Shown one piece after another: positions 1-64,000 of a stretch of DNA of 64,000 bases (its first letter is position 1; every line of letters begins with the position of its first letter). A program made the position numbers and the translations under genes. Source of the DNA: Gemmatimonadetes bacterium bin94 (GTDB taxonomy: Bacteria > Gemmatimonadota > Gemmatimonadetes > Longimicrobiales > Gaopeijiaceae); assembly GCA_002238865.1 (NCBI GenBank), contig MPNE01000002.1:1-64000 (forward strand), in the 5' to 3' direction. Below the pieces are notes generated by a model. That model had not been told where the DNA came from and made no database searches. It saw nothing but the letters and a program-made list of their open reading frames with translations.

Positions 1-60
1 CTAACTTCCACCTTCAACCCCCACACCCAGCGCCCCTATGGACCTCCGCTCCTCCAAGGT

Positions 61-126
61 GATCGGCATCGCCTGGAATCTGCGATCGGCTTGGCGGAAT
101 CGGTGGTCGGCATCGCCGGAATGGGC
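61..126. repeat. Three degenerate tandem repeats of about 22 bp, possibly a remnant of an IS end
   Basis: Three consecutive units start at 61, 84 and 106. Each is built on TCGGCWTSGC followed by GGAAT. No gene can be supported in 1-250. Terminal repeats of this general style occur at the ends of IS21-family elements, so an IS scar is possible. No transposase gene or target-site duplication is visible, so this is only a suggestion. Confidence 0.35.
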
Positions 127-190
127 AGCCGTCCGCAGTTTCGGCGGGGCGATGCGCCGCGCATGCAGGCCGAACTGAGGTAGACACCCC

Positions 191-226
191 AAGAAAGGCG
201 CCCCGGCAATTGGTCGCCGGAGCGCC
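191..226 (-). terminator. Rho-independent terminator after the first propeller gene
   Basis: The arms GGCGCCCCGGC (197-207) and GCCGGAGCGCC (216-226) pair with one mismatch around an 8-base loop. Read on the minus strand, the stem is followed by TTTCTT. It lies 25 bp beyond the stop codon of the minus-strand gene ending at 251, so it would end the cysteine-rich peptide/propeller transcript. Confidence 0.6.
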
Positions 227-250
227 TTCAAAGGTTGAGGTGACAGTCGG

Positions 251-1348
251 TTACTTGGAGTCGGACTGCGTCCATCCCAAGAGCAGTCGAACCACTGTAG
301 GCACGTCGGTTTCGGGGTTTCTACGTACGGCCAGGATGTGGCCGTCATGGGCCTTGAACCAAGGCTCATAAGCCTGGGTTCGCGTCTCAGCGATCAGCGT
401 GCCGTGGCCGTCTACGGTGGCCCGAGCCGGGTCGAACAGTTGCCAGATCGAATGTCCATCGTCCGTAGCGACCACAACGTTCAGGACCAATCCTCCACCG
501 ATCTGAAACACCCCACGAGATTGTGGGTAGGTGACATGGAAGGTGCGATACGGCACACCATCCTCAACCCCCTCCACGATGACTGCATCTCGCGGAGCGT
601 CTATCAGGTCCGGGAAGGCTGCGATTGGGCGTTCGCTCCAACCCTCGTTCGTCGGCACATAGTGGCTAATGCGGTGAGGAGCCCCTTCGGAGTACAGTAG
701 CGAGCCATCTGGTAGCGCGTGCAGCGCACCACCTGTTCCTACCATTCTGGCTTCCCAATCGTCGGCTTGAGCTGATTCGCCCCAACTGCGGAGAAACCTG
801 CCTTCGCGGCTGAACTGGTGGATAGCTGAATTGACTCCGACAACGCCCCCGCTGAGAACGAAATCACCAGAAGGAAGAATAGCAAACCCTTTGACCCATG
901 TCACGCGAAGCGGAAGGCGGATGCGGCGCACTGGGGCACCGGTAGGGGAGTACAACTCGATGCTACTACGACCAATATCATACACTGCGACATTGCCATC
1001 GGGATCAATCGCGATGATCGTCGTTGACGACACTTCCCCAGGTCCCTCCCCTGGTGCACCCACCACCGTTGCTTCGTCGGTCAGTGGGTTGTACCGTACC
1101 ACTCTCCCCCATCCTGGAAATGCGTCGGAAACCCAGATGGTTCCATTCTTGGCCTCGCCAAGGCCATCGATATAGGAGAACTCCCCGAGTTCTGAACTTC
1201 CGGCGTAGTCCCACACTTCTGTGACCGTCAGATGATGGGATAGTTCGTGCTCCTGGGCCGCGAGAAAGGGTATTCCGCCAGGAACCAAGGCAGATACCAC
1301 AAGCGCCAAGATCGGCATGCGTGCCGCAGACCCCATATCTTCCCCCAT
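251..1348 (-). CDS. Secreted six-bladed beta-propeller protein
   Basis: 365 residues. A hydrophobic signal segment ends near 'FLAAQE' at about residue 30. The body has NHL/TolB-like repeats: short strands with 'DGLGEAKNGTIWVSD', 'RVVRYNPLTD' and 'AIDPDGNVAVYD' patterns, and the family hallmark 'GAPGEGPGE' after blade two. It has no catalytic motif, so a binding or scaffold role outside the cytoplasm is the most that can be inferred. The gene lies 12 bp downstream of a cysteine-rich exported peptide gene on the same strand, and a hairpin terminator follows it. An alternative ATG at 1336 has a better GGGGGAAG ribosome site and would shorten the N-terminus by four residues. The ligand is unknown. 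Confidence 0.75.
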   Translation of the reverse strand: MGEDMGSAARMPILALVVSALVPGGIPFLAAQEHELSHHLTVTEVWDYAGSSELGEFSYIDGLGEAKNGTIWVSDAFPGWGRVVRYNPLTDEATVVGAPGEGPGEVSSTTIIAIDPDGNVAVYDIGRSSIELYSPTGAPVRRIRLPLRVTWVKGFAILPSGDFVLSGGVVGVNSAIHQFSREGRFLRSWGESAQADDWEARMVGTGGALHALPDGSLLYSEGAPHRISHYVPTNEGWSERPIAAFPDLIDAPRDAVIVEGVEDGVPYRTFHVTYPQSRGVFQIGGGLVLNVVVATDDGHSIWQLFDPARATVDGHGTLIAETRTQAYEPWFKAHDGHILAVRRNPETDVPTVVRLLLGWTQSDSK

Positions 1349-1360
1349 GTCTTGAGCGAA

Positions 1361-1828
1361 CTAGGCTTGTGGAGCCAGAATACTCTCGTTCATGACTTCG
1401 ATGTACTCATCGAACCGGTAGCGATACGCGTAGAATGCGAATTCAACCGGGCCCAATTTCACTGTCGCGCCACCGGCCATTTCCCGATAGGCCTCACTGA
1501 GCTCCCCGGCGTCATTGCAAGCCCATATCCCGAAGACATCTCCCGACAGTCTCACCGCCACCATGTCACCCTTAACGGTCGCAATGATTCGGCTATCCTC
1601 GGGTACGACATTAAGCGCAGCGGCCAAACCGCAACTACCGGTGGATGTTCGGCAGCAACCGCCTTGGAAACCGCAATACGCGCGCCCCGCCGAGCTGCTC
1701 GTACAGTTTCGGCAGCTAGTACAAATCGCGCATTCGCCTGGCGGTTGAGCGGTAGCATTGGCGGGGGACGTTGCGGCTGCGATCATCGCTGCTATGGCGA
1801 AGAGGGTAATGCGTGTCCAACGTCTCAT
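1361..1828 (-). CDS. Small exported cysteine-rich protein, first of three peptide/propeller pairs
   Basis: 155 residues. A signal peptide (basic 'MRRWTR', then a hydrophobic run, cleavage near 'ANATAQ') precedes a cysteine cluster with spacings such as CxxCxxCxxC and GCC at about residues 33-66. One further cysteine lies near 104. The rest is a non-repetitive soluble domain. The start is supported by a GGAGGT ribosome site six bases upstream. No family was recognised. The cysteines could form disulfides or bind metal; the sequence does not decide. The stop lies 12 bp before the start of the downstream propeller gene, so the two are very probably cotranscribed and act together. Confidence 0.7.
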   Translation of the reverse strand: MRRWTRITLFAIAAMIAAATSPANATAQPPGECAICTSCRNCTSSSAGRAYCGFQGGCCRTSTGSCGLAAALNVVPEDSRIIATVKGDMVAVRLSGDVFGIWACNDAGELSEAYREMAGGATVKLGPVEFAFYAYRYRFDEYIEVMNESILAPQA

Positions 1829-2040
1829 GAGTGACCTCCGTGTGGCGGGCGCTAAGCCCTGGTCTCAAGCTCCACGGTGAAGCTTGATGTGGATGGTGCG
1901 GCCGGCGCGGAAAGCGAACCGGATCACCTTGCCACAGCTTTGCGACCGGACTGTCTCTGCGCAAGTAACTGTGTAAGGAGCAAATGAAATGGCCGGTCCT
2001 TGAGAGCAATTGAGGTGACCGCTTTTCCACAACCGCCGGT

Positions 2041-2355
2041 CTACCGAGAGGGGCGGCGGCAGCAGCCCCGATAGAGCCCACGGTCCAGCGTAGTCTTGAA
2101 CTCGTGACACGATTCACAGAGCAGGTGCAGGTTGTAGCAATCGTCGACACCGCCGACAGAAGCCGGTACCCTGTACTCCACCTCCCATCCGGCTTCACCC
2201 TCCTGATACTCTCGGACGCACCGTGACTTCCTGATCACCCCGACATATGCCTCGCGGGGATCGAAGACATGAGGGCAGCCATTCAACCGGCACTCACACC
2301 GACCCTGCGCCCGCAACATCACCTGCTCGATTGCGCGATCTGTCAGTTCGGTCAA
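2041..2355 (-). CDS. HNH-type nuclease-like protein with an altered first motif
   Basis: 104 residues. The C-terminal half follows the HNH layout: 'RVPASVGGVDDCYNLHLLC' followed by ESCHEFK, with a zinc-type pair CxxC at the end and CEC/C cysteines near residue 20. The usual DH dyad before 'xxPxxxGG' is replaced by 'EYR', so the general-base histidine is not where it is expected and catalysis is doubtful. The start is a TTG at 2355; the ATG at residue 13 is an alternative. It stands alone between possible IS scars and the peptide/propeller operon. It could be a stand-alone HNH protein or a decayed mobile-element nuclease. Confidence 0.6.
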   Translation of the reverse strand: MTELTDRAIEQVMLRAQGRCECRLNGCPHVFDPREAYVGVIRKSRCVREYQEGEAGWEVEYRVPASVGGVDDCYNLHLLCESCHEFKTTLDRGLYRGCCRRPSR

Positions 2356-2462
2356 CGGACACCCCCTGGATTTCGTCGTTCAGGGTCCATTCTCGCCGTT
2401 GCCAAGTCGAGAAGAACCCGGTGGCCTCAACCACTTAAACGCCAGCGTGCACCGGAAAGAGG

Positions 2463-2494
2463 GGGTCATTTTCCGACAAACGGGTCAATTGACC
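2463..2494. repeat. Repeated GGGTCAWTT motif with a perfect 12-bp palindrome
   Basis: The gene-free stretch 2356-2605 contains GGGTCATTTT at 2463 and GGGTCAATTG at 2482. The second copy forms the perfect palindrome GGTCAATTGACC at 2483-2494. Clusters of GGTCA-type motifs are seen at IS21-family ends and could also be a regulator site. No transposase remains nearby. Confidence 0.3.
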
Positions 2495-2605
2495 GCAAAA
2501 ACGGGGGAATTCATGGGTGAGGGAGGTCTCGGCACGCCCCCATCGACCACTCACCACCTGGCACCCCGAAAGCCGCGGTGGAATGAACTGCCGGGTGGTT
2601 GAGGC

Positions 2606-3718
2606 CTATCTGACCAGCCTGGGGTTCAGCAGGCTGATGTACGGCACGCCCGCCTCGGTCTCCCGGTAGGAAACGATGTACCGAGATCCGTTGGCGAAGC
2701 CCCGCAAGTGTTCGTCGCGTTGCAGGCGCGCTATCGTGTGGCCGGTGGAGGGATCCAGCACGTCTACCCAGCCGTCCAACCATACCTGTGGCGGAGCGTC
2801 GTACAGGCCACCATCGTCGCTTCTCGGTACCATACGGTGTGTCCAGGCGGGATCGGGCGCCCGCCACACGACCCATAGTCCGCTGTCGTCGAGCATCACA
2901 CCGGTGTTGCCGGAGTTGGGGAAACGCCCCCTGTTCGTATGGTCCTTCTCGAACACCTCGACATCGCGCACAAACACGGATGCGACCCTCGGCTCGGGCT
3001 GCAGCTCCCAGCGGGTCACGACGTTGGCATACGTCCCCAGGGTCCAGAAGGTGTTGACCCCACCGGTCGCCAAGTCGAAGAAGTCGGACGATCGCCCGAC
3101 AGACACCGAGTCGGACCCGCCGAAGGATTCCATTTCGCCGGCCGGACCGAGCACATGGAACTTGTGTCCGATTGCATCCGGCGTTCCCACGTCGGCGTTG
3201 AAGATGACATCGCCCGACTTCGTGACGACCGCCGCCATGACCTGACCGCCGAACCGATCCCTGCGCACCACGTTGAAGTCGTAGTCCAGCACTGTGCGGC
3301 CGCCGTAGTCGAAAACGTGGATGAATCGCGGGCCGGGGCTGGTCATGGAGATGAACTGGTACTCGCCCGGGCCTTCCCCCGCGCGCCCGACCATCCGCAG
3401 GAACTCTCCGTCGGCGTCGAACACCGCGATCTCCGGCAGCCGGCGGTCTCCAACAAGGATGCGACCCCGCGCGTCAACAGCCACATGCGAAGCGGTGCTG
3501 ATCAGATGACGTCCCGGCCCGTCGAGTCCGCCGATCGTCACCACCGTGTCGAGGACGATCCGGCAATCCCGGCAAGTCACCTCCCCGGACACCAGCACCC
3601 GCTCCTGCGCGCTCGCGCTGCTCGCGATCGCCAGTGCCATCATGGCGGGCAGCAGGCGACAGGCACGTCGTTCGCCACGAGTGGTCCAGGACTCCGGGGA
3701 GGTGGCTCGTAAACTCAA
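2606..3718 (-). CDS. Secreted six-bladed beta-propeller protein with an N-terminal CxxC
   Basis: 370 residues. A long basic n-region (...GERRACR) precedes the hydrophobic stretch ending 'SSASAQ', a signal-peptidase-I type signal. The mature protein begins with a 'CRDC' motif, then propeller blades and the hallmark 'GRAGEGPGEYQF'. The TTG start at 3718 overlaps the stop of the upstream propeller gene (TTGA), so translation is probably coupled. The ATG at 'MMALAIASS' would leave too short a signal. No enzymatic residues are evident. The CxxC in a secreted protein fits the redox theme of this region, but its role is unknown. Confidence 0.72.
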   Translation of the reverse strand: MSLRATSPESWTTRGERRACRLLPAMMALAIASSASAQERVLVSGEVTCRDCRIVLDTVVTIGGLDGPGRHLISTASHVAVDARGRILVGDRRLPEIAVFDADGEFLRMVGRAGEGPGEYQFISMTSPGPRFIHVFDYGGRTVLDYDFNVVRRDRFGGQVMAAVVTKSGDVIFNADVGTPDAIGHKFHVLGPAGEMESFGGSDSVSVGRSSDFFDLATGGVNTFWTLGTYANVVTRWELQPEPRVASVFVRDVEVFEKDHTNRGRFPNSGNTGVMLDDSGLWVVWRAPDPAWTHRMVPRSDDGGLYDAPPQVWLDGWVDVLDPSTGHTIARLQRDEHLRGFANGSRYIVSYRETEAGVPYISLLNPRLVR

Positions 3719-4740
3719 GGTGATTTGCGCAATGCGGTTACAGTGTGGAAGAGCCGTGAATCGCTCACGGTAACAATGGTGCCATCGTTCCCGAACGTGA
3801 CACCGGTAGTTCTACCTGGGAACAGCACCGACCCGAGGTAGGCCCCCGTGTTTACGTCGTACTTGTCCATTACCCTGCCGCTGTTCTCGGTGGTCCCCCA
3901 ATAGAGAACGAACAGAGTGTCCTCCCGCACCGCCAGATCGGCAGTCGTGTGGATGGGCCTGTCCTTGTAGCTCGCTTGGGAACCGCGTTCCGTATTGGTA
4001 ACCGTGACCTCGGCGAACGGGACGCGCTCGATGTGGGGGTACCGCCCCTGAACGTCGGCGCCGTCAAATACGATCCATTCGCCTGCCGCGTCGAAGCTGT
4101 ACACCCACCGGTCCGTTCCCCGCACGGATATCGCCTGGCCGATAAGTTCCAGGAAGTGCTTCTCGGCGAATCCTTCCCATGGGGGATCGATCGTCTCCAA
4201 CAGGTCCCCTTCGTTCGACAGCAGGGCCCATGGACCACCATCCTGGTAGTATCCCTGGTAGGCCACCGCAAGATTGCCGTTGTCCAGGGCAGCAACCGCC
4301 GACGTGTATCCCACTTCCTGTGGCAGAGAGAACTCGCTGACCAGGCTTCCGTCGGGGCCGATTGTCACTATGCGACGGTTTGGGTTGTCGATGATGACTG
4401 CGTTTCCTTGGGCGTCCACATCCATTACACGCACCTCAAGCAGTTCGCCCGGACCCTGTCCCCTCCTTCCGTAGGACCAAACCAACTCCCCGACGGGATT
4501 CACATGGTGGAGCTTTGCGTTGCCTATGTCCGCAATGTACAGGCCGCCGCCAGGCGCGCTTCGTGGGGACCACAGGAATCCAAATGTGCTGTCGGCCTGT
4601 TCGCCCAGCGACCAAAGCGTGTCGAAGGATGCCGTCTCGAACACACGCTCGTCACCGAGCCCTCGGTCGTGAAGCTGATCGGCATCGTCGCTCTGACACG
4701 CGCCCAACGCAAAAGCGCCAAGGAGTAAGGGTCTGATCAC
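3715..4740 (-). CDS. Propeller lipoprotein
   Basis: 341 residues from a GTG at 4740, which gives a compact lipoprotein signal 'MIRPLLLGAFALGAC' with the lipidated cysteine at residue 15 and GAGGG just upstream. The frame stays open to 4830, so a longer protein is possible, but the extra segment overlaps a DNA element repeated near 6.6 kb and looks like leader. Beta-propeller repeats follow, with 'GRRGQGPGEL' as the family hallmark. It is probably anchored to a membrane facing the periplasm. The next propeller gene overlaps its stop by four bases. Function is unknown beyond likely ligand or protein binding. Confidence 0.72.
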   Translation of the reverse strand: MIRPLLLGAFALGACQSDDADQLHDRGLGDERVFETASFDTLWSLGEQADSTFGFLWSPRSAPGGGLYIADIGNAKLHHVNPVGELVWSYGRRGQGPGELLEVRVMDVDAQGNAVIIDNPNRRIVTIGPDGSLVSEFSLPQEVGYTSAVAALDNGNLAVAYQGYYQDGGPWALLSNEGDLLETIDPPWEGFAEKHFLELIGQAISVRGTDRWVYSFDAAGEWIVFDGADVQGRYPHIERVPFAEVTVTNTERGSQASYKDRPIHTTADLAVREDTLFVLYWGTTENSGRVMDKYDVNTGAYLGSVLFPGRTTGVTFGNDGTIVTVSDSRLFHTVTALRKSP

Positions 4741-4767
4741 GCGCCCTCGAAGGTGATGGTGGACCCT

Positions 4768-4800
4768 CGGGAAGGCGTATCCTCCCGGAAGGCCCCGCAA
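4768..4800 (-). repeat. 33-bp leader-like repeat, copy 1
   Basis: Matches 6584-6616 at 29 of 33 positions. Both copies sit on the 5' side of minus-strand coding units in this cluster, 28 bp upstream of the preferred propeller start in this case. On the minus strand it contains CCGGGAGGA, which resembles a ribosome-binding site. It may be a conserved leader or a duplication scar. Confidence 0.4.
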
Positions 4801-4953
4801 GCTAGGCCATCCGCCACGACTCGTCACCATGCCACGGGGAGAATTCTACGCCACTTGCCGCCGTAGGTCGCCGCCCGCGGCCATCCCCTCTCGGTGGGCG
4901 GCGGCTGCGAAGCTCCACCCACGCGCGGTCTTCGCCGCCGGGCCTACTCCCGC

Positions 4954-6093
4954 TCACTCCTCTCGCAACCGCAGCTTTGCGATCCGCCACGGGGGAAAAT
5001 CCATGTCCAGTAGCAGGTAGAGGAACCGACCGCCGCCGAGCACCCTCGACCCCGCTGGTAGCGGAACATCCTCGTAGAGTTTGGCGCCGGTGTGACGGTC
5101 GTAGACTTCGAGAGAGGAATGCAATGGGCGGAAGCGCGTTGGCCGCGTGTCGTCGAACCGAGCCTGCGTGAGGACAAGACGGGACCCGACAGCATCCACC
5201 CTGTCAATCACGTCGAAGCTGGCAAATAGATCCGACAAAGCAGTGTAGTCCCGAGGATCGGAGAAAGCACCCCGCTCCAAGACCGGTATTGGTCGGAAGG
5301 ACGCTGATGGCACCCCCATCGTGCCCACGGTATCCCCGCTGCCGTTCAGGATCGAAACCGGATACCTCAGACTGGACATTACGAAAACCGAATCGCCCGC
5401 GACGGCCATGGGAAACCTCACGTAAGAGCCCCAATATGGCCTCTCGATCTGGACGAACGGAAACTGGTATGAGCTCCATGCCACCGCACCGCCCGTCAGC
5501 CGATGAACCAACGCCGGACGCCTCAAGAGCCGAGAAAAGCCCTCGTCGCCGTCTGTGATCTGCATATGCAAGACGAGATCCGCATTCATTGACTGGACGT
5601 TGTAGGGAACTCCGGGCAAAGACACTTGCCTGTCCGGCTGTAGGTCCTGGGTGAGGTATGTCAATCCTTGAAGCCGACGGTCAACCACTATTGCTTGACC
5701 GGAAGGGCCCTCCGCCACGCCATCGATTCGGCGGAACTCGAACGGACCTTCGCCGAACCGACCAAACGCCGCTTCCAGCCGCCCGTCCTCGGCGTAGCTG
5801 CGCACTCGTGGGAGCAATCGGTCGGCAACCAAGAAGCCGCCGTTCGCCCGCTCTGCAAAGGCCCCAATCTCCGCGATGGAGTCGGCTGCGTCTTCTTCCA
5901 ATTCAAGGACGACCTCAACGGAGAAGACATCATCGAGCGTCGCTTGGCCAGCCGGTGGCGATCGCACCGGCGATTCCCCGCAAGACGCCACCGCTAGTCC
6001 CGCCGCAAGTAGCCCCACCGTCAGGAAGGCGACACTCCGAATTCGGATCGACGCAGAACCGGGGCGCCACCCCGAAGCGGGTCCAAACGCCAT
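4954..6093 (-). CDS. Propeller lipoprotein paired with a cysteine-rich peptide
   Basis: 379 residues from the ATG at 6093. The signal (basic 'RIRSVAF', then 'LTVGLLAAGLAVASC') has a lipobox cysteine near residue 40. The propeller body carries the variant hallmark 'GRFGEGPFEFRR' and blade motifs such as 'GGFLVADRLLPRVRSY'. The frame is open further upstream, but 6093 is chosen because it starts one base after the stop of the cysteine-rich peptide gene (6095), a spacing typical of translational coupling. It probably faces the periplasm as a lipid-anchored binding or scaffold protein. Its partner may be the peptide encoded immediately before it. Confidence 0.75.
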   Translation of the reverse strand: MAFGPASGWRPGSASIRIRSVAFLTVGLLAAGLAVASCGESPVRSPPAGQATLDDVFSVEVVLELEEDAADSIAEIGAFAERANGGFLVADRLLPRVRSYAEDGRLEAAFGRFGEGPFEFRRIDGVAEGPSGQAIVVDRRLQGLTYLTQDLQPDRQVSLPGVPYNVQSMNADLVLHMQITDGDEGFSRLLRRPALVHRLTGGAVAWSSYQFPFVQIERPYWGSYVRFPMAVAGDSVFVMSSLRYPVSILNGSGDTVGTMGVPSASFRPIPVLERGAFSDPRDYTALSDLFASFDVIDRVDAVGSRLVLTQARFDDTRPTRFRPLHSSLEVYDRHTGAKLYEDVPLPAGSRVLGGGRFLYLLLDMDFPPWRIAKLRLREE

Positions 6094-6094
6094 C

Positions 6095-6325
6095 CTAGTT
6101 GGAGATCCCCTCGAGGCAGCAGTGCTCCCATTCAGTGTAGCAGACGTCACCCTCGCAGGAGCCCTGGTATACGTGAGCCAGCGAGACACAGGTCTCGATC
6201 CCCTCGATGCATGTCTCGGTCTGCCCCATCACCGGTGTTGCCTTCACCGTGGTGTAGGCCATCGTTACGATGCACGCCAAGATGAGTGTGGTCGCCAAGC
6301 GGATGACTTGTGTGATCCGGTCCAT
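6095..6325 (-). CDS. Small exported cysteine-rich peptide, second pair
   Basis: 76 residues. The start at 6325 is set by an excellent GAGGAGG ribosome site seven bases upstream. A signal peptide (hydrophobic 'LATTLILACIVTMAYTTV', cleavage near 'VMGQ') leaves a mature peptide of about 42 residues with six cysteines at 39, 46, 57, 62, 69 and 70, including a terminal CC. The even number suggests three disulfides or a metal site. The gene ends one base before the start codon of the propeller lipoprotein gene, so the two are tightly coupled. No known family was recognised. The closest analogy in arrangement is the Bacteroidetes habit of placing small exported peptides next to propeller proteins. 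Confidence 0.72.
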   Translation of the reverse strand: MDRITQVIRLATTLILACIVTMAYTTVKATPVMGQTETCIEGIETCVSLAHVYQGSCEGDVCYTEWEHCCLEGISN

Positions 6326-6344
6326 TTTGATCCTCCTCGGGATC

Positions 6345-6683
6345 CTAGGGTTGACTGCGGATGACGCCGCTGGTAAGAACCCCGCGAAGGGCTCCCACCT
6401 GGGCCACAAACACATGGAGCCTCAGCGAACGGTCTTCCGCCAAGGCATTCCAGATGGCTAACCCGACACCAAAGCATGCCGGGCAACGCGCGAGATCGAC
6501 GATCCAAAGGAGGCGAAGTTCTCCGTCTCCGGATCGGTCGTCCACCAAGGGCGTTTGCCGGTCCAGGGTGGGCAGAGACCTCTCCGGAAGGCATTTCCTC
6601 CCGGAAAGCCCCGCAACGTTGTACACATCCGGCGGATGCGCGCCAATGGGCTTGGGAGCACGCAATATGGCCGGGGGGCCCAT
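6345..6683 (-). CDS. Thioredoxin-like CPAC protein, probably a fragment
   Basis: Up to 112 residues from the ATG at 6683; a GTG at 6545 would give 66. The reading frame has strong G/C third positions and encodes 'LLWIVDLARCPACFG' followed by an amphipathic helix and a 'LRLHVFV' strand. This is the strand-CxxC-helix-strand order that opens a thioredoxin fold. It stops soon after, at 6345, before the cis-proline half of the fold, so it is either a truncated redoxin or a pseudogene. Its stop lies 19 bp before the start of the cysteine-rich peptide gene, inside a propeller cluster. The start is uncertain. Confidence 0.4.
   Translation of the reverse strand: MGPPAILRAPKPIGAHPPDVYNVAGLSGRKCLPERSLPTLDRQTPLVDDRSGDGELRLLWIVDLARCPACFGVGLAIWNALAEDRSLRLHVFVAQVGALRGVLTSGVIRSQP
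6584..6616 (-). repeat. 33-bp leader-like repeat, copy 2
   Basis: Second copy of the element at 4768-4800, with 29 of 33 bases identical. It lies inside the possible N-terminal part of the thioredoxin-like frame, which argues that the true coding start of that frame may be downstream of it. Confidence 0.4.
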
Positions 6684-6712
6684 GACCCTTGTGGAGAAGC
6701 GGGAGCCGGATT

Positions 6713-7744
6713 TCAAGGGTCGTTGACACCCAGCCCTTCGACTTCGACCAGCTGGATTCCGTCGATCGTGTCCTCGTCCCAAACCAGTAGCCTGCCGGGC
6801 GCGTGTTCATCGAACACAGCGCTCACCCCCGGATACCCCGTCAGCTGCCAGGCCTGCTGGAGCACGCCTCTCGAGTCGTAGCGCTCGATGGACCGAAGAT
6901 TCTCGCCCCTCACCCTCACCACCAACCCACCAATGGCCAGGAACCCCTGCCCGGCAAGAGGCAGGAAATCCTGCATCGTGGTGAGATTGAATGCCTGGAG
7001 TCCAAAAGGAGGACCGAGATCAATGCGTACGGCCTCTTCGAGCATGTCCACCAGGTCATCGTGGACACAGCGCTGGACGATCTCTTGCGGCTGCGTACCC
7101 AACCTCCAGATGGCAGACGGCCCGGTAAACGCCATGTGGTTTGCCCGCAGCCGGGGCGTCGCGTGAGATCCGGAGCCACGGCTCTCGGGAAGACCGAAGT
7201 CGTCGCGAGTGTTCAACGTGCGTACCCGGCCGTCCCGCGTGACTTCGTGAACCGTAGCCTCATTCGTCGCGACCAATATTCTGTCGTCCGCAACAATCGC
7301 ATGCGTTGGCCGCTCGGACATTGCAAGACGGTGCTCGTTTTCGCCGGGGCCGAACACGATCAGGGAAGGCGGATTTCCGTCGACGACCACCACATTGGCG
7401 GAGTCCAGGCGCCCCAGGCCCACAGGGTTCTCGTACTCCAGTGGGCCAGGACCTTCCCTGCCCCAGCCACCGACTCTCCGAAGGTCCTGGTCCAGCTCCA
7501 GGACCTGCCGCTCATACCTGTCGTAAACAAGCCAGCCGCCGGACGTCCGGGCAACCTGACCCGGGTAGACTTCCGTGTTGTACGCAACTACGCGGACGGC
7601 CAGGTCCGATCGATCGAGATCGCAAGCGTCCGTGTACTTCGCCGGGATGGTCACGGAGAGGTCCTGGGCGCTCGCCACCCAGGTACTCGCAACGACTGCC
7701 GCAAGAGCGACGACGCCGATCTGGAAGGGTCGTGTCAATATCAT
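6713..7744 (-). CDS. Secreted six-bladed beta-propeller protein
   Basis: 343 residues. The signal peptide 'MILTRPFQIGVVALAAVVA...SAQ' fits cleavage by signal peptidase I near residue 27. Blades include 'GGWLVYDRYERQVLELDQD' and the variant hallmark 'GREGPGPLEYEN'. The ATG at 7744 has AAAGGAAG about nine bases upstream. It starts 21 bp after the MerR-like regulator gene on the same strand, so the two may be cotranscribed. It has no active-site motif; it is a likely periplasmic or surface binding protein of unknown partner. Confidence 0.72.
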   Translation of the reverse strand: MILTRPFQIGVVALAAVVASTWVASAQDLSVTIPAKYTDACDLDRSDLAVRVVAYNTEVYPGQVARTSGGWLVYDRYERQVLELDQDLRRVGGWGREGPGPLEYENPVGLGRLDSANVVVVDGNPPSLIVFGPGENEHRLAMSERPTHAIVADDRILVATNEATVHEVTRDGRVRTLNTRDDFGLPESRGSGSHATPRLRANHMAFTGPSAIWRLGTQPQEIVQRCVHDDLVDMLEEAVRIDLGPPFGLQAFNLTTMQDFLPLAGQGFLAIGGLVVRVRGENLRSIERYDSRGVLQQAWQLTGYPGVSAVFDEHAPGRLLVWDEDTIDGIQLVEVEGLGVNDP

Positions 7745-7765
7745 CGGTTTGTCTTCCTTTCACGC

Positions 7766-8623
7766 CTATGGATCGGCAGTCCCCCGCCCAACCAGCCTCG
7801 CCATCGCCCACCGCACCCTCTCCACGACCTCCTCGTCCTCCTCCGTGATCCCCCGAATCGACAGCACGATGTCCGGCGAGATCTCGATCCGCGTCCACGT
7901 GTTCCTTGACCCCGGCGACTCCTCGTTGCGGCGGCTGGCAACCTCGCGCAAATGCTGCAGGGAGTCGGCAAGGTCGGAGTCCTGTTCGTAGGCAGGGGCG
8001 CGGTCGGCCACCATCCCCTCCGGCCGCACCACCAGGGAACTCTCGCGAAACACATCCTCGCCCACCCCTTCGCCCGGCTCGCCGGCCGCGCCCGGCGGAA
8101 GTGGCGAAAAGACCGGAGGCACATCGGACTCGCGCTGCACGGATGGCCCACGCTCCTCCTCCACAAGCGATTCCTCCTCGGGGAACAGAAACGCTGGCGC
8201 TCGCGGCCCCCGCTCCCGCCGCTCCGGCTCCCTCATCCGCGCTATCGGCCTCTTCTCCCCACCCCACCGCTCCTCCAGCGACCTCCGCCTCATCGCGGGA
8301 GCCCGAAACGACGTCGATGGCTCCGCCACCAGCTCCGGAGTCACCGCGATCCGCCCATCCGCAACCCCGGCGATCAGCGCCGGCGGCACCCGCTCGAACA
8401 CCTTTCGCATGTCGCTGAGGGTCACGGCAGGCACCTCCCCCTCTTCCTCCGCCTCCCTCACTCTCCGAATGAACAGCAGGCGATCCCGCACAAGCTTCGG
8501 ATAGCGGGTCCGGGGTCCGCGCCGGCCTACCTTCGGCAACAGCCCCTCCTGGACGTAGTACGCAATCGTCCTGCGGTCGAACCCCGTGTCGCGCTCCAGC
8601 TCCCTGGCCGTGTAGCTCGGCAT
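7766..8623 (-). CDS. MerR-family transcriptional regulator with a long disordered linker
   Basis: 285 residues. The N-terminus is a winged-helix MerR DNA-binding domain ('YTARELERDTGFDRRTIAYY', then 'VQEGLLPKVGRRGPRTRYP'), roughly residues 1-75. A charged, proline-rich, low-complexity region of about 100 residues follows, then a small C-terminal domain (TRIEISPDIVLSIRG) that may sense a ligand. The ATG at 8623 is preferred over an upstream TTG at 8641. It is divergent from the ARPP-1-type gene, and the shared 112-bp gap contains three TACTGKTGA repeats, so it probably controls that gene and itself. A propeller gene follows 21 bp downstream. Confidence 0.75.
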   Translation of the reverse strand: MPSYTARELERDTGFDRRTIAYYVQEGLLPKVGRRGPRTRYPKLVRDRLLFIRRVREAEEEGEVPAVTLSDMRKVFERVPPALIAGVADGRIAVTPELVAEPSTSFRAPAMRRRSLEERWGGEKRPIARMREPERRERGPRAPAFLFPEEESLVEEERGPSVQRESDVPPVFSPLPPGAAGEPGEGVGEDVFRESSLVVRPEGMVADRAPAYEQDSDLADSLQHLREVASRRNEESPGSRNTWTRIEISPDIVLSIRGITEEDEEVVERVRWAMARLVGRGTADP

Positions 8624-8659
8624 CGAATCCCCAACTCCCAACTGTCGTCCACTGGATAC

Positions 8660-8697
8660 TACTGTTGACTTACTGGTGACTTCCGCTTACTGTTGAA
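8660..8697. promoter_or_regulatory. Three direct repeats in the divergent MerR/ARPP-1 promoter region
   Basis: TACTGTTGAC (8660-8669), TACTGGTGAC (8671-8680) and TACTGTTGAA (8688-8697) occur in the gap between divergent genes. A partial copy, TACTGAC, follows at 8709. TTGACT at 8665 could be a -35 element. Such spaced repeats are a plausible operator for the adjacent MerR-like regulator; the assignment is inferred from position. Confidence 0.4.
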
Positions 8698-8735
8698 TAG
8701 CTGGTCACTACTGACAATACAAAAGGAGCCTCAGC

Positions 8736-9758
8736 GTGGACCACGTCAAGACCGCCATCTCCAGTCTCAAGCTCGCAGAACCGACGACCCACGGGGGATT
8801 GACCATCTTCCCCCTCACGTCGGGCCTGGACAGCAACTTCCGCTACCTCCTCCTCGAAGAGGGGCTGAGGAAGGAGCTCGTCACCATCCGTGAAGTGTCC
8901 GAAGGTGGCAGCGTGCCCGAACTCACCGTCAAGAACCGGGCGGACGTGCCCGTGCTGATCGTCGATGGCGAGGAACTCGTCGGTGCGAAACAGAACCGGG
9001 TCGCCAACCTCACCATGCTGCTTCCGGCCGAGAAGAGCACGATCATCCCCGTGTCGTGCGTGGAAGCGGGTCGCTGGTCGTACAGCAGACCCGACTTCGG
9101 CGTGACCGACCGGGTGCAGAACGCACGGGGCAGGGCGGAGAAGCTGGCCGACGTGCGGGAGTCGATCCGCCACACCGGCAGTCGGCGCTCCGACCAGGGC
9201 CGCGTGTGGGACTCCCTGGCGGAAGAGTCCGCGTCGCTGGAAGCGGACTCCCCGACCGGCGCGATCAGCGCCATGTTCGACCGCCACCGGGAGACGCTTG
9301 ACGACTACGTCGACGCCGTGAGCCCCCTGCCGGGCCAGATCGGCGCCGTCTTCATCGTCCACAACCGCCGCTACGGCCTGGACCTCTTCGACCAGCCCGA
9401 CACCTTCGCGGGATTCCTCCCCAAGCTGGTCCGCAGCTACGCGATCGACGTGCTGGGGCGCCGGTCCCGGCACAAGGGCACGGGCGCGCCCGAAGCGCAG
9501 GCGTTCCTTAACCGCATCCTTCGCGGCACCTTCGACGACCACCCCGCTGTCGGCCTCGGCCGGGACGTGGGCATCGTCGGGGAGGGACTGGTTGCGGGCG
9601 CGCTCGTCGCCGGGGAGACGGTCCTTCATCTGACTGCGTTTGCGGAGGCGCTCAACGGCCGCCGGACCAGCGGCAACCCGTCCGGCCGCGGCCACCGGGC
9701 ACGCTATCCGAGCCATCGCCAGAGGCAGGATGCGATGCGGAGGCGTTACGGGCGGTAG
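8736..9758 (+). CDS. ARPP-1 (DUF6569) family protein
   Basis: 340 residues from a GTG with AGGAG seven bases upstream. The sequence follows the ARPP-1 family: an N-terminal beta-rich part ('LTIFPLTSGLDSNFRYLLLE'), the conserved 'GEELVGAKQNRV' motif, 'VSCVEAGRWSY', then a helical section and 'GQIGAVFIVHNRRYGLDLFD'. The family was named from computational work linking it to ADP-ribosylation and phosphatase contexts, but no activity is established. It has no signal peptide, so it is probably cytosolic. The C-terminus is a basic tail. It is transcribed away from the MerR-like gene, which probably regulates it. Confidence 0.75.
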   Translation: MDHVKTAISSLKLAEPTTHGGLTIFPLTSGLDSNFRYLLLEEGLRKELVTIREVSEGGSVPELTVKNRADVPVLIVDGEELVGAKQNRVANLTMLLPAEKSTIIPVSCVEAGRWSYSRPDFGVTDRVQNARGRAEKLADVRESIRHTGSRRSDQGRVWDSLAEESASLEADSPTGAISAMFDRHRETLDDYVDAVSPLPGQIGAVFIVHNRRYGLDLFDQPDTFAGFLPKLVRSYAIDVLGRRSRHKGTGAPEAQAFLNRILRGTFDDHPAVGLGRDVGIVGEGLVAGALVAGETVLHLTAFAEALNGRRTSGNPSGRGHRARYPSHRQRQDAMRRRYGR

Positions 9759-9854
9759 TGGGGTGGCACGGCCGGTTTGACAGCCCCCGGAAGCACGTCC
9801 TAGAGTGAGTCGGCTTCTGGCAACACCTATCCCGTCGACTGGAGGAGCGGTGGC

Positions 9855-11154
9855 TTGGGAGTGTCCTTGAGGGGTTGCCTCGCCCTCGCGATCACCGCAC
9901 TCGCGGGATGCGTTTCCGAGAACGCGACGCCTCCCCAATCCCGGTCGGTCACTCAGCGAGATAGTGCGGCAATCCGGATCGTGGAAAACACCGCGCCTGC
10001 CTGGGAAGCGGATCAGGGCTGGCGGATAGAGCCGATTCCGGAAGTTGCCGTGGGATCGAGGGCGATCGTGGGTGGCCGGGACGAGATCGCGCTTCAACGC
10101 GTGCGGGGTGCCCGATTCCTCTCCGATGGTCGAATCGTCGTCGCGGACGCAGGTTCCCGCGAAGTGATGATATTCGACACCGCCGGCAGGCTTGTCAGGC
10201 GCTTCGGCGGTAGAGGGCAAGGGCCGGGCGAACTCCAGTCGGTCGTCGGGCTTCACATATGCGGGGGCGACTCCATAGCCGTGGTCGATTCGCGCCAGGC
10301 GCTCCACCTCTTCGACGGCGACGGGACATTCGCGCGCCGGGCACGGTTTCGACTGGGCGAGCGGTCCGCGTCGCTGCAAGGAGTCTCGGCCAGCTGCCGC
10401 CGAGCGTTGCTACAACAGCGCACCCGGCAGCCCTCCCTTGATCGCCTCGGCCTTACCGAGGACGTCTTTGCGTGGGTCGACCCGTTCTCCGACGCCGTCG
10501 ACACGGTGACGACAGCCGAGCTGCTCGAGGCGTGTGATCCGCAGTCTCGACGGGGCCGCGCGTGCCTGGGTCATCCCCTGGGGCACCTCTTCCCGCACGC
10601 TCGCGACAGGAAACGATCAGCTGGTGCTGGGGAACGGGCGAATCCCCGAGTTCCGGCGGTACGATTCCGCGGGCAGACTCCAGATGATTGTTCGCTGGGC
10701 CAGGGCACCCCGGCCGGTCGACGCGGGGGATCGGCAACGCTATTCCGAGTTCCGTTCGGAGTTTCTCGCCTGGGCGCCCGACGAGCAGGAAACCCGGCTG
10801 CTGTTTCCGGCCCTCGACGAATACCCGGAGGTCCCGGCACACAAGCCGCTCTTCGACCGGATTCTGCTGGATGACCGGGGAGGGATCTGGGCGCGCGTCT
10901 TTTCCGGGGAGTCCTTCGGCCTCTTCGACTCGCGCCTCCGGGACGCCCCGGTCTTCACCGAGGCCTGGACGGTGTTCGACTCGGCCGGGGTCTGGCTGGG
11001 CGATCTCACCTTGCCGGAGCGGTTTGTGCTTCACGCCGTCGGCAGGGATCGGCTTCTCGGCGTATCGAGAGACTCCTTCGACACGGAAGCGGTTCAGGTG
11101 CTGCGGATCGAGGCTCTGCCCCCCTTGCCCCCTACCCCCGGCGTGCTACGATAG
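9855..11154 (+). pseudogene. Propeller lipoprotein gene interrupted by a frameshift
   Basis: Starts at a TTG with GGAGGAG upstream and encodes a lipoprotein signal ending 'LAITALAGC'. It continues with the 'RDSAAIRIVEN' N-terminus and 'GGRGQGPGELQS' hallmark of the propeller family seen elsewhere in the window. The first frame is good to about 10530 ('TVTTAELLEA'), and the family sequence continues in the next frame ('ARAWVIPWG...ATGNDQLVLGNG') to the stop at 11154. Frame 2 has a stop at 10507-10509, so the break lies between about 10510 and 10545. An extra G in the GG at 10529-10530 would explain it. Corrected length is about 432 residues. It is either a recent pseudogene or a sequence error. 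Confidence 0.7.
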
Positions 11155-11226
11155 CAGGCGACACACAGGAGCCAGCGGCACCCCGGCGCAGCCGCATCCG
11201 CGTCGCCCCCCGAACCCGTCATCGAC

Positions 11227-11577
11227 ATGGCCCAGGACACTCTTTTCTCGAAGATTGCAAGCGGTGAGATTCCGGCCGACATCGTGTACCAGGACGACCT
11301 CGTCACCGCGTTCCGGGACATCCGCCCCCTCACTCCCACGCACGTCCTCGTCGTGCCCAACCGCGTGATTCCGACGTTGGCGCACGCCTCGGCCGACGAC
11401 GAAGCCGTGCTGGGCAGGATGGTCCGCGTGGCTGCCGACATCGCCGAGAAGGAGGGGATCGCCGAGGGCGGCTACCGCGTCATGATCAACTGCCGGGACC
11501 ACGGAGGACAGGAGATCTACCACCTGCACCTGCACCTGTTGGGCGGCCGGCCGCTGGGGCCGATGCTGGTGCGGTAG
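11227..11577 (+). CDS. hinT: HIT-family nucleotide-binding hydrolase (HinT type)
   Basis: 116 residues, the usual length of HinT. The N-terminus 'DTLFSKIASGEIPADIVYQD' is typical, and the histidine triad His-Leu-His-Leu-His lies at residues 99-103 followed by 'LLGGRPLGPM'. The family cleaves purine nucleoside phosphoramidates such as AMP-lysine and works as a cytosolic dimer. The residue before the triad is Tyr-His rather than the common HVH start, but all three triad histidines are present. It lies seven bases upstream of the PIG-L gene, so it shares a transcript with it, although no biochemical link is obvious. Confidence 0.9.
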   Translation: MAQDTLFSKIASGEIPADIVYQDDLVTAFRDIRPLTPTHVLVVPNRVIPTLAHASADDEAVLGRMVRVAADIAEKEGIAEGGYRVMINCRDHGGQEIYHLHLHLLGGRPLGPMLVR

Positions 11578-11584
11578 GGAACCG

Positions 11585-14404
11585 ATGATGCGCCGCGTGC
11601 CAAGCGTTGCCGCGCCGGCCTGGACGAGCTTTGCCCTCGCCGCGGTCACCTGTCTTGCGGCGCCGGCCACCGCCCTTCCCCAGACTCGGCCAGCGCTTGA
11701 CCGCGTCCTGGCTTTCCCCACGCCCATCCCCGGCGAGGATCTGCACGCCGACCGGGGGGCGGCTGGCGCCTGGCACCGGATCCGCAAGCTCACCACCACG
11801 GCCAGCATCCTTCACGTCACCGCACACCCCGACGACGAGCACTCGGGCATGCTCACCCTTGCCAGCCGCCGGTGGGGCGCCCGCACCGCGCTGCTCAGCC
11901 TGAACCGCGGTGAAGCGGGCGCGAACGCCATCGGCCCCGAGCTCTTCGATGCGCTGGGGCTGATCCGTACACGCGAGCTGGTCCTCTCGGGACGCTACTA
12001 CGGCCTGGACGACCTCTACTTCAGCACGGCGGTCGACTACGGCTACTCCAAGTCGGTCGCCGAGGCGCTGCGGAGTTGGGACCGCGAGGCCGTGCTCGAA
12101 GACATGGTTCGGGTGATCCGCCTCAACCGCCCGCTGGTGGTCGTGTCGCGCTTTCACGGGACGGCGCGGGACGGGCACGGGCATCATCACGCGGCAGGGA
12201 TGCTTACCCCCGAGGCGGTTGCCGCGGCGGCCGATCCCGAGCGCTTCCCGGATCAGATCACGCTCGAAGGGCTGCGCCCGTGGCGGGTCCTGCGCGTCTA
12301 TCGCGGGGGTGTGCGGGAAGGGGAGCCGCATCATCTCACGGTGGACGCGAACGGGTACAGCGCCGTGCTGGGCACAAGCTATCAGCGGTGGGCCAGCCTC
12401 GGACTGAGCTTGCAGCGGTCGCAGACGTCGGGGCGAATGCGGCGCGGCCGCGGGCAGGCATACCGGTATGAGTTGCTCGCAGAAGCCGGTGATCGGGCCG
12501 AAAGGGGCGAAAATCCCGACTTTGTCCGCCACAATGGGGCCGAAATGGCGGACAAACTCCATTTTGGGCTCGATACGAGGCTAACGGGACTGTCCGGGCT
12601 GCTGGGCGGACAGGTCGGACAGGAGATCGAGAGGGGGCTTGCCGAGGTGCAGGCCGCGATCGACGAGGCGGTCCGCGACTTCGACTTCACCGCTCCGGAG
12701 GCTTCCGTTCCCGGACTGGCGCGCGGGCTCGCGTCGCTGCGTTCCGTGATGGAGAGGGCGGACGTGCCAACGGAGCTGGGATTCCACCTGGCCGTGAAGG
12801 AGCGGCAGTTCCAGGACGCGATCGCCGCCGCGGCCGGAGTGGCGGTGCGGGCCGAGCTGGCCGGCGCCGCCGGTGGCGCGGTGGTCGTGCCGGGTGAAGA
12901 GGTCGAAGTGGCCATCGAGGTGGAGAGCGTGGTTCCGGTGGAGGTATCGGATATCGCAGTGATCGCGGGCCGCGGCCCGGTGCGGGCCGCATTGGACACG
13001 GACCATCCGGGAGCCGCGGCCGACCCCGACTTTCGCAACCTGATGCCATTCAGCATGGAGTTCGATGTCCGCATTCCAGGCGACGCAGACGTTGCCGGGC
13101 CCTACTTCGCCCGGGTCGGGCTGGCCGAAAACCACTACCGGATCGCAGACTCGGCGGACCTTCACCTGCCGTGGCGGAGGCCGGAATTCCGTGCCGAAGT
13201 CGCCATGCGGATCGGCGGTGCCCCGGTCGCGACAACCGTCCCGGTGACGGGATCGGTGTCACGGTTGCCGTACGGGTCGCTTGCCCGGCGCGTGGACGTG
13301 CTGCCCACCCTGTCGGTAGCCGTGACGCCGGCCGTGCGGGTGGTGGCGGGAGGGGCCGGCGCGACGGCCCGGGACGTCCAGGTTCTCGTTCGGCTGGAGG
13401 CCAATGCGCCGGATGTATCCGCCGAGGCAGAGCTCGAGCTTCCCGCAGGCTGGACGGCGACACCAGCGTCGGTTCGGCACCACTTCCGGAGCCGCGGAGA
13501 GGTGGTCGAGCTTCCTGTCACGATTCATCCACCAATGGATTGGAGCGGCGACGCAGTTGCGGAGGTGGTCGCGCGGGTGGTGAATGGCGCGGGTGATGGC
13601 GCGGACCCGGGCGCGCAGGCCAGCGCCGAAGAAGCCTCGGAGGCCCGGCCCGGCGTCAGGAGCGAATACCGCGTCGGCTACCAGGTCATCGACCACCGCG
13701 ACCTGCCTCTCGCCCGGCTGCGGATCCCGGCACGGACCACGATCCGATCCGTCGCGGTGACACCCCTGGACGGCCTGGCCGTGGGCTACGTCACGGGCGT
13801 CGGGGACGAGGTGCCCGCCGCGATCGAGGCTCTCGGCGCGTCGGTGCGGCTACTGAACGAGGCCGACCTGGCCGGCGGCGCACTGGACGCGCACGACGCC
13901 ATTGTCGTGGGCACGCGGGCCTACGCCGTGCGGCGGGACCTCGTCGAGAACAACCAGCGGCTGCTGGACTACGCACGTGGCGGCGGCAACCTGGTCGTCC
14001 TCTACCAGACACAGGAGTTCGTTCCGTCCGAGATGGCTCCCTTCCCCGCCTCTCTGCCTCCCGGCGCCCAGGAGGTCTCCGAACAGGACGCCCCCGTGCA
14101 GTTGCTGGCTCCCTCCCATCCGCTCCTCACGACCCCGAACCGCATCTCCGAGGCCGATTTCGACGACTGGCTGGAGCAGCGCGGCTCCAAGTTCTTCGCG
14201 GAGTGGGACCCGGCCTACACGCCCCTGGTCGAGACGCACGACACCGGGCAGGCGCCGCAGCGGGGCATCTGGCTCACCGCGGCGATCGGCGGGGGACGGT
14301 ACAGCTACGTGGCTCTGGCCCTGCACCGGCAGTTGCCCTACGGCGTGCCGGGAGCGTACAGGATTCTGTCGAACGTGCTCTGGTCGGGCGTCGCTGGGCG
14401 CTAG
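11585..14404 (+). CDS. Secreted PIG-L family deacetylase with large C-terminal extension
   Basis: 939 residues. A signal peptide (residues 1-32) is followed by a LmbE/PIG-L domain at about 70-270. The zinc motif is His81-Pro-Asp-Asp84-Glu, and a distal metal histidine is in 'GHGHHHAAG' near 200. The family removes N-acetyl groups from sugars such as GlcNAc. Beta-rich domains of about 350 residues follow, then a C-terminal Rossmann-like part ('DAIVVGTRAYAVRRDL...GGGNLVVLYQT') resembling glutamine-amidotransferase/ThuA-like modules without a clear nucleophile. It is far longer than plain PIG-L enzymes (about 250 residues). It is exported, so it probably acts on periplasmic or extracellular glycans. 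Confidence 0.8.
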   Translation: MMRRVPSVAAPAWTSFALAAVTCLAAPATALPQTRPALDRVLAFPTPIPGEDLHADRGAAGAWHRIRKLTTTASILHVTAHPDDEHSGMLTLASRRWGARTALLSLNRGEAGANAIGPELFDALGLIRTRELVLSGRYYGLDDLYFSTAVDYGYSKSVAEALRSWDREAVLEDMVRVIRLNRPLVVVSRFHGTARDGHGHHHAAGMLTPEAVAAAADPERFPDQITLEGLRPWRVLRVYRGGVREGEPHHLTVDANGYSAVLGTSYQRWASLGLSLQRSQTSGRMRRGRGQAYRYELLAEAGDRAERGENPDFVRHNGAEMADKLHFGLDTRLTGLSGLLGGQVGQEIERGLAEVQAAIDEAVRDFDFTAPEASVPGLARGLASLRSVMERADVPTELGFHLAVKERQFQDAIAAAAGVAVRAELAGAAGGAVVVPGEEVEVAIEVESVVPVEVSDIAVIAGRGPVRAALDTDHPGAAADPDFRNLMPFSMEFDVRIPGDADVAGPYFARVGLAENHYRIADSADLHLPWRRPEFRAEVAMRIGGAPVATTVPVTGSVSRLPYGSLARRVDVLPTLSVAVTPAVRVVAGGAGATARDVQVLVRLEANAPDVSAEAELELPAGWTATPASVRHHFRSRGEVVELPVTIHPPMDWSGDAVAEVVARVVNGAGDGADPGAQASAEEASEARPGVRSEYRVGYQVIDHRDLPLARLRIPARTTIRSVAVTPLDGLAVGYVTGVGDEVPAAIEALGASVRLLNEADLAGGALDAHDAIVVGTRAYAVRRDLVENNQRLLDYARGGGNLVVLYQTQEFVPSEMAPFPASLPPGAQEVSEQDAPVQLLAPSHPLLTTPNRISEADFDDWLEQRGSKFFAEWDPAYTPLVETHDTGQAPQRGIWLTAAIGGGRYSYVALALHRQLPYGVPGAYRILSNVLWSGVAGR

Positions 14405-14453
14405 ACCTTCGGTGCCGCTTTCGTGCGGGGTGGAGCCAGGTTGTCTCTACCCG

Positions 14454-16271
14454 TCATTTCTGCACTGGCGCGGGACGAAGCTGGCTGACCACAGCTCTTG
14501 GGACATCGAATTCGTCCAGTTCGCTCACCAACACGAAATCCCCACGGGCATCAAGCAATCTGTCCCTTGCCTTCAGCCTTGCCGTGAAGAGCGGTTTCGC
14601 CCGCTCGATGTCCCAAACGCGCCACGTCACGCTGTCTTGATCGGGAAATCGGTAGTCGCGCACCCAGAGTCGTTCGTCAAAGTCTGTCAGCACGGAGTCG
14701 ATCGCGGGGGCAGTTTCGTTTTGCGGCCATTCATCAATCGGGAAGGGGGTGACATCTTCAATGTCGCCCATTGATTCTTCGCCCCAAACACCACTTTCGA
14801 CGAGCTTGCTCATGGCCTCTGCCATCCTCGACGGTACTGCGGCCTTGGACTCGCGCGCTACGCGCACCTGGGCTGCGGACGGTCGCACGGCTGTCGGCAT
14901 GGGAATGCGGATGACCTCCTTGCCGCTCCAGTCGAACACCCCAATTGAATCCAGATCGGTCTCGGCGATGACAAAATGGTCTGAGGTTCCCGCAGCCAAG
15001 GTCCAATGCCCGAAGATCACACCGCCGCTATAACGCTCTCCATAGTACAATTCGTTTCCCTTGGCCTCCGCAACGACTTGAAGACCATCTTCGCCAATCG
15101 CCGCAACATACTGAACCGATTCCCAGGTTCGCCCTCGGTAGCCGCTCTCACTGGATTCCCGGTCACCGAACACGATGCTGCCGTCCGGATGAACGGCCAC
15201 CGGGGCCACGCCCATCGGGTTGTTGAACGGGATGGCATGATGGCGCAGGGCATGCAGGAACTCGCCGTCGTGGTCGAGGAACACCACGCGCCGCCGCAGT
15301 ATGTCCCAGAGTGCGAGGCCCCGCGGGGTGCGCAACGCACGCGCGATGCGGCGGAACTCCCGGGGCCCGGCACCCTCCCTGCCGAATACCCTGGTCTCCC
15401 CGGACAAAGGGTCCACGAAGAGAACTTCGGTTTGTTCCACCAGGGCGAACCCGGTGCCGGGAAGGAAGAACCCGGCCACGACCACAGACAGCTCAGAGAG
15501 ATTCGGATTGTCCGAGGAGTCGAAGGTCGATTCCGCGAGAGTACGGAGTGGGGCCTGTGCACTCGGCTGGGGAGGCTCAATGCGGCGTCCGCCATTGGCT
15601 CGGAAAGCTCGCTCCGCAGTCCCCATGGCATCTGTCAGTCCCGGCGCGCCTGGATGCAAGCCGCTACTCGATACAAAGGTAGGGGTGCCGAGAATCTGCA
15701 GGGCACCCGCCAGCTCTACATCTCGTGCGAGGCGATTCCGGGTTGCGTCTTCGTTCATACAGTCGGGGAAAGACTCCGAATCGGCTATCCCCAGGCTCTT
15801 TCCAAACCGAACCCAGTCTCGTTCGCTTAGCCATGTCTGGTCGGAAATCAGCGCCTCGTGCGCTTCAGGGAAGCGGTTGTACCCTTCAGCGCAAATCGCT
15901 GCAAGCGCCGCTTCGGTCGCGCCCGAACCGCTTCGGTTCGAGGGAACATGACGGACGACTACAGAGACACCCTCACCACGGGTCGCTTCCAGCACAGCAG
16001 GTGCGACCTCTTGGCACACCTGACAGTCGTAGTCCACAAATTCGACTATGACAGCGCGACCGGAGGAAGGCATGAACTCTCCAAGACGACTCGGAGCGCT
16101 CACCAAATCGTCCCAGTGCCGTGAAACCCGGCGCTGCTCGTTCCATCCACTGTATACCGCGCCGATCCCTCGCACCACCGGACCTGACGGACCAAACAGC
16201 AGAATTGCGAGCGTTACGATAATCGCGACGTTGACAGCCCGGTTCCACCTGTCGCTCTTGTTAGTGCTCAT
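14454..16271 (-). CDS. DsbA/thioredoxin-like domain fused to a six-bladed propeller
   Basis: 605 residues. One N-terminal membrane anchor (residues 13-27) places the rest outside the cytoplasm. Residues 60-235 form a DsbA-type thioredoxin fold: 'VIVEFVDYDCQVCQ' with the redox pair Cys83/Cys86, a helical insert, and the cis-proline motif 'GTPTFV' at 195-200. From about 250 a six-bladed propeller follows, with the variant hallmark 'GREGAGPREFRR'. DsbA-like domains oxidise or isomerise disulfides; here the propeller may choose the substrate. A gene for a six-cysteine exported peptide ends 27 bp upstream, an obvious candidate substrate. No partner DsbB/DsbD-type gene is visible. Confidence 0.8.
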   Translation of the reverse strand: MSTNKSDRWNRAVNVAIIVTLAILLFGPSGPVVRGIGAVYSGWNEQRRVSRHWDDLVSAPSRLGEFMPSSGRAVIVEFVDYDCQVCQEVAPAVLEATRGEGVSVVVRHVPSNRSGSGATEAALAAICAEGYNRFPEAHEALISDQTWLSERDWVRFGKSLGIADSESFPDCMNEDATRNRLARDVELAGALQILGTPTFVSSSGLHPGAPGLTDAMGTAERAFRANGGRRIEPPQPSAQAPLRTLAESTFDSSDNPNLSELSVVVAGFFLPGTGFALVEQTEVLFVDPLSGETRVFGREGAGPREFRRIARALRTPRGLALWDILRRRVVFLDHDGEFLHALRHHAIPFNNPMGVAPVAVHPDGSIVFGDRESSESGYRGRTWESVQYVAAIGEDGLQVVAEAKGNELYYGERYSGGVIFGHWTLAAGTSDHFVIAETDLDSIGVFDWSGKEVIRIPMPTAVRPSAAQVRVARESKAAVPSRMAEAMSKLVESGVWGEESMGDIEDVTPFPIDEWPQNETAPAIDSVLTDFDERLWVRDYRFPDQDSVTWRVWDIERAKPLFTARLKARDRLLDARGDFVLVSELDEFDVPRAVVSQLRPAPVQK

Positions 16272-16298
16272 GCGCCAGCAATTCGCCGATGACGGCGA

Positions 16299-16499
16299 TC
16301 AGAAGCAGACAACCCCGACCCCCATCGGGTGACCAACCGGGCACGTCCTGGTGACGCAGCCGCTATCCTCCACACAAGTCACGCAACCACTCGTGTGGGT
16401 CAGGCAGTTTGGCTGGGGTTCCTGTGCCCTGACGGACTCGGCTTCGATCGAAAGCACAGCGATCAGAAGCAAGCCAAGAAGCTGGAGAAAGCGTCGCAT
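16299..16499 (-). CDS. Small exported cysteine-rich peptide, third pair
   Basis: 66 residues. The signal peptide 'MRRFLQLLGLLLIAVLSIEA' ends near 'VRAQ'. The mature peptide of about 40 residues has six cysteines at 32, 39, 42, 48, 53 and 65, with one CxxC, and ends at 'VVCF'. The ATG at 16499 has a weak AAGGGA site. It lies 27 bp upstream of the DsbA-like/propeller fusion on the same strand. The cysteine spacing differs from the other two peptides in the window, so the shared features are size, export and gene position rather than close sequence similarity. Function is unknown. Confidence 0.65.
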   Translation of the reverse strand: MRRFLQLLGLLLIAVLSIEAESVRAQEPQPNCLTHTSGCVTCVEDSGCVTRTCPVGHPMGVGVVCF

Positions 16500-16723
16500 T
16501 TTTCAATCCCTTTTTTCTGGGTGGGTGGGGGTGGTTCGTCTGCTTGTACGCAACACACTATCCATGACAACCGCAAGGTGGCTTGGGAGCACACTTGGCC
16601 GATTGCCCTTCCCAAGACAATCTCGCCAGCTTGATCGCACATTGCGCTCACGGCGCATCGGGCCAGATTTCGGTTCTCCGCGCCCTCCGTCCAGGCGCCC
16701 GTGCTCGCCAGCCAACGTCCAGG

Positions 16724-18526
16724 ATGACCCTCACCACCATCGACTGGGTCGTCGTCGCCATCTACGGCGCGATAACCCTCGCCATCGGCCTGGGCCTCGC
16801 CAAACGCGCGGGACGCAGCGTCGAGGACTATTTCGTGGCTGGCCGGTCACTCCCCTGGTGGCTGGCGGGCACCTCGATCGCGGCCACCTGGTTCGCGACC
16901 GATGCCCCGCTCGCCACCGCCGCCCTCGTCCGGCGCCAGGGCGTGTACGGCAATTGGCTGTGGTGGTACGAGGCGGCCGGAATCCTCATGCTGACCTTCT
17001 TCTATGCCCGGCTGTGGCGCCGCGCGGGCGTCCTCACCGACGCCGAGATCATCGAGATCCGCTACGGGGGCGCCTCCGCGCGGATCCTGCGCGGCTTCTC
17101 GGCCGTCTACCAGGGGCTGGTGAAGAATGCTGTGGTCATGGGGTGGGTGATGCTGGCAATGGTCAAATTCAGCAACGTGCTGCTCGGATGGGACGCCGCA
17201 CTGACCCTCTCCGTGTGCGTGGGGCTCGCCCTCGTCTACACGGTCGCGTCGGGGCTGTGGGGCGTCGTGGTCACCGACCTGCTCCAGTTCGTCGCCGGAA
17301 TGCTGGGCTCGATCACGCTTGCCGGGATCGTGCTGGCGCGATTCGGCGGCCCACCCGGGATGGCGGCCGCAATCCGCCAGGCACCGGGCGCGCCGGCGGG
17401 TGCGCTCGACCTGGTGCCGAGCGCGGCGAATGCGTCGTCGCTCGAACTGCTGTCGTTCCTGTGCCTGATCCTGATTCTGTGGATGAGGAGCGGGCAGGGC
17501 GACGGGTACGTCGCACAGCGCCTGTTCGCCACCCGCGACGAACGCCAATCGGTGATGGCGTCGCTGTGGTTCGCCTTCGCGGGGACCGTGCTGCTTACAT
17601 GGCCCTGGATCGTGGCCGGGCTGGGGTCGCTGCTGGTCTTCCCGGCCGGTCCGGGCCTCGACCCGGCACTCGCAGCCGATCCCGAACTCGCGTACCCCAT
17701 GATGATCCGCGACCTGATGCCCGCCGGCCTGCGCGGCCTCATGGTCGCGACGTTCCTCGCCGCGTTCATGAGCACGATGGACACGCACCTGTGCTGGGGC
17801 GCGTCCTACATGGTGAACGATGTGTACCGGCGATTTGTGAAGAAGGATGGGTCGGAGCGGCACTACGTCGCCGCGTCGCGGGTGGCGGTGGTGGGGCTGG
17901 CGGTGATGGCGGCGTTCGTGGCCTGGCAGATGGAGTCGATCCAGCGAGGGTGGATCTACATCATCGAACTCACGGCGGGGGTTGCGGTCGTCTGGCTGCT
18001 GCGCTGGTATTGGTGGCGGGTCAACGCCTGGGCCGAGATCGCCGCGATGGCGGGTTCGGTGGTGCTCGCGAACGGCCGGGTGCTCCTGAGCCTGGCACAG
18101 GCCGCCATTCCCCTGCCCGCGGGCCTGCTCTCGATGGCCGAAAGGTTCTACGCTCCCGAGATGGACCTGGTGCGGGCCGTGGTGATCCTGGTAGCCTGCA
18201 CCCTCCTCTGGCTGATCGTGATCAAGGTGACAAAACCCGAGGACGACGACGTGCTCGACCGATTCCATCGGCGTGTCCGACCCGGAGGATGGTGGGCGCC
18301 GGTCGCCGGGCGCACCGGGGTCGTCTCGGCGGATCCACCCGCGAGCCGAATGTGGACAGGCTTCGCTCTGGGCGCGCTGTTCGTGTACGGAAGCCTGCTC
18401 GGTGTCGGTTGCATGCTGACCGGCCGGGCCGGAGTCGGCGTTATTCTCCTGGGCGTCTCCATGGCCGCCGGGGTCTTGACCGGCCGCCTGGCCGACCGGG
18501 ACACCCCCCACGTGACACCGCCATGA
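16724..18526 (+). CDS. Sodium:solute symporter (SSS family)
   Basis: 600 residues from the ATG at 16724, where the first membrane helix 'DWVVVAIYGAITLAIGLGL' begins. The same frame is open upstream, but that part is not membrane-like. About 13 transmembrane helices are predicted by eye. The family motif 'DYFVAGRSLPWWLAGTSIAA' is present, with 'ATFLAAFMSTMDTHLCWGAS' in the sodium-site helix. SSS proteins couple sodium entry to uptake of sugars, amino acids or other solutes. The adjacent GH4 glycosidase, 16 bp downstream, suggests that a glycoside or sugar acid is imported. Substrate specificity cannot be read from the sequence. Confidence 0.88.
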   Translation: MTLTTIDWVVVAIYGAITLAIGLGLAKRAGRSVEDYFVAGRSLPWWLAGTSIAATWFATDAPLATAALVRRQGVYGNWLWWYEAAGILMLTFFYARLWRRAGVLTDAEIIEIRYGGASARILRGFSAVYQGLVKNAVVMGWVMLAMVKFSNVLLGWDAALTLSVCVGLALVYTVASGLWGVVVTDLLQFVAGMLGSITLAGIVLARFGGPPGMAAAIRQAPGAPAGALDLVPSAANASSLELLSFLCLILILWMRSGQGDGYVAQRLFATRDERQSVMASLWFAFAGTVLLTWPWIVAGLGSLLVFPAGPGLDPALAADPELAYPMMIRDLMPAGLRGLMVATFLAAFMSTMDTHLCWGASYMVNDVYRRFVKKDGSERHYVAASRVAVVGLAVMAAFVAWQMESIQRGWIYIIELTAGVAVVWLLRWYWWRVNAWAEIAAMAGSVVLANGRVLLSLAQAAIPLPAGLLSMAERFYAPEMDLVRAVVILVACTLLWLIVIKVTKPEDDDVLDRFHRRVRPGGWWAPVAGRTGVVSADPPASRMWTGFALGALFVYGSLLGVGCMLTGRAGVGVILLGVSMAAGVLTGRLADRDTPHVTPP

Positions 18527-18542
18527 CGATCGTCACACACCC

Positions 18543-19994
18543 ATGAAGATCGTGCTCGTCGGCGCCGGCAGCCGCGAATTCGGCCCCGCTTCCATCCGGG
18601 ACATCCTGCTCAGCGACCCGCTCTGCCACGGCGGCATCGAGATCGCCCTGGTCGACATCGACCCGGCAGGCCTGCCACGCACGCGGGCCTACGCGGAATC
18701 GGTCGCGCACCGCCTGCATCGCTGCGCAACCGTGACGAGCACGACCCGGCTCGCCGACGCGCTGCCCGGTGCCGACGCCGTCATCCTGGCCATCGAAATC
18801 AACCGCTACTTCTACTGGGCGCAGGACTTTCACGTGCCCCGCACCTTCGGCTTCCGCCAGATCTACGGAGAGAACGGAGGTCCAGGCGGGCTCTTCCACG
18901 CGCTTCGCAACATGGGTCCGACGGTGGATGTCGCGCGCGCCATCGAAACTCACTGCCCGGACGCTTGGCTCGTCAACTACACCAATCCGCTGACGAAGCT
19001 GAGCGAGGCCGCGGCCCGCCTCGCGGACATCAGGGTCGTCGGCCTCTGCCACGGCGTCTTTCACGGTGTCGAGCAGATGGCACGAATCCTCGAGCTTCCG
19101 CCCGGGCGCCTTGACGCCAGGGCCAGCGGGCTGAACCACTTCACCTGGTTCGTCTCGGTGGTCGACCGTGAGACCGGAGCCGATCTCTACCCCCGGCTCC
19201 GCGAACGCGAGCGAGCGGGCGATCTGATGCACGATTGGGACGAAATGGCCCTCAGTCGCATCCTCTTCCGGGTCTTTGGCCGCTTTCCCAGCCCCGGCGC
19301 CAACCACATCGGCGAATACATCCGCTGGGCGGGCGACTTCCTGGGCAGCAGTGCGCTCCAGTTCTTCTACGACCCCGCCGAGGGTCACCCCTGGGAGACA
19401 GGCAACGTCCCCACCTGGATCTACAACCTCGGTGACAACCCGACCGACACGCCACTGTTCCCTGAGACGCCGCGGCACCGGGCGCGCGGCAGCCGCGAAG
19501 AGCGGGCCGGGAGCGCGCCGAAGCCACCGGGACCGCCATCGTTCGGCGCCTCGGATGCTCCCGCCGACTCCCGTGACCCACTCACCTCCACCCCGCTGGC
19601 CCCTTCGGGCGAGCTCGCCGTCCCCCTCCTCGAAGGCGTCCTGTGCGGAGCGGAACGATACCTCGACGCCGTCAACGTCCCGAACGCCGGATACGTTCCA
19701 GGCCTCCCCGACGACGCGTTCGTCGAGGTCCCGGCCACCGCGAACAGCTCCGGCGTCCACCCGTTACGCATGGACCCGCTTCCCGAGGCGGTGCTCGCGC
19801 TCCTCCGCACCCAGACCAGCATCAACCGCCTGCTCGTGAACGCCTTCCGGGACGGATCACGGCACACGCTGCTCCAGGCTCTGCTGCTGGATCCGACCAC
19901 CGATTCCTACCGGCAGGCGGTCAACCTGATCAACGAGATGTTCCGGCTGCAGGAGGATGTGCTGCCGGAGATGGAGTGGCCCTGTTGTCCATAA
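18543..19994 (+). CDS. Glycoside hydrolase family 4 (alpha-galactosidase/galacturonidase-like)
   Basis: 483 residues. NAD-binding N-terminus 'KIVLVGAGSREFGPASIRD', then the GH4 motifs: 'NYTNP' at 145-149, 'GLCHG' with Cys169, and 'GLNHF' with His199. Cys169 and His199 match the metal-binding pair of the family. GH4 enzymes use NAD and Mn(II) in an oxidation-elimination mechanism on alpha- or beta-glycosides. The lack of a signal peptide fits hydrolysis of a sugar imported by the symporter encoded just upstream. A proline/arginine-rich insert at about 318-355 interrupts the C-terminal domain and looks like a disordered loop. The exact sugar is not certain. Confidence 0.85.
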   Translation: MKIVLVGAGSREFGPASIRDILLSDPLCHGGIEIALVDIDPAGLPRTRAYAESVAHRLHRCATVTSTTRLADALPGADAVILAIEINRYFYWAQDFHVPRTFGFRQIYGENGGPGGLFHALRNMGPTVDVARAIETHCPDAWLVNYTNPLTKLSEAAARLADIRVVGLCHGVFHGVEQMARILELPPGRLDARASGLNHFTWFVSVVDRETGADLYPRLRERERAGDLMHDWDEMALSRILFRVFGRFPSPGANHIGEYIRWAGDFLGSSALQFFYDPAEGHPWETGNVPTWIYNLGDNPTDTPLFPETPRHRARGSREERAGSAPKPPGPPSFGASDAPADSRDPLTSTPLAPSGELAVPLLEGVLCGAERYLDAVNVPNAGYVPGLPDDAFVEVPATANSSGVHPLRMDPLPEAVLALLRTQTSINRLLVNAFRDGSRHTLLQALLLDPTTDSYRQAVNLINEMFRLQEDVLPEMEWPCCP

Positions 19995-19996
19995 AA

Positions 19997-20016
19997 GCTA
20001 CTCTGGCTACTATAGT
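19997..20016 (+). promoter_or_regulatory. Possible antitoxin operator
   Basis: Direct GCTACT repeats at 19997 and 20006 run into the perfect palindrome ACTATAGT at 20009-20016, directly before the Phd start codon. Phd/YefM antitoxins bind short palindromes in their own promoter, so this is a candidate autoregulatory site; the role is inferred. Confidence 0.35.
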
Positions 20017-20020
20017 CACC

Positions 20021-20272
20021 ATGAAAGAGATCACCGCCAAAGACGCGAAGAACGGCTTCGGCCGCTTACTCGATGTCATCCAGACCACACCTGTGCGCGT
20101 CACCCGGAACGGCAGACCGGTCGGCGTGGTGATGTCGGTACGTCAATTCGAGCGCCTTCGCGGTGCTGCCTGGGAGCAACTTGCAAACACGATGGATGCT
20201 CTGGGCCAAGAGGCGACCGCCAAGGGCCTCACCGACGCCGAGCTGGAGTCGCTCTTGGCCGATGAGAGCTGA
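20021..20272 (+). CDS. Phd/YefM-type antitoxin
   Basis: 83 residues. The N-terminal 'MKEITAKDAKNGFGRLLD', 'VIQTTPVRVTRNGRPVGVVM' and 'SVRQFERLR' follow the Phd/YefM fold, whose N-terminus dimerises and binds DNA. The C-terminal tail (about residues 50-83) would wrap the toxin. The gene overlaps the PIN toxin gene by 11 bp, the normal arrangement for coupled antitoxin/toxin production. A palindrome immediately upstream is the likely operator. It is a proteolytically unstable repressor in known systems. Confidence 0.88.
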   Translation: MKEITAKDAKNGFGRLLDVIQTTPVRVTRNGRPVGVVMSVRQFERLRGAAWEQLANTMDALGQEATAKGLTDAELESLLADES

Positions 20273-20684
20273 TCGCGTCGTCCTTGATACGAACGTCCTG
20301 ATCAGCGCAGCACTGCGGCCAACAGGTCCGCCCCGGGAGGCGCTCGATGTAGTGCGGTATGGAAATGGAATCCTGCTGTTTTCCCGAGAGTCTTTTGACG
20401 AGCTTCGAAGCCGTCTTCTCCGCCCTAAGTTCGATGCTTACGTGGGGTGGGAGGGCAGAATCGTGTACATGGCTCAGCTGACGGCAGTGTCGGAATGGGT
20501 TTCCATAGCGGGTGCCAAGTTGGGATGCCGCGATCCGGACGACGACATGATCCTCGAGACCGCACTCATGGGCGAGGCGGACTGCCTGATCACCGGGGAC
20601 GGCGATCTTCTGGAAATGTCCTCGTTCTGCGGCATTCCGATAGTAACCCCGGCGGGTTTCCTCGACCTCTCGACGGGCCGATAG
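20262..20684 (+). CDS. PIN-domain toxin (COG1569-like)
   Basis: 140 residues from the ATG at 20262. It opens with 'RVVLDTNVLISAAL' (first acidic residue Asp9), has a mid acidic residue in 'RDPDDDMILETAL', and ends the catalytic core with 'ADCLITGDGDLLEM'. These are the acidic clusters that bind Mg in PIN ribonucleases. The size and pairing with a Phd-type antitoxin match the PIN toxins of COG1569 rather than classical VapC with VapB. The probable target is RNA; the actual substrate is unknown. Confidence 0.88.
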   Translation: MRADRVVLDTNVLISAALRPTGPPREALDVVRYGNGILLFSRESFDELRSRLLRPKFDAYVGWEGRIVYMAQLTAVSEWVSIAGAKLGCRDPDDDMILETALMGEADCLITGDGDLLEMSSFCGIPIVTPAGFLDLSTGR

Positions 20685-20718
20685 CTGTGGGTAATGGGCT
20701 GCGACGGATCCCCCACCC

Positions 20719-21957
20719 CTACCTCCCAGACCGCTCCAGCGGCCAAACCTGAACCGTCTCGACACCGAGGTCGTCGGTGGTCTGTCCGAGGAGATAGTCC
20801 GGGCCGATCTCGAGAATCGTCAGGTCGGCAGGCGTCTCGATGAAGCCCAGCGCACGCCCTTCCGTGTCGAAGACAGTCCAGAGCGGCGCCGGCCTTTCCA
20901 TACCCGGCAGCGTCGCCTCGCGTACCCAGAGGTGGCCCAGATCATCGGTGAGCAGCGCCCGGAACGCCGGAAAACTCTCCACGAGGGGCATGGCCCTGTA
21001 GCCCTCGCGCGTCCATTCCAGCCGCTGTCCGGACAAGTTGGTCCGCGCCAGCGCGTCATCGATCGCCTCGTCGACCTCGGCTCGGGTCGGGGCGCGGTTG
21101 GCGTAGTCGCGGCGCACGATCCGGGCCAGCGAGCCATCGGAGCGGTCATAGGCCCGGATTTCGTAGTGATCGCTGGGGGCGATGATGACGAGATCTCCCC
21201 ACACCGCTTCCGACAGGGTCCGGCCAAAGGGCAGGTAGCCGAACGTGGGGATGGGGCCGGCGGTGCTCATGAAGCTCTCCTGCCCGGGGTGGTCACCGAA
21301 CGAGAGCTGCACCCCGCCCTGGCCGTCGCGCAGCTCATAGGTCACTTCGGCGCGCGTGTATCCCTCGCCGGAGCCGCGCGAGGCGCTTCCCAGAACCGTG
21401 CCGTCGCCGAGCACGAGACGGGGCTCATCGGGGCGGTTGCCGGATTCCAGGGCGAAGGTCCGGCCCAGGGTGCCCCCCGGGTCGAAGATCGAGATGGCCC
21501 GGCTGCGCGAATCCCACGCAGCTATGGAATCGCCCCGCCAGGGCGCGACCCCCGCGAGAGCGGTGAACTCCCCCGGGCCCTCGCCGGCTCGTCCCCACGT
21601 GGCCAGGTGCACGCCGGACGCGTCGAATACGCGGAGCTCGTTGGTGCCCGTGTTGGCGACAACAATCCGTCCGTCCGGGAGCGTCGCCGCATCGTTCGCG
21701 CGGTGGAGCATGTAGGCCTCGTCGCCGCTCATCTCCCCGATCGAGACCGTCGGGTCCGGACCGATCCGCCACGGAAGCCGGACGTCATCGGCGGGACGGG
21801 CGTTGTCGACGATCCGGACTCCGGCGCTGTCACGGGTCTCGGACGCGGGGGCGTCCGGAAGGGCGCCGTCCTGGCAGGCGGCGGCCACGACGGCAACCAT
21901 TGCGCACAGGCTGCCCATCGTCTTCGTGACGTGCGTGTGATTCCTCTCGCGATCCAT
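20719..21957 (-). CDS. Propeller lipoprotein, 'RDSAGIRIVEN' subfamily
   Basis: 412 residues. A lipoprotein signal ends 'AMVAVVAAAC' with the lipidated cysteine near residue 28, followed by 'ETRDSAGVRIVDN' and 'LPWRIGPDPTVSIGE'. The hallmark 'GRAGEGPGEFTA' and six blade repeats follow, with the C-terminal 'LEIGPDYLLGQTTDDLGVE' motif shared with the triplet at 36-40 kb. GAGGTG lies four bases before the ATG. It is likely anchored in a membrane facing the periplasm. Transcribed divergently from another propeller gene across a 143-bp gap holding an inverted repeat. Confidence 0.75.
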   Translation of the reverse strand: MDRERNHTHVTKTMGSLCAMVAVVAAACQDGALPDAPASETRDSAGVRIVDNARPADDVRLPWRIGPDPTVSIGEMSGDEAYMLHRANDAATLPDGRIVVANTGTNELRVFDASGVHLATWGRAGEGPGEFTALAGVAPWRGDSIAAWDSRSRAISIFDPGGTLGRTFALESGNRPDEPRLVLGDGTVLGSASRGSGEGYTRAEVTYELRDGQGGVQLSFGDHPGQESFMSTAGPIPTFGYLPFGRTLSEAVWGDLVIIAPSDHYEIRAYDRSDGSLARIVRRDYANRAPTRAEVDEAIDDALARTNLSGQRLEWTREGYRAMPLVESFPAFRALLTDDLGHLWVREATLPGMERPAPLWTVFDTEGRALGFIETPADLTILEIGPDYLLGQTTDDLGVETVQVWPLERSGR

Positions 21958-22003
21958 GGTTCACCTCGTCCACGCGGGGGCGCTCCTGGCTTCCTCCTCC
22001 TCC

Positions 22004-22021
22004 TCCTAATATCTTAGGAGA
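22004..22021. promoter_or_regulatory. Inverted repeat between divergent propeller genes
   Basis: CTCCTAA (22004-22010) and TTAGGAG (22015-22021) form perfect 7-bp arms around TATC. The site lies in the shared promoter region of two divergent propeller genes and overlaps a possible -10 element, TAATAT. It may be an operator for both; no regulator is known. Confidence 0.35.
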
Positions 22022-22100
22022 AGATGTCAGCCGCGTCCATGGGCCTGATTGAGTCTGTGGGCGACTCACATAAGCCCCTTGGCGGGAGGGACAGACCGGA

Positions 22101-23360
22101 ATGCCGAAGCTGACAAGAACGAAGATGACAACAACGCGACCGAGATGCCTTCCGCCGCTCTTTCCACTGGCGCTCCTGGTGGCCTGCGGCGATACCGGGG
22201 ACGGATCCGTCTCCGGTGCCGCTGGAACCCTGGACGGCCCGGACGTGATCGTGAACGCCGTGACCGAGGAGGTCTTCACCGTCGGGTCGGTGGTGGGCGA
22301 CACCTGGGACACCTTCGGCAGCGTGCGTTCGGTGCACTTCGACGCGCAGGCCAACCTGCACGTCTTCGATATCCAACTCGATCACATCCTGGTGGTCGGG
22401 CCAGACGGGTCGCTGGTCCGTACGGTCGGTGGACGGGGAGAGGGACCCGGAGAGTTCGACAACGTCACCACGGCGATTGTCGCGCGCGACGGATCCTACA
22501 TGGTGATGGGATTCACTCAGATTGACCTTCTCGAACCCGGCGGCGAGTTCGTCCGGCGCGTTACCATGGACCCGACGACCACGGGCATGGCCATGGCCAG
22601 CATGGCGCTCCCCGACGGTCGCCTGGTCGCCACACAGATCATGCGCTTCGGGGAAAACGAGCAGCCGGAGGAAGCCGGTCGTCCGATCCACCTCTTCCCC
22701 TTGGACGGCACCGAGCCGGAACTCTTCTACACCGCCTGGGAGCTGCCCGAGGAGGACGAGGAAGAGTCCGCGCGGAGCGGGGACCGGGGAAGCGGCATGC
22801 GCATGCGCTTCATCGCGGGCCGTGCCTTCGAGCCCCGCCTCGATATCGAGTTGCTGACCGACGGCCGCCTCGCGCTGATCGACTCGATCGGATACCGCAT
22901 CAAGCTCATCGGCCCCGACGGAAGCGTTGCCGGGATGATCGAGCGACCGATTGCGCCGCTTCCGGTCGACGATGCGATCAGGGAGGCCGAACGGGAGCGC
23001 TACCGCGAAGCCGAAGCGGGGGTGCTTGCAAGCGCATCGAATACGAGCCTGCCCATCCAGATTGATCGGGAGGGCGTGGAGGGGCGCACCTTTGCCGACG
23101 AAGTTCCGGTGCTGTACAGCATCAAGGTGGACTGGGAGGACCGCATCTGGGTCGAACGCCGGGGTCCGACGGGCGACGACGACGGTCCGACCGACATCGT
23201 GACGCCCGCTGGCGACTACATCGGCACCCTGGCTCCTGATGGGCTCCGGACACCGGACGCCTTCGGCCCCGGCGGACTGATGGCCTACATCGAAAGCGGC
23301 GACCTGGAAGTGCCGACCGTCCGCGTGGTCAGGCTGATTGCGTTGGAGCCGCAAGGATAA
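22101..23360 (+). CDS. Propeller lipoprotein
   Basis: 419 residues. The signal 'RCLPPLFPLALLVACGD' has a lipobox cysteine near residue 29, with GGGAGGG upstream of the ATG. Propeller repeats include 'LHVFDIQLDHILVVGPDGSL' and the hallmark 'GGRGEGPGEFDN'. An acidic stretch (EEDEEE) near residue 215 and a methionine-rich segment near 155-170 are not seen in the other propellers here. The gene is divergent from the propeller at 20.7-22.0 kb, and the two could share regulation. Function is unknown. Confidence 0.73.
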   Translation: MPKLTRTKMTTTRPRCLPPLFPLALLVACGDTGDGSVSGAAGTLDGPDVIVNAVTEEVFTVGSVVGDTWDTFGSVRSVHFDAQANLHVFDIQLDHILVVGPDGSLVRTVGGRGEGPGEFDNVTTAIVARDGSYMVMGFTQIDLLEPGGEFVRRVTMDPTTTGMAMASMALPDGRLVATQIMRFGENEQPEEAGRPIHLFPLDGTEPELFYTAWELPEEDEEESARSGDRGSGMRMRFIAGRAFEPRLDIELLTDGRLALIDSIGYRIKLIGPDGSVAGMIERPIAPLPVDDAIREAERERYREAEAGVLASASNTSLPIQIDREGVEGRTFADEVPVLYSIKVDWEDRIWVERRGPTGDDDGPTDIVTPAGDYIGTLAPDGLRTPDAFGPGGLMAYIESGDLEVPTVRVVRLIALEPQG

Positions 23361-23449
23361 GGCAAGCCGCGAGGTGCTCCGGCGTCCTGGGTTCGCGCTC
23401 ATAGATACGCATCGTTGCCGACGCGGGCGAGTCCGTCGATATTCGGCAC

Positions 23450-24274
23450 ATGACTACCACAAGCCCGCAGGTCAGACCCGTTACGCCGGTGATCGGCGCC
23501 GAGGTTCTTGGTTTGGACCTCGACGACGTCAGCGATTCCGACTTCCGCCTGATTCATGACGCGCTGATGGACCATTGCGTCATCTTCTTCCGCGACCAGG
23601 ACATCTCGATCGAGAGCCAGAAGGCGCTTGGGGCCCGATTCGGCGAGCTGGTGGCGCACCCCAACGACCCAGGCGTCGACGGCCATCCGGAGGTCATGCC
23701 GATTCATGCGGACCGAAATTCCACACGCGTCGCCGGTGAGCAATGGCACTCCGATGTTTCGTGCGATCCGCTGCCGCCGATGGGATCCATCATGCGACTG
23801 CACACGGCTCCCGAAACCGGGGGCGACACGCTCTTCGCGAACATGTATGCGGCCTACGAGGCGCTTTCCGACCGGATGCGGCTATTCCTGGATGGCCTGA
23901 CCGCCGTGCACGACGGCGGCCCCTACTACCGCGAAACGAACCGGCTCATCGGCCGCGACGACGGGGGGCGCAGCTACCCTTCCGCCGAGCATCCGGTCGT
24001 GCGGACACATCCCGTGACCGGCCGCAAGGCGCTGTTCGTGAACCAGATGTTCACGCAGTACATCGTCGGCGTGCCTCCGGCCGAGAGCCGGGGGATTCTG
24101 GCCCTGCTGTATGAGCACGTCACGCGCCCGGACTTCCAGTGCCGGTTCCGCTGGCGGAAGAACTCGGTGGCGTTCTGGGACAACCGCTGCGCCCAGCACC
24201 ACGCGATCTGGGATTACTGGCCGGCGACGCGGTCGGGGTATCGGGTGACGATTCGGGGGGAAGCGCCGGAGTGA
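23450..24274 (+). CDS. TauD/TfdA-family Fe(II)/2-oxoglutarate dioxygenase
   Basis: 274 residues. 'VIFFRDQDISIESQKALGAR' is the usual N-terminal signature. The metal motif is His100-Ser-Asp102 ('QWHSDVSC'), and the distal histidine lies in 'NRCAQHHAIWDYW' near 250, followed by the 2-oxoglutarate-binding arginine in 'RSGYRV' near 265. All iron ligands are present, so the enzyme should be active. The family hydroxylates or cleaves small substrates such as taurine or aryl ethers, but the substrate cannot be told. Its stop overlaps the start of a membrane protein gene (GTGA), suggesting coupling. Confidence 0.88.
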   Translation: MTTTSPQVRPVTPVIGAEVLGLDLDDVSDSDFRLIHDALMDHCVIFFRDQDISIESQKALGARFGELVAHPNDPGVDGHPEVMPIHADRNSTRVAGEQWHSDVSCDPLPPMGSIMRLHTAPETGGDTLFANMYAAYEALSDRMRLFLDGLTAVHDGGPYYRETNRLIGRDDGGRSYPSAEHPVVRTHPVTGRKALFVNQMFTQYIVGVPPAESRGILALLYEHVTRPDFQCRFRWRKNSVAFWDNRCAQHHAIWDYWPATRSGYRVTIRGEAPE

Positions 24275-24873
24275 CGAGGCGCCGCTTGTGGCTCCAGTGG
24301 GTGTTGGCGAGCGCTGTGGGCTGTGCGGTTGTCTCGACCGTGGCCCGCCGCGTGAGCATGGCGGCGGGTGGCGCCGCGGGGGACGTCATGGGACCGTTGG
24401 TGGCCGAAGTCGTGGTCGGAGCCTTGGCGCTCGGCGGCGTGATGCTCGGGATTGCGGTGGGACAATGGTTGGTCGTGCGCCGACTTGTCCCCTGGGCGGG
24501 ACGGCTGTTGTTGGCGATCACTGGCGGGGCTGCGGCGGCCGGGGCCGTGGGTCTCGGGCTGCTGGCAGCGCTGTCGGACATCGCCAGCCCGTCCGCCGGC
24601 GTGGTCGTGGCCGTGGTCGTCGGCCTGGCCGCGTTCGGGACTACGCAGTGGCTGGTTCTGCGGGGGCCCGTCCCCGGGGCCGGGAGGTGGGCGCTGGCGA
24701 GCCTTGCGGGTCTGGCCGCGGCCTCGTTCAGCATGGGCGTCGTCGGAGCCGTGGCCGAGCAGCTCACTGGAGACGTGATTGGCCAGGCATTGTTCGGGGC
24801 CATCTATGCAGCTGTAGCGGGATACCTGCCGATTTCGGCGGCCGCGGGCCACCGGGAGGGCGAAGAGACCTAG
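24271..24873 (+). CDS. Hypothetical multi-pass membrane protein
   Basis: 200 residues from the GTG at 24271, which overlaps the dioxygenase stop by four bases. About six hydrophobic helices, rich in Ala/Gly/Val, are visible. Two internal repeats share a 'QWLVxR' motif ('VGQWLVVRRLVPWAGR' and 'TTQWLVLRGPVPGAGR'), which indicates a duplicated three-helix unit. No family was recognised with confidence. Its end overlaps the end of the convergent M1/ABC gene by four bases. It could be a small transporter or a membrane sensor. Confidence 0.6.
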   Translation: MTRRRLWLQWVLASAVGCAVVSTVARRVSMAAGGAAGDVMGPLVAEVVVGALALGGVMLGIAVGQWLVVRRLVPWAGRLLLAITGGAAAAGAVGLGLLAALSDIASPSAGVVVAVVVGLAAFGTTQWLVLRGPVPGAGRWALASLAGLAAASFSMGVVGAVAEQLTGDVIGQALFGAIYAAVAGYLPISAAAGHREGEET

Positions 24874-27800
24874 AACTCGAACACCGCCTCCTCCCTGCCG
24901 AGTTGCAGCACCAGCACATCCGGGTCGATCAGCACGCGTTCGGGCTCGAACCCCGCCCTGATCACGAAGTCGGCTGACTCCCCGGCCCCCAGCTCCACCT
25001 CAGCGCGCGCGTCGCGGTAGCCCTCGGCCACCACGGTGCGGCTGCCGTCGTCTCCCTCGTCCGACCACCTCTCGCCCGCGGTCGCGCCCACCTGGACACG
25101 CATCCGCCCGGTCCCCGCGTTCCTGACGGTGCCCCGCACCACCCATTCATCCCCCTCCTGCACCTTCGTGACATCCGAGAACTCGTACTCCGGCAACACC
25201 ACATCGAAAAACCACTGCTCGGCGAAGGCGTCGAACGCGGTCGTGTCGGGCGCGAAGTTGCGCAGCACGGCCAGCATGTCCTGAATCACGGGATGGTCCT
25301 GGTCCGGGCTGTACTTCGCGATGAACGCACGCAGTCCCGCCAGGATATTCTCCCGCCCCATCTCCTGCTGCAGCATCCACATCACCCAGCCGCCCTTGTT
25401 GTAGAAGCCGCTCCGGGACCTGGTCATGGCGCTTTCCGAGTCGACGCGCCGCTGACGGACGTACTCCGACTCGATCCGCTTGGTGAACTCGATCCGGTAG
25501 CGGTCGCCGTAGACCTGCTCGTGCAGCAGGACCGTCGCGTAGTGCGACATCCCTTCGGACAGGAAGTTGCCCCCGGGGCCCCGGCCGGGCCCGAGCAGGT
25601 TGCCCCACCATTGGTGCGCAGCCTCGTGCGCCACCACCATGAATCCGAGGTGGGAACGCGGGTCGCGCCGGGTCAGGAAGCCCATCCCCTCGCTGAAGAC
25701 GATGTTGGTGGGAAACCCCTGGGCGCCTCCGGAGAATGCCGGCACCTCCGAGAGCTTCAGCACGCTCCAGGGAAAGGGGTGGAACCACTCGGAGTAGTAC
25801 CTCCGCGCCGCGTCCAGCGAGGCGGACATCTCCTCGACGTAGTAAGCGTGCCCAGGGTGATAATAGATCGCCGTCCCCTCCCCCTCGATCACGTCGTACA
25901 TCCCCGCGATGACGTTGAACATGCGCACCGGGTGGTCGGTCTCCCAGACCAGTGTGCGCCTGTCTCCTTCGACCTCGTCGCTCACCAACTGCCCGACGCC
26001 GTTGGCCGTGTACTCCTCCGGGATGGTAATGCGGGTCCGCACCGTGAAAGGCATCCCCGCCCACCCGATCAGCGGCTCCGTTTCACCCACGTAGAAATCG
26101 TCCTCGACTTCGGGCCGCTCGAAGTAACGCGACCCGATCCCGGGGTCGTAGCCCGGGACCGGCGCGAACGTCGGATCGAAACCGTTGAGCACAACGCCCG
26201 ATTCAAGGATGAACTGACCGGCGCCGCCGGGGCGCCTGCTCATGCCTTCGAGCCGCACCAGTGCGTGGCTGAAACCGATCGTGACGGAATCCCCCGGGGC
26301 GAGGGGTTCGCCGAGCGTGAAAACGAAGAGGCCCGATCGATCCTCGGGTTCATGCAACTCTCCCGCCAGGGTCCATTCGATGGGATCCCACGGCCCGGCC
26401 GTGATCGGGAGTTCCTCATACGGGTAGTCGCGGTGGTTCAGGAAGGTGTACGATCCCTCGACCGCGATGAACCGTCGCTCGGGCTCGATTTCGAGATCCA
26501 GGTCGACATGCGACACCGACGGCATCTCGAATCCGTTCCAGGTCGCAAAGTTGCGCTCCCAGTAGTCCTCTCTCCAGTCGCCCACGTCGGGACCCTGATA
26601 GCCGGAGCGGCCGCCGATCGCCAGTGCCGAGCCCAGCACGATCGGTGCCACAAGGAAGGGCAGAAGGCGAAGCGCGCCACGAGCCAGCGGTCGGGGACGC
26701 AAGCGGTTCAGGGTTTCCGTCGCGTCGAAGGCTCGCCGTGGGAACCACCGGACCGAGATCGCGACCAGGAGCGGGACGAAGCTGAGATACAGCAGCCGGT
26801 TCAGCAGGATTGGCGTGCCGTGCAGGCTGAACGCACCCATGTCGGTCCATCTCACGGAGTTCCAGCCCATCCAGTTGGTCAACCAGTCGGGGGTCCCCTC
26901 GGTCTGCCGCTTGAAGATCGTGAAGACGAGGATCGCGAGCCCAGCCCCGTAGGCTGCGTAGCGGTTGCGCAGGAGGGAGAAGAGCGCGGTAACCAGCGCC
27001 GTCCAGAAGGCGAAGGTGGGCAGCAATATCGCACCCCACACCGCGACGAACGGGAAGAGAGAGTATCCGACCGGACTGTCGTTGAAGATCTGCTCGTACA
27101 GGATGATTCCCGCGCCCGAGACCAGTGCGGCAACGAGGATGAGGCCGGCCATGGCCGCGTTGCCCAGCGTCTTGCCCAGCAGCATCGCGCCGGTTCCCAC
27201 GGGTGCCGAGTTGAAGATCTCGTGCATGCGCCGATTGCGTTCCTTGTGCAGCGACTCGACAGTGTAGAAGAGCAGAAGGAAGCAGATCAGCAGGTTCAGG
27301 GTGTTGAGCTGTTGGCCGGCAACGGTTCCGGGTGTGAGGAGGATGCGCGAACCGAAGAAGCCATAGCCGAGTGTCGTCTCGGAAATCGCTTGCAGAAGGA
27401 TAAGCGGCACGAAGAAATACATGGCGGGACGGGCCACGAGGTCCCGGACCTCGCTCCGGGTGATCGCCATGGCAGCCTTGCGGAAACCGAGGGGGCGGGT
27501 CGTCATCCCCAGCCCTCTGAGCGGTGCCCCTGACGCAGGTCCAGCCGTCGCAGGTGCGCGGCGGCGGCGGAACAGCCGCATGATGCGTGGATCGGAGGCT
27601 CCCGTTCGGAGGCGGCGGGTGTAGCTTGCCGCGGCCCCGGCCACCGCGACCAGCCCGGTGGCGGCAAATGCCAGCCGGCTCACCAGGAAGCCCGCGTCGG
27701 GGCGCAGCGGCGACGTGTTGTAGAAGTCGACCCCGCGGTCGACCATGAGAAACGTCTCGGTCAACCAGCGGAAGCCGGATGGATCGAGCAGCATCAGCGC

Positions 27801-28445
27801 CCGGTTGAGCTCGGGGGACAGCCAGCTCGGCGACCAGGTGGTGAGCACCGTGAAGGTGAGCAGAAGCGTCACCATCGGAAACAGAAAGACCAGGATCGGG
27901 CGGCGCGCCCAGATGCCGATCAGGAACGGTACACCCGCGAACAGGAGGATCTGGGGAACCCCGAAGAGCAGCGTCGGGAAGAGGTAGTTGGCGAACAGGA
28001 AGGGGCCGATGTGGTCTTCTCCACTGTGCAGGATGTGGTTGAAGCCGATCGACGTGCACAGGTACAGCATCCAGATGAGGACGAAGACGGCCACGCCACC
28101 CCAGAACTTGCCCCACACGTACTCTTGAGTCGTGAGGCGCGTCGCATGGAACACCTCCACGATCCGGAGTTCGATGTCCCGGATCACCGCCAGCCCCGAG
28201 AAGATGGCCAGAAACCAGGCGCCCAACGAAATGATCATGATGGACTGGACCCGGCTCTGCCCGAAGACCGACGTGAGGTGGGGGCGTTCAGAGAAGGCGC
28301 CGCCCGATGAAATGGTCACGGATCCGTCGGACAAGCCAAGCGCCAGGAACCCCATGAGGACGAGGAGGATCCAGTAGCCGGGCCGGCGCACCCCGGTCAG
28401 GAACTCCCTGCTGGCGACCTCCCGCCATCTTGTGAAACCGTTCAC
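24870..28445 (-). CDS. ABC-2 type permease fused to M1-family aminopeptidase, copy 2
   Basis: 1191 residues. The N-terminal half (about 1-610) holds two sets of ABC-2 transporter membrane helices. The C-terminal half is an M1 metallopeptidase with zinc motif HEAAH at 940-944 and the third ligand Glu964 in 'FLSEGMSHY'. The spacing to that Glu is 19 residues instead of the usual 18. The exopeptidase signature GxMEN is replaced by a diverged 'GGAQGFPTN' segment. The gene follows its paralogue by 16 bp. With the ATPase two genes upstream it probably makes an exporter whose peptidase faces the periplasm. Fusions of this type are known in several phyla but not functionally characterised. Confidence 0.85.
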   Translation of the reverse strand: MNGFTRWREVASREFLTGVRRPGYWILLVLMGFLALGLSDGSVTISSGGAFSERPHLTSVFGQSRVQSIMIISLGAWFLAIFSGLAVIRDIELRIVEVFHATRLTTQEYVWGKFWGGVAVFVLIWMLYLCTSIGFNHILHSGEDHIGPFLFANYLFPTLLFGVPQILLFAGVPFLIGIWARRPILVFLFPMVTLLLTFTVLTTWSPSWLSPELNRALMLLDPSGFRWLTETFLMVDRGVDFYNTSPLRPDAGFLVSRLAFAATGLVAVAGAAASYTRRLRTGASDPRIMRLFRRRRAPATAGPASGAPLRGLGMTTRPLGFRKAAMAITRSEVRDLVARPAMYFFVPLILLQAISETTLGYGFFGSRILLTPGTVAGQQLNTLNLLICFLLLFYTVESLHKERNRRMHEIFNSAPVGTGAMLLGKTLGNAAMAGLILVAALVSGAGIILYEQIFNDSPVGYSLFPFVAVWGAILLPTFAFWTALVTALFSLLRNRYAAYGAGLAILVFTIFKRQTEGTPDWLTNWMGWNSVRWTDMGAFSLHGTPILLNRLLYLSFVPLLVAISVRWFPRRAFDATETLNRLRPRPLARGALRLLPFLVAPIVLGSALAIGGRSGYQGPDVGDWREDYWERNFATWNGFEMPSVSHVDLDLEIEPERRFIAVEGSYTFLNHRDYPYEELPITAGPWDPIEWTLAGELHEPEDRSGLFVFTLGEPLAPGDSVTIGFSHALVRLEGMSRRPGGAGQFILESGVVLNGFDPTFAPVPGYDPGIGSRYFERPEVEDDFYVGETEPLIGWAGMPFTVRTRITIPEEYTANGVGQLVSDEVEGDRRTLVWETDHPVRMFNVIAGMYDVIEGEGTAIYYHPGHAYYVEEMSASLDAARRYYSEWFHPFPWSVLKLSEVPAFSGGAQGFPTNIVFSEGMGFLTRRDPRSHLGFMVVAHEAAHQWWGNLLGPGRGPGGNFLSEGMSHYATVLLHEQVYGDRYRIEFTKRIESEYVRQRRVDSESAMTRSRSGFYNKGGWVMWMLQQEMGRENILAGLRAFIAKYSPDQDHPVIQDMLAVLRNFAPDTTAFDAFAEQWFFDVVLPEYEFSDVTKVQEGDEWVVRGTVRNAGTGRMRVQVGATAGERWSDEGDDGSRTVVAEGYRDARAEVELGAGESADFVIRAGFEPERVLIDPDVLVLQLGREEAVFEF

Positions 28446-28461
28446 GAGCGCGGGTTCCTCG

Positions 28462-31400
28462 TCAGAACTCGAATACCGCCGCCTCCCGGTTGAGCTGCAG
28501 CACCATCACATCCGGGTCGATCAGCACACGCTCGGGATCGAAAACGGCCCTGATCACGAATTCGGCGGACTCCCCCGCACCCAGTTCCACTTCGGTGCGC
28601 GCGTCGCGGTAGTCCTCTGCCACCACGGTGCGGCTGCCATCGTCGTCCTCGTCCGACCATCGGTCCCCCGCCGTCGCGCCCACCTGGACCCTCATGCGGG
28701 CCGTCCCCACGTTCTCGACCGTGCCGCGCACCACCCATTCACCACCCTCCCGCGTCTTCGTCACGTCCGAGAACCGGTACTCGGGCACCACCACATCGAA
28801 GAGCCACTGCGCGGTGAAGGCGTCGAACGCCACCGTGTCGGGCGCGAAGTCCCGCAGCACGGCCACCATGTCCTGAATCACCGGGAAATCCGGGTCCGGG
28901 TTGAACTTCGCGATGAAGGCCTGGAGGCCGCCCAGGATGTTCTCCCGCCCCATCTCCTGCTGGAGCATCCACATCACCCAGCCACCCTTGTCGTAGGTGA
29001 TGGTGCCGTCGCCGGACCGGGTGCCGTCCGTCTTGACCATTGCGCGTTCGGAGTCCACAAAGCGCTGATCTCCGTACTGTTCCTCGATCCGCTTGCTGAA
29101 CTCCATCCGGTAGCGGTCACCATACACCTGCTCGTGGAGAAGCGTCGTCGCGTAGTGCGACATCCCTTCGGAGAGGATGTTTCCGCCCGGACCCCGGCCC
29201 GGTGTCAGCAGATTGCCCCACCACTGATGCGCGGCTTCGTGCGCAACCACCATGAACGCCACGTGGGAGCGCGGGTCGCTCTTTGCAAGGAACCCGATCC
29301 CTTCACTGAAGGTTATGTTCGTCGGAAAACCTTGTGCATACCCCGCGAACGCCGGGAACTCCGAGATCTTCAGCAGATCCCACGGGAAGGGGTAGAACCA
29401 TTCGGAGTAGTACCTGCGCGCCGCATCCAGGGCAGCCGACATCTCTTCGATGTTGTAGTCGTGCTCGGGGTGGTAGTAGATCGCCGTGCCGTTGCCCTCC
29501 TTCACGGCATACTTGCCGGCGACGACGTTGAACAGGTCGACCGGATGATCGGTCTCCCAGACCACCGTGCGCCGTCCGTCGACCACCTCTTCGCTCACCT
29601 TCTGGCCCACCCCGTTGGCCGTGTACTCCTCGGGCGTCGTGATGCGCGTGCGCACCGTGAAGGGCTCCCCGCCCCAGCCGAAGAGTGGCTCGGTCTCGCC
29701 GACGTAGAAGTCGTCGGCGTAGTCCCGCGGCTCGTAGGAGTTGTCCTCGTCAACACCAACGCCCGGGATGTACCCCGGAATTGGCGCGAACGTCGGAGCG
29801 AATGCGGTCAGCACAACCCCGGATTCCAGAATGAACTGCGCCTCGCCGCCCGCGCGCTTGCTCATTCCGCGGGGGAACTCGAGCTCGTAGCTGAAGCCGA
29901 TCCTGAGCGAATCGCCCGCGCCCAGCGGAGTGTCCGGCGTGAACACAAAGAGGTTGGAGCGGTCGTCCGGCTCGTGCTCCTCTCCATTCAGCGTCCATTC
30001 GATCGGGTCCCACTGTCCGGCCGTAACCGGGATTTGCGGATACGGGTGGTCCCGGTGGTTGTAGAAGGTGTATTCGCCCTTTACGGCGGCCGACCGATCG
30101 CCCGGCTCCAGATCGATGTCGATGTCGACGTTGGACACCGACGGCATGTCGAAGTCGGTCCAGGTGGCCGTGTTCTCGCGCCAGTAGTCCTTGCCCGCCT
30201 CCTCGGCCGCCGATCCCTGCCTTCCAGCTCTTCCGCCGAAGTGCAGCATCGACGCCAGCACGATCGCCGGGACCGCGAACGGCAGCAGGCGCAGGAGCCC
30301 GATCAGCAGCGGCTTCGGCCTCATGCGGTGCACAAGCCGGGTGGCGTCGACGTTCGTTCGCCCAAACCACTTCACCGCCAATGCGACAAGGGGTGGAACC
30401 ATGCTCAGGACGAGGAGACGGTTCAGAAGCAACTCTCGCCCCTGCAGCGAAAACGCCCCCATGTCACTCCACTGGACGGTGCCCCACGCGATCCAGTTCA
30501 GCATCCACGGGAATGGGTCGTTGACGGTCATCCGGAACACGGTGTAGATGATCAGGCCCATTCCGATGCTGTACACGGCGTAGCGGTTTCGGAAAAAGGC
30601 GAAGAGTGCCGTCACCAGCGCAGTCCAGAAGATGAAGGTGGGCACGAGCACGCCACCCCACGTCACGATGAACGGAACCACGTCGAAACCCACGGGACTG
30701 CCGGCGAAGAGTTGCCGGTACACGATGACTCCCGCGCTTGCAACGACGCCCACCATCAGGATCAGTCCCGCCACGACGCTGTTGCCGATGGTCTTCCCCA
30801 GCAGAATCGACCCGGTGGGGATCGGGGTTGCATTGAAGATTTCGGCCAGCTGGCGGCCCCGCTCCTTGTGCAGCGATTCGACGGTGTAGAAGAGCAGCAG
30901 GAAACAGATCAGCAACGCGAGCGTGTTGAGCTGACGTACGGCCATGTCGCCGGGTGTCAACAGAACCTGGGAATTGAACGCGCCGACCGCGAAGACCGAG
31001 GTTCCGACGGACTGCCAGAGGATCAGGGGCACGAAGAGGTACATGCCCGGGCGCCGGACGAGTTCGCGGACTTCTTCCCGGCCAATGACACGCGCCGCCT
31101 TCCAGAAACCGAGAGGCGCAGTGGCCATGTCGAGGTCACGCAGGGTGGCGGCACCGGGCGTGGCGTGATCGAGCGCACCGCGGCGCTTGCGGAAGAACCG
31201 TGCAAGCCGTGAATCGCTCCCGCCCCTGCGCAGCCGGCTCGCGTAACTCCTCGCGGCCCCCGCTACCGCAACCAACCCCGCCAGGGAGAAGAGAACCCTG
31301 CTGATCACAAACCCGGAGTCGGGCCGGAGCTGCCCCGTGTTGTAGAACTCGACCCCGCGGTCAACCTTGAGGAACGTCTCGTTCAGCCAGCGGAAGCCCG

Positions 31401-32079
31401 AGGGGTCGACCAGCATGAGCGCCCGGTTGGCCTCCGGCGAGAGCCAACTGGGCGAGTAGCTGGTTAGAAACCCCAGGGTGAAGAGCAAGACGACCAGGGG
31501 AAAGGCAAACACGATGATCGGCTGTCGTGTCGTGGTCCCCAACATGAAGGGCACCCCAGCGAAGAGAAAGATCTGGGGGAGGCCGAAGAGGAGAGTGGGA
31601 TACAGGTAGTTGCCGAGGGCGAACGGGCCGATGTGTTCCGCCTCGGGACCAGCCGCCACGATGTGATTGAAACCGGTTCCGACGAGGATATACAGGAGCC
31701 AGATCACGAGGAAGACGCCGAGCGCGCCCGCAAACTTGCCCCACACGTACTCGCCCGGGGTCAGGCGGGTGGAGTGGAAGACTTCCACCACCTGGAGCTC
31801 CAGGTCACGGATCACCACCAGCCCTGCCGCCACCGCCAGGAACCACGCGCCAAACGCCATGATGACGATCGACTGGATCATGCTCTGAGCAAACACGGAC
31901 GTCACGACGGAGCGCTCGCCCCCGACCGTGGAATCGCCCGAGGAAATCGTCACGGCGCCTTCCGAAAAACCCCATGCCATCAGGGCCAGAATCGCGAAGA
32001 GGACCCAATAGGCGGGTCGGCGGAGGCCCGAACGCAGCTCCCCGCGGGTGACCCCCCACCAGCGGGTCAGCGTGCTCAC
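28462..32079 (-). CDS. ABC-2 type permease fused to M1-family aminopeptidase, copy 1
   Basis: 1205 residues, collinear with the next gene along the whole length. Membrane segments occupy the first half, and the M1 zinc site is HEAAH at 947-951 with Glu971. Conserved stretches such as 'VVAHEAAHQWWGNLL' and 'GGWVMWMLQQEMGRENIL' are shared by both copies, so both peptidase domains look intact. The GTG start overlaps the stop of the ATPase gene (GTGA), a sign of translational coupling. The two permeases may form a heterodimer served by the single ATPase. Possible roles are peptide export with trimming or membrane-linked proteolysis; neither is demonstrated. Confidence 0.85.
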   Translation of the reverse strand: MSTLTRWWGVTRGELRSGLRRPAYWVLFAILALMAWGFSEGAVTISSGDSTVGGERSVVTSVFAQSMIQSIVIMAFGAWFLAVAAGLVVIRDLELQVVEVFHSTRLTPGEYVWGKFAGALGVFLVIWLLYILVGTGFNHIVAAGPEAEHIGPFALGNYLYPTLLFGLPQIFLFAGVPFMLGTTTRQPIIVFAFPLVVLLFTLGFLTSYSPSWLSPEANRALMLVDPSGFRWLNETFLKVDRGVEFYNTGQLRPDSGFVISRVLFSLAGLVAVAGAARSYASRLRRGGSDSRLARFFRKRRGALDHATPGAATLRDLDMATAPLGFWKAARVIGREEVRELVRRPGMYLFVPLILWQSVGTSVFAVGAFNSQVLLTPGDMAVRQLNTLALLICFLLLFYTVESLHKERGRQLAEIFNATPIPTGSILLGKTIGNSVVAGLILMVGVVASAGVIVYRQLFAGSPVGFDVVPFIVTWGGVLVPTFIFWTALVTALFAFFRNRYAVYSIGMGLIIYTVFRMTVNDPFPWMLNWIAWGTVQWSDMGAFSLQGRELLLNRLLVLSMVPPLVALAVKWFGRTNVDATRLVHRMRPKPLLIGLLRLLPFAVPAIVLASMLHFGGRAGRQGSAAEEAGKDYWRENTATWTDFDMPSVSNVDIDIDLEPGDRSAAVKGEYTFYNHRDHPYPQIPVTAGQWDPIEWTLNGEEHEPDDRSNLFVFTPDTPLGAGDSLRIGFSYELEFPRGMSKRAGGEAQFILESGVVLTAFAPTFAPIPGYIPGVGVDEDNSYEPRDYADDFYVGETEPLFGWGGEPFTVRTRITTPEEYTANGVGQKVSEEVVDGRRTVVWETDHPVDLFNVVAGKYAVKEGNGTAIYYHPEHDYNIEEMSAALDAARRYYSEWFYPFPWDLLKISEFPAFAGYAQGFPTNITFSEGIGFLAKSDPRSHVAFMVVAHEAAHQWWGNLLTPGRGPGGNILSEGMSHYATTLLHEQVYGDRYRMEFSKRIEEQYGDQRFVDSERAMVKTDGTRSGDGTITYDKGGWVMWMLQQEMGRENILGGLQAFIAKFNPDPDFPVIQDMVAVLRDFAPDTVAFDAFTAQWLFDVVVPEYRFSDVTKTREGGEWVVRGTVENVGTARMRVQVGATAGDRWSDEDDDGSRTVVAEDYRDARTEVELGAGESAEFVIRAVFDPERVLIDPDVMVLQLNREAAVFEF

Positions 32080-32975
32080 GACGAAGCCTCCCCGTTCGCT
32101 TGCGCCAGAAGCAGGTACGCGTCCTCCAGGGTTGGGGACACGGGCTCGAAGCCTTCGGGCACGCCGCCTTTTGCGGCAGCTCCCTGGGAGATGTGGATCC
32201 TCACCTGGTTGCGGCCCTCGATCAGGATCGCCTGCGTGATCCGGTAGAGGCGCTCGATCTCGTCGAGATCCTGCTGTTCCACCGCGCCCTGGTAGATCGT
32301 GCCGGCAAGCCGCTTGCGGGCTTCCGTCGGCGTCGTGTCAGCCACGAAACGGCCGTCGTACATGATCGCCACCCGCGGGCACAGGACCGAGATGTCCTCC
32401 ACGATATGGGTGGAGAGGAGGACTGTGCGATCCTCCGCAAGCTCGGCCAGAAGCCGGTAGAAGCGGATGCGCTCCTCGGGGTCGAGGCCGGCGGTGGGCT
32501 CGTCCACCACGATCAGGCGTGGATCGCCCGCGAGCGCCTGCGCGATGCCCAACCGCTGCTTCATCCCACCCGAATAGCCCTTGACCTTGCGCTTGGCGGC
32601 GTACGACAGATTGACCCGGTCCAGGAGTTCGGTCGCGAGGCGCTTCAACCCCTGGGGAGCCTCGACCCCCTTGAGGACCAGGAGGAAGCGAAGCATCGCT
32701 TCGCCGCTCAGGTGGGGATAGAAGCCGAAGTCCTGGGGAAGGTAGCCCAGCTGCCTCCGGATGAGGCGGGGGTCGTTGACGATGTCTTCGCCGTTGAAGA
32801 TGACCTTCCCGGACGTCGGCTCCAGCAGGCCCGCAACGATGCGCATGAGCGTGGTCTTGCCGGCGCCGTTGGGTCCGAGGAGGCCGAACATTCCACTCGA
32901 CACCTCGATCGATACGCCCTGCAACGCGGCGACGGGACCGGGATACACCTTGACGAGGTCTCTGATCTCTAGCAT
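32076..32975 (-). CDS. ABC transporter ATP-binding protein
   Basis: 299 residues from the ATG at 32975 with AAGGAA upstream. Walker A is 'GPNGAGKTT' at 34-42, the signature 'YSGGM' lies at 134-138, and Walker B is 'LIVVDEP' at 154-160, followed by 'TAGLDPEER' and the H-loop 'STHIVED'. The C-terminal extension of about 80 residues is typical of CcmA/NatA-like exporters. It is the only ATPase gene next to the two permease/peptidase fusions and overlaps the first of them, so the three almost certainly form one ABC-2 exporter. Confidence 0.92.
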   Translation of the reverse strand: MLEIRDLVKVYPGPVAALQGVSIEVSSGMFGLLGPNGAGKTTLMRIVAGLLEPTSGKVIFNGEDIVNDPRLIRRQLGYLPQDFGFYPHLSGEAMLRFLLVLKGVEAPQGLKRLATELLDRVNLSYAAKRKVKGYSGGMKQRLGIAQALAGDPRLIVVDEPTAGLDPEERIRFYRLLAELAEDRTVLLSTHIVEDISVLCPRVAIMYDGRFVADTTPTEARKRLAGTIYQGAVEQQDLDEIERLYRITQAILIEGRNQVRIHISQGAAAKGGVPEGFEPVSPTLEDAYLLLAQANGEASS

Positions 32976-32997
32976 GGGATTCCTTGTGGGTTGTTGG

Positions 32998-33966
<969 letters not shown>

Positions 33967-34040
33967 CTGTCGGGGAAGAATCCTTGAAGTGGGAACACTC
34001 TGGCCACGGACAGCCGCGTGGGCGGCGGGTACGGTAACGA

Positions 34041-34646
34041 ATGAAGCGACGAACGGCCATCGGGGTCCTCGGCGGCACTGCGGCGGGTCAGTTGCTCACG
34101 CCCTCGGGCACGTTCGCGGAACTGCTGGAATGGGGTGAGCGGGTGCGCGCTTCGGCGACGCCGCTCGACGCTGCGGGCCCGGGCCCGGCCACCGCCCCCA
34201 CCCTCACTCCCGCGCGGGCCCGGGTCATGGAAGCCCTCGCCGACGTGATCATCCCCGAGACGGATACGCCGGGAGCTTCCCAGGCCGGTATCACGGAGTT
34301 CGTCGCCGCGCTCGTGGACGGGTGGCTCGACGACGAGGACCGCGACCGGTTTCTCGCCGGGCTGGATACGGTGGACCCGACTGCCCGGGAACGTTTCGGC
34401 GCCGACTTTGCCGAGTGCGCCGCCGAGCAGAAGGCGCAGATCGTTGGCGACCTCGACGCTGAAGTCGTCGGCCTGCGCGCGGCACCGGAGACGACCTCGT
34501 TCGAACACTTCTTCCACGACGTCAAGCGCTTCACCCTGACCGCGTACTTCACGTCCGAAGTCGGCCTTGACGCACTCGGCTACCGCACAACCTTCCGCAC
34601 CTTCGAGGGATGCGCGCCGCTCACCCCCGCTGAGGCCGGCCGATGA
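34041..34646 (+). CDS. Gluconate 2-dehydrogenase subunit 3 family protein
   Basis: 201 residues. A Tat-like leader 'MKRRTAIGVLGGTAAG' is followed by the helical core 'ARARVMEALADVIIPETDTP', which is diagnostic of the family, and the C-terminal 'YFTSEVGLDALGY'. In characterised enzymes this small subunit carries the Tat signal for, and stabilises, the flavin-containing GMC subunit in the periplasm. The next gene starts inside its stop codon (ATGA) and encodes that GMC subunit, so the pair forms a membrane-associated sugar or polyol dehydrogenase. Confidence 0.85.
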   Translation: MKRRTAIGVLGGTAAGQLLTPSGTFAELLEWGERVRASATPLDAAGPGPATAPTLTPARARVMEALADVIIPETDTPGASQAGITEFVAALVDGWLDDEDRDRFLAGLDTVDPTARERFGADFAECAAEQKAQIVGDLDAEVVGLRAAPETTSFEHFFHDVKRFTLTAYFTSEVGLDALGYRTTFRTFEGCAPLTPAEAGR

Positions 34647-36364
34647 CCGTTCCGCGGCGGGACCTCTTCCACATCCGGGCGCGCCGCCAGGAATACGACG
34701 CCATCGTCGTGGGCTCGGGGATGTCCGGCGGCTGGGCCGCCAAGGAGCTCACCGAGCTGGGTGCCCGGGTGCTCGTCCTCGAGGCCGGTCCCATGGTCGT
34801 CCCCGAGCGCGACTACGCCGAGCACACGCCCACCTACGAGATGCCGTACCGCGGCTGGAACGACCGCAGGGCCCTGGCGGCGGAGCAGCCGGTCCAGCGC
34901 GAGTGCTACGCCTGCGACGAGGTGGGACGCAAGTTCTTCGTCAACGACATCGAGAACCCCTACACGACCGACCCCGACAAACCCTTCCTGTGGATCCGGG
35001 GCCGGCAGGTGGGCGGCAGGTCGATCATGTGGGCGCGGCAGTGTTACCGGCTCAGCGACCTGGACTTCGAGGCCAACGCCCGCGAGGGATATGGGGTCGA
35101 CTGGCCCATCCGCTACGCCGATATGGTCCCCTGGTACGACCACGTCGAGGCCTTTGTCGGCATCAGCGGACGGGCCGAGGGCCTGCCGCAGCTTCCCGAC
35201 GGCGTCTTCCAGCCGCCGATGCAGATGTCGTGCGTCGAGGAGCATGTGCGCGACGCGATCGCCGGTACTTTCGGCGGGCGCCGCATGATGACGATCGGGC
35301 GCACGGCCGTTCTGACCGAGGACCACAAGGGACGGAGAGCCTGCCACTACTGCGGTCCGTGTCACCGCGGCTGCCGCACACGCAGCTACTTCAGTTCGAT
35401 CAACGCGACCCTTCCGGCGGCCGAGGCCACCGGTCGGATGACGCTGCGCCCCAACAGCGTCGTCCCCAGCGTGATCTGGGACCCGAGTGCGGGCCGCGTG
35501 ACCGGGGTTCGGGTGATCGACGCCGACTCCCACGACGAGCTCGAGTTCCGCGCGCGCACCGTTTTCCTCGCCGCCTCGGCGCTCGAATCGGCCAGGATTC
35601 TGCTCAATTCAACGTCATCCGACTTCCCCGACGGCCTGGCCAATTCCAGCGGCGTGCTCGGCAAGTACCTCATGGACCACACGATGGGCGTCGGAGCGAG
35701 GGCGACCTTCGACGGCTGGGAGGATCGGACAACCCGCGGCAGGCGCCCCAACGGCATCTACATTCCCCGCTTCCGCAACGTCACCGAGCCCGCTGCCGAT
35801 TTCCTGCGCGGTTACGGCTATCAGGGATCGGCAACGCGGGCCGGCTGGGGCCGGGGCGTGTCAATGGCCGGATACGGCGCCGATTTCAAGCACGAACTGA
35901 TGCGCCCGGGGCCGTGGTCGTTCGGCATCAACGGCTTCGGCGAGTGCCTGCCCCGCGAAGAGAACCATGTTTCGCTCGATCCGGAGCAGGTGGACAAGTG
36001 GGGGATCCCCACCCTTCGCATCAGCTGTGCCTGGAGTGAGAACGAGCGCATCATGATGCGCGACGCTGCCCAACGGGCCGCCGAAATGCTCGACGCGGGC
36101 GGCGGGCGCGACATCACGATCGACACCGAGATGACCCCCCCGGGGCTCACGATCCACGAAATGGGCACGGCTCGGATGGGGCGCGACCCGGCGACATCGG
36201 TCCTCAATGCGCACAACCAGGCATGGGACGCGCCGAACCTGTTCGTGGTCGACGGCGCGGCGATGGCGTCGTCGGGCTGTACGAATCCGTCGCTCACGTA
36301 CATGGCGTTCGCCGCGCGGGCAAGTCACTACGCGGTGTGGGCGTCGCGGCGGGGGGAGATCTAG
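34643..36364 (+). CDS. GMC-family oxidoreductase (gluconate 2-dehydrogenase large-subunit type)
   Basis: 573 residues. The FAD-binding Rossmann motif 'IVVGSGMSGGWAAKEL' lies at 21-36. A cysteine cluster 'CHYCGPCHRGC' near residue 235 may bind a cofactor. The C-terminal GMC motifs are 'IHEMGTARMGRDP' and 'SGCTNPSLTYMA'. The enzyme would oxidise a sugar, sugar acid or polyol in the periplasm and pass electrons to a cytochrome or quinone; no cytochrome subunit gene is adjacent. It lacks its own signal and is probably exported with the Tat-dependent subunit encoded immediately upstream. Confidence 0.87.
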   Translation: MTVPRRDLFHIRARRQEYDAIVVGSGMSGGWAAKELTELGARVLVLEAGPMVVPERDYAEHTPTYEMPYRGWNDRRALAAEQPVQRECYACDEVGRKFFVNDIENPYTTDPDKPFLWIRGRQVGGRSIMWARQCYRLSDLDFEANAREGYGVDWPIRYADMVPWYDHVEAFVGISGRAEGLPQLPDGVFQPPMQMSCVEEHVRDAIAGTFGGRRMMTIGRTAVLTEDHKGRRACHYCGPCHRGCRTRSYFSSINATLPAAEATGRMTLRPNSVVPSVIWDPSAGRVTGVRVIDADSHDELEFRARTVFLAASALESARILLNSTSSDFPDGLANSSGVLGKYLMDHTMGVGARATFDGWEDRTTRGRRPNGIYIPRFRNVTEPAADFLRGYGYQGSATRAGWGRGVSMAGYGADFKHELMRPGPWSFGINGFGECLPREENHVSLDPEQVDKWGIPTLRISCAWSENERIMMRDAAQRAAEMLDAGGGRDITIDTEMTPPGLTIHEMGTARMGRDPATSVLNAHNQAWDAPNLFVVDGAAMASSGCTNPSLTYMAFAARASHYAVWASRRGEI

Positions 36365-36368
36365 GGGC

Positions 36369-37586
36369 TCAGCGCTCCAGCGGCCACATCTGCACATACT
36401 CCACTTCGAACTCGTCCTCGGTGCTGCCCAGGATGTAGTCCTCGCCGATCTCGAAGATTTCCAGTCCCTCGGGCGTCTCGACGAAGCCGAGCACCCGCCC
36501 GGTGGGGTCGAAGACGGTCCAGAGCACGCCGGGCCGATCTTCCCGGGGGAACTCGTACTCCTCGACCCAGAGGTGGCCGGTGGCATCGGTCATGACCGAA
36601 GAGAACGCCGGGAAGGTCTGCGCCAACGGCGTGTTTTCGAACTCCTGGCGCGCTTGCTCCCACATGGCCTCGGGAACATTTGCTTCCCGATAGAAAGACA
36701 GTTGCTCCTCGACCCACGGTGCGCGATCAGCTTCGATCGGGGCCCGGGGCACATGGTCCCGCCGCACGATCCGGGCGAGTGTGCCGTCCGCGCGAAACGC
36801 CCGGATCTCGTATCGGTCGTTGGGACTCACGACGATCTGGTCCCCCCAGAGTCCCGCAACGAGCTCCCGGCCATAGATCTTCCAGCTGACGTAAGTCGCT
36901 CCCTCATCGTTGGTCGTGATGATGACTTCCGCGCCGGGGTGCGTGCCGAGCGATGCGGACAGCGCACCCTCGCCGTCCCGGATTTCGACGACGGCGGTGT
37001 CGGCGGATTCCGGCGCCGTAATCGCCAGGATGACGCCGGTCTCGCGGACGGCGTGGGGCCGAGGACGGAGCCAGACAGCCGTTTCGCTGCTCCCCAGGAC
37101 AAAGGAGCGGCCGAAGTTGCCGTCGTAGTCGAAGACGGCAATCCCGAGACGGCCCGAGTACCAGGCCGCGATCGAGTCACCCGGCCAGGGAGCGACATGG
37201 GCCAAGCTCCGGAACTCGCCGGGCCCGTCTCCTTCCCCTCCCCAGGTCGTGAGATGATGTCCATCCCCATCGAACACTCTCACCTCTTCCGTCCCACCGT
37301 TCGCCACCACGATCCGGCCATCCGGCAGCTTGATAGCATCGGCGACCCAATGAAGCATGTAGGGTTCTTCACCTTCGAGAACGCCGATCGATACGGCCGG
37401 CTCCGGCCCGACACGCCAACCCAGCCGCGAGCCGTCCGGCGGTTGCGGGTTCTCGACGATCCGGATTCCCGCGCTGTCGCGGACCTCGCTCCCCGGCGCT
37501 GTCGGGGCTCCCCCATCCTGTTGACAGGCCACGGTACCGGCGGCAATCGCAGCGATCAGCTGTTTCCGCACTGACAAGCCCTCCAT
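36369..37586 (-). CDS. Propeller lipoprotein, third of a tandem triplet
   Basis: 405 residues. The lipoprotein signal 'LIAAIAAGTVAC' is followed by 'EVRDSAGIRIVENPQPPDGS' and 'GEEPYML'. The hallmark is 'GGEGDGPGEFRS', and the C-terminal signature 'LEIFEIGEDYILGSTEDEFE' closes the propeller. The start codon follows the stop of the preceding propeller gene directly (TGAATG), so the two are cotranslated. It is a close paralogue of the two genes upstream. It is likely an outer-surface or periplasmic binding protein. Confidence 0.75.
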   Translation of the reverse strand: MEGLSVRKQLIAAIAAGTVACQQDGGAPTAPGSEVRDSAGIRIVENPQPPDGSRLGWRVGPEPAVSIGVLEGEEPYMLHWVADAIKLPDGRIVVANGGTEEVRVFDGDGHHLTTWGGEGDGPGEFRSLAHVAPWPGDSIAAWYSGRLGIAVFDYDGNFGRSFVLGSSETAVWLRPRPHAVRETGVILAITAPESADTAVVEIRDGEGALSASLGTHPGAEVIITTNDEGATYVSWKIYGRELVAGLWGDQIVVSPNDRYEIRAFRADGTLARIVRRDHVPRAPIEADRAPWVEEQLSFYREANVPEAMWEQARQEFENTPLAQTFPAFSSVMTDATGHLWVEEYEFPREDRPGVLWTVFDPTGRVLGFVETPEGLEIFEIGEDYILGSTEDEFEVEYVQMWPLER

Positions 37587-38798
37587 TCAGCCGACCAACC
37601 GTTCCAGCGGCCAGAGCTGTATGTACTCCACGCCGAGATCGTCGCGGACGCTGCCCAGGATGTAGTCCTCCCCGATCTCGTCGATCGACAGATCCTTCGG
37701 AGTCTCGACGAGCCCCAGCACACGCCCCTCCGGATCGAAGACGGTCCAGAGCACGCCGGGCCGATCTTCCCGGGGGAATTCGTATTCCTCGACCCAAAGG
37801 TGGCCCGCCCGGTCGGATCTCACCGATGCGAACGCCGGAAACGTCTCCGCCACCGGCACGTCCTGGAATCGTCGGCGCAACCGCTGGCCCTCCGCTGGCG
37901 ATGCAGGAGAGTTGGAGGCGACCTCTACCTCGATGTGCGCCTCGACGTCATCCGCGGTGGGCAAACGCGGGATGTGGTCGCGCCTGACGATTCGCACCAA
38001 TGAGCCGTCCGCCCCGAACGCCTTCAGTTCGTACCGGCTCGTGTTCCCGACGACGACCAGGTCGCCCCAGGGCGCCCACACCGGCTGGCGCCCGAAGGTC
38101 TTCCAGAACAACATGGCCTGGTCGGTTCCCTCGGCCTGGATGTAGGGCTCCCTGCCAGGGTGTGCCCCGAACGAACTGCGCACCCCTCCTCCCGCGTCGC
38201 GCAGTTGCACCACGATGGAATCCGCAACTTCGGGCGCGTGTACCGCCAGGATCGAGCCGTCCAGCGTGGCATGCCAGGGGCTGAACCTTTGGAAGGGCGT
38301 GGCAGCCTCGTCGTTCACGAGGGTGAAGGAGCGGCCGTAGTTCCCCTGCGCGTCGAAGACCGACATCCCTCCGCGCGCCGTGTACCAGGCGATGATCGAG
38401 TCACCCGGCCACGGCTCCACGGACCAGAGACTCCGGAATTCTCCGGGCCCTTCTCCCCGCCCGCCCCATGTCTCGATGTAGACTCCCGCCGCGTCGAAGA
38501 CACGGAGTTCGTCCGTCCCGACGTTGGCGACGACGATGCGCCCGTCGCGCAGCCTGGTCGCGTCCCAGGCGAGGTAGAGCATGTAGGGCTCCGCCCCTTC
38601 CGGAACTCCGATCGAGACGGATGGCTCCGGGCCGATCCGCCAGGGCAGGCGCGAGTCATCGGCCGGGCGGTTGTTTGCCACGATTTGGATGCCCGCGCTG
38701 TCGCGGACTTCGCTCTGCATTCCGGCCAGACCCTGCCGATCCTGCCCGCAGGACATTGCAGTCAGTGCCAGGAGCGGTGCCACCGTACGGTTCTTCAT
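37587..38798 (-). CDS. Propeller lipoprotein, second of a tandem triplet
   Basis: 403 residues. The signal 'VAPLLALTAMSC' has a lipobox cysteine near residue 17, then 'EVRDSAGIQIVANNRPADDS' and 'LPWRIGPEPSVSIGV'. The hallmark 'GGRGEGPGEFRS' is identical to that of the first copy. Near its 3' end, 37741-37804 is almost identical in DNA to 36508-36572 of the next gene, which points to recent duplication or gene conversion. It lies 21 bp downstream of copy one and directly abuts copy three. Function is unknown. Confidence 0.75.
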   Translation of the reverse strand: MKNRTVAPLLALTAMSCGQDRQGLAGMQSEVRDSAGIQIVANNRPADDSRLPWRIGPEPSVSIGVPEGAEPYMLYLAWDATRLRDGRIVVANVGTDELRVFDAAGVYIETWGGRGEGPGEFRSLWSVEPWPGDSIIAWYTARGGMSVFDAQGNYGRSFTLVNDEAATPFQRFSPWHATLDGSILAVHAPEVADSIVVQLRDAGGGVRSSFGAHPGREPYIQAEGTDQAMLFWKTFGRQPVWAPWGDLVVVGNTSRYELKAFGADGSLVRIVRRDHIPRLPTADDVEAHIEVEVASNSPASPAEGQRLRRRFQDVPVAETFPAFASVRSDRAGHLWVEEYEFPREDRPGVLWTVFDPEGRVLGLVETPKDLSIDEIGEDYILGSVRDDLGVEYIQLWPLERLVG

Positions 38799-38819
38799 GC
38801 CTCTCCATACCCCCTTCCT

Positions 38820-40028
38820 CTATCGCCGGTCCAGCGGCCAGAGCTGTATGTATTCCACGTTGAGCGCGTCCCAGGTTGTCCCCAGGATATAGTCCTCTCC
38901 GATCTCATGGATGTACAGACCCTCCGGCGTCTCGACAAAGCCCAGGACGCGGCCTTCCGGATCAAAGACGGTCCAGAGCCCGGGGGGCCGCTCTTCCTCT
39001 GACAACTCGTACTCACCAACCCAGAGGTGGCTTGAGGCGTCGGACATGATCGATCCGAACGTCGGGAAATGCTCCGCCACGGGCACTGACTGGTAACGGC
39101 GACGCAGGCGCTCCTTCTCGCTTTCGGTTTCCCGGAGGACGCTCTCGGCCACCCGTGCCTCGATGTAGGCCTCGACATCGTCCGGAGGCGGAGTGCGGGG
39201 CACATGGTCGCGCCTGACGATCCGCGCCAGGGAACCGTCGATGCCGAACGCTCTGAACTCGTAACGGCTGGTGTGGCCGACGACGACCAGGTCTCCCCAT
39301 GTCGTCCAGACCGGCTCGCGCCCGAAGATCTTGTGGAACAACATCGCCTGGTCGGTTCCCTCTGCGTGGAGGTGCGGCTCGGGGCCCGGGTGCGTGCCAA
39401 GCGAACTCCGGATCCTTCCCTCTCCGTCCCTGAGCTGGAAGACCACGGTGTCCGCACCGTGGGGCCAGTGAACCGTGACGATCGAGCCGTCGCGTGTAGT
39501 GTCCTCCGGCCGGAAGCGTTGCATGAGAGGGGTGGCCTCATCGTGCACGAGTTCAAGAGTACGGCCGTAATTCCCATGCCCGTCGAAGACCGAAATACCG
39601 TTGCGCGGCGCGTACCAGGCAACGATCGAGTCACCCGGCCACGGTCCGACCCGCCAAAGGCTTCTGAATTCGCCCGGACCCTCTCCTCGGCCACCCCAGC
39701 TCTCAAGGTGGACTCCGGATGAGTCGAACACGCGCAGCTCGTTCGTCCCGCCGTTCAGGATGACGATCCGCCCATCACTCAACCTGGTGGCGTCCATGGC
39801 CGCGTCGAGCAAGTAGGGCTCCTCGCCCTCGACGGCACCAATGGATACGGTGGGCTCTGCCCCGATTGACCACGGCAACCGCGAGCCGACCGGCGGTTCC
39901 GGGTTCTCGACGATCCGGATTCCCGCGCTGTCGCGTGTTTGGGTGCGGGGGAAGGGTGCAGGTTGCCGGCCCTGCTCGCAGGCGAGCGCGGACAGGGACA
40001 GCAGGGCAAGGAGGGCATTCAGCTTCAT
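38820..40028 (-). CDS. Propeller lipoprotein, first of a tandem triplet
   Basis: 402 residues from the ATG at 40028, with GGGAGG upstream and a short lipoprotein signal 'MKLNALLALLSLSALAC'. The frame is open far upstream, but that part has no protein-like character and overlaps the divergent HepT gene. The mature part begins 'TRDSAGIRIVENPEPPVGS' and shows 'GEEPYLL' and 'GGRGEGPGEFRS'. It heads the three-gene operon, so promoter elements are expected in the 96-bp gap shared with the divergent HepT/MntA module. Confidence 0.75.
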   Translation of the reverse strand: MKLNALLALLSLSALACEQGRQPAPFPRTQTRDSAGIRIVENPEPPVGSRLPWSIGAEPTVSIGAVEGEEPYLLDAAMDATRLSDGRIVILNGGTNELRVFDSSGVHLESWGGRGEGPGEFRSLWRVGPWPGDSIVAWYAPRNGISVFDGHGNYGRTLELVHDEATPLMQRFRPEDTTRDGSIVTVHWPHGADTVVFQLRDGEGRIRSSLGTHPGPEPHLHAEGTDQAMLFHKIFGREPVWTTWGDLVVVGHTSRYEFRAFGIDGSLARIVRRDHVPRTPPPDDVEAYIEARVAESVLRETESEKERLRRRYQSVPVAEHFPTFGSIMSDASSHLWVGEYELSEEERPPGLWTVFDPEGRVLGFVETPEGLYIHEIGEDYILGTTWDALNVEYIQLWPLDRR

Positions 40029-40124
40029 GGGGTGCCTCCCGGAACAAAGTGGGCGCATCTGAACATTCCCGCGCACATCATGCCAGCCTATCTTCAAGGA
40101 TCGTTCCCGCAGCGCGGATCCGCC

Positions 40125-40553
40125 ATGCCAGCACAGGTTGACGCAACCTTCCTGAGGAGATGTCTCGGCACTCTTGACCACGCGCTGGCCGCGTTGCGGC
40201 GCCATGACCCCGATGACGCAGAGTACGATGTGTTCCGCGCCGCGTGCGTCAAGGAGTTCGAGCTCGTCCTGGAACAGAGTGGCAAATTGCTCAGGAAGCG
40301 GCTGACACCTTTTTTCGCAAGCAGCCGCCAAGTCGACCGGCTTGTCTTCAAGGACGTTTTCCGGCACGCGGCGAAGCATGGCCTGGTCAACGCGGACGCC
40401 TGCGAACGGTGGCTGGAGTACCGGGACAATCGCAACGAGACGGCACACGACTACGGCAAGGTCTTCGCCGAGGCCACTCTGGCCCTGCTCCCCTCGTTCC
40501 TCGCAGACGCCCGCGAACTCGCCGACAGACTCGAAGAGCCGCACCGTGCCTGA
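40125..40553 (+). CDS. hepT: HepT-like HEPN toxin
   Basis: 142 residues from the ATG at 40125. The all-helical HEPN domain contains the motif R103-x4-H108-x-Y110 ('RNETAHDY'), exactly the RX4HXY pattern of HepT. In characterised systems HepT is an RNase, and MntA adds AMP groups to the tyrosine after the histidine to silence it. The partner nucleotidyltransferase gene overlaps its end by 8 bp. Both the catalytic Arg/His and the target Tyr are intact, so the module looks functional. Confidence 0.88.
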   Translation: MPAQVDATFLRRCLGTLDHALAALRRHDPDDAEYDVFRAACVKEFELVLEQSGKLLRKRLTPFFASSRQVDRLVFKDVFRHAAKHGLVNADACERWLEYRDNRNETAHDYGKVFAEATLALLPSFLADARELADRLEEPHRA

Positions 40554-40893
40554 TCGATTGCACCTGTCGCCCCGACACCGACGCATGATCGGTGAACTGG
40601 TGGCTCGTTTTCTCCCCGGAGTCGAGGTGTGGGCATACGGGAGTCGCGTGAACGGTCGCAGCCACGAGGGCAGCGATCTTGATCTGGTCCTCCGGGCACC
40701 GGGTCTACGCCCGATCCCTCGCAGCCAACTTGGAGATCTCACCGAGGCCCTGACGGATTCCAATATCCCGTTCCTGGTGGAGGCCCGTGACTGGGCCCGC
40801 CTGCCCGAGAGGTTCCAGAGAGAGATCGAGCGGGACTATGTGGTGTCCTTCAGGGAGGAAGTGCGGGAGTCCAAGCGAGTTGTCCGTCGTTAA
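40546..40893 (+). CDS. mntA: MntA-like minimal nucleotidyltransferase antitoxin
   Basis: 115 residues from a GTG at 40546. The sequence 'YGSRVNGRSHEGSDLDL' contains GS-x10-DxD (Gly32, Ser33, Asp44, Asp46), the active site of minimal nucleotidyltransferases that polyAMPylate HepT toxins. A third acidic residue is likely in 'FLVEARDW'. It overlaps the toxin gene by 8 bp, with toxin first. This is the type VII toxin-antitoxin arrangement, which can also act in defence against phage. Confidence 0.88.
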   Translation: MPDRLHLSPRHRRMIGELVARFLPGVEVWAYGSRVNGRSHEGSDLDLVLRAPGLRPIPRSQLGDLTEALTDSNIPFLVEARDWARLPERFQREIERDYVVSFREEVRESKRVVRR

Positions 40894-41040
40894 CGGTCAC
40901 CGGGCCCGTGCATGACGGATCCCGACCCTGGTTCCAAAGCGTACCCGAATCGCAGCCACCACTTCTGCCGCGGGTTCTTCCGGCAGTAGATTGCGGACCA
41001 GGGACGGAGGCATCGGTCCACTCGAGCCGGAGCAGCCACG

Positions 41041-42501
41041 ATGAATCGACGTGCCTTACTGAAAGCCGGGGCGGCCGCCGCCGCGTTGCCGCTCGTCGCG
41101 TTAGCGCGAGGCCTCGCGGTGAACGCGGCTACGGCGCAGGTGGCGTTCGCTCGGCGCGACCTCCAGCAGCTCCTCGACGAGTCGGCCGAGAGCCTCGGCA
41201 TCGTTGGCGCCCAGCTCGCGGTGTTGGACGGCGAGGGGGTCCACGAGTTCGCAACCGGTCTGGCGATCCGTGAGCGCAACCTGGCTGTCACGCCGGACAC
41301 GCTGTTCCAGATCGGCTCGACGACCAAGGTCTTCAACGCCGCCGTAGTCATGGCCCTGGTCGACGAGGGAACGCTCGACCTGGACGAACCCGTTGGGAGC
41401 TACCTCGACGGCGCGCCGCTGACGAGCGACGTCCCGCCCGTCGACATGACCCTGCGCCAACTGCTCTCGATGTCGTCGGGACTCGACAACGGGCCGTACA
41501 CGGATCACGGTCGCGGCGATGACGCCCTGGGCCGGTACGTCGCTTCACTTGCGGAGCTTCCCGGGATCTTCGAGCCGGGCACGGCCTACGGCTACTCGAA
41601 CGCCGGCACCGCCGTCGCCGGGTTCGCGGCCCAGCGGGTGATGGGGAAGAACTGGGAGACCCTGCTCGCCGAGCGGATCCTTGGGCCGCTCGGCCTCGAG
41701 CATTCGGCGACCTTCCCGGAGGACCTGCTCTATCACCCGGTGGCGCTCGGCTACTCGCCGACCCCCTCGAGGCCCGAAGGCGAGCGGGTACCGTTCTGGG
41801 GGCTGCCGCGCAGCATCGCCCCGGCCGGGGCAACCCTGTGCTGCAGCGCCGGCGATCTCGTGCGGTTCGCCGGGATGTTCCTTCGAGGGGGGCGCTCGAC
41901 CGACGGGCGGCAGGTGTTGTCGGAGGAGGCCGTCGAGACCATGCACACGCCCGAGATCGACATGCCGACCCGGGTCATCGCTCAGAAGTGGTGCACCGGG
42001 CCTTACTGGAAGCGCTGGGGCGGCGAGGTGATCTACGGGCACAGCGGCACCAACTCCGGCGGGTCTTCCCTGCTGCTCTGGTGTCCGAACAAGGGCGTCG
42101 CGGCCGCGACGATCTCCAACGTGCCGAGCCAGGGCTACCCACTGGCCGACAAAGTGTTCGACACTCTGTTCCCGGAGGTCTTCGGCATCGACAAGCCCCG
42201 GACGCCGAAGCCGGACTCGGTGTCGCCCCAGGAGGTCGAGCTCGAGCGCTACGTCGGGCGGTTCGAGGCCCTGGGCAGCCGGTTCTCGTTCTCTGTGAAT
42301 GGTGACCGGCTGATGGCGCGGTCGGAGATGGGCAGCGAGTTGGAGTCCGAGCTGATTCCGCTCGGGGGCGACCGATTCCTGCCGCGCGATCCGGCGATGG
42401 GCGGCAACCGCGGCTGGGACGTCGCCTTCTGGGGCGACGACGGCAACGGTCGCGCGACGCACTACCTTAACGGCGTCTTCGCCATGCGCCGCAGCGGCTG
42501 A
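41041..42501 (+). CDS. Exported serine hydrolase, class C beta-lactamase family
   Basis: 486 residues. A leader starting 'MNRRALLKAGAAAAALPL' indicates export. Active-site motifs: Ser93-Thr-Thr-Lys96 ('GSTTK'), Tyr185-Ser-Asn187 ('GYSNAG') and His334-Ser-Gly-Thr ('HSGTNSG', replacing KTG). The His in the third motif favours an esterase or D-aminopeptidase/penicillin-binding role over true beta-lactamase activity. A C-terminal beta domain of about 100 residues follows. It is monocistronic, convergent with the amidase gene, with a hairpin between them. Confidence 0.83.
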   Translation: MNRRALLKAGAAAAALPLVALARGLAVNAATAQVAFARRDLQQLLDESAESLGIVGAQLAVLDGEGVHEFATGLAIRERNLAVTPDTLFQIGSTTKVFNAAVVMALVDEGTLDLDEPVGSYLDGAPLTSDVPPVDMTLRQLLSMSSGLDNGPYTDHGRGDDALGRYVASLAELPGIFEPGTAYGYSNAGTAVAGFAAQRVMGKNWETLLAERILGPLGLEHSATFPEDLLYHPVALGYSPTPSRPEGERVPFWGLPRSIAPAGATLCCSAGDLVRFAGMFLRGGRSTDGRQVLSEEAVETMHTPEIDMPTRVIAQKWCTGPYWKRWGGEVIYGHSGTNSGGSSLLLWCPNKGVAAATISNVPSQGYPLADKVFDTLFPEVFGIDKPRTPKPDSVSPQEVELERYVGRFEALGSRFSFSVNGDRLMARSEMGSELESELIPLGGDRFLPRDPAMGGNRGWDVAFWGDDGNGRATHYLNGVFAMRRSG

Positions 42502-42523
42502 TCGGGGGCACGTCCCCCTGATC
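42500..42523. terminator. Hairpin between convergent genes
   Basis: GATCGGGGG and CCCCCTGATC pair around a short loop, with one bulged base. It lies just after the serine hydrolase stop and 15 bp before the convergent amidase stop. It has no clear U-tract, so a bidirectional terminator is plausible rather than certain. Confidence 0.4.
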
Positions 42524-42537
42524 CGGAAACCGTATAC

Positions 42538-44151
42538 TTACTGCCCCCCACCCAACGGCGGGGCGCTCTGGGGCGGACGCCTGTACCCCGTCCCCTGTTC
42601 GAAAGCGTAGCCGAAGCGCAGCAGCATCGCCTCTGCAAACGGCCGCCCCAGGAACTCGAGACCCACCGGCAGCCCCTCCGGCGTGAATCCCGCCGGAACC
42701 GTCAGCGCCGGAAACCCCGTGATCGGGCTGAGTAGCCGGTTGTCGCCCAGTCCGTACCGGTCGGCCGGCGAAGGGTTGGTCTCGGCGTCCTGGGCGATCA
42801 GCGTGACCGGGTGGTCGAAGGTGGCGTAGACGAGCGCGTCGAGGTCGTGCTCCGCCATGGCCACCAGGACATCGCGCCGGATCCGGTCGCGGCCAAGCAG
42901 GTAGTCCAGATACCCCGGGTCACTGGTCGACTTGCCCAGCGAGTTTGCCAGACCCGCCGCGCGCCACGGTGTCACGCGCCCGCTCAGCAGGATCGACCGC
43001 AGCGTCTTGTACGGGGCGTTTGCATGCTCGGACAGGTAGGCGTCGGTTGCCTCTTCGGTCTCGTAGACGTTGCTGCCGAATACCGGGTTCACCGTCTCGA
43101 TCCCGGCGATATCGACGCCGTCGACGACCTCGGCGCCGAGCCGCCGCAGGTCTGCCACCGCCGCGTCGATGCGGGCGCGGACTTGCCGGAATCCCTCCGA
43201 GTCGGGATCTACCGACTCATCCATGGCGTCGCGGATGACCCCGATGCGCGCGCCTTCCAGGCCGTCGGCGCCAAGTCCGCCCTCATATGAATCCGGCAAA
43301 CGCCCAACTGCGCGAGCGGTCACCGGATCGTTCGGATCGTACCCGGCGATGACACCGAGCAGAATGGCCGCGTCCATTACGCTGCGAGTGATCGGGCCCT
43401 GGGTGTCGGTCGTGGGGTTGGCGGGCATGAGGCCGAACCGGCTGACCAGCTCGAGAGTCGGCCGCAGCCCCACCAGAGACGCCACCGCCGCCGGGCCCCG
43501 GATCGAGCCGCCCGTATCCTCGCCGATGCCGACCATCCCGAAGTTGGCCGCGATGCCCACGCTGGTGCCGCCCGAGGAACCGCTCGGGTTGCGCAGCGGG
43601 TCGTACGCGTTCCGGATCACCCCGAACCCGGATCCCACGTAGCGCGAGGCATATTCGCCCATATTCGTCTTGGCCAGGATGAGGGCACCCGCATCCTTCA
43701 TCCGGGTGACGATGGTGGCGTCTCGCGCAGGCACGAAGTCCTCGAAGAGCACCGACCCGTACGTGGTGCGCATGTCGCTGGTCTCGACCTGGTCCTTGAG
43801 CAGAACCGGGATGCAGTGGAGTGGCCCGGCGAGCCCGTCGGATGCGAGCGCGTCGTCGAGTTCGGCGGCTTCCTGCAGGGCGCGTGGGTTGAGCGTGGCG
43901 ATCGTGTTGAGCTCCGGGCCGCGCTGGTCGTACGCATCGATGCGCGCGAGGTACGCCTGCACGAGGCCCACGCACGTCAGGTTGCCGGAGAGGAAGGCGG
44001 CGTGGACCTCGGCGATCGTCGCCTCCTCGACGTCGAACGTCTGGGCACGCAGCGGTGCAGCCGGAGTGGCCACGAAGAGCGCGGCGACGGCAGCCAGCGC
44101 TGCGGGCAACGTACGGGTCATGCGGCTGGGCCGTCCGTGGTCGTCAGTCAT
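42538..44151 (-). CDS. Exported amidase-signature hydrolase
   Basis: 537 residues; an ATG at 44121 would give a cleaner signal peptide ending 'APLRAQ'. The amidase-signature triad is visible: Lys119 ('LLKDQVET'), the cis-serine in 'NPSGSSGGTS' near 193, and nucleophile Ser216 in 'GEDTGGSIRGPA'. The family hydrolyses amide bonds of small molecules or peptides. The signal peptide places the enzyme outside the cytoplasm. Its promoter region contains a 28-bp dyad shared with the divergent TolB/PHP protein gene. Natural substrate is unknown. Confidence 0.87.
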   Translation of the reverse strand: MTDDHGRPSRMTRTLPAALAAVAALFVATPAAPLRAQTFDVEEATIAEVHAAFLSGNLTCVGLVQAYLARIDAYDQRGPELNTIATLNPRALQEAAELDDALASDGLAGPLHCIPVLLKDQVETSDMRTTYGSVLFEDFVPARDATIVTRMKDAGALILAKTNMGEYASRYVGSGFGVIRNAYDPLRNPSGSSGGTSVGIAANFGMVGIGEDTGGSIRGPAAVASLVGLRPTLELVSRFGLMPANPTTDTQGPITRSVMDAAILLGVIAGYDPNDPVTARAVGRLPDSYEGGLGADGLEGARIGVIRDAMDESVDPDSEGFRQVRARIDAAVADLRRLGAEVVDGVDIAGIETVNPVFGSNVYETEEATDAYLSEHANAPYKTLRSILLSGRVTPWRAAGLANSLGKSTSDPGYLDYLLGRDRIRRDVLVAMAEHDLDALVYATFDHPVTLIAQDAETNPSPADRYGLGDNRLLSPITGFPALTVPAGFTPEGLPVGLEFLGRPFAEAMLLRFGYAFEQGTGYRRPPQSAPPLGGGQ

Positions 44152-44181
44152 GGCGATTCCAGATATGTAATGTCTACTTTA

Positions 44182-44209
44182 CATCATGTACACTGCACTT
44201 TACATGATG
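44182..44209. promoter_or_regulatory. 28-bp dyad between the amidase and the TolB/PHP gene
   Basis: CATCATGTA (44182-44190) and TACATGATG (44201-44209) are perfect 9-bp inverted arms separated by 10 bases. An overlapping ACTTTACAT direct repeat begins at 44176 and 44196. The site lies 30-60 bp upstream of the amidase start, in AT-richer DNA than its surroundings. It is a strong operator candidate; the regulator is not in the window. Confidence 0.5.
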
Positions 44210-44373
44210 CGTGCGGATCCTCACCGCCCACGATGGACCAGGAGCGCGCTCGGGTCAAACGGCGCCGGCGCCGGGCTGGCCCGCTCCCCATTTCCGGCGG
44301 TACGATGAAGGCCGGCAATCGTACGCTACCGAGTCCAGCAGGGCACCACCCCACCCCCCAACCGGACGCCAGG

Positions 44374-47300
44374 ATGACCCGAATCGGCTCCCTCCTCACG
44401 ATCACCGCCGTGACCAGCGCGGCTCTCTTCCCCCCGCCCGGCGACCTCTCCGCCCAGCCCGGCAACCGCACCTACGCCGCCTCCGCGCACGGCGGGAACT
44501 ACATGCACAACTTCTACTTCCCCCCGGCTCCCTCCTCGTCGCCCTGGTACCCGTCCTGGCACCCCGGTGGCGGGCACGTCGCGGTGGCCATGAGCGGCTC
44601 GCTCTGGGAAGTGGACGTCGTGACGGGCGTCGCCACCGAGATCGTGTACGGCCCCGACTACTACTCGTCCCCCGACTACTCCCCCGACGGCGCATGGCTG
44701 GTGTACACCGCGGACGACGGTGGCGGCACCATCGACCTCGAGGTCATGAACACGGCGACGGGCGAACGCGTGCGCCTCACCGAAGGCGCCCACATCCACA
44801 CGGACCCCCGGTTTTCACCGTCAGGCGACCGGATCGCGTTCGTATCCACCGCGCCAAGCGGGTACTTCAACGTCTATATTCGCCCCTTCGCGGACGGCGG
44901 CTGGGCCGGCCCCGAGGTCGCGGTAACGTCGGACAATTCCTTCGGGCGCGATCGTCTCTACTTCGGCCCCTGGGACATGCACATTTCGCCCGCATGGCTC
45001 CCGGGCGGCGACGAACTCCTGATCGTGTCGAACCGGGACGTCGCCCTCGGCAGCGGCAACGTCTACCGGATTCCGGCGCGGGCCGGGGGCATCGAGGAGC
45101 GCACGGTCGTCCTTGCGGAACAGACGTTGTACCGCACCCAGCCGCACGTGTCGTACGACGGCAGGCGCTTCGTCTACTCGTCGACCGCGGGCGCCGCGGA
45201 CCAGTTCCAGAATCTGTACGTGCAGCCCACCACCGGCGGCGAGCCGTACAAGATGACCTTCTTCGAGCACGACGCCTTTCACCCGCGCTGGTCACCCGAC
45301 GCCGAGTGGATCGCCTTCGTCAGCAACGAGGGCGGGCTGCCCCGGCTCAACCTCCTCGAGGCGAACGGCGGCGCGCTGCGCAAGATCGAGATCAGCGAGC
45401 GGCGCTGGGCCCGGCCCATGGGTACGTTGGCCTTGACAACACTGGACGACGCGGGCAATCCCGTGGCCAGCCGCATACACCTGACCGCCGCGGACGGCAA
45501 GTTCTACGCACCCGCCGACGCCTATGCGCGCGTCAGCCGCACCGGCAACCGGATCTTCCATCATCCGGGTTCGTTCACCCTCGACCTGCCCGCCGGCACG
45601 GCCGAAGTGACCGTTGTACGCGGCTTCGAGACTGCCCCGTTCACGGTCGAGGCAACGATCGAGGCGGGCGTCGTCTCCAACGTCTCGATCGAGGTCAGCG
45701 AGGTCTCCGACGTGTCGGACGAGGGCTGGTTTTCGGGCTCCACCCACGTCCACATGAACTACGCCGGCAACCTGCACAACACGCTCCCCAACCTGATGAT
45801 GATGTCCGCTGCCGAAGACCAGGACATCCTCAACGAGCAGGTGGCCAACAAGGACAACCGGATCATCGACCACCAGTTCTGGCTTCCCGGCGGCGGGCCG
45901 CACCCGCTGTCCGAGCCGGGTCACGTGCTGGTCGTCGGTCAGGAGTACCGTCCCCCGTTCTACGGCCATGTCTTCATGTTCGGCCACCGGGATCATCTGA
46001 TCGCTCCGTACGCAATGGGGTACGAAGGCACGGCAATCGAGAGCCTCTACCCCAGCAACACCGACATGATGTTGAAAGCCAAGGCCCAGGGAGCCACGAC
46101 AGGATACGTCCACTCCTTCTACAACGGAGATCCGCTGGAGGGCAATCTGGGCGGCGCCAAGGGATTCATCGTCGACGCCGCCCTGGCCGCGGCCGATGCC
46201 GTGGAATGGTCGACCCCGCAGAACGGATGGCCCCCGCTGTACGCGGTCTGGAGCAACGGCATCCGCGCGACCGTGGTGGGCGGCGAGGACTCGATCTCCA
46301 GCCTGCACGCCACACCGCTCCTCGGGTCGATGCGGACCTACGTGCGGACGCCGGACGGTGAGCTGACAATGGACGGGTGGTTCCAGGGTCTCCGCGACGG
46401 GCACGCCTTTGTGAGTTCCGGGCCGCTGATCGACTTCACAATCGACGGCTTGGGGCCGGGTGACGACTTGAGCCTCGACGCAGCCGGCGACGTGCGCTTG
46501 CGCGGCCGGATCTGGGGTATCGTACCGATGGAACGGGCGGAACTGGTGCACAATGGCGAGGTCGTGCGGAGCTGGGACTTCACCGGGGACCGCAAGGAAC
46601 TCGTGATCGACGAACGTTTGGCCGTGAGCGGGAGCGGGTGGGTGCACCTACGGGTCGAGGGCGCGCCCGGGGACAGCTGGCCGCTCGACACGTCCTACCC
46701 GCAGGCGTTCACCAACCCGGTCTGGATCACGGTGGGTGGCAGGCCGATCCGCAGCGCGGCAGCCTCCGACTACGCAATCCGGTGGATCGACAAGCTGCAG
46801 GCGATGGCGGACGAGTGGCCGGGGTGGCGGTCCGAGAGGGAACGGGAGCACGTGTTCGCGCAGTTCGAGCAGGCGCGCGACGTGTACCGGCAGAGGGGCG
46901 CGGAAGCGGCGACCGCGGGGGGGAGCACCTCCCTGCCGCGGATCACCGAGCAGATGAGCGGCACGACCGAGGTGCTGCAGGCGATCAGTCCCGTCTCCGA
47001 GGACGCCGCGTGGGTGAGCGGGCACGGAGGCGCCATCCTGCGCACGGTAAACGGGGGGGTCGAGTGGCAACGGACTTCGGCACCGGGGGGCGATTCGCTG
47101 CAATTCCGGGACATCCACGGCTTCTCGACCCAGGTGGCTGTCGCTCTGACCGCGGGCACCGGACCCGCATCGCGCATCTACCGCACAGGTGACGGCGGCG
47201 GTTCGTGGACGCTCAGCTTCCTGATGGACGACGCGCGGGGCTTCCTCGACTGCCTCGATTTCTGGGACGACCGGCACGGATTCGCGTACGGGGACTCCTT

Positions 47301-47913
47301 CGACGGCGTGCCGTACATCCTCGTGACGGACGACGGCGGTCATGCGTGGCGCCGTGTTCCCGCGGACGCGCTTCCGCCCGCCAACGACGGCGAGGGTGGC
47401 TTCGCGGCCAGCGGCACATGCGCCCGGACCGGACCGGGCGGCCGGGGGTGGATCGGGACGGGGGCCGGGGGATCGGCGCGAGTTCTCTCGACAGGAGACT
47501 ACGGACGCAGCTGGACGGCGAGCGAAGTGCCCATGGCCCGGGGCGAAGCGGCCGGGATCTTCACGCTGGCCGTGCACAACGGGCGGCCCGTCATGGCGCT
47601 GGGCGGCGACCTTGGCGCAGCCGAAGAGGTGGTGGCCGGAAACGCCGCGGTGACCGGAGACGGGGGCCGCAGCTGGACGGTTGCCTCGCCCGCGCCGATC
47701 AACGGGGCCGTGTACGGAAGCGCGGCCGGGGGCATCGGCGCGAACCGGCGCGTGGTGGCGGTGGGGCCGCCCGGCGCCGCGTATGCGACCGGGACGAAGG
47801 CGACCTGGGAAGCGCTCCCGGGTGTGAGCGCCTGGGCGGTGGAGTTTGCGCCCGGGGGCCGTGTGGCATGGGCCGCGGGAGGAGGGGGGAGGATCTGGCG
47901 CATCGTCTGGTAG
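44374..47913 (+). CDS. Secreted three-module protein: TolB-like propeller, CehA/McbA-type PHP hydrolase and YCF48-like repeats
   Basis: 1179 residues from the ATG at 44374 (signal peptide to about residue 29); the frame is open upstream but not protein-like. Residues 45-330 are TolB/WD40-like repeats ('SPDGAWLVYTADDGG', 'SPSGDRIAFVS'). Residues 450-700 resemble CehA/McbA metallohydrolases, opening with 'GSTHVHMNYAGN' and continuing with 'HVLVVGQEYRPPFYGHVF'. From about 865 to the end, 'ILRTVNGGVEWQR' and 'IYRTGDGGGSWTL' are YCF48/BNR-type repeats. CehA relatives hydrolyse esters and carbamates. Joining all three modules in one chain is unusual. Possible metal ligands (His457, His459 and later Glu/His) are present. 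Confidence 0.78.
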   Translation: MTRIGSLLTITAVTSAALFPPPGDLSAQPGNRTYAASAHGGNYMHNFYFPPAPSSSPWYPSWHPGGGHVAVAMSGSLWEVDVVTGVATEIVYGPDYYSSPDYSPDGAWLVYTADDGGGTIDLEVMNTATGERVRLTEGAHIHTDPRFSPSGDRIAFVSTAPSGYFNVYIRPFADGGWAGPEVAVTSDNSFGRDRLYFGPWDMHISPAWLPGGDELLIVSNRDVALGSGNVYRIPARAGGIEERTVVLAEQTLYRTQPHVSYDGRRFVYSSTAGAADQFQNLYVQPTTGGEPYKMTFFEHDAFHPRWSPDAEWIAFVSNEGGLPRLNLLEANGGALRKIEISERRWARPMGTLALTTLDDAGNPVASRIHLTAADGKFYAPADAYARVSRTGNRIFHHPGSFTLDLPAGTAEVTVVRGFETAPFTVEATIEAGVVSNVSIEVSEVSDVSDEGWFSGSTHVHMNYAGNLHNTLPNLMMMSAAEDQDILNEQVANKDNRIIDHQFWLPGGGPHPLSEPGHVLVVGQEYRPPFYGHVFMFGHRDHLIAPYAMGYEGTAIESLYPSNTDMMLKAKAQGATTGYVHSFYNGDPLEGNLGGAKGFIVDAALAAADAVEWSTPQNGWPPLYAVWSNGIRATVVGGEDSISSLHATPLLGSMRTYVRTPDGELTMDGWFQGLRDGHAFVSSGPLIDFTIDGLGPGDDLSLDAAGDVRLRGRIWGIVPMERAELVHNGEVVRSWDFTGDRKELVIDERLAVSGSGWVHLRVEGAPGDSWPLDTSYPQAFTNPVWITVGGRPIRSAAASDYAIRWIDKLQAMADEWPGWRSEREREHVFAQFEQARDVYRQRGAEAATAGGSTSLPRITEQMSGTTEVLQAISPVSEDAAWVSGHGGAILRTVNGGVEWQRTSAPGGDSLQFRDIHGFSTQVAVALTAGTGPASRIYRTGDGGGSWTLSFLMDDARGFLDCLDFWDDRHGFAYGDSFDGVPYILVTDDGGHAWRRVPADALPPANDGEGGFAASGTCARTGPGGRGWIGTGAGGSARVLSTGDYGRSWTASEVPMARGEAAGIFTLAVHNGRPVMALGGDLGAAEEVVAGNAAVTGDGGRSWTVASPAPINGAVYGSAAGGIGANRRVVAVGPPGAAYATGTKATWEALPGVSAWAVEFAPGGRVAWAAGGGGRIWRIVW

Positions 47914-47996
47914 GGGAGCGGGCCGGGCGCGGGGCGCCCCTGCCGGGCGCGGCGGGACTGCGCGGGGCGGTGGCGCGTGGAGGGGTGGTCCGCGCG

Positions 47997-49271
47997 GTGG
48001 CGGAGGCGCGTGGCGCGGTACTGCGCGCGGCGGTGGTCTGCGCGGTGGCGGTCGCCGTGACGGGAGCCGCCGCCGGGCTCGCGGGCCAGGCCGACCCGCC
48101 GCGGATATCGGGCCGCGTGGTGGACCTGGGCACCGGAGCCGGGGTCGACGGTGCCGCCGTCGCGCTGAGGTCTCTCGGGGTGGGGATGGGGGACACGATC
48201 CGTGCGGAGACGGTCACCGACGGTGCGGGATTGTTCCAGGTCGAGCGGGCGGGGCCGGGGGACTACGAGCTCACCGTGACCCACATCGCGTACGGGACCT
48301 TCCGGGAACGCCTCACCCTGACCCGGGAGGATCGGATCGCCCTTCGCGTGACCCTGTCCCCGACAGCCATTGCGCTCGACCCCGTCGTCGTGGAGGTCTC
48401 TGCCGAGGATTCCCGGCAGGGTCGTGCCCAGGGCGTCGCGCGGCGACGGGTCACGGCCGCGCAGCTCGCCCCCATCGCGCAGACGGGCAACCATCTGGTC
48501 AACGCCCTCGCACTGTTGGTGACCGGTGTGCGGGTCCGGGGCGGGCGCAGCCAGCCAGGCCAGCTCGTGTGCCTGGAATTCCGCGGACCCGCGAGTCTGG
48601 CCGGACCCGGTTGCCTCACGCCCATCGTCATCGTGGACAACGTCCGTCAGGCCAACGGTCTGGTGACGCTCAACACCTTGCCGCTCACCGATATCCGCAG
48701 TGTCGAAGCAATCCCGCCAGCCGAAGCGGGCGTGCGGTATGGGGCGAATTCCAACGCCGGCGTGATCGTGATCGAGACGTTCTCGGGCGCCGCCGTGCAA
48801 CGCGAGGACCGCGGGCCCCCGCGCGGACCCTACAACTGGGCGCTGGAGTCGGAGCCGTATCCTTGGGTGGAGGCTCTGGCGACCGCCGCGGCCGCCAACG
48901 CCATCGGCCTCCTCGCCGGCTACGCCCTGTCGAACCCCTGCCTCGACTTCGAAACCCTCTCGCGGCACTTCTACGAACCGGACTGCGGACTCCTCGCGAA
49001 CACCGGTTCCCGCCTCGCGCTGTACGCCGCCCCGCAGGTCGGTGTGGGCTTTCTCGTGGAGCGAGTGGGCACCACCAACCTGTCCCGGGGCAGCATGTGG
49101 AGGAATGCCGTTGCGGGCACGATCATGGCCACGCCCGGAGTCGTCATGGCGCTGACTACCCGGGAAGACGGGTTCACCGGATCCAGGGCAATCGGCATCG
49201 TCATGGCGACGGTAGGCGCCCCGGTTGCCGCTGTGGTGGCGGACCGGCTGTTCCGCGAGGTCAAACGGTAG
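47997..49271 (+). CDS. Carboxypeptidase-regulatory plus TonB-plug protein without a beta-barrel
   Basis: 424 residues from a GTG at 47997 (GGAGG 11-17 bases upstream); GTGs at 47970 and 47985 are also possible. A signal peptide ends near 'AGLAGQ'. A carboxypeptidase-regulatory-like beta sandwich follows ('ISGRVVDLGTGAGVDGAAVA'), then a TonB-receptor plug-like domain ('PIVIVDNVRQANG', then 'SVEAIPPAEAGVRYG', then 'AGVIVIETFSG'). Instead of a 600-residue barrel there are only about 150 residues with two hydrophobic segments. So it cannot be a complete TonB-dependent receptor. It may be a surface adaptor. A second plug-only gene lies at 56.3 kb. Confidence 0.7.
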   Translation: MAEARGAVLRAAVVCAVAVAVTGAAAGLAGQADPPRISGRVVDLGTGAGVDGAAVALRSLGVGMGDTIRAETVTDGAGLFQVERAGPGDYELTVTHIAYGTFRERLTLTREDRIALRVTLSPTAIALDPVVVEVSAEDSRQGRAQGVARRRVTAAQLAPIAQTGNHLVNALALLVTGVRVRGGRSQPGQLVCLEFRGPASLAGPGCLTPIVIVDNVRQANGLVTLNTLPLTDIRSVEAIPPAEAGVRYGANSNAGVIVIETFSGAAVQREDRGPPRGPYNWALESEPYPWVEALATAAAANAIGLLAGYALSNPCLDFETLSRHFYEPDCGLLANTGSRLALYAAPQVGVGFLVERVGTTNLSRGSMWRNAVAGTIMATPGVVMALTTREDGFTGSRAIGIVMATVGAPVAAVVADRLFREVKR

Positions 49272-49422
49272 TCGTCAGGCGACCCGCCCACAGCGGCGGT
49301 GCCGGCGGCTTCCGGCGGCGAGGTGGCCCGGGCCGCCATTCCACCGCCCGTGGTGTTCGCCTAACTTTGCGGATCGGGCTGGCTGGCGGCCGGCAAGGTT
49401 CATTCGAGGAAAGGACAGGGCA

Positions 49423-49929
49423 ATGTCGGTACAGGGCAGACTCGCGGCGTTCGACCATATCATCGCCGGATCCAGAGCGTTGTTGGCCGCGATTCCCGAG
49501 CATCGCCTCGATTGGAGGCCCCACGCCAGGTCGTGGACGCTGGGTGAACTCGCCACCCACCTCGCCAACCTTCCCAACTGGACGATGCCGACTCTGGCCA
49601 TGTCGGAATTCGACATCAGTCCGGCCGACGGCGGACCTCCACCAATGCCCGCCGCGGGTTCGACCGCCGAACTTCTGGAGGCCCTGGACACCAGTTCAGC
49701 AGCCGCCCGCGCTGCGATAGAAGGCACGTCGGAAGACGTTTTCGCCGGCCCATGGACCATGCTCGTCGGCGGCGAGGCCCGCTTCACCCTGCCCAAGCAC
49801 GTGGTGCTCCGGACCTTCATCATGGACCACATGATTCACCACCGCGCGCAGCTGGGCGTGTACCTGCGCCTCCTCGACGTTCCCGTGCCGCAGTCGTTCG
49901 GGCCAACGGCCGACTTCCAGGACATGTAA
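49423..49929 (+). CDS. DinB family protein
   Basis: 168 residues, typical DinB/YfiT-like length. A four-helix bundle carries the metal-binding histidines: one in 'ELATHLANLPNW' and two in 'DHMIHHRAQLGVYLR'. The ATG is preceded by GAGGAAAGG. Members act as metal-dependent thiol transferases (bacillithiol or mycothiol-type) or are uncharacterised; the substrate here is not known. First of three closely spaced genes (DinB, HAD, cupin). Confidence 0.87.
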   Translation: MSVQGRLAAFDHIIAGSRALLAAIPEHRLDWRPHARSWTLGELATHLANLPNWTMPTLAMSEFDISPADGGPPPMPAAGSTAELLEALDTSSAAARAAIEGTSEDVFAGPWTMLVGGEARFTLPKHVVLRTFIMDHMIHHRAQLGVYLRLLDVPVPQSFGPTADFQDM

Positions 49930-49934
49930 CGCAC

Positions 49935-50675
49935 GTGACAGGTGCCGATGTAACCCCGTTCGCCCCCGAAAACGCGCTCGATCCGGCCCGTTTCGAACTC
50001 CTTACCTTCGACTGCTACGGGACGCTGATCGACTGGGAGGCGGGAATCATCGCGGCTGTGCGGCAGATCTCGGCCGTGCACGGCTCATCCCCGAACGCGG
50101 CGGACATCCTTGCGGCGTTCGGCGAGGCGGAACACGTGGTGCAGGCGGAGCGCTACCGCACCTACCGGGATGTGCTTGCCCTCACGCTGGGACGGATGGG
50201 TCCGCGTCTCGGCTTCGTTCCCACATCGGCCGAGCGCAATGCTTTTGCGGCATCGGTCGGCGACTGGCCCACCTTCCCGGACACCGTGGACGCCCTCCGT
50301 CGCCTCGGTGCGCGGTACCGGCTCGGAATCGTCTCCAACGTCGACGACGACCTTTTCGCCCGATCCCGGAAGGCCCTGCGGACCGACTTCGACTGGGTGG
50401 TCACCGCGCAGCAGGTGAAAGGCTACAAACCCGCCACTGCCCACTTCGACGAGATGGCGACCCGCTCCGGCGTCCCCCGCGACCGTACGCTGCACGTGGC
50501 GCAAAGCCTCTTCCACGACATCGCCCCGGCTTCGTCCCTCGGCTACGCGACGCTGCATGTCAACCGGCCGACGCGCGGATCCGGCGGCGGAGCGACCCCT
50601 CACTCGGGCGCGCGTCCCGACGCCGTAGTCACCGACATGGCGGGTGCGGCCAGGCTGCTGGGGGTCGGCCCATGA
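49935..50675 (+). CDS. HAD-superfamily hydrolase, haloacid dehalogenase type II-like
   Basis: 246 residues from a GTG five bases after the DinB stop. Motif I is 'LLTFDCYGTLIDWE' with the nucleophile Asp; motif II is in 'RLGIVSNVDDDLF'; the motif III lysine lies in 'VKGYKPATAHF'; motif IV is 'FHDIAPAS'. The 'DCYGTLIDWE' start is typical of L-2-haloacid dehalogenases and related phosphatases. The substrate could be a haloacid or a phosphate ester. It overlaps the following cupin gene by four bases. Confidence 0.85.
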   Translation: MTGADVTPFAPENALDPARFELLTFDCYGTLIDWEAGIIAAVRQISAVHGSSPNAADILAAFGEAEHVVQAERYRTYRDVLALTLGRMGPRLGFVPTSAERNAFAASVGDWPTFPDTVDALRRLGARYRLGIVSNVDDDLFARSRKALRTDFDWVVTAQQVKGYKPATAHFDEMATRSGVPRDRTLHVAQSLFHDIAPASSLGYATLHVNRPTRGSGGGATPHSGARPDAVVTDMAGAARLLGVGP

Positions 50676-51133
50676 GCGCGGGCGACAAGCCGGGAATCCC
50701 CGACGGCGGCGACGGTGTCCACACCATCCGCGGCAGCGGCGTTCACCGGGGCTGGAACGGCATCCACTACAAGACCGGCCTTTCGGGGAAGAACGTCCCG
50801 GCCCGGGAGCTCTCCATGAACGTGGCCCGGATCCCTCCCCGGGGCGTCGCCTTCGCGCACATCCACGTCGACTTCGAGGTCATGCTCTACATCCTCGAAG
50901 GCACGGTGCGCCACGACTTCGGCCCCCGCCTCCGCCACTCCATCGTGAATCACGCGGGAGATTTCATCTTCATCGAGCCGGGGGTCCCGCACGAGGTCTT
51001 CAACGAGAGCGATACGGAAGACGTGGTGGCGGTCGTGGCCCGTTCGGACGCCTCGGAGTGGGAGAACATCGTCGACTACGACCGCGAGACCGGGAAGGTG
51101 ATCCCCAAGCGGGAGGCCAGCCGTTCGGGTTAG
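50672..51133 (+). CDS. Cupin-domain protein
   Basis: 153 residues. Cupin motif 1 is 'AHIHVDFEVMLYILEG', giving two His and one Glu-type metal ligands, and motif 2 is 'GDFIFIEPGVPHEVFN'. The C-terminal 'SEWENIVDYDRETG' is seen in small stand-alone cupins. The ATG overlaps the HAD gene stop (ATGA). Cupins of this size can be isomerases, dioxygenases or ligand sensors; no further assignment is possible. Confidence 0.85.
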   Translation: MSAGDKPGIPDGGDGVHTIRGSGVHRGWNGIHYKTGLSGKNVPARELSMNVARIPPRGVAFAHIHVDFEVMLYILEGTVRHDFGPRLRHSIVNHAGDFIFIEPGVPHEVFNESDTEDVVAVVARSDASEWENIVDYDRETGKVIPKREASRSG

Positions 51134-51162
51134 CGTCCGGGGAACGCCAGGGCTCCTCCCCG

Positions 51163-51930
51163 CTACCCCGTATTCGCCATCCGGTCCAGAAACTCCCGCT
51201 CTTCGTGACTCAGAGCCTTGACCCCGAATTCGTCGATCTTCCGCAGCAGGTTGTCCAGTTCCTCCAGGTTGATCTCGTGGAGCCGCTCGCGCGGGATTGC
51301 CGTCCAACGTTCGACGGCGTCGATGTCCTGGGTTCCGAGCGTTTTCGGGCGCGAGACGGGCCGATGCGCGACGCGGCGCTGACGCCGGCTTTCCCATGTC
51401 CTCAGGAAAAGCCACCCCGCCACCAGTCCGCCGAGGTGGGCGAAGTGCGCGATTCCGTCCTGCGCACCGGTGAAGCCGGCCAGCAGGCTCACCACGACCA
51501 TGAAAATGGCGAGCATCCGCGCCTGAATCGGCATTACGCCCCAGATGTAGATGTCCTCGCGAGGCCAGTAGCGTGCGAAACCCAGCACCACACCGAAGAT
51601 GGCCCCCGAGGCACCCACCACCATCGCGAACGGAGTCATGAGCGACAGGACCGCGCCGCCAACCCCACAAATAAGGTAGAACCGGATGAAGGTCCTGCTC
51701 CCCAGCCGTTCCTCCAGCCTCGGACCGAAGAAGAACAGCATCAGCATGTTGAAGAAGATGTGGAAGAATCCGGCGTGGAGGAACATGTACGTCACGAGCG
51801 TCCACGGCCGCAGCAGGATCGCGGCGGGCACGAGCGCAAAGTACTGCGTGAATGACGGACTGACCTGCGAAAACAGGAATGCGGCCAGGTTCGCCAGAAG
51901 CAGGCGCTGAACCCACGGCGACATCATCAC
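51163..51930 (-). CDS. Rhomboid-family intramembrane serine protease
   Basis: 255 residues with about six membrane helices in the first 180. The catalytic serine is Ser109 in 'VVGASGAIFG' and the histidine is His165 in 'IAHFAHLGG', with 'HIFFNMLML' supplying the usual Asn61. All key residues are present. Rhomboids cut transmembrane helices near the membrane surface. A cytosolic C-terminal tail of about 75 residues ends in a short helical 'LHEINLEELDNLLRKIDEFG' motif common to environmental rhomboids. It follows a DUF1761 gene by four bases. Confidence 0.88.
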   Translation of the reverse strand: MMMSPWVQRLLLANLAAFLFSQVSPSFTQYFALVPAAILLRPWTLVTYMFLHAGFFHIFFNMLMLFFFGPRLEERLGSRTFIRFYLICGVGGAVLSLMTPFAMVVGASGAIFGVVLGFARYWPREDIYIWGVMPIQARMLAIFMVVVSLLAGFTGAQDGIAHFAHLGGLVAGWLFLRTWESRRQRRVAHRPVSRPKTLGTQDIDAVERWTAIPRERLHEINLEELDNLLRKIDEFGVKALSHEEREFLDRMANTG

Positions 51931-51934
51931 GGGA

Positions 51935-52363
51935 TTACCTCCACATTGCTATCACTACTGCCTGCCCGATCAGCGCCACGCCGTTGTACCCGATGTTCAG
52001 CCACGCGAGTCCGGCGTTGCGCTTCTCGAAGGCAACCGACTGGTTTACGACCGGGAGCACGAAGGCGATCAGCGCCATGAGTGCCACGTGCACGCCCACC
52101 ATCGCGGAGCCGCTTCCTCCCGTCGAGGCGCCGGCGGGCGCGATCTCGGCCACCAGCTGGGCCAGCACGAAAGCCGTGACCAGCGCCAGGACGAAGCTCA
52201 CGCCGTATGTCTTGAGGGCGTTGAACCCCTCCTGGATCTCTTCCGGCGTCGTCTCCATCAGCGCCATCCAGCGCTTCCCGAAGATCGGGCCGTACCAGAG
52301 CGCACCGATGATCATCGGAACGACTCCAGCTACCAGTACCGCGAGCAGATTGACTTCGTGCAT
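51935..52363 (-). CDS. DUF1761 family membrane protein
   Basis: 142 residues with four hydrophobic segments. The N-terminal 'VAGVVPMIIGALWYGPIFGK' is the signature of DUF1761, followed by 'ALKTYGVSFVLALVTAFVLA'. The function of the family is unknown. It lies four bases upstream of the rhomboid gene on the same strand and is probably cotranscribed with it. Confidence 0.85.
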   Translation of the reverse strand: MHEVNLLAVLVAGVVPMIIGALWYGPIFGKRWMALMETTPEEIQEGFNALKTYGVSFVLALVTAFVLAQLVAEIAPAGASTGGSGSAMVGVHVALMALIAFVLPVVNQSVAFEKRNAGLAWLNIGYNGVALIGQAVVIAMWR

Positions 52364-52464
52364 GGGCTGATTCCTTTGGCAAAGTCCGGATGGGCGGGAT
52401 TCACAATGTAGTTGACCTCGTCCTCAACGACCGCACCGGGCACCCGGAGAACGGCAGATTCACC

Positions 52465-53397
52465 TCACCCACCCTGACCGCGCGCCCGCATCTCGGTCGG
52501 CAGCAGTACCGCGTGGACGAAGGAGTGGACCGGGGTTGCGACCCCGACCGTTGTTCCCAGCCGCACGGCCGCTCCCGTCCAGGCTTCCAGCTCCGAGGGA
52601 ACACCCCCGGCAAGATCGCGCTGCAGCGACGAGGTGCCTTCGGCGGGGAACGAGTCCACGACCTGCATCGCGCGAGTGACCGCGTCGTCCGACAGCGACA
52701 CCCCGTGGGCAGCCGCCACCGCCGCGATCTCTTCCATGGCCCGCCGCAGCAGACTCCGGCTCTCGGGCAGCGTGCGCACCGGCCCCAGGTGCATGCGGCA
52801 CGCGGCGCACACACCGCCGAGCGAGCACACGAAGAGGAACTTGAGCCACAGCGCAGCGTCGATGTCGGCTGGCACCTCGGCGTCGACGCCCGCTTCGCGT
52901 AGCGCCGTCACGAGGGCGTTGGCGCGGGGCGACCCGCCGCCGTCCCATTCGGCGAGCGCCACGTACGGATCCACCCCGATGTGCCGGATCTCGCCAGGGG
53001 CCGACACCTCGCTCATGATGCGGGTGAGCCCCTTGCCCATGTGCGCCCTTCCCACGGCGGGGAGGAGTTCTTCGTGCGCATCGACGCCGTTGAGGAGCGG
53101 CACAACCAGTGTGGCGGGACCCAGCAGCGGCCCGATCCCGTCCCGCACGGCAGATAGATGCAGGGACTTGACCGCGACGATAACCGCGTCAACCGGACCG
53201 ATTCCGACCGGGTCGTCGGTGGCAATGGCCGGCCGAACGCGAAAGTCGCCCCCGGGAGAACGTACACTGAGCCCCGTGCGGCAAATGGCGGCCAGGTGCG
53301 CACCACGGGCTACCAGGGCGATCTGGTGACCCGCTCGCGCCAGCACCCCACCGTAGTACCCGCCGACTCCGCCCGCACCGTAGATGGCGATCTTCAT
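52465..53397 (-). CDS. panE: 2-dehydropantoate 2-reductase (ketopantoate reductase)
   Basis: 310 residues from the ATG at 53397. The NADPH-binding motif 'MKIAIYGAGGVGGYYGGVLA' starts at residue 1. 'VIVAVKSLHL', 'LLNGVD' and the C-terminal helical domain ('LWLKFLFVCSLGGVCAACR' then 'LQRDLAGGVPSELE') match ApbA/PanE. The conserved Lys and Glu/Ser of the active site are in place. It reduces 2-dehydropantoate to pantoate for coenzyme A synthesis, though paralogues with other 2-oxo-acid substrates exist. It stands alone, divergent from the M24 peptidase gene. Confidence 0.85.
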   Translation of the reverse strand: MKIAIYGAGGVGGYYGGVLARAGHQIALVARGAHLAAICRTGLSVRSPGGDFRVRPAIATDDPVGIGPVDAVIVAVKSLHLSAVRDGIGPLLGPATLVVPLLNGVDAHEELLPAVGRAHMGKGLTRIMSEVSAPGEIRHIGVDPYVALAEWDGGGSPRANALVTALREAGVDAEVPADIDAALWLKFLFVCSLGGVCAACRMHLGPVRTLPESRSLLRRAMEEIAAVAAAHGVSLSDDAVTRAMQVVDSFPAEGTSSLQRDLAGGVPSELEAWTGAAVRLGTTVGVATPVHSFVHAVLLPTEMRARGQGG

Positions 53398-53477
53398 GGC
53401 CGCGAAGTTACCGTAACCGTGGAGCCGCTCAAAGAGGCAGGGCGGGGGCGCACCCAGCCGATGACAGAGGACCGACC

Positions 53478-54882
53478 ATGATGGGACCACGGTTTCGCCG
53501 GATCGCAACGGGGCTCTTCCTCACAATCTGGGGCGCCGCCATGGTCTGTCCGGCCACGGTTGCCGCCCAGACACCCGAACAGCGCTACACCGACTGGGCC
53601 CGGCCAGGCTTCCGCCCGCAGGAGTACCAGTACCGCCGCAGCAGGATTCTGGACGGCTTGCGCGCCACCGGGCGGCCTCCTCCTCACGCCGTCCGCGGAC
53701 GGCGCCACGCACGGCGGCACCTTTCGCCAACTGGAGGACTTCTGGTACCTCACGGGCCTCGAGGTCCCCGGGTCGATGCTCGTACTGGACTCCGACCGCG
53801 ACCGCTCGACCCTCTTCATGCCGCCACGCGACCCGCGATTCGAGAATCCGGGGAGGGCGAACGACTTTCCGGGACGGCCGCTGCTCGACGACTACCAGCT
53901 GCGCAGCATTGCCGGCATCGACGATTACCGCGACATCGCCGAACTCGATGCCTTTCTTGGCGGCCGGCTCGCCGAGGGGACGGCGCTGCGTGTCAACGCA
54001 GGCTCGGCCGGGACCGTTTCGGAGCAGGCGATTCCCCTGATCGGCAGCCTCGATGCCACGGCCGCCCTCATCCACCGCCTCAGGTCGGACTATCCCGAAA
54101 CCCGACTCCTCAACGCATTCGAGGTCATCGCCCGTCTCCGGATGATCAAGACGCCCGCCGAGATCATGCGCATGCGCGCTGCAGCCGACGCGACCATGGC
54201 CGGGATCCGCGCCGCCGCCGACCGCATCCGTCCCGGAATCGACGAACGCACCCTCCAGGGCGAGTTCGAGCGAGCGTGCCGGACGTTTGGCTCCCAGTCG
54301 ATCCCGTTCACGCCGATCGTCAAGTCCGGTCCGAACAGCCTGTGGCCGTGGCGCATCCTCGCGGCCCACTACAACCGCCGAAACCGCGGCCTCCGCGACG
54401 GCGAGCTCGTCATTCTCGATGTCGGGTGCGAAGTCGATGGCTACGTGAGCGACGTGGGGCGCACATTCCCCGTGAACGGGACGTTCAGCGATGTCCAACG
54501 GGAGAAACTCATGGTGAGCACCCGCGCGGCCGAAGCGATCATCGCCGCCGTGCGCCCCGGCGTGACCCTGCTGGAACTCACCGCAGTCGCCTACGACGCG
54601 ATTCCGGACCACGAAGAGCCCTACATGCAGACCCCTTCCTTCTTCGGCCACCACATCGGGCTCTCGGCCGGCGATCCCGCGCTGCTCGACGAACCTCTGG
54701 CGCCCGGCATGGTCTTCACCGTGGAGCCCTGGTACTACAACCACGAGATCGGGGTCTCGGTGTTCGTCGAAGAGGTGGTTCTGGTTACGGAAGACGGGGC
54801 CGAGGTGCTGACCGCCGCGCTGCCGCGGGACCCGGAGGCGCTGGAAGGCGCCTTTCAGCTCAACGACCGAGAACCCGAGTAG
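53478..54882 (+). pseudogene. Exported M24-family Xaa-Pro aminopeptidase gene, interrupted by a frameshift
   Basis: The 5' frame encodes a signal peptide ('GLFLTIWGAAMVCPATVAAQ') and 'YRRSRILDGLRAT'. The homologous sequence then continues in the next frame ('GGLLLTPSADGATHGG') to 54882. One extra G in the GGG at 53670-53672 explains the break. The M24 ligands are all present in the second frame: 'ILDVGCEVDGYVSDVGRTF' (two Asp), 'GHHIGLSAGD' (His), 'FTVEPWYY' and 'VFVEEVVLV' (two Glu). Corrected length is about 467 residues. If intact, it would remove N-terminal residues before proline outside the cytoplasm. The end overlaps the convergent kynureninase gene by 28 bp. Confidence 0.78.
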
Positions 54883-56096
54883 CCCCCAGGCCCCCCCACA
54901 ACCTCCCCAATCACCTCCACCGCCTCATCCAGCTGCTCCCCGGTCACGTACGGCGCGGGCCCCAGACGCAGTACCCGGCCCCGAAAGTCCGCATAGACGC
55001 CACGACCCCGCAACTTGCAGCAGATCTCCCCGGCATGGGGCGTGTCCATGGCCAGGAACCCGCCCCGGCGCGACAACCGCACGGCACGGTTCCGGTTCAG
55101 CACGGCCGGATCCGTATCCAGCGCGTCCACCCCCGCCGCCAGCCGCCGGATCTGAGCGAGACTCAGCTCCCGCAGCAGGTCCACCCCCAGTTCCTGCTCC
55201 CTGAAGAACGCAAACACCGCCGCGGCCCGGTAATGACTGACCGGGTCGTAGGTCGAACCGGCAAAGCGAAGGTGCCCCTCGCCGTAGCCTACCCCCCCAT
55301 CTCCCCCGGCCCCGGCGAGCGCTCCGAACTCCGCGAACCACCCCGTCACCACCGGCCTCAGCGTGCAGTCCGGCGGAAACCTCAGAAAGCAGTTTCCCTC
55401 CCCGAGCTGGCAGTACTTGTACCCGCCTCCCACGACAAACGCGTCCTCAAGCCCCATTTCCACCACCGAAAACGGCACGGCGTTCAGCGAATGGTAGGCG
55501 TCCACCAGCAACTCGGCACCCACCCGCGCACAAGCCGTGGCCACCCGGTCCAGCCCGTCCACGATCCGCGCGTCGCGGAACAGCACCGACGACACCAGCA
55601 CCGCGGCCGTCCGGTCGTCCACCGCGCGGATGACCCGTTCAGCCATGGCATCGCCCGCGCTCCGCGCGGACCTCGCGTCGCCAGCCGCCACCCTGACCAC
55701 CTCGATCCCTTCGGCCTCGATCCGGTCCAACTGCCGCCGTATCGTATGGAACTCCCCGTCCGTCGTGACCAGCCGCGGCCGTTCCCGCAACGGCAGCGCC
55801 GACAGAAAGCGGACAACCAGCTCGTGCGTGTTCTGCCCCAGCGCGATGTGGCCGTCCGGATCGTCCAGCAGCCGCCGGAACCCGGCCCGTACCTCGTCGG
55901 CGACCTCGAAAGCCCGCCCCCACTTGTCGTCCACATGTTCGGCGGCGTCGAGCCAGGCCTGCTGCTGGGCCGCAAATCCCACATCCGGCCACGCCTGATG
56001 GGAATGCCCTGTAAGCAGAATCCGCTGCGCGACCCGGAAGCGGGAATAGTGCGGGGCCAGGGCGGCCGCGATAGTTTCCATCAGGGACCTTTGCAT
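54855..56096 (-). CDS. kynU: Kynureninase-like PLP enzyme (aminotransferase class V)
   Basis: 413 residues. The fold-type I PLP site shows 'VDAYHSLNAVPF' (Asp199, His202) and the Schiff-base Lys227 in 'GGGYKYCQLGEGN'. The Arg in the C-terminal 'RLSRRGGFLAMDTPHA' likely binds the substrate carboxylate. Kynureninase splits kynurenine into anthranilate and alanine. The assignment leans on the nearby tryptophan 2,3-dioxygenase and 2-aminobenzoyl-CoA genes; a related cysteine-desulfurase-like activity is less likely. It is on the same strand as the tryptophan operon but separated from it by an oppositely oriented plug-protein gene. Confidence 0.78.
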   Translation of the reverse strand: MQRSLMETIAAALAPHYSRFRVAQRILLTGHSHQAWPDVGFAAQQQAWLDAAEHVDDKWGRAFEVADEVRAGFRRLLDDPDGHIALGQNTHELVVRFLSALPLRERPRLVTTDGEFHTIRRQLDRIEAEGIEVVRVAAGDARSARSAGDAMAERVIRAVDDRTAAVLVSSVLFRDARIVDGLDRVATACARVGAELLVDAYHSLNAVPFSVVEMGLEDAFVVGGGYKYCQLGEGNCFLRFPPDCTLRPVVTGWFAEFGALAGAGGDGGVGYGEGHLRFAGSTYDPVSHYRAAAVFAFFREQELGVDLLRELSLAQIRRLAAGVDALDTDPAVLNRNRAVRLSRRGGFLAMDTPHAGEICCKLRGRGVYADFRGRVLRLGPAPYVTGEQLDEAVEVIGEVVGGPGGYSGSRSLS

Positions 56097-56239
56097 CCTT
56101 GGCTGAAGTATGGAATACCTGCGACAAGGCCGCCGTGTGTCGCAAGCTGCCAGTCAACCGACACTCAATAGTGACAATCATGAACGAGGACACAACACTC
56201 CTCGCCCGCGGGATTCGCCGATGGCATCGTCGCGCGGGG

Positions 56240-56293
56240 TCATCGTGATCTGGTCGAGGCGATGAGCATATCGCCGGCGCCCCCGGCGCGACG
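56240..56293. repeat. 54-bp direct repeat, left copy
   Basis: Matches 57307-57360 at 48 of 54 positions. The copy spans the intergenic DNA and the first codons of the plug-protein gene. Read in frame it encodes 'GVIVIWSRR' plus a stop, nearly the same as the C-terminus of that gene. It therefore looks like the surviving tail of a lost upstream paralogue. Confidence 0.6.
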
Positions 56294-57332
56294 ACGGATG
56301 CCGGTCTTGCGGACAATGGCTCTTCTCGCGTCGCTGCCGACGCTGGCCTGGGCAACGGACAGCGCCGCCCAGGAGACACGCGAGCGGCCCCTGGTCACGG
56401 TCAGGGGAACCGTCGTCGACGCGGTCACCGGACAGCCCCTGCCCGGAGTTCTTGTCGTGGTCGAAGGGTCGAATGTGCGGCTCGAGTCCGACGAAGCCGG
56501 GCGGTTCACGATCACCCAGATCCCTGCCGGCACCTACAAGCTGGAGCTTTCCCGCCCGGGCTACCGCACCTCGCTGGACGACTTCACGGTCCTTGCCAGC
56601 GGAGAATTCACCTTGGGCATGGAGCCGATCGAATACCTGGCGGACGGGCTCATGACGGGCATCATCGGCGTGGTGAGAGACGGGATTGACGGCAGCCCGG
56701 TGGTTGGCGCCACCATCCGCACGGCTGCTGCTCCCCAGCCGACGCAGACGGACGGGCGTGGCCGTTTCATGTTGACCAGGCTTCATCCCGGCCAACACCT
56801 CGTCGAGTTCTCCCATCTGGGGTATGTGACCAGGGCCGACTCGATCGGCGTCGAGTACGGGCGGATGAGCAACGTCCGTGTCTCGCTCTCGGCCGACCCG
56901 GTGCGGCTGGATCCGATCGAAGTCAGCGTCGAACGGCGTGACATCGTCCTGCAGGACGCGGGATTCTACGACCGCGAGGCCATCGGCTTCGGGAAGTTCC
57001 TCGATCGCGACGAAATCGAGAAGCGACCTCCCGGGAAGATGAGCGATCTGTTCGCCGGACTTGCGGGCGTGACGATGGTCCGGGACCCCAGAAGTCCGGG
57101 GCAGAGACACGTCATGCTCAACGCGGGCCGCGACAAGGGGTGTTTTCCCCGGGTGATGCTCGACGACGTGACCGTGGGAGGCGGATCGAGCCAGCCCGCT
57201 CAGCTCGATGTTCTTCTCCACCGCAGCGCGCTTGCGGGTGTGGAGGTGTACACGAGAACGGCGGGGATGCCGAGTCGGTACGGCGGCACGGGAGCAGCCT
57301 GCGGCCTCATCGTGATCTGGACGAGGCGGTAA
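56262..57332 (+). CDS. Two carboxypeptidase-regulatory domains plus TonB-plug domain, no barrel
   Basis: 356 residues. The signal peptide ends near 'DSAAQE'. Two regulatory-like beta sandwiches follow: 'VRGTVVDAVTGQPLPGVLVV' and a second starting 'GIIGVVRDGIDGSPVVGA'. The last 130 residues resemble a TonB-receptor plug ('DLFAGLAGVTMVRDPRS', 'CFPRVMLDDVTVGGG', 'GVEVYTRTAGMPSRYGGTG') and end at 'LIVIWTRR' with no barrel. It is thus not a complete receptor. It resembles the plug-only protein at 48-49.3 kb. A 54-bp repeat flanks the gene on both sides. Possible role: periplasmic or surface adaptor. Confidence 0.72.
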   Translation: MSISPAPPARRRMPVLRTMALLASLPTLAWATDSAAQETRERPLVTVRGTVVDAVTGQPLPGVLVVVEGSNVRLESDEAGRFTITQIPAGTYKLELSRPGYRTSLDDFTVLASGEFTLGMEPIEYLADGLMTGIIGVVRDGIDGSPVVGATIRTAAAPQPTQTDGRGRFMLTRLHPGQHLVEFSHLGYVTRADSIGVEYGRMSNVRVSLSADPVRLDPIEVSVERRDIVLQDAGFYDREAIGFGKFLDRDEIEKRPPGKMSDLFAGLAGVTMVRDPRSPGQRHVMLNAGRDKGCFPRVMLDDVTVGGGSSQPAQLDVLLHRSALAGVEVYTRTAGMPSRYGGTGAACGLIVIWTRR

Positions 57333-57360
57333 TCCCATCGCCGGCGCCCCCGGCGCGACG
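57307..57360. repeat. 54-bp direct repeat, right copy
   Basis: Covers the last codons of the plug-protein gene and 28 bp beyond. The 3' part is an identical GC-rich block of 24 bp in both copies, containing CGCCGG/CCGGCG arms that could fold into a hairpin. Confidence 0.6.
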
Positions 57361-57389
57361 CCAGCGGCCCGCGGGCCGGCCCCTCCCCT

Positions 57390-58160
57390 CTACAACGCCG
57401 ACCGCATTTCCCACAGGTCCGGAAACGCCGGAGTCAGCGTTGTCGCCAGGTAGGCCACACCCGCACTGTCTCCCGTCCCCGGCTTATTGCCGATGGTACG
57501 CTCCACCATCTTGACGTGCCTGTAGCGCCACTCCTGGAACCCTTCGTCCAGGTCCACCAGCCTTTCGCAAAGGTTGATCAGCCCGGGGTCCGAGCGGTAT
57601 GCACCGATCAGCACCTTCTGCACCTCGGGGTCTGGTGTCACGGGCTCCGTCACATCGCGGGCCAGCGCCCGTTCCGGGACCGTGTACCCTCTGCCGGCCA
57701 GGAACCGCAGGAAGGCGTCCCACAGCGCCGGCTCCCGCAGTCTCCGTTCCAGCCGCCGTCGCTCGTCGGGATCCGGAAACGCCTTGAGGACGTTCGCCCG
57801 TTTCATTCCCAGCGCGAACTCCAGTTCCCGGAACTGCGCCGACTGAAAGCCGCTGGCCGTTTCGAGGCGGTCGCGAAAGGACTCGAATTCGACGGGGGTC
57901 ATCGTCTCCAGGATGTCCAGCTGGCCCACGAGCACCTTCATGATCGAGCGCACGCGCTTGAGGGTTGCGGCCACCCGGGCCTCGTCCCCGGCCACGAGAA
58001 GTCCCCCTGCGTGGTCGAGTTCATGCAGGGCGGCCTTGAACCACAGCTCGTGGACCTGGTGGACGATGATGAAGAGCATCTCGTCGTGCTCTGGCGGGTC
58101 CGATAGCGGCCGTTGCAGGGACAGCAGCTCCGGGAGCATTGCGAAGCGCTGGTAGTTCAT
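57390..58160 (-). CDS. kynA: Tryptophan 2,3-dioxygenase
   Basis: 256 residues from the ATG at 58160. 'HDEMLFIIVHQVHELWFK' near the N-terminus and 'RYRHVKMVERTIGNKPGTGD' near the C-terminus are family signatures; the latter carries the probable haem-ligand His. The enzyme opens the indole ring of tryptophan with O2 to give N-formylkynurenine, as a haem tetramer in the cytosol. The usual 'GTGGSSG' is 'GTGDSAG', a mild variant. The start overlaps the stop of the monooxygenase/reductase gene (ATGA), so it is the last gene of a translationally coupled operon. Confidence 0.92.
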   Translation of the reverse strand: MNYQRFAMLPELLSLQRPLSDPPEHDEMLFIIVHQVHELWFKAALHELDHAGGLLVAGDEARVAATLKRVRSIMKVLVGQLDILETMTPVEFESFRDRLETASGFQSAQFRELEFALGMKRANVLKAFPDPDERRRLERRLREPALWDAFLRFLAGRGYTVPERALARDVTEPVTPDPEVQKVLIGAYRSDPGLINLCERLVDLDEGFQEWRYRHVKMVERTIGNKPGTGDSAGVAYLATTLTPAFPDLWEMRSAL

Positions 58161-60508
58161 GGTTCCGCTCCATATGCGCCGGCGGCCGTCCCGAACCGCG
58201 GCGTGTAGTTGTTGAGGGTCTCGTACTGGGATGGCCAGGGCATGGGATACCCCAAGGCGTATGCGGCGTGCCGGGTCCAGTATGGATCCCACAGGTGGGC
58301 ACGCGCCATGAGGCACAGGTCAGCCCTCCCGGCCGCTATGATCCCGTTCACGTCCTCGAAGGACGAGATGTTCCCGACCGCCATCGTGGCGATCCCGACT
58401 TCGTGGCGGATCCGGTCGGCGAAGGGCGTCTGGAATTGCCGCCCGTAGCGCGGCCGCTGATGCGGCACCGTCTGGCCGCTCGACACGTCCACGATGTCGC
58501 ACCCGTGTGCCTTCAACGCCCGCGCGATCTCCACGGCGTCCTCGGGCTCGTTGCCGCCAGGCGACCAGTCCACCGCCGACAGCCGCACCGATAGGGGCTT
58601 CTCGTCCGGCCACAACGCGCGCACCGCACCGACGACCTGCATCGGAAAGCGGAGCCGGTCCTCAAGGCTCCCGCCGTACCGGTCCCGCCGCCGGTTGGTC
58701 AGCGGCGACAGGAAGCTGGCCAGGAGGTAGCCGTGCGCCATGTGGATCTCGACAATGTCGAAGCCCGCCTCGGCCGCCATCACCGTGGACCGCTCGAATT
58801 CACCGATCAGGGCGTTCATCCCTGCTTCGTTCAGCTCCGCCGGCACCGGACTGTGCTCGAAAAACCCGATCGGCGAGGCCGACACGATGGGCCATCCGCC
58901 CTCGTCCAGGGGCTCGTTGGGGCCCTCCCAGTCCAGCCGCGTCGATCCCTTGCGTCCCGCGTGGCCGAGCTGGATCCCGATCTTCGCATGGCTGTGGCGG
59001 TGGACGAAGTCGACCATCCGCCGCCAGGCATGCACATGCTCTTCCAGGTACAAGCCCGCGCAACCGTGCGAAATGCGCCCGTCCCGCCCGATCGCCGTCA
59101 TCTCGGCCATGACCAGCCCCGCCCCGCCGACCGCCCGCGAACCGAGGTTCACCAGGTGCCAGTCGTCGATCGTCCCGTCGGCGGCCGAGTACTGGCACAT
59201 GGCCGACACGCCCACCCGGTTGGCCAGCGTCAGCTCTCGCAGGCGAAACGGCGTGAACAAGGGGGGCGGAGGCGCACCACCCCGCACGATCCCCAGTGAC
59301 GCCTCATGCTCGGCAATTGTCACCCCGGTTTGCATCTCGGCCTTCCCCGCCACCCACCGGTCCACCTCGTCCACGAAGGCCGGGTCCCGCTCGCGCAGGT
59401 TCTCGTGCGAGATGCGGAGACTGCGGGTCAGCAGCGAGAAGGCAAACTGTACCGGTTCGAGCCGGAAGTACCGCTCCGTGTCCTCGAACCACTGGAGGCT
59501 GGCCTGGGCGGCACGCTGCAAGGACTCCACCGGACGGCGGCGTTCGACCTCGTACGCGGCCAGTCCGGCGGCCAGGACGCTGCACTCCGCCGCGGTACTC
59601 CCCCGTTCCGTCCCGTCCAGCCCTTCCATCGCCCGCGCAAGGGCAATCCCGTCCAGCATCGCCAGCCGGGTCCCCGACCCCACCGAAAAGTGTGCCGTGT
59701 GGGCCGCGTCCCCGATCAAAACAACATTCCCCGCCGACCAGCGCGCGTTCGTGATCGTCGGAAACTGCCGCCACAGCGACCGGTTGCGGATTAGCGGATG
59801 CCCCTCCAGCTCCTCGGCGAAGAGCCGCGACAGGAAGCACGCCGTCTCCTCTTCGCCGGCCGCGTCCATCCCGGCGCGCCGCCAGGTTCGCTCCGTGGCC
59901 TCGACGATGAAGGTGGAGTTCCCGGAGGCATCGTACTGGTAGGCGTGCACGCGCCAGAGGCCGTGCTCCGTCTCGCGGAAGTAGAAGGTGAAGGCGGGGA
60001 ACGGCCGCGTCGTGCCCAGCCAGACGAAGCGGTTGGGGCGAAGGTCGACCACGGGCGCGAAGGCGTCGGCAAGGTGACGCCGCACGGTGCTGTTCGCGCC
60101 ATCGGCACCGATCACGAGGTCGGCGTCCAGCAGGGGCGCCAGGTCACGGATCTCCGCTCCGAAGTGGAGCCCGACCCCGAGCTCGCGGCAGCGCCGGTGG
60201 AGGATCAGAAGGAGATCCTTGCGCGACAGCCCCGCAAAGCCGTGGCCGGTGGACTCCAGGCGTCCACCCTGGTAGTGGATGTGGATGTCGTCCCAGTGGT
60301 AGAACCGCTCCTCGATGGCGCGGAGGGTCTCCGGGTCGGCGTCGGCCACCTCCTGCAGCGTCGCGTCCGAGAAAACGACGCCAAACCCGAAGGTGTCCTC
60401 CGCCCGGTTGCGCTCGAAGACTTCGACGGCGTGACGCGGGTCGGCCTTCTTGAGCAGCAGGGCGGCGAAGAGCCCGCCCGGCCCACCCCCGACGACGTTG
60501 ACCTTCAA
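58157..60508 (-). CDS. 2-aminobenzoyl-CoA monooxygenase/reductase (bifunctional)
   Basis: 783 residues from a TTG at 60508 that overlaps the previous stop (TTGA). Residues 1-400 are a flavin monooxygenase: 'VNVVGGGPGGLFAALLLKK' binds FAD, and 'NVVLIGDAAHTAHFSVGSGT' is the DG/GD motif. Residues 416-783 are an Old Yellow Enzyme-type FMN barrel ('LFTPFRLRELTLANRVGVSA' onward). This two-domain layout matches 2-aminobenzoyl-CoA monooxygenase/reductase and salicylyl-CoA 5-hydroxylase. The known reaction hydroxylates and reduces anthraniloyl-CoA to a 2-amino-5-oxo-cyclohexenecarboxyl-CoA, removing aromaticity without ring cleavage. Neighbouring kynA and kynU favour the anthranilate substrate. Confidence 0.9.
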   Translation of the reverse strand: MKVNVVGGGPGGLFAALLLKKADPRHAVEVFERNRAEDTFGFGVVFSDATLQEVADADPETLRAIEERFYHWDDIHIHYQGGRLESTGHGFAGLSRKDLLLILHRRCRELGVGLHFGAEIRDLAPLLDADLVIGADGANSTVRRHLADAFAPVVDLRPNRFVWLGTTRPFPAFTFYFRETEHGLWRVHAYQYDASGNSTFIVEATERTWRRAGMDAAGEEETACFLSRLFAEELEGHPLIRNRSLWRQFPTITNARWSAGNVVLIGDAAHTAHFSVGSGTRLAMLDGIALARAMEGLDGTERGSTAAECSVLAAGLAAYEVERRRPVESLQRAAQASLQWFEDTERYFRLEPVQFAFSLLTRSLRISHENLRERDPAFVDEVDRWVAGKAEMQTGVTIAEHEASLGIVRGGAPPPPLFTPFRLRELTLANRVGVSAMCQYSAADGTIDDWHLVNLGSRAVGGAGLVMAEMTAIGRDGRISHGCAGLYLEEHVHAWRRMVDFVHRHSHAKIGIQLGHAGRKGSTRLDWEGPNEPLDEGGWPIVSASPIGFFEHSPVPAELNEAGMNALIGEFERSTVMAAEAGFDIVEIHMAHGYLLASFLSPLTNRRRDRYGGSLEDRLRFPMQVVGAVRALWPDEKPLSVRLSAVDWSPGGNEPEDAVEIARALKAHGCDIVDVSSGQTVPHQRPRYGRQFQTPFADRIRHEVGIATMAVGNISSFEDVNGIIAAGRADLCLMARAHLWDPYWTRHAAYALGYPMPWPSQYETLNNYTPRFGTAAGAYGAEP

Positions 60509-61662
60509 GGCCCGGCGCCCCGCACCAGTCCGCCGCCGATGATCAGGTGCTGGATCTCGGTCGTCCCCTCGTAGATCCTCAGCGCACGCACACTCCGGTA
60601 GAGGTGGTCCACGGGATGACTCGCGAGCACGCCCCTGCCGCCCAGCACCTGCACGGCCCGGTCCACGATCCGCTGCGCCGCCTCGGTGGAGAACGCCTTC
60701 GCCATCGCCGCCTCCATCGTAATCCGCGACGCGCCCCGGTCCTTCTCCCACCCCGCCCGGTATGCCAGCAAGCGCCCGGCGACCAACTCGATGGCCGACT
60801 GGGACAGCTTCTCCTGAATCAGCTGAAACGACGCCAACGGCTTGCCGAACTGCTCCCGGCCGCGCGCGTGCTGGACCGCTTCCCACAGCGCCCGGCCGGC
60901 CATGCCGCACGCCGCCGCCGCCACCGTCGGCCGCAGCCTGTCCAGCGCGGCCATCCCCGTCTTGAAGCCCGTCCCCGGCTCGCCCAGCAGGCCGTCGGCG
61001 GGAACGCGGCACTCCTTGAACCTCACCTCGCCCAGTGGATGCGGCGCGCTCATGACCAGCGACCCCGTGAACTCGAAGCCGTCCGCGTCGGCGGGCACGA
61101 CAAAGCAGGATATCCCCCACGTCCCGGCACCGGGGTCGGTGGACGCGAAAACGACGTAGAAGTCCGCGATGCCCGCGTTGGAGATGAACGCCTTCCCGCC
61201 GTTCAGCCGGTATCCGGATCCGTCGGGCACCGCGACGGTCGTCATCGACGCCACGTCGGACCCCGCCTCCCACTCCGTCATGGCAAACGCGCCCATGGCC
61301 TCGCCCTTCATGGCGCGATCCACCCAGCCCCCCGGATCCTCCCCCCGTATCAGCCCGGGCGTCGCGCTCAGCCCCTGCAGCGCGAAGACCGCATCGGCCA
61401 GCGGCGACCACCACGCCAGCACCTCGCGCGCGACCAGGCAGCCGCGCACATCGCCCTCCTCGATCGGGCCGAAAAGCCCCGCCGCCCCCATCCGCACCAC
61501 CAGCTCCCGCGCCCTCACGCGCGCCGCCGCATCGGTTTCCGGGTCCGGCCCGTCGCCGATCTCCTCCTGGCAGAACGCCACAACCCGCTCCCGGTATTCC
61601 CGGTGCGACGGCTCGATGAACGCCGCCACCGTATCCAGCGAGAGCCCTTCCCGGTCAAACAA
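60505..61662 (-). CDS. Acyl-CoA dehydrogenase
   Basis: 385 residues. 'FAMTEWEAGSDVASM' and 'GKAFISNAGIADFYVV' are the FAD/substrate motifs, 'GREQFGKPLASFQLIQEKL' is typical, and the catalytic Glu is in 'LRIYEGTTEIQ' near 368. It would desaturate a CoA thioester and pass electrons to ETF. In this operon a cyclic or ring-opened product of the monooxygenase/reductase step is the likely substrate. It overlaps the enoyl-CoA hydratase gene by 8 bp and the monooxygenase gene by 4 bp. Confidence 0.9.
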   Translation of the reverse strand: MFDREGLSLDTVAAFIEPSHREYRERVVAFCQEEIGDGPDPETDAAARVRARELVVRMGAAGLFGPIEEGDVRGCLVAREVLAWWSPLADAVFALQGLSATPGLIRGEDPGGWVDRAMKGEAMGAFAMTEWEAGSDVASMTTVAVPDGSGYRLNGGKAFISNAGIADFYVVFASTDPGAGTWGISCFVVPADADGFEFTGSLVMSAPHPLGEVRFKECRVPADGLLGEPGTGFKTGMAALDRLRPTVAAAACGMAGRALWEAVQHARGREQFGKPLASFQLIQEKLSQSAIELVAGRLLAYRAGWEKDRGASRITMEAAMAKAFSTEAAQRIVDRAVQVLGGRGVLASHPVDHLYRSVRALRIYEGTTEIQHLIIGGGLVRGAGP

Positions 61663-62476
61663 AGCGCGGCCTCCGCTTCTCCACGAAGGCTTCGTACGCC
61701 TCCCGGAAGTTCGGGTTCAGCATGCACATCGCCTGCGCGCGCGCCTCGGCTTCCAACGCGGCTTCCAGTTCCATGTGCGCCTCCCCGTTGAGCGCCTCCT
61801 TGGTGACGTGCAGCGCCATCGAGGGCCCCCGCGCCAACTCCTCCGCGAACGCCGTCGCCGCACCGACCACCTCTCCGTCCGGAACCACCCGGTTGTAGAG
61901 TCCGATCCGGTGGGCCTCGCCCGCGTCGATGAACGCCCCCGACATGAGCAGCTCGGTCGCGCGCCCCAGGCCGACGATCCGCGGCAGCAGCCACGCCGCA
62001 CCCATATCGGCGCCCGACAGCCCCACCCGCGTGAAGAGGTACGCGATCCGCGCCGACTCGGCCGCGATTCGCACGTCGCACGCCGTCGCAATCACCGCAC
62101 CCGCACCCGCGACCGTCCCATTCAGCGCCCCCACCACCGGCTGCCGGCACTGCCGAATCGCCAGGATCAGGTCGCACGTCATCCGCGTAAAGTCGAGCAA
62201 CCCCTCGAAATCCCGCTCGAACAGCGCCCCGATGATGCCCTCGACATCCCCGCCGGTACAGAACCCGCGCCCCGCTCCGGTGATCACGATCGCACGGACC
62301 TCGGGCTCGCCGTCAAGCGCCCGGAAGGTGTTCCGCAACTCGTCGTAGACCTCGAAGGTCAGCGCGTTCAGCCGTTCGGGACGGTTGAGCGTGATCCGTG
62401 CGACGCTCGTCTCCGCGTCAACGTCGAGGAGGAACGAGCGGGGTGTCTTCAGGTGTGGGGATTTGAGGTCGGTCAT
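61655..62476 (-). CDS. Enoyl-CoA hydratase/isomerase family protein
   Basis: 273 residues. The crotonase fold is marked by 'RITLNRPERLNALTFEVYDE', the oxyanion-hole segment 'AIVITGAGRGFCTGGDVEGI', and 'GAVIATACDVRIAAESARIA'. Asp or Glu occupies only some of the catalytic positions, so hydratase, isomerase or ring-opening activity cannot be told apart. The ATG overlaps the stop of the Rid-family gene (ATGA). It probably handles a beta-oxidation-like step on the dearomatised 2-aminobenzoyl-CoA product. Confidence 0.88.
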   Translation of the reverse strand: MTDLKSPHLKTPRSFLLDVDAETSVARITLNRPERLNALTFEVYDELRNTFRALDGEPEVRAIVITGAGRGFCTGGDVEGIIGALFERDFEGLLDFTRMTCDLILAIRQCRQPVVGALNGTVAGAGAVIATACDVRIAAESARIAYLFTRVGLSGADMGAAWLLPRIVGLGRATELLMSGAFIDAGEAHRIGLYNRVVPDGEVVGAATAFAEELARGPSMALHVTKEALNGEAHMELEAALEAEARAQAMCMLNPNFREAYEAFVEKRRPRFV

Positions 62477-62905
62477 GGCTTCTCCGTCGAAGAGGCCGGG
62501 CGCGTGGCCCGGATATCACCCGATTGCGCCTGCGGGATGACCGCGGTGGCCTCGACCTCCACCACCGCGCGCGGATCGACGAGCTCGGTCACGGCCACCA
62601 GCGCCATGGCCGGAAAGTGCTTTCCGAAGACCGCCCTGTACCCGGCCCCGATCCCCGCCAGCGACCCGCGATAGGCTTCCATGTCGGTCACATAGATGGT
62701 GAGACGCCCCACATCGGCGACCACTCCCCCCGCCTCCTCCACCACCCGCACCACGTTGGCGAGCGCGGCCCGGAACTGCCCCTCCATCCCGGTCACGGCC
62801 ACCCCCCCGTCACCCTCCACCCCGCCCCCCCCCCCCCGCGAGCATCCCGTTGTTCCAGCCGCGCGGACTGCCCAGCGCCACCGGGTTCACGACCTCGAAG
62901 GTCAT
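62473..62905 (-). pseudogene. Rid-family (RidA/YjgF) gene, out of frame at a 13-base G/C run
   Basis: The start at 62905 overlaps the SDR stop (ATGA) and encodes 'MTFEVVNPVALGSPRGWNNG' before a run of 13 C on the plus strand (62825-62837) ends the frame. The rest, 'VAVTGMEGQFRAALANVVRV' to 'VVEVEATAVIPQ', is in the other frame and is clearly Rid-like. Removing one base restores a single 143-residue protein. The glycine-rich joint is shorter than in homologues, where a beta strand is expected. Rid proteins hydrolyse enamines and imines, which would suit the amino-cyclohexenone product of the monooxygenase. It could be phase-variable, truly broken, or a sequence error. Confidence 0.72.
62825..62837. 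repeat. 13-base poly-C tract inside the Rid-family gene
   Basis: An uninterrupted run of 13 C (G on the coding strand) lies at the exact point where the Rid frame breaks. Runs this long are prone to slippage during replication and to miscounting during sequencing. Confidence 0.9.
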
Positions 62906-63684
62906 CGCGCGGACCCCCGCCGCCCACCCCGGATCACGAGCTCGCTTCCCTGCATCGGCGCCGCCGCGTCCGGCAGGAAAGCCATTACGGCGTGCGCCAC
63001 CTCGTCGGCCGCGATCAGGCGGCCCCCGGGCTGCATCTCCTCGAGGCCGGCGCGGATCGTCTCCGCTTCCCGGCCCGTCGTCGCCGCGATCCGCTCGATG
63101 TTCTCGTCCGTCATGGGCGTATCCACGTAGCTGGGGCACACGGCGTTGACGGTCACGCCCGTCCCGCCCAGCTCGTCGGCCAGGCAGCGCGTCATGCCGA
63201 TCAGGGCGTGCTTCGACGCCGCGTATGCGGTGATGTAGCGGGCGCCTTCAAGGCTCGCAATCGACGCCACGTTCACGATCCGCCCCCACCCGCGCTCCAT
63301 CATCCCGGGCAGGAACGCCTGGGTCACCAGAAGAGGCCCGGTGGCGTTCACGCGGTGGACCGACTCCCACTGCTCCAGGGTCACCCGCTGAAACGGCGCC
63401 GACACCGCGACGCCGGCGTTGTTCACCAGGATGTCCACCTTGCCGAGGTGCTCACGCGCCCGCTCGGCCAGCGCGGCGATCGATGCGGGGTCGGTCACGT
63501 CGCAGACGACCGCATGCGCGGCGGCGCCCCGTTCGCGCAGCCCCCCGGCCACCGCCTCGATCTCCCCGGCGGTGCGCGCCGTCACGACCACCGCCGCCCC
63601 CTCCGCGGCCATCGCGCTCGCCACCGCCGCCCCGATCCCCCTTCCACCACCCGTCACGACGGCACCCCTTCCGGCGAGCGTCAT
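62902..63684 (-). CDS. Short-chain dehydrogenase/reductase
   Basis: 260 residues from the ATG at 63684. NAD(P) motif 'VVTGGGRGIGAAVASAMAAE' near 9-28, 'NNAGVAVSAPF', and the catalytic Ser ('NVASIAS') and Tyr-x-x-x-Lys ('YAASK'). It is a classical SDR, probably oxidising or reducing a hydroxyacyl-CoA or alicyclic ketone in the anthranilate pathway. It overlaps the creatininase-family gene before it and the Rid gene after it by four bases each, so the operon is translationally coupled throughout. Confidence 0.9.
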   Translation of the reverse strand: MTLAGRGAVVTGGGRGIGAAVASAMAAEGAAVVVTARTAGEIEAVAGGLRERGAAAHAVVCDVTDPASIAALAERAREHLGKVDILVNNAGVAVSAPFQRVTLEQWESVHRVNATGPLLVTQAFLPGMMERGWGRIVNVASIASLEGARYITAYAASKHALIGMTRCLADELGGTGVTVNAVCPSYVDTPMTDENIERIAATTGREAETIRAGLEEMQPGGRLIAADEVAHAVMAFLPDAAAPMQGSELVIRGGRRGSAR

Positions 63685-64000
63685 CGGGTTCCCTCCCGCG
63701 CGGCCCCCAACCGCTCCACGACCGCGTCCACCACGATCGCGGCCAGCGCGGCCACCGTGTTCTCTCCCTCTTCCCGGGTAGCGGCGGCCGGGTCCCCGCA
63801 GTAGGCGTCGCTCACTCCCGCGTCCTCGAACGTGGCCGCGCCATCCCGGATCGCACGCGAGAGCGACGCCGGGTTCGCCGCGAGCCCCTGCCGCGCCGCG
63901 TCGCGCACCAGCTCCGGCGCCGCCGCCATCACAACCGAGGTCTCGTACCGCCCCGCGTGACACGCGCCGCTCCTGAATTCGTCGGTGAGGCGCGAGGCCC
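63681..64000 (-). CDS. Creatininase-family amidohydrolase, 3' part only
   Basis: The last 105 residues of a gene whose start lies beyond the right edge. The fragment contains 'CHAGRYETSVVMAAAPELV', the family motif with the metal-binding His and Glu/Thr region, and ends 'AALAAIVVDAVVERLG'. Creatininase relatives hydrolyse C-N bonds of small amides. In this operon it is a candidate N-formylkynurenine formamidase, since no other formamidase is visible, but this is inference from context. Its stop overlaps the SDR start (ATGA). Confidence 0.8.
   Translation of the reverse strand, partial: ASRLTDEFRSGACHAGRYETSVVMAAAPELVRDAARQGLAANPASLSRAIRDGAATFEDAGVSDAYCGDPAAATREEGENTVAALAAIVVDAVVERLGAAREGTR

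Follow-up and report, generated by a model that had tools for sequence, protein, structure and literature searches.

Small exported cysteine-rich peptides encoded beside propeller genes in a Gemmatimonadota genome: probable members of a module with its own DsbA-like enzyme

Why would a bacterium place genes for small, exported, cysteine-rich peptides directly in front of genes for secreted propeller proteins? The question is raised by a 64,000-nucleotide stretch of DNA (the window) from Gemmatimonadetes bacterium bin94, in which a sequence-only reading had pointed out three such pairs and had offered a peptide/receptor or a peptide/modifier system as the explanation. The three pairs are present as described, with matching open reading frames, strands and gaps. 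The signal sequences of the three small ORFs are of the Sec type and were called by a simple heuristic. The features of the window that concern us are the following.

251-1348, minus strand: a 365-aa propeller protein paired with peptide 1, with a signal-peptide-like N-terminus (propeller HMM E=1.8e-39).
1361-1828, minus strand: peptide 1, a 155-aa exported protein with a cysteine-rich N-terminal part and a small alpha/beta C-terminal domain.
2606-3718 and 3715-4830, minus strand: two more propeller genes with a 4-bp overlap, in a same-strand cluster with peptides 1 and 2.
4954-6093, minus strand: a 379-aa propeller protein paired with peptide 2, with an N-terminal lipobox-like VASC (propeller HMM E=1.7e-34).
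6095-6325, minus strand: peptide 2, a 76-aa exported precursor with a mature part of about 40 aa and six cysteines, the last two adjacent (CC).
6713-7744, minus strand: a fifth propeller gene (343 aa), which heads the cluster and has no cysteine-rich ORF upstream (propeller HMM E=6e-19).
14454-16271, minus strand: partner of peptide 3, with a transmembrane helix at residues 6-26, a DsbA-like domain at about 70-225 and a six-bladed NHL-type propeller at about 242-600.
16299-16499, minus strand: peptide 3, a 66-aa exported precursor with a mature part of about 40 aa and six cysteines in the spacing C-C-xx-C-C-C-C, without an adjacent pair.

The gap to the propeller gene is 12 bp for peptide 1 (to 251-1348), 1 bp for peptide 2 (to 4954-6093, ATG at 6093) and 27 bp for peptide 3 (to 14454-16271). 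The cysteine counts also agree with the sequence-only reading: peptides 2 and 3 have six each, and peptide 1 has a CxxCxxCxxC cluster, which reads CAICTSCRNC and belongs to a total of nine mature cysteines. The AF2 model of peptide 1 is confident for residues of about 70-150 only, and a fold search with this model, which is of low confidence in the cysteine-rich half, gave nothing under E 0.6. Searches of solved structures with peptides 1 and 3 returned non-significant matches to unrelated proteins only. Among the three peptides the coding score is highest for peptide 2. In front of peptide 3 no clear sigma-70-like promoter is seen, a result that is not informative in such GC-rich DNA. Between propeller 2606-3718 and peptide 1 there is a putative 104-aa Cys/His-rich ORF (2041-2355, minus strand) that is HNH-nuclease-like.

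The partner of peptide 3 had been described as a propeller protein. A propeller is indeed present, but the protein is not a plain propeller, since a transmembrane anchor and a DsbA-like domain precede it. The protein matches Pfam Thioredoxin_4 at E=6e-11 and DSBA at 1.8e-6. It has the active-site features CQVC and a cis-Pro at T196-P197, and both the CxxC and the TP dipeptide are invariant in 8 orthologs. In the AF2 model (pLDDT 81) the Dsb half was matched by Foldseek/VIA-align to ScsC/DsbA proteins, including DsbA2, with Z 20-22, and the propeller half to NHL domains with Z 15-18. By fold, CxxC and cis-Pro, the N-terminal half of 14454-16271 is a DsbA-like thioredoxin-fold enzyme. It may be an oxidase; its sequence and fold would also suit a reductase or an isomerase. 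The window propellers are NHL/DUF5128-type six-bladed beta-propellers by profile and fold; 2606-3718 (DUF5128 E=8.8e-10) is the only one of the propellers tested that is over the DUF5128 cut-off. There is no Dsb gene near the peptide 1 and peptide 2 loci of the window.

How much does a propeller gene say about the presence of a peptide? The genome has 4.4 Mb in 83 contigs and 88 DUF5128 matches. A profile that takes the propellers of the window as its seed recovers all the partners and finds about 98-101 propeller genes in the genome and about 12 in the window. Such a number of DUF5128/NHL-type propellers, about 100 in one 4.4-Mb genome, is an unusually large paralog family. In statistics covering about 0.5 Mb of stretches around propellers in this genome, plus relatives, a cysteine-rich exported ORF was found directly upstream of 8 of 101 propellers versus 3 of 206 other genes (p=0.007, this genome). 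Under a looser rule the same test gave 9/98 versus 8/224, which is not significant (p=0.055). The notion that propellers mark cysteine-rich peptides is only weakly true in this genome, as about 90% of its propellers have no such ORF upstream. Because peptide-bearing propellers are a minority, propeller gene order alone is a weak signal here. Further examples of peptides from this genome are found at L077 (4428-4871), L083 (4322-4597), L106 (3610-3843), L108 (4390-4653) and L122 (5941-6162), and at L084 (5220-5540) a Dsb gene sits between the peptide and the propeller.

Two other observations were made on the plus strand of the window. The propeller gene at 9855-11154 lies in two overlapping frames (9855-10874 and 10534-11154) and is thus frameshifted, being either a pseudogene or the product of an assembly error. 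At about 20020-20684 a PIN-domain-like ORF follows a Phd-like antitoxin ORF, and by eye the two are probably a toxin-antitoxin pair.

The case that the pairing is beyond chance rests more on conservation in relatives than on enrichment in this genome, and it is convincing. Relatives of peptide 3 are encoded directly upstream of orthologous DsbA-propeller genes in several congeners, with the signal kept and the mature part about 30-40% identical. Relatives of the fusion were obtained by an alignment-based scan of genome contigs; among the named carriers are MAGs of Gemmatimonadota and a single Candidatus Palauibacter denitrificans. Orthologs of peptide 1 were found in four other genomes, in each of which the peptide is upstream of an orthologous propeller gene that it abuts or overlaps. 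Conservation in relatives is thus seen for peptides 1 and 3 but not for peptide 2, which has no sequence relative among 23 genomes of the genus and stays an isolated case. It had also been claimed that gene order is conserved although the peptides share little sequence. This is right, and it reaches far beyond the window, to Dsb-linked loci in relatives.

The arrangement found in relatives is a module of a Sec-exported cysteine-rich peptide, a DsbA and a propeller, in which the Dsb and propeller parts are fused or separate and gene order varies. Dsb loci of the genus were gathered by similarity to the fusion, blind to peptides, and 46 of them had enough flank. A cysteine-rich exported ORF is present within 1.5 kb on the same strand at 36 of these 46 loci versus 14 of 214 background genes (p=1e-23), and a propeller is present at 42 of them. 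Outside the genus, in several families of the class, a search with the Dsb profile A4 found a peptide at 29 of 39 Dsb loci and a propeller at 19, a rate that is somewhat favored because A4 was built from module members. The separate Dsb proteins conserve the catalytic motif. Housekeeping-type Dsb loci (L217, L218, L222, L223) have lower scores and no peptides, and Dsb relatives in other phyla (L149-L166) had no convincing peptide and propeller neighbors in the part checked. The carrier group consists of little-known bacteria related to sponge-living Gemmatimonadota. Of the two possibilities offered for the pairs, the peptide/modifier one is directly supported, because a DsbA-like oxidoreductase, which the sequence-only reading had missed, is fused to the propeller or encoded beside it.

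Variations on this arrangement have been observed. Many loci of one sister family have, in place of the propeller, an Oar-like protein of 1200 residues with a CarboxypepD_reg domain and an outer-membrane barrel. Both CarboxypepD_reg and OMP_b-brl_4 are over the cut-off at L237, L238, L242, L244 and L251, beside peptide and Dsb; at L239 the barrel is over the cut-off and CarboxypepD_reg just under it. No Plug domain was matched in these proteins at E 0.01 (three proteins) or at E 0.001 (four more). Small exported PDZ-domain proteins of 146-166 aa are encoded beside peptide and Dsb at L241, L246, L247 and L251 of the sister family. In another genome (G001) two near-identical peptide-Dsb-propeller loci, L127 and L128, have transposase-like genes close by, a duplication that suggests a mobile module. 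A conserved family of exported peptides with the pattern CC..YCC..CC is encoded near a thioredoxin-like gene (L077 6131-6349, L125 10295-10525, L131 8829-9047, L170 3436-3627); in L077 and L170 the next gene encodes a membrane protein of about 275 aa, which Pfam does not assign to any family with confidence.

What kind of peptides are these? The linked peptides number 77 distinct sequences, a few of them probably spurious ORFs (e.g. L179 4107-4532 and L246 5920-6195), with a median of 78 residues, 4-10 mature cysteines and about 20 cysteine frameworks, and they fall into about 49 families by mature sequence. With a median net charge of -5 they differ from cationic antimicrobial peptides. The mature cysteine count is even in 71 of the 77 (92%) versus 23 of 31 spurious ORFs in a small control set (p=0.02), and among ORFs with at least 5 cysteines in 63/69 peptides versus 14/22 controls (p=0.004); in the window, peptide 1 has an odd count. 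The 13 peptides scanned matched no family in Pfam or NCBIfam. Tandem copies of peptides occur at L130, L167, L177, L245 and L253. A knottin-like C-C-CC-C-C spacing, which the window peptides do not have, is present in L108, L125 and L195 (with the last cysteine shifted in L195). Toxin profiles matched the knottin-spaced peptides at E 0.27-0.7 only, and the best solved-structure match of L108, a scorpion cystine-knot peptide, is non-significant (E=0.18). The exported peptide of L108 lies between two propeller genes.

Signal peptides are conserved and mature parts are hypervariable. In the G004/Plut pair, for example, identity is 79% in the signal, 30% in the mature part and 81% in the partner. 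In the duplicated G001 locus the mature part has 7 non-synonymous changes and 1 synonymous change, and the Dsb has 9 and 8. Omega is 0.2-0.5 for the partners, which is purifying selection, and 0.2-1.8 for the mature parts; these values rest on few sites. Omega is below 1 in most pairs, a sign of coding selection on the small ORFs; it would be premature to speak of positive selection on the mature parts.

It is fairly probable, in our judgment, that the window holds members of a Gemmatimonadota module that makes and handles small secreted disulfide-rich peptides by means of dedicated oxidative folding. The peptide would be exported by Sec, as its signal sequence suggests. A periplasmic, membrane-anchored DsbA-like enzyme, often fused to a propeller or encoded beside one, would then pair its cysteines; the conserved CxxC and cis-Pro, the genetic linkage and the mostly even cysteine numbers all point to this step. 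The secreted or anchored propeller may bind the peptide and either hold it for oxidation or display it, a partnership suggested by the linkage and by the natural Dsb-propeller fusion. In related loci an Oar-like barrel would stand in for the propeller, and this replacement suggests that the folded peptide ends up outside the cell. Finally, as is visible in the comparisons, the mature part diverges fast with the signal, cysteines and partners kept. A hypervariable mature part fits an outward-acting product, and the least certain step is that the product may have targets outside the cell that change over time, for example competitors, kin or a host. A wider reading is more tentative. It is possible that the module is a phylum-wide arsenal or recognition system of hypervariable, Sec-exported disulfide miniproteins, each with its own DsbA and propeller, that diversify like animal toxins or defensins (leader conserved, cysteines fixed, core changing) and that may serve Gemmatimonadota living with sponges as weapons against competitors or in dealings with the host.

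Other explanations have to be weighed against dedicated folding. With about 100 propellers, GC-rich DNA with many spurious ORFs and an own-genome test that is weak alone, the peptides could be chance ORFs beside a very large gene family. This is extremely improbable, as orthologs occur at the same position in many species with leaders and cysteines conserved, dN/dS is below 1 in most pairs, and the Dsb linkage is found at 36/46 loci. The conserved orthologs refute the chance reading for peptides 1 and 3, and not for peptide 2, which has no relative. The same three types of parts are also present in mau clusters, where MauA, MauB and MauD of methylamine dehydrogenase are a small cysteine-rich exported subunit, a propeller protein and a thioredoxin-like maturation factor. 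Could the loci encode a two-subunit enzyme of the methylamine or quinohemoprotein amine dehydrogenase type, with the propeller as large subunit, a cysteine-rich cofactor subunit and a thioredoxin-like maturation protein? One CC-type peptide has a match to the gamma subunit of the quinohemoprotein enzyme, but at E=0.047 it falls far short of the family cut-off. However, the peptides are hypervariable and have no conserved Trp, the propeller best matches six-bladed NHL-type proteins, and the loci read showed no heme or dehydrogenase subunit, which makes such an enzyme very unlikely. As a general reading a tryptophylquinone enzyme is excluded, because 25 of the 77 mature peptides contain no Trp, and with Trp missing from a third of the peptides there is no general tryptophylquinone cofactor; peptide 3 has no Trp either.

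A role in metal handling would make the peptide a cysteine-rich metal-binding or metallophore-like molecule whose thiols are protected or reduced by the Dsb/ScsC-like enzyme, as in copper-stress proteins. In structure the Dsb domain comes closest to ScsC (suppressor of copper sensitivity protein C), a metallophore could be taken up through TonB-type barrels, and the CxxCxxCxxC of peptide 1 would suit metal binding. The mostly even cysteine numbers and many spacings fit disulfides better, though, a metal site would not usually lie in a hypervariable core, and the loci read contained no metal gene that was noticed; we consider this role quite improbable. It has also been considered that the peptide is a hormone, an intercellular signal, and the propeller its cognate, co-diversifying receptor. 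The genes are adjacent and co-conserved, the propellers are exported, one with a lipobox-like N-terminus, and in several pairs they diversify somewhat faster than the Dsb. Yet a propeller fused to a DsbA suggests that the peptide is processed and not sensed, outside the genus about half of the loci have no propeller, and no recurring signal-transduction gene is seen in the loci read, so that a hormone and receptor pair is unlikely.

No description of a module of peptide, Dsb and propeller was found in the literature searched, and the words propeller and cysteine are absent from the Palauibacterales genome paper. The module matters because it is repeated and carries dozens of unrelated peptide families within a single phylum that has received little study. 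Should the products prove to be secreted disulfide miniproteins, they would be a large untapped natural library with a folding enzyme beside each sequence. The module also suggests a testable role for part of a very large family of propellers, and it hints that TonB-type barrels could be connected with the secretion of peptides.

How does the module compare with known systems? NVEALA loci of Bacteroidetes have a small exported peptide beside a DUF5128-like six-bladed propeller. The likeness lies in this neighborhood, but the cysteine patterns are different here and a DsbA-like enzyme is linked. As a matter of family membership the comparison fails, since neither the three window peptides nor ten others have a Pfam NVEALA match at E up to 1; no mention of NVEALA was found in the PMC literature searched. 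In Myxococcus the protease PopC is secreted only if the TonB-dependent transporter Oar, a protein with a CarboxypepD_reg domain, is present (PMC6434023). The sister-family proteins share the N-terminal CarboxypepD_reg domain and the outer-membrane barrel and are encoded beside peptide and Dsb, but no such gene is linked in the window, and the peptide is a putative cargo. Sponges have cystine-knot peptides, the stryphnines and asteropsins, of which the stryphnines are animal-encoded (PMC13418204). L108, L125 and L195 share the spacing C-C-CC-C-C with them, a likeness at the level of the framework only.

Parallels to the proposed oxidative folding are found in glycocins and EntV. In glycocin clusters (sublancin with BdbB), too, a thiol-disulfide oxidoreductase is linked to a small cysteine-containing peptide that is secreted. 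Those peptides carry sugar and exit through a dedicated ABC exporter, whereas the peptides here have a Sec signal and a propeller or an outer-membrane barrel. No glycosyltransferase, ABC exporter or immunity gene stood out in the locus gene listings, in which a minority of the neighbors had a family-library scan. EntV of Enterococcus faecalis is a Sec-exported peptide that needs a DsbA-catalyzed disulfide for its activity (PMC6606811). Both systems would have an exported peptide that relies on DsbA, a reliance that linkage suggests in the present case. However, entV and dsbA are unlinked core genes, whereas in the module the Dsb is joined to a propeller by linkage or fusion, and its hypervariable peptides have 4-10 cysteines. 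DsbA-dependent exported peptides such as EntV and the glycocins are known singly, and what appears to be new here is a repeated genomic module with a proposed function.
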